DNA of 39,138 bases from contig JAJDBD010000027.1 in the NCBI GenBank assembly GCA_029261575.1, forward strand, positions 1 through 39,138, written 5' to 3'. The notes under the pieces are model-generated. The model saw only the letters and a program-made list of their open reading frames with translations. It was not told where the DNA came from and searched no databases. Of the stretch, positions 1 to 39,138 are shown piece after piece. Origin of the DNA: Nitrospinaceae bacterium (lineage in GTDB: Bacteria; Nitrospinota; Nitrospinia; Nitrospinales; JACRGP01). The translations under genes and the position numbers were made by a program. The first letter of the stretch is position 1; every line of letters begins with the position of its first letter.

Positions 1-48
1 GGATCAATAATTCAAACGGCTAAAAGATTTATTCAATCTTCTTTCCCT

Positions 49-70
49 ATCCTGTAAATCCTGTCAAAAA
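49..70. repeat. Dispersed repeat, 'ATCCTGTwAATCCTGTC' family
   Basis: The stretch reads TATCCTGTAAATCCTGTC followed by an A run. The same direct-repeat sentence recurs at about 18605-18630 (TATCCTGTTAATCCTGTC) and, with one change, at about 28459-28477, always in gaps between genes. It contains two copies of an AATCCTGT-like unit. No gene product is implied. I read it as a non-coding dispersed repeat. Confidence 0.6.
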
Positions 71-92
71 GATTTTTCATTAAACTTTTAGA

Positions 93-114
93 GGAAGAAT
101 CACCCCAGCCCTCT
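93..114. repeat. Direct repeat copy 1 upstream of thrS
   Basis: A 22-base segment beginning GGAAGAATC is repeated at 184-205 with two mismatches. The first copy is non-coding and continues into a CCTCT-TTGCAA-GAGGG hairpin. The second copy contains the first codons of the thrS reading frame. A related CTCCC-TTGCAAAGGGGG hairpin occurs at about 17943-17962. Confidence 0.6.
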
Positions 115-181
115 TTGCAAGAGGGGGCGAGAGGACTCCACAAGTTTCGTCAAATTAAATAATAACTATTGGGATTTTTTA

Positions 182-2023
182 ATGGAAGAATCGCCCCAAC
201 CCTCTCCTTCGACAAGCTCAGGACAAGTTCCGCAAGAAGAGATTAAAGACAATGCCTCCAGGCGCTTGCCTGGCCCCGGCGCCGCCCTCAAGTTCGATCT
301 CGAAACGCTCCGCCACAGCGCCGCTCACCTCATGGCGCAGGCGGTCCAACGTCTGTATCCCGAAACCAAAGTCACCATCGGTCCGGTCATCGAAGACGGG
401 TTTTACTACGACTTCGACCGCAAAGAACCCTTCCGCCCCGAAGACCTGGAAAAAATCGAAGAGACCATGCGGGAGATCGTCAAGGAGAACCTGACTATCG
501 CGCGCCGCGAGTTGCCGCGCGACGAGGCGGTGAAAATGTTCCGCGACATGGGCGAGGGATTCAAGGTCGAGATCATCGAGTCTATCGATTCCACCGAACC
601 CCTTTCGATTTACACGCAGGGCGAGTTCACGGATTTGTGCCGGGGTCCGCACGTGGACGCGACCTCGCGCCTCAAGGCGTTCAAACTGCTGACCACGTCC
701 GGCGCCTACTGGCGCGGCGACGAGCGCAACCCCATGCTCCAGCGCATCTACGGCACCGCCTGGCAAACGCCCAAGGAATTGAAGCTCTACCTCAAGCGCC
801 TGGAGGAGGCGAAAAAACGGGACCACCGAAAACTCGGCAAGGAGTTGGACCTGTACAGCGTGTCGGACGCCGTCGGACCGGGCCTCATCCTCTGGCATCC
901 CAAGGGCGCCCGCATCCGCTCGATCATCGAGGATTTCTGGAAAAAGGAGCATTACAAAAACGGCTACGAGCTGGTCTACACGCCGCACGCGGCGAAGGTG
1001 GATTTGTGGAAAACCAGCGGGCACATGGATTTCTATAAGGACAATATTTTTTCTCCGATGGAGATCGAAGGCCAGGACTACATCATGAAACCGATGAACT
1101 GTCCGTTCCACATCCAGATTTTCAACAACCGCATGCGCAGTTACCGCGACCTGCCGATCCGCTACGGCGAGTTCGGCACGGTGTATCGCTACGAACGCTC
1201 CGGGGTTCTGCACGGCTTGTTGCGCGTGCGCGGGTTCACGCAGGACGACGCGCATTTGTTTTGCCGGCCCAGCCAGATCAAGGACGAGATCAGCGAAGTC
1301 CTCCGCTTCATATTGTTCATCCTTAAATCCTTCGGCTTTAGCGAATACAAAGTGTATCTCAGCACGCGGCCGGACAAATTTGTCGGCTCCGAAGAAGATT
1401 GGGAAACGGCAACGGGCGCCCTGCAAACTTCGCTGGACGAGTCGGGCCTGGAATACGAAGTCGACCCCGGCGAAGGCGTTTTTTACGGACCGAAAATCGA
1501 CATTAAAATAAAAGACAGTCTCAACCGGTTCTGGCAGGTGTCCACGGTGCAGGTGGATTTCAATCTCCCGGAGAGGTTCAAGATCAGCTATATTGAAGAA
1601 GACGGGCAAAAATGCCAGCCGATCATGTTGCATCGTGCGTTGATGGGATCGGTGGAGCGCTTTTTCGGTTGCCTGGTGGAACATTACGGCGGGGCGTTTC
1701 CCTTGTGGCTCGCTCCGGTGCAGGCGATTTTAATGCCCATCACCGACAATCAGAACGCTTATGCCGAGGAAATCGCCGCTCGCCTGGGCGAAGCGGATAT
1801 CCGATTGGAAAAAGACTTGCGCAATGAAAAGATTGGATTCAAGATAAGGGAAGCTCAGTTACAAAAAATCCCATACATGATAATTTTGGGAGAAAAGGAG
1901 GCTACCGACAAGACGGTGGCCGTACGACTAAGGAACTCCAAGGAAACCCGGGTCATGGACCTGGAAACGCTCGTTCTGGAATTAAAATCCGGAGAAAGCG
2001 AACGGAGTGTTCCTTCGATTTAA
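182..2023 (+). CDS. thrS: Threonyl-tRNA synthetase lacking the TGS domain
   Basis: This is a class II aminoacyl-tRNA synthetase that charges tRNA-Thr with threonine in the cytoplasm. The editing domain starts near residue 42 with the HSAAH metal-type motif and later has DLCRGPH. The catalytic core follows with MNCP, DDAH and LHRALMGS, which carry the usual zinc ligands Cys, His and His. The anticodon-binding domain closes the protein. At 613 residues it is shorter than the usual ~640 because the N-terminal TGS domain (about 60 residues) is absent. In its place are ~36 low-complexity residues encoded by dispersed repeats (184-227 and 255-273). The ATG at 182 is the only in-frame ATG before the editing domain, and its ribosome-binding site is poor, so the true start is uncertain. 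It heads a cluster with infC, rpmI, rplT and pheS, the order common in many bacteria. The enzyme assignment is secure; the N-terminus is not. Confidence 0.95.
   Translation: MEESPQPSPSTSSGQVPQEEIKDNASRRLPGPGAALKFDLETLRHSAAHLMAQAVQRLYPETKVTIGPVIEDGFYYDFDRKEPFRPEDLEKIEETMREIVKENLTIARRELPRDEAVKMFRDMGEGFKVEIIESIDSTEPLSIYTQGEFTDLCRGPHVDATSRLKAFKLLTTSGAYWRGDERNPMLQRIYGTAWQTPKELKLYLKRLEEAKKRDHRKLGKELDLYSVSDAVGPGLILWHPKGARIRSIIEDFWKKEHYKNGYELVYTPHAAKVDLWKTSGHMDFYKDNIFSPMEIEGQDYIMKPMNCPFHIQIFNNRMRSYRDLPIRYGEFGTVYRYERSGVLHGLLRVRGFTQDDAHLFCRPSQIKDEISEVLRFILFILKSFGFSEYKVYLSTRPDKFVGSEEDWETATGALQTSLDESGLEYEVDPGEGVFYGPKIDIKIKDSLNRFWQVSTVQVDFNLPERFKISYIEEDGQKCQPIMLHRALMGSVERFFGCLVEHYGGAFPLWLAPVQAILMPITDNQNAYAEEIAARLGEADIRLEKDLRNEKIGFKIREAQLQKIPYMIILGEKEATDKTVAVRLRNSKETRVMDLETLVLELKSGESERSVPSI
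184..273. repeat. Repeat mosaic encoding the ThrRS N-terminus
   Basis: Three repeat types lie head to tail. The second copy of the 22-base direct repeat is at 184-205. A CTTCGACAAGCTCAGGACAA element (207-227) is related to CTTCGACAGGCTCAGCCTGA at 17971 and 23020. The palindromic CCTCCAGGCGCTTGCCTGG (255-273) is identical to 11959-11977. All fall inside the annotated thrS reading frame. Confidence 0.7.
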
Positions 2024-2036
2024 CAACCCCTAAAGA

Positions 2037-2052
2037 GGAGGGCTGGAACATA
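2037..2052 (+). promoter_or_regulatory. infC Shine-Dalgarno and AUA start codon
   Basis: GGAGG at 2037-2041 is followed by an 8-base spacer and ATA at 2050-2052. Later rare-start candidates in the frame (ATC at 2065 and 2077) are too far from this site. This fits autoregulation of infC by a non-canonical initiation codon. Confidence 0.75.
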
Positions 2053-2571
2053 AAAAAACAAAGAATCAATCGTCAGATCCGGGTCAACGAGGTCAGCATA
2101 ATCGACGCGGAGGGAGAATCATTGGGTACTTTTCCGATTCAGGAAGCGCTGGAAGTTGCTCAGGAAAGAGACATGGACCTGGTGGAGGTGGCTCCAAATT
2201 CAAATCCGCCGGTCTGCCGCCTCATGGACTATGGAAAGTTCAAGTACAAGCAAAGCAAGAAAGCCCATGAAGCGAAAAAGAATCAAAAGGTCGTTCACCT
2301 GAAAGAGGTCAAGTTCCGTCCCGGAACGGACCTGCATGATTACGACTTCAAACTAAAGCACGTGGTGCGGTTTTTGGAAGCCGGCGACAAGGCCAAGGTT
2401 CATATTTTCTTCAAAGGCCGGGAAATCGTGCATCGGGAAGGCGGCATGAAAATATTGGATCGGGTTGCCAAGGACACGGAGGAAATCGCGGTCATCGAAC
2501 AGCCGCCCAAGCAGGAAGGCCGGGCTTTGATCATGATTCTGGCGCCGAAAAACAGCAGGAAAAAGGCCTGA
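2050..2571 (+). CDS. infC: Translation initiation factor IF-3, AUA start
   Basis: IF-3 binds the 30S subunit, prevents subunit joining and proofreads the initiation codon. The protein (173 residues) has the N-domain with INRQIRVNEV and VCRLMDYGKFKY, a lysine-rich linker, and the C-domain with EVKFRPGTDLHDY. The frame has no ATG at its 5' end. A strong Shine-Dalgarno GGAGG at 2037-2041 lies 8 bases before an ATA codon at 2050, giving a protein beginning with KKQRINRQIRVNE. A start at the TTG of 2122 would delete the conserved first 24 residues. Rare AUU, AUC or AUA starts are an established autoregulatory feature of infC genes: IF-3 discriminates against them. It lies 26 bases after thrS and precedes rpmI and rplT. 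Confidence 0.93.
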   Translation: MKKQRINRQIRVNEVSIIDAEGESLGTFPIQEALEVAQERDMDLVEVAPNSNPPVCRLMDYGKFKYKQSKKAHEAKKNQKVVHLKEVKFRPGTDLHDYDFKLKHVVRFLEAGDKAKVHIFFKGREIVHREGGMKILDRVAKDTEEIAVIEQPPKQEGRALIMILAPKNSRKKA

Positions 2572-2681
2572 GGTTGAGGCGGATTCAAAAAAGACTTTCC
2601 AAACCGGATAAAATACTGTAGAATTTCGCGCTTTCATCCAAAAAATCAAATTTTACGAAACACGAAACAGGGACAAACGCC

Positions 2682-2876
2682 ATGCCCAAAATGAAAACCC
2701 ACCGCGGGGCGGCCAAGCGGTTCAAAAGAACAGGGTCGGGGAAAATCAGACGCAATTCCGCTTTCACCAGCCATATCCTGACCAGCAAAACCACGAAACG
2801 GAAACGCAATTTGAGAAAATCCAGCATCATGGCTCCCGGCGACGCCAAACGTATCAAAGCGCTTATCCCTTATTGA
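2682..2876 (+). CDS. rpmI: 50S ribosomal protein L35
   Basis: This is a small, very basic protein of 64 residues beginning [20 protein letters not shown], the standard L35 signature. It ends with the family-typical [13 protein letters not shown]. It is part of the large ribosomal subunit. A GGGA ribosome-binding site lies 9 bases before ATG. It is separated from infC by 110 bases and from rplT by 24 bases. In other bacteria the infC-rpmI-rplT unit is repressed by L20, but I see no clear leader structure to confirm that here. Confidence 0.97.
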
Positions 2877-2900
2877 TCATAAAAATCCAGGAGCAAAAGA

Positions 2901-3262
2901 ATGTCCAGAGCAATCAACGGAGCGCTGAGCAGAAGGCGCAGAAAAAAAGTATTGAAGATGGCCAAGGGCTATCGAAGCGCCCGCAGTCGCGCTTTTCAAA
3001 AAGCCCGCGAAGCGGTGGAGCACGGCCTGTGCTACGCCTACCGCGACCGCAAGGCGCGAAAACGCGATTTCCGCAAGCTCTGGATCGCCCGAATCAACGC
3101 CGCCGTTCGCGCCAAGGGCATGACCTACAGCAAGTTCATGTTCGGACTCAAAAAAGCCAACGTGCAGGTCAACCGGAAGGTTCTGTCCGAGATGGCCATT
3201 CACCACGAGTCCTCCTTCCTGTCTCTGATGGAAACCGCCAAGGGTCAACTCGCCGCCAGTTG

Positions 3263-3263
<1 letters not shown>
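2901..3263 (+). CDS. rplT: 50S ribosomal protein L20
   Basis: At 120 residues it matches the usual L20 length (117-120). Conserved segments are visible: RKKVLKMAKGYRSARSR, YAYRDRKARKRDFRKLWI and RINAAVRAKGMTYSKFM. L20 binds 23S rRNA early in 50S assembly and is also a translational repressor of its own operon in several bacteria. AGGAG lies 8 bases before the ATG. Its position immediately after rpmI is canonical. Confidence 0.97.
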
Positions 3264-4361
<1,098 letters not shown>

Positions 4362-4371
4362 CTCTAGCGCG

Positions 4372-4391
4372 CCCCGGGCAACGCCCGGTGG
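4372..4391. repeat. GC-rich palindrome between pheS and the chemoreceptor gene
   Basis: The perfect hairpin CCGGGC-AAC-GCCCGG (4374-4388) sits between two convergent genes. It belongs to the same palindrome family as 17998-18015 and 27590-27608. It has no T tract, so it is not a classical terminator, although it may still end transcription from either side. Confidence 0.6.
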
Positions 4392-4462
4392 AAAATTCGG
4401 GATGCAAACTTTCTCACCCAAGCTCGGTATAAGTTGCGCCTACTGGTCCCGGCGGACGTTTC

Positions 4463-7270
4463 CTAGCATTTAAACTGCCCGACGAGGGTTTTGAGTTCCT
4501 GGGCCATGGTGGAAAGTTGCGCCGACGCGCCCTGCGCCTCGCCGGCTCCCGCCGCTCCGCTTTGCGCCGCCTCCGCCACCGAATTGATGTTGTGGCTGAT
4601 CTCGCCGCTTCCGCGCGCCGCCTCCGCAATGTTCCGCCCGATCTCCGCCGTCGTCGCCGTCTGCTCCTCCACCGCGCTGGCGATGGTCGTCGAGATCTCG
4701 CTGATCTTGTTGATCACCTCGGCGATCTCCCGGATCGCCGCCACCGCGCTGTGCGTGTTGCCCTGAATCGCCTGAATCTTTTTGCCGATGTCCTCCGTCG
4801 CCTTGCCGGTCTCCTTCGCCAGTTCCTTGACCTCGTTGGCCACCACGGCAAACCCCTTGCCCGCTTCGCCCGCGCGCGCCGCCTCGATCGTCGCGTTCAA
4901 CGCCAGTAGGTTGGTCTGTTCCGCTATCGAGTTGATCACCTTGATCACCTCGCCGATCTCTGCCGAACTCTCGCCCAGCTTTGCCACCGTTTGGTTGGTG
5001 GACTCCGCCACCGCCACCGCGTTGGAAGCGATGCGCGCCGCGTCGTGCGAGTTCTTGGCGATCTCCATGATGCTGGCGTTGATTTCCTCCGCCCCCGTCG
5101 CCACCGTGTCCACGTTCCTGCTCACCTCCCGCGCCGCAGAGGACACCACGTCCGCCTGCGCCGAGGTCTCCTCCGAGTTGCTCGCCAGCTCGTGGCTCAC
5201 CGAGGTCAACTGCTGGGACGCGCTCGCCAGGTTCTGCGCGTTCATGTCGATCTGCGAAATGCTGGACCTAAGATTGTCCAGCAAGCGCTTCAATCCGTTC
5301 CCCATCTGGCCGATGGCGTCGTCCCCTTCGACCGTCACCTCGCGCGTCAGGTCGCCTTCGGAGGCCGCCTGCACCACTTCCAGCATGCTGTCCACCTTGC
5401 GCTTCAACTCCTCTGCCTGGTCGTGCTCGCGTTCGGCCATCTCCCGCGCCTTCTGCTCCGTCGCCAGTTTCTCGGTGATGATCTCCCAGGTGGTCATCGG
5501 GCCGATGTAGTTCTGGTCCTGATCATAAATCGCGGACACATTTAGATGTAGCGTCTCCGGACCCAGTTGAATATCCGCCTCGTGCGGCAGGTTGTTGGGA
5601 TCGGACACGATTTTGCGCACCCGCCCGGGATCCTTGTGGAACACGTCGATGGATTTTCCGATCAACTCGTCCGCGGATACCGACAGCAGGCTTTCGAGTT
5701 TCTTCAGCGTCTTCCGGGACGCCGGATTCAGGTACTGGATGTTGAGATCGCGGTCGGCGAAGATGATGTTCGTCGGGTTGTTCTCCATCATGCACAACAC
5801 ACGCGCCGCTTCGTTGTCCGATTTCTTTTTCTCGACGGCCTGTTCGGTCATTTGCTCCAGCGAGGATTGAAACTCGCCTTCCAACTCGTCTTCCGCTCCC
5901 TGGAGATTGCCGGATAAAATTTCCTGCGCCTGGCCCATGTAGGTTTTGAGTCCGCCCATCAAATGGTTGAAAGAACGGCACAGGGCGCCCACCTCGTCGT
6001 TGTATTTTGCGGGCAGTTTTTCCTGTTGCAGGTTTCCGCTTGCAGAGCCTTCCAGCGCTCGAGAGATCAGGATCATGGGTTGAATCACCGAGCGCGCCAG
6101 AAAGTATCCGATCGCCAACACCACCGCGAGAACGATCAGGCCAGAAAATATTGAAGCGTTGCGAATGGCCTCCTGATTCCGGTTGGCCAGGGCCGAAAAC
6201 AAAACAACCAGTTCGTGGCTCTTGTCTCTCAACCTGTTGGATTCGATCAGAATGGATTGTTGCGCCTGGCGATAGGGAGGGGAATTGACTTCGGAACTGA
6301 GTAGGGAGTCGACCACACTGGTAAGATTTTTGAAATTCTCTTGGGTTTCAACGATCTTTCCCTGGATCGCGGAGTCGTCAATAGCCTTTACCAATTTATA
6401 ATTGAGCATGTCCAGATCCGCCGGATACTGCCCGCCGGATTTCATGGCTTGCAGGGTTTTTGCGAATACGGCCTTGGCCTTTTTATATTCGTCCAGGCTG
6501 GCTTTCAGTTCGGCGCGACCTAATGCCACGTCCTCGGAAAACACCAGTTTGTAATGCCGGATACCCAGCGTGTCGCCGATTTTAAATTTTTTGTTCGTCA
6601 TGGCTGAATGGCAATTGGAGCAGGAGGCAACCGTGGCTTTGTCCGCAGAGTACAGGCTGAAGTAAAGCTTGCCGTTGCCTTCATAAACGTTGGAAAAAAG
6701 TTTGTCCGGATATTGTTTTAAAAATTCGTTGGCCTCGCGGTCCAGGGAGCTTTGCAGACTTTGCCTGGGATTGATGGGTTCCTCGGCGATGATATCGATA
6801 TTAAAATCGCTACCGCCGAATTTGGCGTTGACCAGGCGCGTGAAGGTGGCGGGATAAGGGATAGCTGGATGCTCTTCCTTGGCCGGGTTCATGCTGATGG
6901 CCAGGCCGACTTTTTTTGCCGGCGTGACAATCGTTTGCGCAAACGTTCCGCGCATTTGGGTGATGTAGCGGTCAAGGTTAAAGATTTCCTTTTCGATCAC
7001 CTTTTTTCTACTCTTGGCAATTGCGTAGCCCAGGGAGGATTTCCCCATGGCCTGGCTCAGCATTCTCTGGCGTCCGAAGGCGTCGGTTATATCGGTGTCG
7101 TTACGGGCTTCTTGCAGGGAATAAATTATCACGCCCGACGACAGGACCAGAACCAGAATCAAAAAGGTCAGACTGCCGAAAACTTTTTGTTTGATGGAAA
7201 GGTTTCCAAAAAAGGAAGCCGATTCCCGGTTTTCCAAATAGCCGCCTGGCGTTTCGTTAAAATTTTGCAT
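4463..7270 (-). CDS. Methyl-accepting chemotaxis protein with PilJ-type and c-heme (Tll0287-like) sensor, HAMP and PAS
   Basis: This 935-residue transmembrane chemoreceptor would signal to CheA. The first membrane segment is at about 31-52. The periplasmic region opens with a PilJ-type RQRMLSQ motif (68-74). It contains CSNCH at 217-221, a c-type heme attachment motif followed by [10 protein letters not shown], which resembles the DUF3365/Tll0287-like heme sensor family. The second membrane segment (about 372-394) leads to a HAMP domain, a PAS domain (about 488-600), a second HAMP-like stretch, and the signalling domain with the conserved hairpin [20 protein letters not shown] near 779-798. 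No C-terminal CheR-tethering pentapeptide is seen. Heme binding, and sensing of redox state or a gas, is inference. The gene stands alone, convergent with pheS. Confidence 0.93.
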
Positions 7271-7410
7271 TTTTCATCCCCCAGCCTGATTAAAAAAAAT
7301 ATGCGCCCAAAACGCGCCGGATATAAATTTCATGGGCCGGACCTTATAAAAAGACCGGCGGCAAATGACCCGTCAAGAGAGGCTTATTCACCTTTATTTT
7401 GAATGTAATA

Positions 7411-7438
7411 ATTATAGAAACAAAAACAAAAATAGCAA
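7411..7438 (-). promoter_or_regulatory. Candidate sigma-70 promoter for the chemoreceptor gene
   Basis: On the minus strand there is a TTGCTA -35 (7433-7438), a 16-base spacer and a perfect TATAAT -10 (7411-7416), about 140 bases before the ATG at 7270. This is a motif match in an AT-rich stretch. A sigma-28 motif was looked for and not found. Confidence 0.4.
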
Positions 7439-7533
7439 GCGGTTTTTTGCGGAATAGAACAATTAAAGTCTAATAAACAAAAGCTTATTGATTCCGAGTC
7501 GGGAAATCCCTATAGGAAGAAGGGCGGGGCCGC

Positions 7534-7800
7534 CGCCAGGCAAGCGCCTCGGCGAGGCGCGGACCATTAGGCGAATCTTTTTCGGTTGATGCAACAGGTT
7601 TGGGCGCAATTGCAAATCAAATCCTGCATTCAGGCAAGGGCATTTTAAATAATTCCTCTCCCCCCAAGGGAGAGAGGACTTATTTAAGGTTTTTTAGTCG
7701 GAGCCGCGTAGAAAATCCGCGCCAATACGGGAGCCAAGCCGCCTCTCTACTACTCTCTCCGCTTGGAGAGTTCTCACGGAGCGACGGACAAAGGTGAGGA
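7534..7800. repeat. Repeat-rich intergenic region
   Basis: The 600-base gap 7271-7871 has no credible gene. It contains a GC-rich palindromic block at 7534-7564 (GCCAGGCAAGCGCCT then CGGCGAGGCGCGG), the reverse orientation of the GGCGCTTGCC family. It also holds two hairpins of a different family: CCTCTCCCCCCAAGGGAGAGAGG at about 7658-7680, and CTCTCTCCGCTTGGAGAG at about 7753-7770. The short open frame across 7600-7797 is built from these repeats. Confidence 0.6.
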
Positions 7801-7836
7801 GGATTTAATGAGACGAAAGGCCTTCCAATTTTGTTT

Positions 7837-7857
7837 AATGATCCCTTTAAGATCATT
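7837..7857 (-). terminator. Possible hairpin after the SGNH/TPR gene
   Basis: A 7-base perfect stem AATGATC/GATCATT with a 7-base loop lies just downstream of the 3' end of the minus-strand gene. The T run lies on the plus-strand side (ATTTTT) rather than the minus side, so its role as a terminator for this gene is doubtful. Confidence 0.3.
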
Positions 7858-7871
7858 TTTGATCCAGTTTT

Positions 7872-9767
7872 TTATGGCCGGGTGAATTGCTCCAACGCTA
7901 ATTGTGCCGATTTATTTTCCGGTTGTATACGCAGGACCCGCTGAAACATGTCCTTGGCTTTTTCCGGGTCGTTTAACCGCAAATAGGCTTGGCCGCTAAA
8001 CAAAAACGCGTTGGGATTGTTGGGATTTAATTCCAATGACCTCTTAAACGCCGTAATCGCATTTTCATACCGACCAGCATACAAGTAAAGTTCCCCGATA
8101 GCCTGGTGATAAAAAGGATAACCAGGGTTTGTTTCGATAGCTTGCAATGCATACTTCTCTGCAAACAACCAATTGCCCAATTTATAGTATATGAAAGAAA
8201 TATGGTGACTTAATTCGGCGGAAAGCCACGGAATGTCTTGTGCGAGTTTTAGCGCGCTAAGAAAATGTTCCAGCGCTTTGTTGTAATCACTTTCATCCAA
8301 CAGGTTTTGTTCATTCAAATAGATCAAACCCGCTTGATAATGGCCCAAAAAATCTCCTGGATTGTTTTCCAGGTGGGCGCGGATATATGGGATTATTGAG
8401 CGGATGTATATTTCTTTATATTCTTTGCTTGTTGCCCTCTCGGTATTAATGAGGTTCTTTGGAATCGTGCTGAAAAATCGGTTCAATCTGGCGTTAATAT
8501 TTTTAAGTTCGTCAAGCGTAGCCGCGTCAAACGGATCCGCTAAAACCCCCGGTTCCATGTTCGTTGGAATCAAATCATTTTGCGCCAAATAATTAAAAAG
8601 TAAAATAGCCGTCAATTGATTTCCCGCAGGGGTAAAGTGCATATCCTCGGGAAAAAACATTGGGACCAAATTTCCGATTAAAACTTCGGAATATATTTTT
8701 GGGTTTAGCTTGAAATACCGAATCGCTTTAAAAGGCGCCAAATCGCTTTCTTCTTTTGAATTTCCATACGCATAAACTTTTTCATGAGTCGGCAGGTTGA
8801 CGACTAAAAACTCGGAGCCAATCTTTTGGGTCAGGTTAGAAAAATCATTTAAGAAGGAAAAGTAAAAGGCCTTTTCCAATCCAGCTACTTTGGCATTCGG
8901 GGAATCCCTGAAACTAACGGCATCGTTGATCTTCCAAGTTATTTCATCGTCGAGTTTTATTCCCAAAGATTTCAAATATAAATGGACGCTCTTTTCCGCG
9001 TCCTCGACCTCTCGGTTTTCACTGGCAAACAAGGTATTTAATTTCGTCCGCATCAAAGTCAGTAATTGAGACCGCGCGCTTAGTTCGTCCCAAAAAGGAA
9101 AATAACGTATAATCCACGCCGTCAAAAGGGCGGAAGGTTGATAATTAAGATTAATTTCCAAATCTTCCAAGTCCACCGTTACGTCTTTTCCGGACCCGCG
9201 GTCGATGCGTATTTTTTTATACTTAACATTTTTAGTCATCGCCGGATTTAAGCCTTTAACGTATTCCTGCGGCGAGAATAAAACCACCAGGTCGGGAGAA
9301 TATTTGTAGCCCTCATTTTTTAGATACCAATAAATTTCGCCTAATCCCCCCAACGGCCCGGGATTTATAACTTCAAACAGGCGGCCCTCTATTTTTTTAT
9401 TTAATAACTTTTCCAAATAGTAGGGAAACGTTTCATCGTCGTTTACATAAACGCCGTAAGTTCGAGAATCCCCAATCAGCATGACCCTGAAAATAGAAGG
9501 GTCTTTTGCATATTCTATTTCTTCCAAATCCCGGAGGTGACGGCTGTTTACGGTAAGCTTAAAACTATAGGCGGGGAATCCCGACTCTACTTCTCCATTG
9601 AAGTCAGCTTTATAAACGCTCAAAAGGCCAAAAGCGCTTTCATTGTAAACAGGGTAAATTTTCTGGGGAAGGAAGGTTCTGACAACCAGTTCTGAAATTA
9701 AAGCGGCGCACAAAAAAGCGGCGAAGAAATAAAATGGCGGCTTTAGGATTTTCCAAAGCTTGTTCAA
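7872..9767 (-). CDS. Membrane-anchored SGNH hydrolase/acyltransferase with C-terminal TPRs
   Basis: The protein has 631 residues with one N-terminal membrane segment (about 10-30). An SGNH/GDSL-type domain follows: the nucleophile block is VMLIGDSRTYG (Ser 101) and the C-terminal DMHF supplies Asp 375 and His 377, the usual DxxH-like arrangement in AlgX/DltD-type enzymes. After about residue 450 come four to five TPR units (for example LSAELSHHISFIYYKLGNW and the NPNNPNAFLFSGQAYLRLND unit). Its start lies 8 bases after the MBOAT stop, so the two are very likely one operon. In such pairs the MBOAT protein moves acyl groups across the membrane and the SGNH partner transfers them to an extracytoplasmic polymer. 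The substrate is unknown. The gene is visibly AT-richer than its neighbours. Confidence 0.85.
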   Translation of the reverse strand: MNKLWKILKPPFYFFAAFLCAALISELVVRTFLPQKIYPVYNESAFGLLSVYKADFNGEVESGFPAYSFKLTVNSRHLRDLEEIEYAKDPSIFRVMLIGDSRTYGVYVNDDETFPYYLEKLLNKKIEGRLFEVINPGPLGGLGEIYWYLKNEGYKYSPDLVVLFSPQEYVKGLNPAMTKNVKYKKIRIDRGSGKDVTVDLEDLEINLNYQPSALLTAWIIRYFPFWDELSARSQLLTLMRTKLNTLFASENREVEDAEKSVHLYLKSLGIKLDDEITWKINDAVSFRDSPNAKVAGLEKAFYFSFLNDFSNLTQKIGSEFLVVNLPTHEKVYAYGNSKEESDLAPFKAIRYFKLNPKIYSEVLIGNLVPMFFPEDMHFTPAGNQLTAILLFNYLAQNDLIPTNMEPGVLADPFDAATLDELKNINARLNRFFSTIPKNLINTERATSKEYKEIYIRSIIPYIRAHLENNPGDFLGHYQAGLIYLNEQNLLDESDYNKALEHFLSALKLAQDIPWLSAELSHHISFIYYKLGNWLFAEKYALQAIETNPGYPFYHQAIGELYLYAGRYENAITAFKRSLELNPNNPNAFLFSGQAYLRLNDPEKAKDMFQRVLRIQPENKSAQLALEQFTRP

Positions 9768-9775
9768 AAGAGTCC

Positions 9776-11215
9776 TCAGAATTGAAAGTAGATGAAACCT
9801 TTGTGGTCCATCGGGGCAAAAACAAGAACCGCCAATGCCATTAACGCGATATAAAAGTGGGAAGCAAACGTTCCTTGTTTGAAAAACAAGCTGTCCCGTT
9901 TGGTTTTATATAGCAATAAATGGACAACCAGCATGCAGGGAATGAAAAACAGATTTTCCAAAGTAAGGACCGCCCAATTCACGGGGTACGGGCCTTGAAA
10001 AAATAATTTTTCGTAAATCTGGCCCGCGACGTCTAAATTTTGGGCGCGGAACAATACCCACCCCAGGCAAACAAATAAATAAGTCGCCGCCCACTTGCAC
10101 AAGGTCAAAGCCCGGTTGGGCGCGACTCTTTCTCCCAGCAAAACAATCATGGCCCGGTTGATAACCAGTCCCAGTCCGTGGAACATTCCCCACAATACGA
10201 ACGTCCAATTCGCCCCGTGCCAAAGGCCGCCCAAAAACATGGTGATGAAAACATTGATCGCCGTCCGCTTGGGTCCCCGTCGATTTCCTCCCAGAGGAAT
10301 GTACAGGTAATCACGAAGCCAGGAGGTGAGCGAAATATGCCACCGGCGCCAAAAATCGAACAGGTCCGTTGCCAGGTAGGGCGTTCTGAAATTGACAGGC
10401 AAATTATATCCCAGACTGAGAGCCAGGCCGATGGCCATTTCAGAGTATCCGCAAAAATCGCAAAAAATTTGAATGGAATAACCTACCACTCCTATCCAAA
10501 CAGCCAGGCTGTCGTATCTTTCGGGATTGGCGAAAATGGGATCGATAATAATGGCGACATTGTCCGCGACGACCACTTTTAGAAACAGGCCGTAGAGGAA
10601 AATCTGCAACCCTTTAAAAAAGTTTTCGCTGGAAAATTTTGTGGGGCGAAGCAGTTGAGGTAAAAAATGGCTGGCGCGGACAATAGGTCCCGCGACAAGT
10701 TGAGGGAAAAAAGCCACATAAAGAGCAAAATCGATCGGGTCGTTCACCGGTTTCAGCTTGCCAAAATAAATATCCAATGAATAGCTCATGGATTGGAACG
10801 TATAGAAAGATATTCCAACAGGCAAAATCACATTCAAATGCGCGACCGTTAAACCAAAGTCCCCGAGAACCAGATTGGCGGATTCAATGAAAAAATTGCA
10901 ATATTTGAAAAATCCCAGAACCCCAAGATTAACCAGGAGACTCATGGCAAGATAAAAGCGTTTATTTTTTTTGTCTTCGGCTTTGAAAATCCGGGAACCC
11001 GCCCAAAAATCCACAAGCGTTGAAAAAACGATCAGCGACAAAAAACGGGCGTCCCAAAAGGAGTAAAAATAATAGCTGGCCGCCAGCAAAAAAAGCTTGT
11101 TAATTTTGAAGGGAAGTGAAGAGGTTTGAAACCTGCGGGCAATCGCGTTCAGCAGAAAGGAAACGACATAAAAAATAATGAAAAAATTTAAAAAAGTTAA
11201 ACTATGAAAAACCAT
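9776..11215 (-). CDS. MBOAT-family O-acyltransferase (AlgI-like)
   Basis: This is a polytopic membrane protein of 479 residues with about ten hydrophobic segments. The MBOAT signatures are clear: FWRRWHISLTSWLRDYLYIP (His 293) and the catalytic-His block FLGGLWHGANWTFVLWG (His 333). The family brings an acyl group, usually acetyl, across the membrane for O-acylation of alginate, peptidoglycan, cellulose or other surface polymers. The downstream SGNH/TPR gene is the expected partner. No polymer synthase lies beside the pair, so alginate cannot be claimed. The ATG at 11215 gives a normal N-terminus for the family. Like its partner it is AT-richer than the flanking genes. Confidence 0.92.
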   Translation of the reverse strand: MVFHSLTFLNFFIIFYVVSFLLNAIARRFQTSSLPFKINKLFLLAASYYFYSFWDARFLSLIVFSTLVDFWAGSRIFKAEDKKNKRFYLAMSLLVNLGVLGFFKYCNFFIESANLVLGDFGLTVAHLNVILPVGISFYTFQSMSYSLDIYFGKLKPVNDPIDFALYVAFFPQLVAGPIVRASHFLPQLLRPTKFSSENFFKGLQIFLYGLFLKVVVADNVAIIIDPIFANPERYDSLAVWIGVVGYSIQIFCDFCGYSEMAIGLALSLGYNLPVNFRTPYLATDLFDFWRRWHISLTSWLRDYLYIPLGGNRRGPKRTAINVFITMFLGGLWHGANWTFVLWGMFHGLGLVINRAMIVLLGERVAPNRALTLCKWAATYLFVCLGWVLFRAQNLDVAGQIYEKLFFQGPYPVNWAVLTLENLFFIPCMLVVHLLLYKTKRDSLFFKQGTFASHFYIALMALAVLVFAPMDHKGFIYFQF

Positions 11216-11294
11216 TGGTCGCGATTCTTAATTCAACTGCAAAGTGAAATGTAAAAAAAGGATTCAAAGTTCCTGCCAACCGGCGCCAGCCCGG

Positions 11295-11840
11295 CTATTC
11301 CGGTTCGGGGTAGAGGTAGACAAGGCGGCGGTCCACCACCTCGCTGCGTTCTTCGGAAACAAAGAATTGTTCCTGGTGAGAGGCTTTCTTCAACTGCGAG
11401 TAGTCCAGGTTTGCGGGATTTCTGCGGATCATGCAGGCGAAGGTGAAGGTTTCCGGCTTCTCCTCCACGCCAAGAAAATTGACCGCACGCATGAACTCCA
11501 TCCCCGTGCTCACGATGTCGTCCACGATCAACCAATGCGAGTCGGCGGAATATTTGGGAACGTCCAGTTCCTGCATGTCGGTGATCTTGTGCGGCATGAG
11601 ATGGAACGGGAGGTTCATCATTTTGGACAAGGTATAGCCTATGCGTATGCCCTCGGTCGCTATCCCGACGACCACGTTGAACGCGCCGTGTTTTTGTTGC
11701 CATTTGTCCAGTTTGTGTTTCAGCGCCGCGCAATAGGCTTCGTTCATGGTATCGGACAGCAAAGAGTAATCGTAGTCGTACTTCGAGCGCACGCCGCTCT
11801 TCAAACTGAAATCGCCTTTTTTAACTATCTTTGAGAACAC
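11295..11840 (-). CDS. Orotate phosphoribosyltransferase-like protein
   Basis: This is a cytoplasmic type I phosphoribosyltransferase of 181 residues. The PRPP-binding loop WLIVDDIVSTGMEF is clear (about 105-118). The N-terminal FSLKSGVRSKYDYDY resembles the FxLKSGRxSPYY block of orotate phosphoribosyltransferase, where Arg/Ser-Pro is replaced by Val-Arg-Ser-Lys. OPRT converts orotate and PRPP to OMP in pyrimidine synthesis. The divergent N-motif leaves room for another base substrate, so I withhold the symbol pyrE. The start is GTG at 11840, preceded by GGAGG at a 6-base spacing. The next ATG upstream is out of frame. It lies 80 bases upstream of the MBOAT gene on the same strand. Confidence 0.8.
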   Translation of the reverse strand: MFSKIVKKGDFSLKSGVRSKYDYDYSLLSDTMNEAYCAALKHKLDKWQQKHGAFNVVVGIATEGIRIGYTLSKMMNLPFHLMPHKITDMQELDVPKYSADSHWLIVDDIVSTGMEFMRAVNFLGVEEKPETFTFACMIRRNPANLDYSQLKKASHQEQFFVSEERSEVVDRRLVYLYPEPE

Positions 11841-11880
11841 TCTCGGCCTCCATTTAATTTGTTTCTAAAAAAGTTTACAG

Positions 11881-11977
11881 TCGGCCACTCGCCGTGGGGG
11901 CAATAGTTGGCAATGGCTCCCAAGCGCGTAGCGTTTCTCATGCAAGCTGCGCCAATTGCCTCCAGGCGCTTGCCTGG
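11881..11977. repeat. Repeats between the ATPase and OPRT-like genes
   Basis: Two recognised elements fill this gap. TCGGCCACTCGCCGTGGGGG at 11881-11900 recurs at about 27506-27525. CCTCCAGGCGCTTGCCTGG at 11959-11977 is identical to 255-273 inside thrS. The second element abuts the ATPase stop codon (11978-11980). Confidence 0.7.
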
Positions 11978-13681
11978 CTAGGCCGTGGTCACCCGGTCGA
12001 TTTCCGCCAGGGTCGTTTGCCCCGACAAAACTTTCGAGAAACCGTCCTGCCTCAGGACTTTCATCTTTTGCGTTTTCCGGGCGGCGTCTCGAAGAACCAT
12101 GGGCGGCGATTTTTTTAGTATCAATTCGCGAATGGGATCGGTGATTTCCAATATTTCAAAAATCCCCATGCGCCCGCTGTAACCGCTTTTTTTGCAGGAC
12201 TTGCATCCCTCTCCTTTATACAGAGAAAAAGTCGGGGCGTTTCCCCGGGGAAACAGGGTGTTCAACTCCGCCTCGCTGGGTTCGTGCTGGGTCTTGCAGT
12301 GCGGACAAATTTTCCGCACCAGCCGCTGGGCCAGAATGCCGACGATGGACGACGCCAGCAGGAAAGGCTCGATCCCCAGATCGTCCAGACGGGTGATGGC
12401 CCCCGCCGCGTCGTTCGTGTGCAGGGTGCTGAAAACCAGGTGACCCGTCAACGCCGCTTGCACGGCGATTTCGCCGGTCTCGGAATCCCGGATTTCCCCC
12501 ACCATTATAATGTCCGGGTCCTGCCGCATCAACGAGCGCAACCCGTTGGCGAAGGTGATGTTGGCCTTGGGGTTCACCTGCGTCTGGCGGACGCCCGGCA
12601 GGCGGTATTCCACGGGATCTTCAATCGTCTTGATATTTTTTTCCGGAGTGTTGAGCAGGCTCATCGCCGCATACAGCGTGGTCGTTTTCCCGCTGCCCGT
12701 CGGACCGGTGACCAGGATGACCCCGTAGGGTTTGCGCAACAAGCCCTCGAGCTTTTTCAAGTAAGGACCGACCAGACCCAGGTCCTCCAGGCTCAGCATG
12801 ATTTTACTGCGGTCCAGGATTCTGAGGACCATGTTCTCGCCGTAAACTGTGGGGCAGGTGGAGACGCGAAACTCGATCTCTCTTTCTTCAAACTTGGCGG
12901 AGAACGCGCCGTCCTGCGGGGAGCGCGATTCCGCGATGTCCAGATTCGCAAGGACCTTGACGCGGGAGATCAAGGCCGACTCCACGCTTTTGGGCGAGGA
13001 GGTGGCCTGGAACAAAACGCCGTCGATCCGGTAGCGAATGCTGACTTCCGTTTCCGTGGGTTCGATATGGATATCGCTGGCGTTGTCGTCCAACGCCTGT
13101 TTGAGGATCATCTCCACCAGGCGCGCCACCGGAGCGTCCGAGGCGTCCAGCGCGTTGGAGCCTCTGGACTGAACGCTGGCGCGGACCTGATCTTTTTTCC
13201 TGTCCTCCGCGCCGATGCTTTTCACCGCGGCCTGGATGGAGGCCGCCACCCCGTAATATTCCTGGATGGCGTGGTCCACGTCCCTTTCGGTGGCGATGAA
13301 CAACTCGACGTCCATTCCCGCCTGTATGATAGCCTCGTCGACCGCCAACAGGTCCAGCGGGTTGGCCATGGCGACTTGCAATTTCCCGTCCTTGATCTTA
13401 ATGGGGATCAGCTTGTGCATGCGGGCGACTTTTTCTTGCACCTTTTTAACGGCGTTGGAGTCGAGCCGGATTTCCGTCAGGTCGACATAAGGCACCCCTA
13501 TTTGCTTCGACAAACTGGCGGTGAGCTTTTCTTCGGTAACGAATTTGAGTTCGAGCAAGGCCTGGCCAATCTGGATCCCCTTCTGCCGGTGCAAAAGCAG
13601 GGCTTGGTCCAATTGGCCTTGAGTGATTGCCCCGGCCTGGACCAGGACGTCGCCGAGGCGGGCTTTTTGTCGAATTGCCAT
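11978..13681 (-). CDS. Type IV pilus / type II secretion assembly ATPase (PilB/GspE family)
   Basis: A cytoplasmic hexameric ATPase, 567 residues from the ATG at 13681. An MshEN-type N-domain (about 5-145, with ITQGQLDQALLLH and the VPYVDL block) precedes the catalytic core. The core has Walker A GPTGSGKTTT (about 326-335), the acidic box IEDPVEY, Walker B-like DPDIIMVGEIRD and the His box LHTNDAAGA. A zinc-type tetracysteine follows: CPHC at about 459-462 and CKSC at about 493-496. It powers pilus extension or pseudopilus assembly. No pilC, pilT or gsp genes are adjacent, so pilus and secretion roles cannot be separated. An upstream TTG at 13696 would add five residues; I prefer the ATG, although neither has a strong ribosome-binding site. 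Confidence 0.92.
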   Translation of the reverse strand: MAIRQKARLGDVLVQAGAITQGQLDQALLLHRQKGIQIGQALLELKFVTEEKLTASLSKQIGVPYVDLTEIRLDSNAVKKVQEKVARMHKLIPIKIKDGKLQVAMANPLDLLAVDEAIIQAGMDVELFIATERDVDHAIQEYYGVAASIQAAVKSIGAEDRKKDQVRASVQSRGSNALDASDAPVARLVEMILKQALDDNASDIHIEPTETEVSIRYRIDGVLFQATSSPKSVESALISRVKVLANLDIAESRSPQDGAFSAKFEEREIEFRVSTCPTVYGENMVLRILDRSKIMLSLEDLGLVGPYLKKLEGLLRKPYGVILVTGPTGSGKTTTLYAAMSLLNTPEKNIKTIEDPVEYRLPGVRQTQVNPKANITFANGLRSLMRQDPDIIMVGEIRDSETGEIAVQAALTGHLVFSTLHTNDAAGAITRLDDLGIEPFLLASSIVGILAQRLVRKICPHCKTQHEPSEAELNTLFPRGNAPTFSLYKGEGCKSCKKSGYSGRMGIFEILEITDPIRELILKKSPPMVLRDAARKTQKMKVLRQDGFSKVLSGQTTLAEIDRVTTA

Positions 13682-13906
13682 ACCAAACGTTCTCAAAAAT
13701 ATTTGTTTTAATACGCATTACCCAAACCTTTCCATTGTAGCTCCAAGCGGCGAACTTTAAAAGGGCGCCGTGTAAAATTTTATTCCCACCCAAGGGGAAA
13801 TTTCCCCTCGAAGCGGCAGTTTTTGCCTCCATTCCAAGGGCAAATCAATCGGAGCGAAAAACTTAAAACCGTTTATTCAAAAGGGCTTGTGCGGCTATTT
13901 TCGTTT

Positions 13907-13922
13907 TGGCATATGTTTTGCT
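13907..13922 (+). promoter_or_regulatory. Sigma-54 promoter for the hook operon
   Basis: TGGCATATGTTTTGCT matches the sigma-54 consensus (TGGCAC, then N5, then TTGCW) at the -24 GG and -12 GC elements with exact spacing. The predicted start of transcription is about 10 bases downstream, and the fliK start codon lies 48 bases after the element. Middle and late flagellar genes are sigma-54 dependent in many bacteria, so the context supports it. Confidence 0.75.
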
Positions 13923-13970
13923 CTAAAAAAGTTAAATTGAAAGCTCCATCACTTTAAAGGCTCTTATTTC

Positions 13971-15806
13971 GTGGAAACTAAAACCAACATATTTGACGTC
14001 CTCCCCGTCTTCCCAAAGGCGACCGCGGTTTCTCCCCTGGAGAAACTGTCCGGGGACACGCTCTTCCAAAGCGTACTGTTGGAAAGCTCCAAAACTCCGG
14101 CGCCCAAATTCCAGGAAGAAGCCCCCAAGCAAAATACCTTAAGCCCCATCATCGAACGGGGAAAATACGTAAATCCGGACTATCAGGAAAAAGAAAAAAC
14201 CCGCGTCGATAATAATGAAACCCGGACAAGTTCGAAGCCGCCCATTAGACAGGAAACCACCGAAGCGCCGGAACGGATTGAACATACGGAACGAAAAGTA
14301 CCGGCCAGTAACAACGCCGAGACTCCCGCTGCCGCTCCAGCAAATGAAGCGGAGCCGGTTTCCAAATCCACGGAACCCGTCGCCGAATCGAAGGTAGCGA
14401 CTCCGAACGAATCCGCGCAAAACAAAACTGAGGACAATGAATCCGCCAGTCAAACGGTAACGGGATCTGAAAATGTTCCGCCCGCTGGCGTGGTTGTCGA
14501 AAACGCTTCTATAGAAGAAATCGCGACGTTCTTGCAAGAGGCTTCGCAGACCGGTGGGAAAGACGTTCAAGAACATATTCTCAGCCTCCTGCAATCTGAA
14601 GGCGGCGCGGTGAATGGAGCGGGAACCGTCGACGCCAAACAACTTTTTAATTTCCTGCAAAATAATGAAAGCCGCGCCCTGGACGTTCTGCAGGAAGCCG
14701 GATTGAATCTGGAAGAGGCTCAGTCGTTAGTCAGTAACCTGAAACAATCCCTCAATACAGATTTCAAACTCTTTGCCCAGTCCGGGCAGGACTCCAATAC
14801 CGCCGCGCAGGTTTTGGAATCCACTAAGCTGGACGCAAAAGTAAAAACGGAAACGATTTTACCGGCGCAGGATAAATCTGTCCCAGCCGCTACAGACGCG
14901 GTCAAAAGCGCGACCGATCCCAAGACGATCGATAAAAACGTTAAAGCCCCCGTCGTGGAACCCGCGGACAAAGTCAATTTGACGGCAGGCAAAAACGACG
15001 GACAATCGGCGACCAAAGAACCGGTCAAGTCCGACTTTCTTTCGCAGTTCAAATTGAGCGGCAATCCATCGCCGCGCGAGTTTGCCGGCGATACCGCAAG
15101 CCCGACGGCGAATACTGCGCCTCCGGCCAACGGCGAGGCTACGGTTTCCCAGAATAATTTACTGGACAACCTTAACAAACTAGCCAGCCTGCAAAACCTT
15201 TCCGTACAGAATTCCGTCAAGACGATAGCTACAGGGAAAGCCGGAACCGACGCGACGCCAAAAACTTCCATCGACACGTTGTTGAACAATTTGAACGTTC
15301 AATCTACGGGGTCGACGCGGAGCGCTGAATCCATGAAATCCGTGTTCGCCGATACCCTGACTGCGCGGAGCGGAGTGGAAAAGTCGGTCATGGATCAGAT
15401 GGTGGAAAAGTTTTCCCTGCGCGGAGCCGGCGGCAAAAACGAAGTTTTTATCAGACTCGATCCCCCGTCGCTGGGTTCGGTGCGCATGAATATTTCGACG
15501 CAAGGCGACAACGTGCGAGCCACCGTTATCACGGAAACGCACGCGGTGAAACAGGCGATCGAAAATAACCTGAGCCAACTGCGCGACTCGATCTCCGACC
15601 AAGGACTTAAAGTGGAAAGCTTCACCGTGATGGTCGGCGGCAATCCCGGACAAAAGGGCAACGGCCAGGCGCAAAACGGAGACTCCCTCGCCTCTTTCTT
15701 CGGCGACCTGGAATCCGCAAGCAGCGAGGCGGAGGAGGGCGACGATTTCGCGCCCCGGTCCATAGACTATTTTCACGACTCGCAAACCATGAGCGTGTTT
15801 GCCTGA
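13971..15806 (+). CDS. fliK: Flagellar hook-length control protein
   Basis: FliK is exported during hook assembly and switches the export apparatus from hook to filament substrates. The protein has 611 residues. The N-terminal ~480 are low complexity, rich in Ala, Thr, Ser, Glu and Lys, as expected for the ruler part. The C-terminal hook domain (about 485-565) shows VFIRLDPPSLGSVRMNI and QLRDSISDQGLKVESFTV, the standard FliK C-domain pattern. The start is GTG at 13971 with AAAGG 10 bases upstream. It is the first gene after the sigma-54 element and is followed by flgD after 60 bases. An acidic Glu/Ser tail ends the protein. Confidence 0.9.
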   Translation: METKTNIFDVLPVFPKATAVSPLEKLSGDTLFQSVLLESSKTPAPKFQEEAPKQNTLSPIIERGKYVNPDYQEKEKTRVDNNETRTSSKPPIRQETTEAPERIEHTERKVPASNNAETPAAAPANEAEPVSKSTEPVAESKVATPNESAQNKTEDNESASQTVTGSENVPPAGVVVENASIEEIATFLQEASQTGGKDVQEHILSLLQSEGGAVNGAGTVDAKQLFNFLQNNESRALDVLQEAGLNLEEAQSLVSNLKQSLNTDFKLFAQSGQDSNTAAQVLESTKLDAKVKTETILPAQDKSVPAATDAVKSATDPKTIDKNVKAPVVEPADKVNLTAGKNDGQSATKEPVKSDFLSQFKLSGNPSPREFAGDTASPTANTAPPANGEATVSQNNLLDNLNKLASLQNLSVQNSVKTIATGKAGTDATPKTSIDTLLNNLNVQSTGSTRSAESMKSVFADTLTARSGVEKSVMDQMVEKFSLRGAGGKNEVFIRLDPPSLGSVRMNISTQGDNVRATVITETHAVKQAIENNLSQLRDSISDQGLKVESFTVMVGGNPGQKGNGQAQNGDSLASFFGDLESASSEAEEGDDFAPRSIDYFHDSQTMSVFA

Positions 15807-15866
15807 ACAAATAATTTTGAACGACTTGAATAAAGCAGATTTAATTTTTAGGGAGGATTTTCAAAA

Positions 15867-16571
15867 ATGATCGCCACACTTGATCCGATATTCAGCAATC
15901 TAAGTTCGACGGGCAATTCCGCGACGACGACCGATACGACCGATACGAAAGGAACGAGCAACGACGCCGCCGCCCTCGGCAAGGAGGATTTTCTCTCTCT
16001 GCTGGTCTCTCAATTGAAAGCCCAGGACCCGCTGTCTCCCATGGAAGGCGCGGACTTCACGGCGCAACTGGCGCAGTTCAGCAGTCTCGAACAATTGACA
16101 AACGTGAACGACAACCTGGCGGAACTGACGGATTTTCAAGAGTCCCTGTACAACTCGTCTTTATTGAACCTCATCGGCAAGGACATTGATCTTGAAGGCA
16201 ACACCGTGGATTACGCTTCCGGAGAATCCGTGGATTTGGATTACACTCTGGACGCCAAACCGGCCTCCACGAGCGTCGAGATTTTTGACAATCTGGGAAC
16301 GCTGGTTGCCACTTTGACCGACTCTGCGGCCATCGAAGGAAGCAACAAGGTTGTCTGGAACGGCAAGGACAGCAAAGGCAACGAGGTGAAAGACGGACTC
16401 TACACCTTCAAAGTCACCGCCCTGGACGACGCGGGCGAATCCATCGGCTCGAAAGAATTTATCAGCGGCACGGTGGACGAAATCCAGTTTGAAAACGGGA
16501 CCGCCTTTGCGGTGGTGAACGGAGAAAAAATCGACGCCGGCGAAATCACGCGGGTCGTTGCTAACTCGTAA
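15867..16571 (+). CDS. flgD: Flagellar hook assembly scaffold (hook cap) protein
   Basis: FlgD caps the growing hook and guides FlgE polymerisation. The protein has 234 residues. The conserved N-domain is clear at about 36-80: LGKEDFLSLLVSQLKAQDPL and then ADFTAQLAQFSSLEQL. The C-terminal half contains a FlgD Ig-like fold with VVWNGKDSKGNEVKDGLYTF. GGGAGGA lies before the ATG. It sits between fliK and flgE, a common flagellar order. Confidence 0.97.
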   Translation: MIATLDPIFSNLSSTGNSATTTDTTDTKGTSNDAAALGKEDFLSLLVSQLKAQDPLSPMEGADFTAQLAQFSSLEQLTNVNDNLAELTDFQESLYNSSLLNLIGKDIDLEGNTVDYASGESVDLDYTLDAKPASTSVEIFDNLGTLVATLTDSAAIEGSNKVVWNGKDSKGNEVKDGLYTFKVTALDDAGESIGSKEFISGTVDEIQFENGTAFAVVNGEKIDAGEITRVVANS

Positions 16572-16589
16572 GCGATAAAGGAGAAAGTC

Positions 16590-17813
16590 ATGGGTTTGAT
16601 AAGCGCATTATTCACGGGAGTCTCCGGCTTGACCGGGAACGCGGAAGCGCTCAACGTTATCGGCGACAACATCGCCAACACCAACACCGTCGGTTTCAAA
16701 GGCAGTAAGGCGGTGTTCAGCGACATCTTCAGCGTTGTGTTGAACAACGGATCGACCGCGTTTGAAGTGGGCCGCGGTTCCCAGTTGCAAAGCGTGTTGC
16801 AAAACTTCGAGCAGGGCGCTTTCGAATCCACTGGCAATGCGTTGGACGTCGCGATCGACGGCAACGGATTTTTCATTGTGAACGACGGCACGGGAAACTT
16901 TTATACCCGCGCCGGCGAATTCCGCATCAACGATCAGGGTCTGGTCCAAACGCCGACCGGGGAAACCGTTCAAGGGTTTCAGATCAACAACAACATCGTT
17001 GGATCGACCTTGAGCGATATCGACTTGACCGGCGCCCAGTCGGCGCCCCAGGCGTCCACTACGTTTACGCTGGGCGCGAACCTGGACGCTGCGGCCTCTG
17101 CGGGGACCACCTTCACCTCGCCCATCACGCTTTACAACTCCGTGGGCACCGAGGTGATCCTGAGCGTAACTTTTACCAAACAAGCCGGGGCCAATTCCTG
17201 GGTCTACGCCGCTACTCCCTCGACGGGAGCGGTCACCGCCGCGGCCTCCGGACTGATAAGTTTCGATACCACCGGACAGTTAACCGGCGCGTCGGATATC
17301 ACCATGACCATCGACTACTCAGCGGCGGCGGTTCCGGCGAACACGCAATCGCTGGTTTGGAACCTGGTCGGCGCGGCAGGCGCCACCAACGGCAAAATGA
17401 CCGGATTCGCGGCGCCGTCGAACAACAACTCGGTCGTGCAAGACGGGTTCGGCACCGGAGTGTTGACCGGCCTGGCCGTCGACGCTGACGGCAAGATATC
17501 CGGCCTGTTCAACAACGGCCAGACCGACGAACTGTTCCAGTTGGCGGTGGCGGATTTCCTGTCGCCGACGGGCTTGACGCGAGTGGGGCAAAACCTGTTC
17601 GCCGTGTCCGCGCAGTCGGGCCAGCCGGTTATCGGCACCGCGCAAACCGGCGGATTCGGATCGATCCTGGGAAGCTCGCTCGAATTGTCCAACGTGGACA
17701 TCGCCACCGAGTTCGTGACGTTGATCCAGACCCAGCAGGCTTTTCAAGCCAACGCCCGGGTGATCACCTCGTCGAACGATCTTCTGACAGAAGCCGTGAA
17801 CCTGGTGAGGTAA
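16590..17813 (+). CDS. flgE: Flagellar hook protein
   Basis: FlgE is the structural subunit of the hook, exported through the flagellar type III system. The protein has 407 residues. The N-terminal rod/hook motif reads SALFTGVSGLTGNAEALNVI followed by GDNIANTNTVGFKGS. The C-terminal coiled-coil motif reads LSNVDIATEFVTLIQTQQAF and ends at TEAVNLVR. The central D1/D2 region is shorter than in some large hook proteins but normal overall. AAAGGAG precedes the ATG, 18 bases after flgD. A strong intrinsic terminator follows, so the operon appears to end here. Confidence 0.97.
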   Translation: MGLISALFTGVSGLTGNAEALNVIGDNIANTNTVGFKGSKAVFSDIFSVVLNNGSTAFEVGRGSQLQSVLQNFEQGAFESTGNALDVAIDGNGFFIVNDGTGNFYTRAGEFRINDQGLVQTPTGETVQGFQINNNIVGSTLSDIDLTGAQSAPQASTTFTLGANLDAAASAGTTFTSPITLYNSVGTEVILSVTFTKQAGANSWVYAATPSTGAVTAAASGLISFDTTGQLTGASDITMTIDYSAAAVPANTQSLVWNLVGAAGATNGKMTGFAAPSNNNSVVQDGFGTGVLTGLAVDADGKISGLFNNGQTDELFQLAVADFLSPTGLTRVGQNLFAVSAQSGQPVIGTAQTGGFGSILGSSLELSNVDIATEFVTLIQTQQAFQANARVITSSNDLLTEAVNLVR

Positions 17814-17885
17814 ATTGAAATGATTGGAACCACGGATGACCGCGGAGAGAACTAAACGGGTTCCATTTTAAAATACCGCCTACTG

Positions 17886-17916
17886 ACTCCCGGACTTCGG
17901 TCCGGGAGTTTTTTTT
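17886..17916 (+). terminator. Intrinsic terminator of the hook operon
   Basis: A perfect 10-base stem ACTCCCGGAC/GTCCGGGAGT with a TTCG tetraloop is followed by an uninterrupted T run. It is a textbook rho-independent terminator, 73 bases after the flgE stop codon. Confidence 0.95.
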
Positions 17917-17937
17917 GCGCTCTGGTTATCCCGCCTA

Positions 17938-18030
17938 TGGGCTCTCCCTTGCAAAGGGGGGTTGGGGGGGCTTCGACAGGCTCAGCCTGACATATTTGCC
18001 ACCGGGCGCTTGCCCGGCGGCGCCTCGCCG
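17938..18030. repeat. Composite block of three dispersed repeats
   Basis: Three elements lie in series. First is CTCTCCCTTGCAAAGGGGGG (17942-17961). Second is CTTCGACAGGCTCAGCCTGA (17971-17990), also found at 23020. Third is the palindrome CCACCGGGCGCTTGCCCGG followed by CGGCGCCTCGCCG (17999-18030). The order and composition resemble the mosaic inside thrS at 184-273. Confidence 0.7.
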
Positions 18031-18071
18031 ACCAATGCGTTGCTGGGATCGGAATTATTGAAAAATAAAAT

Positions 18072-18132
18072 TTGCGGGCAATGACTGCATTTGATTTATA
18101 ATAAATCCAATAATAATTCCAATTTTTGGATT
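18072..18132 (+). promoter_or_regulatory. Promoter and inverted-repeat operator of the HicAB pair
   Basis: A perfect TATAAT -10 (18097-18102) is preceded by a weak TTGCGG -35 (18072-18077, 19-base spacing). Just downstream lies the inverted repeat AATCCAA (18104-18110) / TTGGATT (18126-18132), ending next to the hicA ATG. Toxin-antitoxin pairs usually autoregulate by antitoxin binding to such a site. The operator role is inference. Confidence 0.5.
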
Positions 18133-18133
18133 G

Positions 18134-18334
18134 ATGAAATTCAGCGAACTTGTCCGGGTTTTACAGAAAAATGGATTTCAATTGATCAAGGAAAAAGGTT
18201 CCATCCGGTATTATGGCAAGGAACATTGCGACAAACTCATCCGGCTGGATTATCACGGCGCCAAAGAGGTTCCAAAAGGAACCTGTAGCGCTATTCTGAA
18301 AGCGGCAAGAATTAAGGGGAAAACCAATGATTGA
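18134..18334 (+). CDS. hicA: HicA-like toxin (YcfA/HicA family)
   Basis: A 66-residue HicA-fold protein, a double-stranded-RNA-binding-like mRNA interferase that blocks translation. Visible family features are KFSELVRVLQKNGFQLIKEK at the N-terminus and KEVPKGTCSAILKAA at the C-terminus. The usual GSH(H) active-site block reads GSIRYY here, so the expected catalytic histidine near residue 24 is Ile. The only histidines lie later (KEHC and DYHG). It may use a different residue, belong to a divergent subfamily, or be inactive. The ATG at 18134 is preferred over the TTG directly before it. Its end overlaps hicB by 8 bases, typical of the hicA-hicB order. Confidence 0.85.
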   Translation: MKFSELVRVLQKNGFQLIKEKGSIRYYGKEHCDKLIRLDYHGAKEVPKGTCSAILKAARIKGKTND

Positions 18335-18569
18335 TCTGGAGTATTCTTTGGTAATAGAGGCGACGGAAGACCCCTCGTTTTTCGGATTTTTTTCCCCGGA
18401 GCTGGAAGGATTTTCGGGAACCGGTTCTTCGGTTGAAGATTGCCTTTACAAGGCGACGCATGGAATGAAAGAACACCTGGCGTTGTTGGAGGAAAAAAAC
18501 CTGCCGCATCCGCCGAAAAATCCCAACCCAAAAATAACCATCCAGAACGAAGAAAAAGCGCGGGTTTAA
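18327..18569 (+). CDS. hicB: HicB-like antitoxin
   Basis: An 80-residue partner of the preceding toxin. It has the HicB partial RNase H-like fold: a YSLVIEATEDPSFFGFFSPE strand region, then GTGSSVEDCLYKATHGMKEH, followed by a Pro-rich tail. HicB neutralises HicA and often represses the operon. No clear C-terminal DNA-binding (HTH or RHH) domain is visible, so repression may need the complex. The 8-base overlap with hicA indicates translational coupling. Confidence 0.85.
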   Translation: MIDLEYSLVIEATEDPSFFGFFSPELEGFSGTGSSVEDCLYKATHGMKEHLALLEEKNLPHPPKNPNPKITIQNEEKARV

Positions 18570-18604
18570 AAAACGTCGCTTATGTCCGTCGCTCCGCGAG
18601 CCTC

Positions 18605-18630
18605 TATCCTGTTAATCCTGTCTAATTTTT
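18605..18630. repeat. Dispersed repeat, second 'ATCCTGTTAATCCTGTC' copy
   Basis: TATCCTGTTAATCCTGTC with a following T run lies between hicB and the convergent synthase-like gene. It is the same family as 49-70 and 28459-28477. Confidence 0.6.
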
Positions 18631-18646
18631 TTTACCGCTCCGGCAA

Positions 18647-21600
18647 TTACGTCGACTCGGCGGATAGCTTTGCTTTGCACCGGTCCAGCAATTTTTGCGC
18701 GTCGCGGTAGCCGTCGTCCGCGCGCAAAATCTTTTCAAGATAGGGCTTGGCTTTCTCGTAGCGCAGGGTCTTCATATAAACCTCCGCCAGAATGTACTGG
18801 ATATGCAACTCGTCCGGATTCAATATCCCGTACCGTCGGCCGTAGTCGAATACCTCGCGCGCGTCCCCCAGTCCCCGGTAGCTGAACACGATGCTTTGCA
18901 GGGCGCGCAGGTCCAGCGGATTGTTCTCAAACGCCCGCAGGGAATACTCCAGCGACTTGCCGTAATCGTTTTTCACGTTGTAAATTTGCGCCGCCGCGTT
19001 GATCAAATTCTGACTGCCCGGATTTTTTTCCAACTCGTTCAATAAGCCGATCAAGCCAAACTCCTGCATGACGCCGCTCATGTGGCCGGGATTCAGCTTC
19101 ACCGCCGCCTGGAATGATTCCTTCGCCTCCTCCCGCCTGCCGAGTTCCATCAGATCGTAAGCGCGGTAAAGAAGTCCCAGGTCCTGCCTGGGATTTTTGG
19201 CCAGGGCGCGGTCGAGGTAATCCAGACTGCGCTCGTATTGACCCAGTTGAAAATAAGCGTGGCCGAGGTTGAGCAGGGCTTCCACGTTTTCGGAATCCTC
19301 CTCCAACTGGTCCAGCAACGCCTGTATCTGTCCTTCCCCTGCCTGGAGGTGGTAACGGAGCAAACTGTCGTCGTCCACCAGGCGCGCGGCCTCCAGCAAC
19401 TGCCGCCGGTTGCCGTACATCACGCCCCGTTGGTACAGGTCCATGGCTCGGTAATAATCGTCCAGCCGCTTGCGGTCTTCCGCCGACATGTTGGAAATGC
19501 GCGGTGCCAACTCGTCCATGGAAACGCGGCTGAACACCAGCTCTTCCATTTCCGAAGACCCGATCACGTTCGGCAGGTCCAGATAAAACTCGATGTAAGG
19601 CCGGTTGTCGGTGATGATCTTTCGTCCCGTCGCATGTTTGCGCAACTGCTCCTCGACAAACCAGACGTTGCCCAGCAGGGAATAGACGTTTTCGATCTGG
19701 ATATCTTTCATAAATTTCGCGACGACCGGGTCAGCCATTCGGCGCTTCAATTTGTCCATGTCGATCTCAATCGGTTCGTCCGACCCGATGATCAATATTT
19801 CGTTGGCCACCGAAAGCCAGGCCATGGCGTGCGGAAACGCCGAAAGGAACGTGCGAAAATGCATTTCCACTTCCTTCATGCTTTGGCTGTGGAGCGGAAC
19901 CCATTGCGCGAAAATCCCTCCCGGCTTCAAACGCTTTTGGGCGGCGGCGTAATAGTCGCGCGTGTACAGGTTGACGGTGAAGGCGGTGCGCGGCGGCGGC
20001 GGCTCGCCGGTGATCACGTCGTAGGTTCGGGAAGTGGTCAGCAGGTGGTTGCGCCCGTCCTGCAAAATGTAATTCACCTTCGGATTGTTCAAAACGTCGT
20101 GGTTTTCCGCCGCAAAAACCTTTCCCGCGCGCACCACGCCTGCGGACAAGTCGACCGCGTCCACCCGCTGAACGCCGGGGTGCATGGCCGCTGCGCCCGT
20201 GGTCTGCCCGGTCCCGAAACAGATCACGAGAACGTCCTTCGGATTGTCCGTTAAAAGGATGGGCACATGGGCGAACAGTTTCATATAGCGCGTCGCCGTT
20301 TTGTTGGAGGCCGACATGGAAATTCCGTTGGTGATCAGGCGTTTGGCCGTGGGGTCCAGCGGACCGTAGTTGTCCTGGAACACCGCGACCGTGTCCGTCA
20401 ATCCCTCCTCGAAATACAGGAGTTGTTTCGGATTGCGCTTTCCGGCGCTGTCGCGCATGAAAAAGGAATCCAGCAAATCCGCCGGCAAGGCGACAACGAC
20501 GGCGACGGCGAGAACTGCCAGCGCCGCGCCCAATCCCTTGCGAACGCCGGGGCGCAGGTATTCGCCAGACGCAAACAGGGAGGCGGCCAGCAGGAAATTA
20601 ATTCCCGCCACGACGGCGAAACCTCGCGCGCTTCCTAAATAGGGCAGGAGAACAAAGCCCGCAACCAGCGATCCAAAAATGCCGCCCAACGTGTTGGCGG
20701 CGTAAATCCGGCCTGTGCCTTGTCCCACTTGTTCGCGTCCCTTGGAAGCCAGCCCCACCAGCAAAGGAAAATTCATGCCCATTAAAATCGCCGGGAACAG
20801 CATCAGCGCCATAGAGTCCTTGAAATAAATTCCAAAGGACCGCAGGGGGTTTTGCAGGTTGTAACTGTTCCACGGCGGCGAGAGCAAAGACTCCATGCCG
20901 TACAGGGAAAAAATTACGTACAGGCCGATCAGGACCTGAATCACGATCAACGCAGTTCGCGGATCGGCGCTCCGTCGGGCCAGCGGCGCCGCCGCCAGAC
21001 CGCCGAGGGCAAGGCCCAATAAAAAAACCGCCAGCATCATGCTGAAGGAATACGCGGTGCTGGAAATGCTGAAGACCAGAAGGCGCGTCCACAGCGTTTC
21101 ATAAGCCAGGGCGGCGAAGCCGACGACGAAGCTCGTCGCCATCCAGATTTGCCACCCCGAGACCGAACTCCTTTGCGGAAAAGAAAGCCGGGGCCAGTAA
21201 AACCATTTGGACGACTCGCCCGTGGCCTCCTGATAAATCCGGATCGCCCCGGCTCCGGCGAATAGATTGATCAACGTCGCGTACAGCGCCGTCTGCAAAA
21301 CGCCGAAAATGGAGATCAGAAAAAATCCCGTCAGTAAACAGCCCGCCGCCGCGCCGAGAGTGTTGACGAAATAAAGCAGGCCGAGCTGGCTCCCCACCTT
21401 GGCGTCGTCGGTCACGTAATATTTGCCGATGATGGGAAGCGTGGCGCCCATCAGGCCGGCGGGGACGACCATGAGACAAAAGGCCAATGCCGCCTTGAGC
21501 GCGGCGTCCAGAATCGGCCAGTCCGGCAGGCCCAGATGTATCATGGAATAGACCGTCGAAAATTTCGACAGGATCAGGGAGACCCCCGCGCAGACGACGA

Positions 21601-21871
21601 AAATCAAAACCTCGATCGACCCGTAAATCAAAAGCGCGCGCTGGGAGCCTTGCTCCGCGTTGTCCGAAGCGTCGACGACCTTGTCGATGATATGGCCGAA
21701 CACATAACTCCCCAGCCCCAACCCGGCCATGAACGCCGCCAACACCACGGAAACCGAATACACCGTGTGTCCGAACGTCAGCGTGAGCATCCGGGTCCAG
21801 ACGATCTCGTACACCAGGGCGGCGGCGCCCGAGATAAAAAACAGGAAATAGGCTATGGGGGATCGAGTCAT
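18647..21871 (-). CDS. Polytopic membrane protein fused to a spermidine-synthase-like domain and TPRs
   Basis: This 1074-residue protein has three parts. Residues 1-470 hold about a dozen membrane segments in two similar halves (compare GAAALVYEIVWTRMLTLTFG with AALAYETLWTRLLVFSIS). Residues about 480-760 form a spermidine-synthase-like Rossmann domain with VLVICFGTGQTTGAAA and VDAVDLSAGVVRAGKVF. Residues about 830-1070 carry TPR repeats. In true spermidine synthases the catalytic block is YDVIxxDxxDP. Here it is YDVITGEPPPP (617-627), so the catalytic aspartate is missing and polyamine synthesis is doubtful. Such fused proteins are widespread and their function is mostly unknown. The gene is divergent from the PCP_red gene. 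Confidence 0.85.
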   Translation of the reverse strand: MTRSPIAYFLFFISGAAALVYEIVWTRMLTLTFGHTVYSVSVVLAAFMAGLGLGSYVFGHIIDKVVDASDNAEQGSQRALLIYGSIEVLIFVVCAGVSLILSKFSTVYSMIHLGLPDWPILDAALKAALAFCLMVVPAGLMGATLPIIGKYYVTDDAKVGSQLGLLYFVNTLGAAAGCLLTGFFLISIFGVLQTALYATLINLFAGAGAIRIYQEATGESSKWFYWPRLSFPQRSSVSGWQIWMATSFVVGFAALAYETLWTRLLVFSISSTAYSFSMMLAVFLLGLALGGLAAAPLARRSADPRTALIVIQVLIGLYVIFSLYGMESLLSPPWNSYNLQNPLRSFGIYFKDSMALMLFPAILMGMNFPLLVGLASKGREQVGQGTGRIYAANTLGGIFGSLVAGFVLLPYLGSARGFAVVAGINFLLAASLFASGEYLRPGVRKGLGAALAVLAVAVVVALPADLLDSFFMRDSAGKRNPKQLLYFEEGLTDTVAVFQDNYGPLDPTAKRLITNGISMSASNKTATRYMKLFAHVPILLTDNPKDVLVICFGTGQTTGAAAMHPGVQRVDAVDLSAGVVRAGKVFAAENHDVLNNPKVNYILQDGRNHLLTTSRTYDVITGEPPPPRTAFTVNLYTRDYYAAAQKRLKPGGIFAQWVPLHSQSMKEVEMHFRTFLSAFPHAMAWLSVANEILIIGSDEPIEIDMDKLKRRMADPVVAKFMKDIQIENVYSLLGNVWFVEEQLRKHATGRKIITDNRPYIEFYLDLPNVIGSSEMEELVFSRVSMDELAPRISNMSAEDRKRLDDYYRAMDLYQRGVMYGNRRQLLEAARLVDDDSLLRYHLQAGEGQIQALLDQLEEDSENVEALLNLGHAYFQLGQYERSLDYLDRALAKNPRQDLGLLYRAYDLMELGRREEAKESFQAAVKLNPGHMSGVMQEFGLIGLLNELEKNPGSQNLINAAAQIYNVKNDYGKSLEYSLRAFENNPLDLRALQSIVFSYRGLGDAREVFDYGRRYGILNPDELHIQYILAEVYMKTLRYEKAKPYLEKILRADDGYRDAQKLLDRCKAKLSAEST

Positions 21872-22010
21872 CGCGTTAAGTCTCAGTATGGGAAAAGGGT
21901 ATCTAAAATAATTGACATGGCCGTGCGGTTCAAGTAATTTTAAAAATTAGCTCATAATTACTTAATAAAAGCTCAAACTCTTTTGAATCGATAGATTCGA
22001 GGAAATTTTT

Positions 22011-22844
22011 ATGTCGGCAGGAACAGATATTAACGGAGAACTCATCGACCATCCCTACGCCGAGGAAAACAGCGTGGAATGGACGGCGGAAGCCTGGGAA
22101 CGCGTGAAGCACGCGCCGGAGTTTGTGCGCCCCGGCATCCGCAAGCTCATGGTGCAACGCGCGCTCAAACGCGGTTTCAAGTTCATCGCTTCGGATTTTT
22201 TAACCGATATCCGCAACGAGTCGATGATGCTGGTCTCCAAGCGCGTGCGTCAATTCGGATTCGAAGAGCTTTCCATGGGCGCCTTCGACGAAGCCAAGAA
22301 AAAAATGTCCCAGTCGCCGCGCAAGATTGAAGTGATCGAAGAGATCGAGGATTTTCTGGGCCAACGCACGGAGAAGAAAGAGGACATCGTCGACAAGTTT
22401 AAAAATTACATGGAAGTGGCCCCCACCATGGGCATGCCGTGGAACAAGGAAGCCCTGGCCAAGATGGAAAAGGTGCCGGCCTTTGTGCGCGGCATGGCGA
22501 AGCAGACCATCGAGGCCCGCGCCCGTGAACGCGGCGACAAGATGGTGACCGCCGACGGCATCGAGGAAGTGTTCACCAACATCATGCCCGCCTCGGCCAA
22601 GGCCGCCATGGGCATGGAAGTCACCGAGGAAGATCAACAACGCGACGTCGATTACGAAAAGCAAAAAGAGGAACGCCCGGAATTTGGCATGGACTGGGGA
22701 GAAGACGCCGTGCAAAAAGTCATGCGCATTCCGATTCCTTTCATCCGCAACATGGCAATCAAACGCATCGAGGAACAGGTCGTTAAGGAAGGCGAGGAAA
22801 AAGTGACGATGGAGTTGTTCGACAAATACCGGTTCACCTTTTAA
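22011..22844 (+). CDS. Protein with three PCP_red-like domains
   Basis: A soluble 277-residue protein made of three copies of a ~50-residue module. The copies lie at about 24-73 (WTAEAWERVKHAPEFVRPGI), 143-192 (WNKEALAKMEKVPAFVRGMA) and 228-275 (WGEDAVQKVMRIPIPFIRNM). The pattern W-x2-EA-x6-P-x-FVR, then a helix and a short Thr/Asp-Ala turn, matches the PCP_red domain. That domain is found at the C-terminus of light-independent protochlorophyllide reductase subunit B and as small stand-alone proteins in non-phototrophs. No catalytic or cofactor residues are evident, and no chlorophyll or nitrogenase-like genes are nearby. The function is unknown. AGGAAAT precedes the ATG. A 42-residue membrane protein gene follows after 35 bases. 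Confidence 0.8.
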   Translation: MSAGTDINGELIDHPYAEENSVEWTAEAWERVKHAPEFVRPGIRKLMVQRALKRGFKFIASDFLTDIRNESMMLVSKRVRQFGFEELSMGAFDEAKKKMSQSPRKIEVIEEIEDFLGQRTEKKEDIVDKFKNYMEVAPTMGMPWNKEALAKMEKVPAFVRGMAKQTIEARARERGDKMVTADGIEEVFTNIMPASAKAAMGMEVTEEDQQRDVDYEKQKEERPEFGMDWGEDAVQKVMRIPIPFIRNMAIKRIEEQVVKEGEEKVTMELFDKYRFTF

Positions 22845-22879
22845 CCTCTTTTAGACTTTTTTAGATCAGGAGAATTTTT

Positions 22880-23008
22880 ATGACGCCCCCCAACTGGATC
22901 GACCTGGCCATTGGACTCGGCCTGCTAGGCTCGCTGGCCTGGCAATTTCTTCCCAGGAAACAACCCGCCGCCGCGAAATCCAAAGACGCGCGCAAGAAAT
23001 CCCGCTAG
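22880..23008 (+). CDS. Small single-span membrane protein downstream of the PCP_red gene
   Basis: A 42-residue frame starting at ATG 22880 with CAGGAGA 7-8 bases upstream, an excellent ribosome-binding site. The product has one hydrophobic segment (WIDLAIGLGLLGSLAWQFL, about residues 6-24) followed by a basic tail rich in Lys, Arg and Ala. Positive-inside topology predicts the tail in the cytoplasm. Position, ribosome-binding site and strand suggest cotranscription with the PCP_red gene. I recognise no family. Confidence 0.65.
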   Translation: MTPPNWIDLAIGLGLLGSLAWQFLPRKQPAAAKSKDARKKSR

Positions 23009-23009
23009 C

Positions 23010-23073
23010 GGCGTTCATGCTTCGACAGGCTCAGCCTGACATATGAACGCCGACCCCGGCGCCTCGCCGGTCA
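23010..23073. repeat. Dispersed repeat framed by a perfect inverted repeat
   Basis: GGCGTTCAT (23010-23018) and ATGAACGCC (23043-23051) are perfect 9-base inverted arms. They frame one copy of CTTCGACAGGCTCAGCCTGA (23020-23039), whose core CAGGCTCAGCCTG is itself palindromic. CCCCGGCGCCTCGCCGG (23054-23070) follows. The block lies between two convergent genes and could fold into a long hairpin. Confidence 0.7.
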
Positions 23074-23093
23074 GCATACAAATTTAAAAATTC

Positions 23094-23843
23094 TTACAAC
23101 CCGGTGGGGTAGTCGATGAATTCGGTTTCGACGCCGAACTGTTCCGCCAGGCGCTTGCCCACCGCCTTCACGCCGCCGGTTTCCGTGGCGTAGTGTCCCG
23201 CAAGGATCAGGACGCATCCCCCTTCAATCGCCGCATGGTAAAATGGGTGCGCCGCCTCGCCGGTGACGTAGCAGTCCAGCCGCTCGGCCACCGCTTGATG
23301 CAATATCTCCCCGGCGCCTCCGGTGACCATTCCGACGGTTTCCACTTCGCCTTCGCCGATCACGCGGACCGGCGACCCGAGTTTTTCCTCCAGCGCCTTG
23401 CCGAATTCCCCGGCTGAAATTTTTAAAACCCGGCCCTTTAAGCCGATTTTGATTCCGTTGTATTCTCCGAAAGCTTCCAGATGCTCCAGGCCCGCCTGAT
23501 CCGCCAGCGCGCGGTTGTTGCCCAGCACGGGATGCATGTCCAGCGGAAGGTGGGCGGAGTACAGGCCCAGGTTGGCGCGCATCATGGCCGAAAGTTTTTC
23601 GTAAAGCAGGCCGCGAACGGGTTGGAGTCCGTCCCAGAACATGCCGTGATGCACAAACAGCATGTTGCATCCGCTTGCCGCCGCCCGGTCGATGGTGGCC
23701 TGGCACAGGTCCACCGCCAGCCCGACTTTTTGGATCTCGCCCCGGTTTTGCACCTGCAAACCGTTCACCGCCGTTTTGGCGTCCGGAATGAAATCGATAT
23801 CCAGAAGCTGATCGAGATAATTACTGAGTTGTAAAATGTCCAT
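23094..23843 (-). CDS. NIF3-like dinuclear metal centre protein
   Basis: 249 residues from the ATG at 23843. This start is preferred over upstream residues because MDILQLSNYLDQLL is the normal family N-terminus. Metal ligands typical of the NIF3/YbgI family are present: VHHGMFW (His 65, His 66), HLPLDMH (His 98, Asp 102) and GHYATE (His 217, Glu 221). These hexameric toroidal proteins bind two metal ions and may act as GTP cyclohydrolase I type 2-like or other hydrolases; the physiological role is unsettled. It is convergent with the small membrane gene and divergent from the Calx-beta gene. Confidence 0.92.
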   Translation of the reverse strand: MDILQLSNYLDQLLDIDFIPDAKTAVNGLQVQNRGEIQKVGLAVDLCQATIDRAAASGCNMLFVHHGMFWDGLQPVRGLLYEKLSAMMRANLGLYSAHLPLDMHPVLGNNRALADQAGLEHLEAFGEYNGIKIGLKGRVLKISAGEFGKALEEKLGSPVRVIGEGEVETVGMVTGGAGEILHQAVAERLDCYVTGEAAHPFYHAAIEGGCVLILAGHYATETGGVKAVGKRLAEQFGVETEFIDYPTGL

Positions 23844-23945
23844 GCCCGAAAGTATACCCCCGGACCGCGGACAAGACAAACTCCGGGGAGGCGTTTGGCC
23901 GCTTCACACTGCCATTGACAAGGTTCCACTTTTCCTTGAACCTGT

Positions 23946-26900
23946 TTGTATAACTCTTTTTTGCTGGTCTTCCGTAAATTCCCCAGTGAAACCACTTTTT
24001 GGTTTAAGTTGATCTTGCCCAAAGCCCTCAAATTCCCATCGCTTTTATTGATCGCCTGGGTCGTTTCCGCAACGACCCTGTTAATGGCCTCGTTCGCCCA
24101 TTCGGCGACGGCGCCTACGGTCAACTTCGACGTCGCAACAGCCAACGGCGCCGAGAGCGTCTCGCCCGCTTCGGTCGCGGTTTCCATTGTCCTGGGGGGC
24201 GACCCGACGCTGCCTCCCTACATCGTCGATTACACGGTGACGGGGACCGCGACGGGCGGGGGAACGGATTTTACCCTGGCGGACGGTACGCTGGCGTTCC
24301 TCACCGGCGAAACTTCCAAAACGTTGAACATCAATATCGTCGACGACGCCCTCATTGAAAGCGCGGAAACCATTATTGTGACGCTGTCGGTCAACAGCAA
24401 CATCATCATCGGGTCGACTTCGACGCACACTTACACCATCAACGACAACGATCCGCTGATCGCATTCGACGGCGGCGCGCCCTCCAGCGGCGCGGAAGGC
24501 GACGGCACGGTGAACATCCCGGTTACCCTGACGCCGACGAACAACACGGGAGCCGCCATCACCGTGGATTACGCCGTCAACCTCGGGTCCAGCACGGCGA
24601 CTGGCGGCGGGTCGGATTACACGCTTGCGAACGGAACGCTGACCTTCAACAACGGGGAGACCACAAAAAACATTGCCCTGGCGATTGTCGACGACTTGCC
24701 GGACGAAGGGGCGGAAACGGTGGTGATCGATTTATCGAATCCTTCGCGGGGAACGCTCGGCGCGCCGGTCTCGCACACCTTCACCATCAACGATAACGAT
24801 CCGCAAATTTCCTTCGACGCGGCCACGTCCAACGGCGACGAGGGAACCACTCCGGCGTCCATTCCCGTTTCCCTCAGCGCGGCGCTCAACGGGTCGAATG
24901 TTACCGTGGACTTTCAGGTCACCGGGGGAACGGCGACGGGGAGCGGAACGGATTTCACCCTGGCGAGCGGCACGCTGGCGTTCACCGACGGCGGGGCGTC
25001 CACTCTAAATATTAATATCGACGTCGTCGACGATACGAGGGACGAGGTCAACGAAACCATCAACCTGCAAATTTTAAATCCCGCCTTCGGCGCAACTTTA
25101 GGAAGCCAGACCACGCACACCTATACGATCAACGACAACGATCTGGGTCCGCTGGTGGAATTCGACCAGTCGTTTTCCAAAACGCCGGACAGCGTGGGAA
25201 CGTTTAGCGTTCCGGTTTCCCTGGCCGAGGCGTCGGATTTTCTGGGTTCGGTGCATTATTCCGTCTCGGGCGGAACGGCGACAGGCGGCGGCACGGACTA
25301 CACTCTGGCGGACGGGACCTTGACCTTCACCGCCGGCCAAACCACCAAAAATATCGACGTGACCATTACCAACGACGCCGACGCCGAAGATGAAACGGTG
25401 GTGTTGATCCTCAGCACGCCGAGTTACCCGACTGCGGGGTTGGGCAGGAAAATTTATCACACCCTCACCATCCAAGGGGACAGTCCCACTGTATCCACTC
25501 CGAAAAAATATCTTGTGTTCCAGGTCTTCACTTCGGCGCCCAATATCACCACGGGAATTCTGGGAGGACCCGTCACGACTCTTGCGCTTAAAACCCTGAT
25601 GGAAACCACTCTGGACAAGCTCATCGCCAAACTGGGCTACGGGGGGGACGTCGATACCACCGCGCCCACGCTCGGGTTCTCCATAGGACCCCTGGCGCAT
25701 GATCAAACCGACCAACTGATCAACGACACCATCGACGCGGCGTTCGATACCGCCATTTTAAAAGACATGGCGGTGGTGTTTCACCTTCACGATTTTCTGT
25801 TCTGGAAAGACGCAGACGATAACGGCGACGGCACGGGGAACAAATTCGTGGCCGACCTTGCCAACACCGAGAACAAGGATTTTGCAGGGACGGAAAGCGC
25901 TTCCCTGGATATCGACTATTTAAAGTCCGGGGGCGTCGCGCCGCCGCTGGCCCCGCAAATGTGCTACGAAAGCCCGGCCATTAAAACGGAATCCCTGCGC
26001 CTGGCCAAGGACGTTATTGGCGCAAAAATCAAAACCCGATTCGACGCGTTGGCGGCAAATAAAAAACACCTGTTCGGCGGCGTGATTGTGGGTTGGGAAT
26101 CCAACCTCACCGACGGATTTTGTTCCCTGGGCCTGCGCGGGTTCAGCGCGACCGTCCCGCCGGTGGATTTCGACATAGAGCGGGAGCGCATCGTTTACGA
26201 ATACATCCAGCTTTGGACCAAGGGCGTGTTTGACGCCGGAATCACCCGCGACAAAATTTACACCCACATCGGTCCCATCCCGAAAAAACAGTTCGACGAT
26301 TTAAAACTTCTGAACACCACCGCACAGATTCGCGCCATGACCAGTTCGACGGTGTTCCGCGCGTTCTGGGTAGCGTTCAATCAGTTTTCCAATCCGGGTT
26401 TTAGCACGTATCCCGCAGGCGACGTCTTCAACGACGTCAATACCGAGATTCAAAACTTTGGGGACGTCCCCTGGGCCTCGGCGGAGGGAACCAATGTAGA
26501 ACTGAGCACTATTGGTATGGCAGGTATCGACACGATCAATTGGGAAACTTATTTGGGCAAGTTGTTCAACAAAGGCGCCACGCTTGTGAACATTTTTGGG
26601 TTCGATCAGGGCGCCGGGGAATTCACCACGCAAACCGAGAGCGCCGAGGCCGTCGCCGCATATAATAAATTCCTCGCGGGGGGGACCCTGGTGGAGACGC
26701 CGATCACCGTCAAGACGGGACCCACCGGGACGCCCAATCCCGTCGATCCCGGAAGCGTCGTTACTTTGAGCCTGACGGTCAACAACCTCCTGAACGAGAC
26801 GCCGGTTTACGCCTGGTCCGCCAGTTGCCCCGGTTTGGGAAGTAGTGGAACCTTCAGCAACGCGGCGGCGCAAAATCCCACCTGGACCGCTCCGCCCAAT

Positions 26901-27506
26901 GCCACCCCGTCGTTGAGAGCCTGCACCTTGCAAGTGGACGTCTCGAACGGATCAGGGCCGCTTCAAACCGGAACGGATAGCGTGATCGTGAATACGGACA
27001 ACCCCAGCGTTGTGGTCGAAGTTCCCAAGGTAGCGTCTCCCTATTGGCAGGCCGAGAGCGGGATATATACCTTCGTCGCGGTGAGCCATCCTTCGCTTTC
27101 CGGCATGAACTCGCAAATCGGTTTGAGGATGACGGCCTTGAACAAGGATGGATCCCTGCAAGCGACGCTGGCGTTTACGATTTTGTCGGGGAGCACGCAG
27201 AAGGTGTTCATCACGACCACAAACTTTTTCTTCAACTCGGTCACCAACCCGGACGACCTGTTTTTGATCACGGATTCCACCGTGGAGCGGGCGGGACGGC
27301 TGGGGTTCATCGACGTCGCGAGCGACCCGTTGACCCGGCTGGGCGGCGCGGGAATTCCCGGCGGCGGGTTTCCGGATATTCGCAGTTTGAGTTTCTGGGG
27401 AGCGATTGTGATCGTAAATTCGTCGACCGGCTTTGCGATGGAATTTATCGGCGACATGCAGGACAGCCGCGCTTTCAGTTCCGAAAATTTCTCCGGCGTA
27501 AATTAA
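23946..27506 (+). CDS. Secreted Calx-beta repeat protein with an unassigned central domain
   Basis: This 1186-codon frame has no ATG near its start. TTG codons at 23946, 24009 or 24015 are possible, none with a good ribosome-binding site. A signal peptide is clear (SLLLIAWVVSATTLLMASFA, then a likely AHSA-type cleavage site). Four Calx-beta modules follow to about residue 517, each with a GTATGGGTDFTLADGTL-like core and two ending in YTINDND. These bind calcium in other proteins. Residues about 518-910 form a globular domain with VVFHLHDFLFWKDADDNGDG, GGVIVGWESNLTDG and WASAEGTN, somewhat like glycoside-hydrolase barrels, but I cannot assign a family. An Ig/PKD-like domain (about 915-1015) and a C-terminal domain rich in beta strands follow. 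It is probably extracellular or on the outer surface; no anchor or sorting motif is seen. Confidence 0.8.
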   Translation: MYNSFLLVFRKFPSETTFWFKLILPKALKFPSLLLIAWVVSATTLLMASFAHSATAPTVNFDVATANGAESVSPASVAVSIVLGGDPTLPPYIVDYTVTGTATGGGTDFTLADGTLAFLTGETSKTLNINIVDDALIESAETIIVTLSVNSNIIIGSTSTHTYTINDNDPLIAFDGGAPSSGAEGDGTVNIPVTLTPTNNTGAAITVDYAVNLGSSTATGGGSDYTLANGTLTFNNGETTKNIALAIVDDLPDEGAETVVIDLSNPSRGTLGAPVSHTFTINDNDPQISFDAATSNGDEGTTPASIPVSLSAALNGSNVTVDFQVTGGTATGSGTDFTLASGTLAFTDGGASTLNINIDVVDDTRDEVNETINLQILNPAFGATLGSQTTHTYTINDNDLGPLVEFDQSFSKTPDSVGTFSVPVSLAEASDFLGSVHYSVSGGTATGGGTDYTLADGTLTFTAGQTTKNIDVTITNDADAEDETVVLILSTPSYPTAGLGRKIYHTLTIQGDSPTVSTPKKYLVFQVFTSAPNITTGILGGPVTTLALKTLMETTLDKLIAKLGYGGDVDTTAPTLGFSIGPLAHDQTDQLINDTIDAAFDTAILKDMAVVFHLHDFLFWKDADDNGDGTGNKFVADLANTENKDFAGTESASLDIDYLKSGGVAPPLAPQMCYESPAIKTESLRLAKDVIGAKIKTRFDALAANKKHLFGGVIVGWESNLTDGFCSLGLRGFSATVPPVDFDIERERIVYEYIQLWTKGVFDAGITRDKIYTHIGPIPKKQFDDLKLLNTTAQIRAMTSSTVFRAFWVAFNQFSNPGFSTYPAGDVFNDVNTEIQNFGDVPWASAEGTNVELSTIGMAGIDTINWETYLGKLFNKGATLVNIFGFDQGAGEFTTQTESAEAVAAYNKFLAGGTLVETPITVKTGPTGTPNPVDPGSVVTLSLTVNNLLNETPVYAWSASCPGLGSSGTFSNAAAQNPTWTAPPNATPSLRACTLQVDVSNGSGPLQTGTDSVIVNTDNPSVVVEVPKVASPYWQAESGIYTFVAVSHPSLSGMNSQIGLRMTALNKDGSLQATLAFTILSGSTQKVFITTTNFFFNSVTNPDDLFLITDSTVERAGRLGFIDVASDPLTRLGGAGIPGGGFPDIRSLSFWGAIVIVNSSTGFAMEFIGDMQDSRAFSSENFSGVN

Positions 27507-27620
27507 CCGGCCACTCGCCGTGGGGGCAGATTAATGTAACGTTTAAGGGAAGCGCTTCAAGTTTTGGTGAGCCTGCAACTCAAACTTTTCCACCGGGCGT
27601 TGCCCGGCCACTCGCCGACG
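27507..27620. repeat. Repeats bridging the Calx-beta and WbqC-like genes
   Basis: CGGCCACTCGCCGTGGGGGC (about 27508-27527) matches 11882-11901. The palindrome CCACCGGGCGTTGCCCGG at 27590-27607, followed by CCACTCGCCGACG to 27620, belongs to the 4372 and 17999 family. The second element lies inside the minus-strand WbqC-like reading frame and encodes its last residues. Confidence 0.7.
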
Positions 27621-28332
27621 CGTTGCGGTTGAGCAAAATGTCCAGGCTTTCGGGTCCTTTATTGAACAGCAGGTCGACGATGGAAAGGTGCGAGATGAAC
27701 GGTTCGCCGCGTTGTTTGTAGACGGGGTGGTCGTAGGTCTGATATTCCAGACGGATCGAGCGGTCGGCTAATTTTTTCTCGTCGATATAATTCTTTCCCG
27801 CCAGGCCTTCATAAAACGCGTCGGCTTTCAACTCTTCGCAGACGAATACGATCCGGTCCGTGGCGTCGCCCTGAGGATGGGCGGCGTGGAATTTTCGTTC
27901 CAGTTCTATCTCGGAGGAAACCACGGTCGGCGTTTCGATTCCCAGAATGGCGCACAGCTCCCGGGTGAGCGCGATGTTGAGTTCGGACAGGCGGGTCCAG
28001 CGTTTGCGGTAGAAGGGTTCGAGTCGGTCGCGGTATTCCTTGAAGTAGGGCGCGCCGGTGTAGTGGTGGAAAAATGATCGCCAGTGTTTGCTCTGCCAGT
28101 CTTGATGGTTGTCTATCTCTACTTCGTGGATGGCCTTGCCGAACAGGTTTTGGGAGACGACGGGGACGAACAGCCAGGACCAGCGGTTGTTGATTTTTAT
28201 CTTGTTCCGATTTCGCCAGGATTTTTTTTCGTACTGGAGTTCGTCGAAAAAAATAAAAAGGTCGGCTCGATGTATCTGTTCGAAATATCCCAGCCAGGGC
28301 AGATAGCTGGGCTGTACTCCTGCCAATGTCAT
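27580..28332 (-). CDS. WbqC-like family protein
   Basis: A 250-residue soluble protein with the family's N-terminal block GVQPSYLPWLGYFEQIHRAD, then YEKKSWRNRNKI and SWLFVPV. WbqC-like proteins are encoded in O-antigen and other glycan clusters, where they are suspected of amino-sugar or glycine-type modification; the biochemistry is unclear. The last residues, NRNASASGRATPGGKV, are encoded by a dispersed palindromic repeat (27590-27620), so the gene's native stop was probably lost or displaced by the repeat. Family members usually end close to the SLDILL block. It is divergent from the radical SAM gene, and both fit the glycan region to the right. Confidence 0.85.
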   Translation of the reverse strand: MTLAGVQPSYLPWLGYFEQIHRADLFIFFDELQYEKKSWRNRNKIKINNRWSWLFVPVVSQNLFGKAIHEVEIDNHQDWQSKHWRSFFHHYTGAPYFKEYRDRLEPFYRKRWTRLSELNIALTRELCAILGIETPTVVSSEIELERKFHAAHPQGDATDRIVFVCEELKADAFYEGLAGKNYIDEKKLADRSIRLEYQTYDHPVYKQRGEPFISHLSIVDLLFNKGPESLDILLNRNASASGRATPGGKV

Positions 28333-28412
28333 GTGTTGAATCCCCTTTGCGGACGCTATAAATGCCTGGAATGTGAGTTTAATTTATGCGATATTGTTTG
28401 ACAACTTTAGTT

Positions 28413-28486
28413 TTACCGGCGCCTTGTCGGTCCGTGTTCATCCGTAGTTGCAGTTTTTATCCCGTTAATCCTGTCTAAAATTTTTT
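28413..28486. repeat. Repeats in the WbqC/radical SAM divergent gap
   Basis: TTACCGGCGCCTTGTCGG (28412-28429) is followed by a 'TCCGTGTTCATCCGTAGTT' unit. Then comes TATCCCGTTAATCCTGTC (28458-28475) with a T run, the third copy of the family at 49 and 18605. Confidence 0.55.
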
Positions 28487-28498
28487 ACTGGCTCCGAC

Positions 28499-29401
28499 AT
28501 GAGCGAAATCCTGTTCCCCAGCCGCATCCATATAGAGCCTTCCAATTTCTGCAACCAGAAATGCCACTTGTGTCCGCGCAACGAAATGGAACGCGCGGAA
28601 GGCAACATGAGCCTGGAGGTCTTTCAAAAAATCGCGGACGATTGCCAGGGCCATGATCCTAAACTCTGGCTCCATTTCATGGGCGAACCTTTGTTGAACA
28701 AATCCCTGTTCGACATGGTGCGCTATGCCAAGGGACTGGGGATGAGCGAGGTGGGTTTTTCCACCAACGCTTCGTTTCTCGACGACCGCCTGGCGCAGGA
28801 GATTCTGGACTCGCCGCTGGACCGGCTGGAGTTTTCCATCGACGCCCTGGACGCCGAATATTTTCATCACATGCGCGGGATCGACGAATACCATCATGTG
28901 AAGGCCAACGTCGAAAAGTTTTTGCAACTCAAATACGAACAAAAGAGATCCATACCGAGGACGTCCATCCAGTTCATGAGCACCCCGGAGAATCAGGCCC
29001 GTCGGGGAGAAATCTCCGCCGCCTGGGAGCCGCGGTTGCAGGGCGACGATTTTATCATGTTCATCAACGAAATGGATTTTGTGGATTTCGACCGCCGCTT
29101 GCCGACCCAGACGATTTACGAACGCACGCCGTGCAACTGGTTGTGGAAATACTGCGTGGTGTTGTGGAACGGCGACGTGGCTCTTTGCGCCAGCGATTAC
29201 GATGGGACGGATATCATGGGCAACGTGATGGAGCAAAGCCTGGAAGAAATTTTTAACGGTGAAAAGTACCGCGCCTACCGCGAACTGCACGTCGCCGGCG
29301 ATTACGCCAAGATCGCCAATTGCGCGAAATGCGAGGTGTGGCGGACCATGGAGTTCCAGGGACACGAAACGCCGGGCTACACCAACATTCTCGCCAAATA
29401 A
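28499..29401 (+). CDS. Radical SAM protein with SPASM-type C-terminal domain
   Basis: A 300-residue enzyme. The radical SAM cluster motif is near the N-terminus: FCNQKCHLC with Cys 18, Cys 22 and Cys 25 in CxxxCxxC spacing. A GEPLLN block (GGE-like) and the STNAS strand follow. The C-terminal part has CNWLWKYCVVLWNGDVALC and then NCAKCEVW, the cysteine pattern of a SPASM auxiliary iron-sulfur cluster domain. Members modify peptides, sugars or other small molecules by radical chemistry. In glycan regions such proteins are often of unknown substrate. The surrounding methyltransferases and glycosyltransferases suggest a surface-glycan or lipid role, but that is inference. Confidence 0.9.
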   Translation: MSEILFPSRIHIEPSNFCNQKCHLCPRNEMERAEGNMSLEVFQKIADDCQGHDPKLWLHFMGEPLLNKSLFDMVRYAKGLGMSEVGFSTNASFLDDRLAQEILDSPLDRLEFSIDALDAEYFHHMRGIDEYHHVKANVEKFLQLKYEQKRSIPRTSIQFMSTPENQARRGEISAAWEPRLQGDDFIMFINEMDFVDFDRRLPTQTIYERTPCNWLWKYCVVLWNGDVALCASDYDGTDIMGNVMEQSLEEIFNGEKYRAYRELHVAGDYAKIANCAKCEVWRTMEFQGHETPGYTNILAK

Positions 29402-29517
29402 CCGGCGCCAGGCCGGCGAGGCGCCGGAACCGATGGTTTGAAATGGAAACCCTTTGTGTTAATCCGTGTCCATCGGCGGTTGCCGTTCTTTAACCGTCTT
29501 CAGGCGCTGGCCTGACA
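29402..29517. repeat. Repeats between the radical SAM and methyltransferase genes
   Basis: CCGGCGCCAGGCCGGCGAGG (29402-29421) is a palindromic GC block directly after the stop codon. A GTGTTAATCCGTGTCCATCG unit (29457-29476) and TTCAGGCGCTGGCCTGA (29499-29515) follow. All three are versions of repeats found elsewhere in the window. Confidence 0.55.
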
Positions 29518-29539
29518 ACGCTCCGCCGACTCCCCTTTA

Positions 29540-30262
29540 ATGGATCATCTTTCTTCCGACAACGTTTCCGAAATCGAAGGCTGGGACCAGGAAAATTACT
29601 GGTGGTACGTGGTGCGCAACCTGTGGCTGGACGGCGCCGTCCGCGAGGCCCGGACCCGGCACGCATCGCTCAAGCTGGTGGACGTGGGGTGCGGTCCCGG
29701 CGGCGTGTTACAAAGCATGTGCCGCAGGCACAAGTTCGATTTCGTTCTGGGACTCGACGGCGACGAGCGTCTGCTGAAACTGGCGCGGGAAAAGAACCTG
29801 CCGGTTCGACGCCACGACTTTGATCAGGACTTTGAACTCGACGAGCGACCCAATTTATGGTTTTGCCTGGACATGCTGGAGCACGTCGAGGACGACGCGG
29901 GCGTCGTTAAAAACATTCGTAAGGCCAGCGATCCGGGGGCGTTTTTGACGATCACGGTTCCCGCGCATCCGTTTTTATATTCGCCGTGGGATCGGGACAG
30001 CGGCCATTACCGGCGCTACACGCGGGCGCGCTTGCGAAGGATTCTGACGCCCAACGGATGGCGTATTCGCCGGATGTTTCATTTCTTTTCGTTCCTGGCG
30101 CCCATCGCCTTTGTCAGCCGGGTGATCGCGCGAGGGGAGCCGAAGGTGCCGCAGGTCTCGCCCACGCTGAACGGGTTGTTGATCGCCGCCGGATCTTTGG
30201 AGCGGTATCTTCCCGCTCTGCCCATGGGCACTTCCCTCTTTTGCCTGGCGGAAGCGGTATGA
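29540..30262 (+). CDS. Class I SAM-dependent methyltransferase
   Basis: 240 residues with a methyltransferase Rossmann fold. Motif I LVDVGCGPGG is at about residues 49-58, the acidic residue in LGLDGDER comes next, motif II-like LWFCLDMLEHVEDD follows, and TITVPAHPFLYSPWDRDSGH is near the C-terminal part. The VPAHPFL...W..D...GH pattern is common in glycan-locus methyltransferases. The C-terminal third is hydrophobic (FHFFSFLAPIAFVSRVI) and may associate with the membrane. Its stop overlaps the start of the following GT-C gene in an ATGA, so the two are translationally coupled. The methyl acceptor is unknown. Confidence 0.88.
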   Translation: MDHLSSDNVSEIEGWDQENYWWYVVRNLWLDGAVREARTRHASLKLVDVGCGPGGVLQSMCRRHKFDFVLGLDGDERLLKLAREKNLPVRRHDFDQDFELDERPNLWFCLDMLEHVEDDAGVVKNIRKASDPGAFLTITVPAHPFLYSPWDRDSGHYRRYTRARLRRILTPNGWRIRRMFHFFSFLAPIAFVSRVIARGEPKVPQVSPTLNGLLIAAGSLERYLPALPMGTSLFCLAEAV

Positions 30263-32334
30263 CGGAAGCTCCTTCCGTCCAGCCCATCGGAAATGGCGCG
30301 CGCGGTTTCTTTTTTCGCGAAGGCGATTTCATGGGACCCAATCCATCCAAGGACCTGAAGGCCTACGCGGCGTTTTTTCTCCTGGCCTTTTTTTATCTCG
30401 CCTGGTTTTGCAAGTACGGTCTCAACGTTGCGGACGAAGGCCTGCCCTTGAGCGGGGCGATCCGGGTCTTGAACGGAGACACGCCGATGGTGGATTTTCA
30501 GAGCTATCCTCCCGGCAGGTTTTATTTATACGTTTTGATCTATAAGATTTTCGGCGCCAACATGCTGGCGGTGCGTCTGGTCGTCTCGTTTTTCACCGCC
30601 GCCGCAGCGCTGATGATTTTTATCGCCTCCGGAAATATCATGTCCAGGCCTTTTGCCCTTTTGGCCGCCATGATTTTTTTGGTCGGACCCGGCACCTATT
30701 ACGCCCGATACATTCCGTTTTTCACCGCGTTCAGTATTCTGGTTTTCGCGCAATATTTTGCCGGCCGCAAATACGCGCTTCAGGGGTTGGGATTCGTCGG
30801 CGGATTGACCTGTTTGTTTCGTTACGACGTCGGCGCGTTTTTGTTGTGCGCCGCATTTTTTGTGCTGGCGCTGAAAAACTTCCACGAGGGCCGCTGGAGA
30901 AACGTTTTCAGGGAAGGCTTGAGCCTGGCCCTGGGCGTCGTCGTTGTTCTGGGTCCGGTCGTGTTGGCGATGGCGGTTGAAGGTTATCTTTGGGATTTTA
31001 TTGCTTTAAATTTAAAGTTGCTGTTGGGCGGCTACCAGAAAATCGCCTTGCCGTTTCCCCGGTTTAACGAAAGTCCCTGGGACGAATGGTTGATATTTTA
31101 CGTCCCCCTTTTCGTTTATGCCGTCGCCTTTGCGGCGCTGCTTTACGCCGGACTCAAAAAAAAAATCGGCGGCTGGGATTTTTTCATACTATACGTTCTG
31201 GCGCTGGGAGTGGTCACGTTCAATCAGGCGATTTGGCGCACTCAACCAGAAAACATCGTGAAGGTCATGATTCCGGCGGAAATTTTATTCGCCCTGCTGG
31301 GCCACCGGGTATACGCCGGACTCCCGACCCTGAAACTGAAGGCAACCTGGGGAATTTTGATTTTGACGCTTCCTGTTTTGTTTGGTCATACGATGTTGAC
31401 CAAGTACAAGTTTTATCTGGGCAGCGCCGGGGTCGCGGGAGAAAATTACAAACGGCTGGACGTCGACCGAGGAGGCATTTACCCCGCCAAAAATCAGGCG
31501 ACGGTTTACCGGGAAGTCGTTCGCTACATTCAGACCCATACGGAAAAAGACGATCCCATTTACGTCACGCCGTTCATTGGCCACCCGCTTTACTTTTTGT
31601 CCGAAAGGTCCAATCCGGGTTTCTTCGAATGGATTCTTCTCACCACCCCATTGATGTATCCCAACACGTTTGATCGACTGGCGAAATCGCTGGAAACTTC
31701 GGGCGTCGACGTGATCGTTTATTTTGAGTTTGCTTTGGATAATATGGAGGACCGGCGGTTGAAAAATTTCTTCCCGGAATTTTACAACTATCTTTTCGAC
31801 CGCTATTATCTGGATCGAATGATCGGCAATTTCATGATGCTCCGGAAGGGAGGGGGAAACATTGCCGCCATGCAGACGATAATGGACGCCTTCAGCGGCG
31901 AGGTCAAAGGGGCCATTTCCCTGGGGCAGGATTTTGTGGCGCGGAAAGACAACCTGCATCGCATCCTGGTGCGGACCATTGATTTAACGGGCGCCGGGAG
32001 CGGAGACTTTGTTCTGCATCTGATGGACGGATCTAAAAATGGCAAGGAACTTGCGCGGGCGACCGCCCGAGTCGCCGATACGGTCGTTAACGAGTGGCTC
32101 TCGTTTGATTTTCCGGCCTTGCCGGATTCCTCGGGGGAACAGTTTTATTTTTATCTGGAATCGTCCCGGCCGGTGGACGCTAAAAACCTGAGCCTGTGGT
32201 ACACCCAGCAGGACCGCTACCCGGATGGCGGGATGTACGCCAATCATCAACCGATTCCCGGGGACCTGACGTTCATCGCTTTATCGAAGCCGCAACCGGG
32301 TTCGGTCGGCGAAGTTTCATCGAATGGCGAATAA
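30259..32334 (+). CDS. GT-C type membrane glycosyltransferase (ArnT/PMT-like)
   Basis: 691 residues if started at ATG 30259, which overlaps the upstream stop as ATGA with GGCGGAAG before it. A second ATG at 30331 is also possible. About ten membrane segments precede a soluble C-terminal domain (about 430-690). After the first membrane segment the loop NVADEGLPLSG carries the Asp-Glu pair expected for a GT-C catalytic or metal-binding loop, and YPPGRFYLYVLIYKIFGAN resembles the PMT/ArnT family. Such enzymes use polyprenyl-phosphate sugars on the periplasmic side to modify lipid A, proteins or glycans. The C-terminal soluble domain has a beta-rich stretch resembling a carbohydrate-binding fold, which is inference. 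Confidence 0.85.
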   Translation: MTEAPSVQPIGNGARGFFFREGDFMGPNPSKDLKAYAAFFLLAFFYLAWFCKYGLNVADEGLPLSGAIRVLNGDTPMVDFQSYPPGRFYLYVLIYKIFGANMLAVRLVVSFFTAAAALMIFIASGNIMSRPFALLAAMIFLVGPGTYYARYIPFFTAFSILVFAQYFAGRKYALQGLGFVGGLTCLFRYDVGAFLLCAAFFVLALKNFHEGRWRNVFREGLSLALGVVVVLGPVVLAMAVEGYLWDFIALNLKLLLGGYQKIALPFPRFNESPWDEWLIFYVPLFVYAVAFAALLYAGLKKKIGGWDFFILYVLALGVVTFNQAIWRTQPENIVKVMIPAEILFALLGHRVYAGLPTLKLKATWGILILTLPVLFGHTMLTKYKFYLGSAGVAGENYKRLDVDRGGIYPAKNQATVYREVVRYIQTHTEKDDPIYVTPFIGHPLYFLSERSNPGFFEWILLTTPLMYPNTFDRLAKSLETSGVDVIVYFEFALDNMEDRRLKNFFPEFYNYLFDRYYLDRMIGNFMMLRKGGGNIAAMQTIMDAFSGEVKGAISLGQDFVARKDNLHRILVRTIDLTGAGSGDFVLHLMDGSKNGKELARATARVADTVVNEWLSFDFPALPDSSGEQFYFYLESSRPVDAKNLSLWYTQQDRYPDGGMYANHQPIPGDLTFIALSKPQPGSVGEVSSNGE

Positions 32335-32478
32335 GGGATTTTGACAATATCCAAAACGACGCTACAGCCGTGGAGCTGGTTCCAAGCGTTCGCAAGGCGT
32401 TTCCCTGGTTTTTTGAAGCGCGACCCAACGGGTGGAAACTGAAATCGTCCCATATAAATTTTTCTGGAGGAAATTTAC

Positions 32479-33318
32479 TTGGCTGGAATCTGGAGTGTCT
32501 TAAAAAAAATTAAAAACAAACTCGGCGGCGAGGAAATCTCTCCTGAAAAAAACCCCGAGTATATTCATCAAGCCCCCGCCGATCAGATCGCGCTCGATTT
32601 GTTCAAGGGAGAGTGGTCCTCGGCCATGCCCTCCTGCCGGTCCGACCTGCAGGCTGGACCTATCAATTTATTTGAGGACGCGCGTATCCAGTGGGCGGAA
32701 GAATTGTTGGGCGGGTTTAAAGGTCTTCGCGTTCTGGAGCTGGGTCCCTTGGAAGCCGGGCATTCTTATATGATGGAGCAAGCCGGGGCCGAATCGATCC
32801 TCGCCGTGGAATCCCATACCACCGCTTATTTGCGTTGCCTGGTCGTGAAGGAAATTTTTGAATTGAAGCGGACGCGGTTTTTGCTCGGGGATTTCGTGGA
32901 ATATTTGAAAGCTCGGCAGGAGAAATTCGATTTTTGCCTGGCCAGCGGTGTGCTATACCACATGCGCAATCCGGCAGAGTTGATTGAACTTATTTCCAAA
33001 GTGGCGGACAAGGCGCTTTTATGGACGCATTATTACGACGGGGAGATCATTGGAAAAAGTCCCGGGATCGCGGGACATTTTTCCGATACGAATTCTTTGG
33101 AGCATGCGGGTTTCAAGTACACGGGACATAAACAAAATTATTACACTGCGGTGACCAACGCAAATTTTTGCGGCGGAACGGCTCCGTACAGTCATTGGAT
33201 CCCCCGCGAAGATATCTTGTCCTGCCTGAAGTATTTCGGGTTCGCTAAATTGCAGGTGGGTTTCGACGATAAGGACCATCCCAACGGTCCGGCCTTCTGC
33301 GTTTACGGCGAAAAGTAG
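32479..33318 (+). CDS. Class I methyltransferase, DUF1698/CmoB-like
   Basis: A 279-residue protein with TTG start at 32479 and a strong GGAGG 8 bases upstream. No other start fits better. Motif I is LRVLELGPLEAGHSYMM, an acidic residue follows in ILAVESHT, and FDFCLASGVLYHMRNPAEL is the typical catalytic-motif region of this methyltransferase group. The C-terminal part has a YSHWIPREDILSCLKYFGF block, also common in the group. The substrate is unknown; the glycan neighbours suggest a sugar or lipid acceptor. It is the last plus-strand gene of the region and is convergent with a GT2 gene. Confidence 0.85.
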   Translation: MAGIWSVLKKIKNKLGGEEISPEKNPEYIHQAPADQIALDLFKGEWSSAMPSCRSDLQAGPINLFEDARIQWAEELLGGFKGLRVLELGPLEAGHSYMMEQAGAESILAVESHTTAYLRCLVVKEIFELKRTRFLLGDFVEYLKARQEKFDFCLASGVLYHMRNPAELIELISKVADKALLWTHYYDGEIIGKSPGIAGHFSDTNSLEHAGFKYTGHKQNYYTAVTNANFCGGTAPYSHWIPREDILSCLKYFGFAKLQVGFDDKDHPNGPAFCVYGEK

Positions 33319-33392
33319 GGCGTTGTCAATTAGGAAGGTATTTTCATTCTCCACAAAACTTAGGCCCTCCACGAAACAAATGGGGGAAAATT

Positions 33393-34358
33393 TTAGTCCC
33401 GATACCAACGCAGATATTCGTCCGCCCCGATGTTCGCCGTTTCCTGAATCCGGTTCCTTTTTTTACAATACGTCGGCAGGCAACGTAGAAACGCCAGAAA
33501 TCCCAACAGGGACAGCGGCTCCCGGACCGCGTAGGCGCCCAATCGCATTAACTCCACTCCCAGCGTCCGAATCCAGTTTTTAGAAAAAGCCTCGAAGGGT
33601 TCGTTTTTCAAATAAACCAGGTAACGGTTTTTAGCGGCGTGGACTTTAACGCCCGGAGGGCGGGACCCACCCGTGCCGCCGCGGGCATGGCGGGCGCGGG
33701 CCCTAGGGACGTAAAAATTTTTCCATCCGCGAAGCAAGGCCCGTAAGGCCAGATCGACGTCCTCAAAATAAATGAAAAAACCGACGTCGAAATATTCGCC
33801 GTCCAGTTTGACGTCCTCCAGCATGGCGCGCCGGTAAAGGACGGCGGCGCCGTTGATCCCCATGACGTCTTCCGCGTCGTCGTACTGTCCCGCGTCGGGT
33901 TGATCAGACCCCCGGTCCCAAGGCCGACGCTTTTGGGCCAGCAGGGTCAGACCGGCGGAATCGATCATGGAAGTTGTGATCCCATCCTTTATAGGACGCA
34001 GTAATTTACCGCCCAGCGCTCCCAGGGTTTCATTTTTCAGGGCGCGTTCCATCAAGCGTTCCAGGTAATCCGGTTCCAAGACAACGTCCGGGTTGAGCAG
34101 AAAAACAAATTCGCCGCGGCCTTGTTCTATTCCCTGGTTGGCGGCGCGGGCGAAGCCCAGGTTTTCGCGATTGCGGATGATTTTAAGGTCGGGAAAATTT
34201 TTTTCCGCCGTAGCGAGGGAGCCGTCCGTCGAGGCGTTGTCGATCAAGACGCTTTCGTAATCCGTCCAGGTTTGTTTGCGCACGGATTCCAGGCAGGCGG
34301 GCAGACAATCGGCCCCGTTCCAGTTGACAATGACGATGGAAATCTGGGGCGCGGTCAT
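33393..34358 (-). CDS. GT2-family glycosyltransferase
   Basis: A 321-residue inverting glycosyltransferase with the GT-A fold. The N-terminal ISIVIVNWNGADCLPACLES and the VLIDNASTDGSL block bind the nucleotide sugar. The Asp-containing metal motif is in LLNPDVVLEPDYLE, and DVGFFIYFEDVDLALRALLR is the acceptor-side ED block of rhamnosyltransferase-type GT2 enzymes. No membrane segment is seen apart from a mildly hydrophobic C-terminal stretch. It is the last gene of a minus-strand series with the GT2-methyltransferase, GT4 and methyltransferase genes. The donor and acceptor cannot be told from sequence. Confidence 0.92.
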   Translation of the reverse strand: MTAPQISIVIVNWNGADCLPACLESVRKQTWTDYESVLIDNASTDGSLATAEKNFPDLKIIRNRENLGFARAANQGIEQGRGEFVFLLNPDVVLEPDYLERLMERALKNETLGALGGKLLRPIKDGITTSMIDSAGLTLLAQKRRPWDRGSDQPDAGQYDDAEDVMGINGAAVLYRRAMLEDVKLDGEYFDVGFFIYFEDVDLALRALLRGWKNFYVPRARARHARGGTGGSRPPGVKVHAAKNRYLVYLKNEPFEAFSKNWIRTLGVELMRLGAYAVREPLSLLGFLAFLRCLPTYCKKRNRIQETANIGADEYLRWYRD

Positions 34359-34414
34359 TAGCGGCTCCTAAAAAATTGTAAGGGCGAAAAAATTTGGAAC
34401 CAATGCGTCATTGG

Positions 34415-36304
34415 TTATGCTGGATGTTTTCGGACTACAATGCGAAAGGATTGATAACGCCGGTCCAGGCGCGAAAAATAAGGAGCGAGGCGTGGCTGAT
34501 AACTATGCTTCTCGGGAAAATTGTACAAGGCGTCCTCGATTTTAAGTCCATATTCAGCGCTCAAACTTTCAACCATTTTGATTATTTGGGCGGGAGAAGG
34601 GAAATGATAATCCAGAAGAATGTTGAGTCGGTGCCGCGTATCCTCGGAAAGCTTATGCGAAATTTTAAGTTTTAAAAAGAAGCCGATCAAAACGTCCCGC
34701 ATCCCTTTTGGAACGTAGTGAACGTAGTTGTACATTGTGTGCTGTTCCATTTTGAAGTAACGGTTGGGAAGATCGAGAAAAAGAATTCCTCCTGGTTTTA
34801 ATACGCGAAAAAGCTCCCTCAAATATTGCGGATTATCTTTTGTATGCTCCAGCACGTGCAGACTGGAAACGACGTCGACGGATTGATCCTCGTAAGGCAG
34901 GGACAAACCGTCGTAGAGATTGATTTGAACCTCGTCGCCTGGACGTTCCTGAAAACGCAGTTTGCTCAGTTCGCTTAAAGCCGGGTCGACCTCGACGCCG
35001 ATGCACTTGGACGCTCCGCGTTCGGAAAATATCTGAACGCACCCGCCGGAACTGCATCCGGAACTGAGAACCGCGCTTCCAGAGAGGGGATGATATTGTT
35101 CAATTTCATCCGCCCAATAATAAAATCGGCTGGGATCTAAATGAGTTTCCAAAATCCTTTGGTGGTCGAGAGGATTTTTAACGGGCGCGGCATATTCTTT
35201 TATCGCATTTTTAAAGGTTTCAGAAAGGGATTTGTCGATTTTTAATTGGGCTGGTTCCTCCTTTTTTAAATCCTCCTCGCTACGCACCCACGTCTCGTAT
35301 TTCTGGTGGAGAGTCATTAATTTTTCCGAGACCTGGAACATGCGAATCACCTCCCGATAATCAACCTTTCTTTTTCTTTGGATAGACCATCGCTTCAATA
35401 GCATGGAACCCATGTTAAGAAACGCAAAAAGGATTCCCTTAAGGCAAGCCCGGCCCAGCGCAGGATTGATTTTGTAATAAGCGCGGGTGTATCGAACCCG
35501 GGACCCGACGATGCGGTGCGCGTTGCGGATCAAGGCGATTAAGGGATAATTTTTTATAATCACGAACAGACTGTTGCGGGCGAGAAGAAACAGGGTCTTG
35601 GGATTGTTCTCGCTGTTTTCCCCTTCCTTGGGGGCGGAGCCTTTGTGGTAGACCAGGGCTTCGGGGACAAATTCGCAGGCGTAGCCGCAAATCTGGGCGC
35701 GAAAATTGAGGTCGACGTCCTCGTAATACATCATCAGGTCTTCGTCGAACCATCCGATTTCGTCGAGCATTTTTTTTCGATACAAGGCGGCTCCCCCGCA
35801 AGCGCCGAAGACGCGGAAGCTTTTTTGAAATTCCGGGGCGTCTCTTAAGGACCAGCCCAAGCGGTAGGCGTAGCCGTTGCTCAAATACACATCCCCCGCT
35901 CCGTCCAGAATGTCTTGATAGTCGTAGTCCATCATTTTGGAAGCGCAGGACCCCAAAGTGGGATCTTCCTCTAAACGGGCCTTCAAAGCCGCCAACCAGT
36001 TGCGATCTACGACGGTATCTTGATTGAGCAGGGCGATATAATCCGTAGCGCGCGCCTGGCTCAGGCCAATATTTGCGGCGCGTGCGAAACCCAATTTGTC
36101 CTGATAGTAGCTGGCCCGAACCTGGGGGAAATCGGCTTCCAGAAATTCGCGGGTCCCGTCGGTCGAGCCGTTGTCGATCACAATCGCCTCAAAATTATTT
36201 TCAGTTTGACCAAATAACGAACCCAGGCAGGATTTCAAAAGGTCGCGCCCGTTATAAGCCGGGATGATCACGCTGATAGAAGGAAATTGTTGGTTGAGTG
36301 TCAT
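34415..36304 (-). CDS. Bifunctional GT2 glycosyltransferase - SAM methyltransferase fusion
   Basis: 629 residues from ATG 36304, which overlaps the GT4 stop as ATGA and has CGGAG before it. The N-terminal GT2 domain (about 5-290) shows ISVIIPAYNGRDLLKSCL, VIDNGSTDGTREF, LLNQDTVVDRNW and WFDEDLMMYYEDVDLNFRAQ. A linker with basic and coiled segments follows (about 290-370). The C-terminal class I methyltransferase (about 405-600) shows LSSGCSSGGCVQIFSERG, CIGVEVDPALSEL, VSSLHVLEHTKDN and ELFRVLKPGGILFLDLP. One protein thus probably adds and methylates a sugar, a known way to cap or tailor O-antigen chains. This is inference from domain order. Confidence 0.9.
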   Translation of the reverse strand: MTLNQQFPSISVIIPAYNGRDLLKSCLGSLFGQTENNFEAIVIDNGSTDGTREFLEADFPQVRASYYQDKLGFARAANIGLSQARATDYIALLNQDTVVDRNWLAALKARLEEDPTLGSCASKMMDYDYQDILDGAGDVYLSNGYAYRLGWSLRDAPEFQKSFRVFGACGGAALYRKKMLDEIGWFDEDLMMYYEDVDLNFRAQICGYACEFVPEALVYHKGSAPKEGENSENNPKTLFLLARNSLFVIIKNYPLIALIRNAHRIVGSRVRYTRAYYKINPALGRACLKGILFAFLNMGSMLLKRWSIQRKRKVDYREVIRMFQVSEKLMTLHQKYETWVRSEEDLKKEEPAQLKIDKSLSETFKNAIKEYAAPVKNPLDHQRILETHLDPSRFYYWADEIEQYHPLSGSAVLSSGCSSGGCVQIFSERGASKCIGVEVDPALSELSKLRFQERPGDEVQINLYDGLSLPYEDQSVDVVSSLHVLEHTKDNPQYLRELFRVLKPGGILFLDLPNRYFKMEQHTMYNYVHYVPKGMRDVLIGFFLKLKISHKLSEDTRHRLNILLDYHFPSPAQIIKMVESLSAEYGLKIEDALYNFPEKHSYQPRLAPYFSRLDRRYQSFRIVVRKHPA

Positions 36305-37839
36305 CGCTCCGAGGGCGGCGTCAGATGATAGGCCCAAATTCCGAAAGTCCGCTCAATTTTATGAAAAACCCGGATGGTTAAATTCATCAATCGACAAATT
36401 ATTTTCTTCAAAATAGTTTTTCCTCCCGACAGCGATCCCTCGTGTAGCTGAATCAGGGTCAGATTGGATTCCAACAATTTGCGCGTATCGCGCGCGGCCA
36501 AGAAGCACCTTCGGAGCAGAAATATGGCTGAATGCCGGACCAGATAAGCGCCGCCTTTTTCGGCCAGAACGGCGCGAAAGCGTTTGAGGAAATAGGCAGG
36601 ATGGGCCACGGATATTTTTTCTATTAGAAAGGCTTTGTCCAAACGTTTTTTCGCCTCGCGACAAAAACCCTTTAGAGGTTCCACCGCCTCGGCCCAGGAA
36701 AATTCGTAACGGTGTTTTCTGATATTCTCTTTAAACGCATTGAGGGGAATTTCGCCATCGGCCATTTTCAGGATTTTATCAGCCAGGTCTTCCGGATCGC
36801 CGTAATCGACGGTCAGTCCGAATTGTTTTTCCGCCACAATATCGCTCAAGGCGCCTCCGCGGGTGGTGAGGATGGGCAGTTCCGCCCAGATATAATCCAG
36901 GATCCGGCTACGGTAGGCGAAATCCGTTTCGATCGACCTGGGATGGGTGTTGAGTCCTATGTCGGCTTCCAACAGGTAGTCGGCCCGTTCGGCGTAAGGA
37001 ACCCAATCGTTAAAAAAAACGGATTTGCCGGAAAGCTCAAGGGAATCTGACAGGTTGATGGTCTGGGCTATGGAACTCATAACGACCACCGGATTGGGAT
37101 ACTTGCATCCCATGAAAAACAATTTCACCTTTGGGTTTTTTCTGGAAACAAGATCCATGGCGCGGACGGCGGTTAAGGGGTCCAGCCAGTCGTAGATCCC
37201 TCCGCCCCAGAGGACGACGAAATCGTCTTTTTCAATTCCCGGATACGCGCCCTTGAGAACGTTCTTTCTTTTTTCCGGTTCTTGTGAGGGAAGACCGAAG
37301 GGAACCAGGTCGATGAGGGACCGAAGGGTCCGGTCTTCGGAAAAAGTGAGAGGATTGATCCGGTTTCCGGAGATAAGCATTCCCACCCACATAGCTCTTT
37401 GGAAATCGTCGGCGCAAATGAAGAAATCGCCCCAACTCATTTGCAAGGCAAAGGAATCTATCAATTCGTCGAAGATTTCCTTTTGCTTCTCCGGTTTTTG
37501 ACCCAGATTAAGTTCCAGGTACTCAAAAATTACGGGATCATAAATATCCAGAACCAGCGCGGCGGACATATTTTTCAAAAAGGGGTAACACGGCAGAAGG
37601 AACCCCGCCAGGATCACAACGTCGTGAGAGAGGCAAAGCTGTTTCAAGATGGCGGGGTTGTATTGTGCGAATTGAAAGGGTTCGTTTTCCAGCTCCATCC
37701 CTCCCGGAACGGCCAGGGTCGTTGGAAATTCCGCTCCCAGCGCGCGGGCGATTTCCAGCATGCGGATGGGCGGACCGGCCATGTTGGGTTGAATCGGTTC
37801 GTGAGAGACGACCAAAATCTTTTTCTTTGTTTCCGTCAT
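36301..37839 (-). CDS. GT4-like glycosyltransferase
   Basis: 512 residues from ATG 37839, 28 bases after the upstream methyltransferase stop. A TTG further upstream (37896) would overlap that gene and add a non-conserved tail. The protein has a GT-B fold. The N-terminal domain starts KKKILVVSHEPIQPNMAGPP, a common glycan-locus GT4 start. In the C-domain VLWGGGIYDWLDPLTAVRAM and NDWVPYAERADYLLEADIGL are the nucleotide-sugar side, with RSRILDYIWAELPILTTRGG as the conserved acceptor/donor loop. The last ~100 residues are basic and coil-like. It transfers a sugar to an unknown acceptor and belongs to the same minus-strand run as its neighbours. Confidence 0.9.
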   Translation of the reverse strand: MTETKKKILVVSHEPIQPNMAGPPIRMLEIARALGAEFPTTLAVPGGMELENEPFQFAQYNPAILKQLCLSHDVVILAGFLLPCYPFLKNMSAALVLDIYDPVIFEYLELNLGQKPEKQKEIFDELIDSFALQMSWGDFFICADDFQRAMWVGMLISGNRINPLTFSEDRTLRSLIDLVPFGLPSQEPEKRKNVLKGAYPGIEKDDFVVLWGGGIYDWLDPLTAVRAMDLVSRKNPKVKLFFMGCKYPNPVVVMSSIAQTINLSDSLELSGKSVFFNDWVPYAERADYLLEADIGLNTHPRSIETDFAYRSRILDYIWAELPILTTRGGALSDIVAEKQFGLTVDYGDPEDLADKILKMADGEIPLNAFKENIRKHRYEFSWAEAVEPLKGFCREAKKRLDKAFLIEKISVAHPAYFLKRFRAVLAEKGGAYLVRHSAIFLLRRCFLAARDTRKLLESNLTLIQLHEGSLSGGKTILKKIICRLMNLTIRVFHKIERTFGIWAYHLTPPSER

Positions 37840-37867
37840 TGGAAGCAGGTCGGATTTTTCGGCGGAC

Positions 37868-38650
37868 TCAGTGTTTAGGGTACATGGTGCCGACAACGTC
37901 CGAGACGTCGATATCCCATTTCAACAAATCTTCCCGATAATCACCGGTTTTTCTGGCGATCACGGCCGCGCCAATATTGAGCGGATAGGTGTAAAAAAGT
38001 TGGGTGGCCGGGTCCTCCACCAGGGAGTAAATTTTGCCGGGAAGGCCTTCGGTTATTGAGACGATTTCAAAACCCGTTGGTTTATTGAACAAGGCGCGAA
38101 AACTGTTTTCCGGAAAGCGCCAGAAATCCCAAGGCAACTCGTGCGCGGGCCATACGGGATGGGTTAGTACAAGAACATAGCCGCCCGTTTTCAGGACGCG
38201 GTTCATTTCCAAAGCGATTTTCCAGGGAAACATAAGGTGTTCGAATACGGACACTGAATAGCACAGGTCGAAACGATCGCGGGGAAAGTATTTCGAAAGA
38301 TTATGGGCGTCGCCCACTACATCCACTCCCTCGCCCTCCAACACGTCGAAGCCAATATAATCTTCACAAAAAGGAAACATTCCTCTGCGCAAGACGCCGG
38401 AACGGTTTCTTGACCCGAGTTCCAGCATGGAAGGAGAAGGCAGGCTTTCCCCCAAAGCAAAAAATTCATCGAAAACCGCATGATAAGGATCCTTGACGCC
38501 GCGCTTGACAAAAGGCGAATGTAAAAAATTCAAGAATTTCAAATAGGGACCCGTCAAGCGATTTTTGGTTTTTTGCGACAATTGGGAGTGCAAAAAATTC
38601 AAGAATTGCAAATAGCAGCCCTTCAAACGAGCTTTGATTTTTTGAAACAT
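37868..38650 (-). CDS. Class I SAM-dependent methyltransferase with duplicated N-terminal segment
   Basis: 260 residues. A methyltransferase core runs from about 70: SMLELGSRNRSGVLRRG (motif I-like), YIGFDVLEGEGVDVVGDAHN, then FDLCYSVSVFEHLMFPWKIA and EMNRVLKTGGYVLVLTHP. The catalytic fold is ordinary. The N-terminus is unusual: RLKGCYLQFLNFLHS and RLTGPYLKFLNFLHS are near-identical copies within the first 46 residues, visible at the DNA level too (about 38522-38560 against 38590-38628). The downstream gene is the GT4-like one. It leads the minus-strand glycan run; upstream is an intergenic gap of 177 bases. Confidence 0.85.
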   Translation of the reverse strand: MFQKIKARLKGCYLQFLNFLHSQLSQKTKNRLTGPYLKFLNFLHSPFVKRGVKDPYHAVFDEFFALGESLPSPSMLELGSRNRSGVLRRGMFPFCEDYIGFDVLEGEGVDVVGDAHNLSKYFPRDRFDLCYSVSVFEHLMFPWKIALEMNRVLKTGGYVLVLTHPVWPAHELPWDFWRFPENSFRALFNKPTGFEIVSITEGLPGKIYSLVEDPATQLFYTYPLNIGAAVIARKTGDYREDLLKWDIDVSDVVGTMYPKH

Positions 38651-38827
38651 GGGACCGGAATTCTTTTAGAACGGGTGATGTCGTTCGCTAACCGTCGCGA
38701 ACAACTTTTTGCGAGTAGATAAAAACCCGGGGGCGACAACGGCGAAACAGTTCAAGCCTGTCAAGGACGGGTTTTGCCGGGGTACCTTCTTATAGAATAG
38801 AGTGAATAGCAAGTAATCCGGTAAAAA

Positions 38828-39138
38828 TCAAGGAAGAATGATACTTAGGCAGGTGACGCCGGCGTCGGCTTTTTCGAACTCGCCGATATCCACAGAGTCA
38901 ACTTCGTATCCGCAACTCCGAATCGCATCCGCCAGGCGCGGATAGCCCTCGGGGAAAATCACCCGGTCGCCCAGGGTCACACAATTTGCGCTCTCGTCCG
39001 CTCTGGCTTCGATCCACTCAAACTCCTGGAACGGTTCGACGTCGACGTTGTCCGGCGCGATCAGCAGAAGGCCCCGGCCCAGATAAGACACGGAGCTTTT
39101 TAAATGCAGTCCGCCTTTAACCGCAACCGGGTGCACGG
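38828..39138 (-). CDS. Dimethylarginine dimethylaminohydrolase-like amidinohydrolase (partial, 5' end outside window)
   Basis: Only the C-terminal part (about 103 residues) is inside the window; the frame stays open through the right edge. The visible segment has KGGLHLKSSVSYLG with the catalytic His, SANCVTLGDRVIFPEGYPR, and the C-terminal nucleophile block EKADAGVTCLS with the catalytic Cys. This is the pattern of the DDAH/arginine-amidinohydrolase superfamily, which hydrolyses methylarginines or related guanidino compounds. The usual GG before the Cys block is AG here. The window does not show the substrate-binding N-terminal half, so the exact activity is not assigned. Confidence 0.85.
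   Translation of the reverse strand, partial: VHPVAVKGGLHLKSSVSYLGRGLLLIAPDNVDVEPFQEFEWIEARADESANCVTLGDRVIFPEGYPRLADAIRSCGYEVDSVDIGEFEKADAGVTCLSIILP

Follow-up and report, generated by a model that had tools for sequence, protein, structure and literature searches.

The PCP_red domain (Pfam PF08369) is named after one chlorophyll enzyme, and its NMR structures are those of the C-terminal domain of a BchB (2KRU) and of the Nostoc protein Asr4154 (2L09). In these solved cases, a single domain is either carried by a big enzyme or makes up one short protein. BchB handles a tetrapyrrole and works with a NifH-like partner, BchL, and two families of radical SAM enzymes relevant to what follows, NirJ2 and AhbD, belong to heme d1 or heme b synthesis. 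In spite of its name, PCP_red occurs in nearly every genome examined of the Nitrospinales, an order not known to be phototrophic. The main marine nitrite oxidisers, organisms that rely on cytochromes, belong to the phylum Nitrospinota. Literature on PCP_red/PF08369, PCP reductase and Nitrospina protochlorophyllide reductase provided no description of proteins like those presented here, and chlorite dismutase, heme biosynthesis and radical SAM are all absent from the genome paper of Nitrospina gracilis (PMC3578206).

The window, i.e., the whole stretch of DNA analysed, is 39,138 nt long and comes from a Nitrospinaceae bacterium (contig JAJDBD010000027.1). It encodes a 277 aa protein (22011..22844, forward strand) that is kept across Nitrospinales and matches PF08369 in three stretches (97.9 bits, E 3.3e-28), with no other domain found by Pfam in the 277 residues. 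Module 1 (22080..22208; 29.7 bits, E 2.4e-6) falls slightly under the gathering cut-off of 32.5 bits and has an unbroken WxxEA..P.FvR pattern; module 2, the strongest (22440..22568; 56.9 bits, E 7.7e-15), and module 3 (22695..22826; 33.6 bits, E 1.5e-7) each exceed the cut-off on their own, and all three lie on the forward strand. Alignments show that the linker joining modules 1 and 2 (approximately 22221..22430, same strand) is nearly invariant (IRNESMMLVSKRV..FGFEELSMGAFDEAK..). The triple protein is acidic, with a pI of about 5.2 (5.0–6.3 in six copies checked). Its modules are like the solved examples in sequence and fold, but it differs from them in having three modules in tandem, a near-invariant linker and an attached membrane gene.

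The AF2 model of module 2 (residues 137–200) has a pLDDT of 83, and Foldseek matched it to both 2kru and 2l09 with a probability of 1.00 (E 0.002–0.003). The model agrees with 2KRU to 1.7 Å over 53 columns and with 2L09 to 0.9 Å over 47 columns. The mean pLDDT of the full-length AF2 model is only 60, probably because the 12 alignment rows were too similar, and reliance is placed on the module 2 model only. The PCP_red modules share no invariant His, Cys or Met, which argues against simple heme ligation by the modules and for protein docking; with no invariant ligand residue, heme ligation was rejected.

A second gene (22880..23008, forward strand) begins 35 bases past the stop codon of the triple gene and encodes a membrane protein of 42 aa. 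A ribosome-binding site, AGGAGA (22868..22873, forward strand), lies 7 bases ahead of its ATG. The protein has a short acidic or neutral N-end, a single span at residues 9–25 and a tail with a charge of +7, and its predicted topology is N-out, C-in, since the basic tail follows the span and would be cytoplasmic by the positive-inside rule. The same distribution of charge is seen in all 25 of the small proteins compared, with a net N-end charge of 0 to −2 and a tail of +4 to +8. No Pfam or NCBIfam match to the 42 aa protein was found up to E 0.1, and a promoter/terminator scan gave nothing convincing. Both the three modules and the single-span protein with its good ribosome-binding site had been recognised in the initial annotation, and the coordinates and frames given there are exact.

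Across Nitrospinales, the small ORFs are 38–47 aa long and usually start 10–35 bases past the triple-gene stop. A matching small ORF, defined as 36–50 aa with one span, a basic tail and an ATG within 45 nt, was present downstream of 23 of 40 real homologues compared to 4 of 12,000 dinucleotide shuffles. The window copy of the small gene has 15 synonymous and four non-synonymous differences from that of the nearest relative (pN/pS 0.09), other pairs give pN/pS values of 0.25–0.66, and the gene is evolving under purifying selection. Most of the ORFs in the small-protein profile and in the conservation list were chosen by eye on these same features, so the fair tests are those with held-out genomes and with shuffles. 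A chance ORF was rejected by the profile hits, the pN/pS values and the shuffles.

Close relatives all come from Nitrospinota MAGs. Identity of the triple protein to the window copy is 74–95% in 11 relatives across the order, and the family is present in 65 of 77 Nitrospinota genomes (E ≤ 1e-20). Counterparts from the class's other families run to about 185–205 aa, with modules 1 and 2 and the linker kept and the third module missing; module 3 is found in Nitrospinales and in one genome of another phylum (G123). No relatives were found on viral contigs. The 3′ end of the triple gene is available from 54 Nitrospinales genomes, and the small protein adjoins it in 34 of them, representing all four families and 13 of the 15 genera. 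When a profile of 25 small proteins was run against the six frames of the 77 genomes it produced 36 hits, 34 of them beside the triple gene and the remaining two weak (E about 0.003). The genomes G011, G037, G041, G043, G048, G050, G051, G055 and G063, nine of the paired 34, did not contribute to the profile. The small protein is missing in the other 20 of the 54 genomes, and so is not essential to the array; in G045 and G046, another ORF lies 3′ of the triple gene instead. The pair is a real, conserved and previously undescribed two-gene unit built on a known domain. The initial annotation had regarded it as a candidate undescribed small system, to be refuted if the small frame were not conserved downstream of PCP_red homologues; the pair withstood this check. 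At two loci without the small protein (L014 and L018), an acidic ORF of at least 159 aa (MSDDEITDES...) starts about 20 bases past the triple-gene stop.

The whole window contains no chlorophyll, nitrogenase or heme-synthesis gene, and at the Nitrospinales loci read, the window's included, no heme or Ccm gene adjoined the pair. The earlier remark that no tetrapyrrole genes lie nearby holds within the window but is misleading: in relatives, fusions and neighbourhoods provide a strong link. Eight PCP_red matches, spread over four loci, were counted in the window genome, and near-complete genomes of the order usually have eight or nine. One locus (L020:5025-6363, contig C20), near multihaem cytochrome genes, has an Mrp/NUBPL ATPase gene and, immediately downstream, one for a 145 aa PCP_red protein that is zinc-ribbon-like (ZnR-PCP_red), two genes that were adjacent wherever both fell inside the stretch examined. 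Another (L021:160-2112, contig C87) specifies a Usp-Usp-3xPCP_red protein, which is of similar length in most Nitrospinales. At a third (L022:6364-7323, contig C79), PCP_red is fused to a protein of the HemQ/chlorite dismutase (Cld) family, a putative coproheme decarboxylase (HemQ/ChdC); its best solved relatives are coproheme decarboxylases, and it retains the YP..WYLL motif and the downstream His. This fusion, encoded in the same genome as the pair and at a different locus, may be the heme synthase of Nitrospinota, and ferrochelatase is present in the window genome and in 58 of the 77 genomes of the phylum. A radical SAM/SPASM-PCP_red protein occurs in 7 of 10 Nitrospinales genomes checked, with 81–84% identity between families. 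Its best NCBIfam hits are TIGR04055 (NirJ2) and TIGR04545 (AhbD), both below cut-off. It was not found in either genome of the window's genus, the window genome and its sister species (MAGs, both about 85% complete), so that this partner may be absent here. At one further locus (L126:2195-3625, minus strand), three PCP_red modules are fused to a domain that, judged by eye, looks heme-oxygenase-like (PqqC/TenA type).

Modules 1 and 2 with their linker (the core) are also found in other families and in other phyla, fused forms included. The matches in other phyla span residues 18–200 of the triple protein, and outside Nitrospinota strong matches to the core are rare. In the phylum of genome G138, the core is present in 21 of 24 genomes and has the length of a fused form (a frame of about 470–670 aa) in about 20 of the 24, a count that refers to frame lengths of 472–668 aa, with a Pfam check on one and the sequences of G138, G279 and G312 read. 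The fusions that were read run from radical SAM through SPASM and PCP_red to the core, which forms their C-terminal part. The core of Nitrospinales differs from these NirJ2/AhbD-like fusions in being free-standing and in having a third module and a membrane partner, and Pfam detects no radical SAM or SPASM domain in the window protein. A Usp-PCP_red gene lies directly ahead of the radical SAM-core fusion in most of those read, G138 and G279 included. The same arrangement, a Usp-PCP_red gene and then a radical SAM/SPASM protein ending in the core, was seen at L139:1269-4296 and L140:8508-11602, both outside Nitrospinota. Genes for Mrp, ZnR-PCP_red and the radical SAM-core fusion are all within 8 kb in G138 and G312, about 0.7 kb separates the triple gene of G123 from those for ZnR-PCP_red and Mrp, and in G001 the gene run that contains the core also has one for an ArsA-type ATPase.

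In four genomes from other families of the class, namely G001, G072, G074 and G075, the gene immediately 5′ of the core codes for a membrane protein with four spans that matches nothing in Pfam (L087:3227-3700, L088:4184-4612, L089:4629-4991 and L090:4424-4909). In G075, the core and this four-span protein adjoin ccmE, ccmF and ccmH, a CcdA-type gene is nearby in G074, and in G302 the Usp and radical SAM-core genes come after ccmH and a DUF420 gene; these ccm neighbourhoods come from only a few loci read. A c-type cytochrome gene is found immediately before the core in G173 and G313. Taken with the four-span proteins and the ccm genes, this indicates that membrane or cytochrome partners recur in varied forms among relatives.

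From what was observed of the modules and their fold, of the conservation of the pair, and of fusions and gene neighbourhoods, we tentatively prefer, at less than even confidence, to view the pair as a docking scaffold that is tethered to the membrane and takes part in the maturation of heme or cytochrome c, with heme, and not chlorophyll, as what it helps to make or supply. The 277 aa protein would be a cytoplasmic tandem array of PCP_red docking modules, and the 42 aa protein would cross the inner membrane once, its basic tail holding the acidic array at the membrane. We infer that the array docks other PCP_red proteins, most likely gathering enzymes that bear the same module, which in Nitrospinota would be the coproheme-decarboxylase-like protein, the NirJ2/AhbD-like radical SAM enzyme, Usp and the zinc-ribbon protein beside the Mrp-type iron-sulfur ATPase. 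An iron tetrapyrrole, heme or some other, or the iron-sulfur cofactors for it, would then be made or passed on near the cytochrome c maturation machinery. Tethering to the membrane is plausible from the acidic partner, the strongly basic and predicted cytoplasmic tail, and the other membrane partners in related lineages, and electrostatic recruitment of the triple protein by that tail would be a reasonable means. The link of the core to the radical SAM enzyme, made by fusion, is firmer than any link of the core to heme itself, because the substrate of that enzyme is guessed from family hits below cut-off. A broader proposal, which we consider doubtful, is that several bacterial phyla share a tetrapyrrole-maturation assembly in which PCP_red serves generally for docking, the pair being a membrane-anchored hub that gathers HemQ-like, NirJ2/AhbD-like radical SAM, Usp and Mrp ATPase proteins into an undescribed heme-handling metabolon. 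If stand-alone arrays were tied to heme synthesis and to a membrane partner, the PCP_red domain would gain a general meaning, a near-invariant protein of major marine nitrite oxidisers would be explained, and one more small membrane protein would be added to the real genes of under 50 residues.

The main rival to this scaffold, possible though rather unlikely, is that PCP_red docks MinD/NifH-type P-loop ATPases (Mrp, BchL, ArsA) delivering electrons or iron-sulfur clusters, and that the pair is the membrane-side partner of such an ATPase instead of a heme scaffold. Much of the evidence is common to the two. The partnership of BchB with BchL, the constant adjacency of ZnR-PCP_red and Mrp/NUBPL, the closeness of both to the triple gene of G123 and to the fusions of G138 and G312, and the ArsA-type ATPase of G001 all agree with ATPase docking, but such an ATPase is not next to the triple gene either in the window or at the other Nitrospinales loci read, and the HemQ and Usp fusions would be left unexplained. 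ATPase docking could also be the biochemical basis of the same assembly. We think it unlikely that the small protein is an unrelated membrane peptide on a shared transcript, with the triple protein acting alone in the cytoplasm. This would fit with its loss from 20 of 54 genomes, while the triple protein is nearly invariant, and with the different ORF of G045 and G046; however, the small protein occurs essentially only beside the triple gene, usually 10–35 bases past its stop, its charge pattern is constant, and relatives of the core neighbour other membrane proteins.

The remaining explanations are weaker. The array might belong to a stress or dormancy regulator with Usp as nucleotide-sensing partners, since the window genome encodes the Usp-Usp-3xPCP_red protein and Usp-PCP_red directly precedes the radical SAM-core fusion in G138 and G279, but the Usp partner there accompanies a radical SAM enzyme, more in keeping with an enzymatic pathway, and nothing ties the pair to regulation; we regard this as improbable. 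After 2KRU and 2L09, the module 2 model gives a weaker match to part of the AAA+ proteins RuvBL1/2 (TM about 0.7), presumably the AAA+ lid, and the whole-protein model weakly resembles histones, so the pair could be imagined to hold a nucleoid protein, or nucleic acid itself, at the membrane. This is very improbable for an acidic protein, given that the E-values of these matches are weak (0.02 and above) and that PCP_red is found in metabolic enzymes. The Pfam and NCBIfam names by themselves would suggest a subunit or remnant of protochlorophyllide reductase, to which we give almost no credence: the window protein has the C-terminal PCP_red domain of BchB/ChlB in common with that enzyme but lacks its nitrogenase-like catalytic domain, and the NCBIfam BchB/ChlB hits are far below cut-off (70.4 bits vs 509 needed for NF002789; 52.4 vs 490 for TIGR01278) and are confined to the C-terminal region of the model. 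As the catalytic domain of nitrogenase component 1 type is missing, a protochlorophyllide reductase function was ruled out.

The pair is flanked by a divergent gene for a fused MFS/spermidine synthase with TPRs (18647..21871, reverse strand), kept in 9 of 11 relatives, and a convergent DUF34/NIF3 gene (23094..23879, reverse strand), which is at the locus in 9 of the 11. The wider surroundings consist of flagellar genes, tRNA synthetases and a glycosyltransferase cluster. Two other features of the window were noted. At 18131-18569, a HicA toxin identified by Pfam is followed by an overlapping, HicB-like frame of 80 aa without a Pfam match, a probable toxin-antitoxin pair. At 23946-27506, a TTG-started frame encodes a protein of 1186 aa, in which Calx-beta occurs in four stretches and the long C-terminal part is unassigned.
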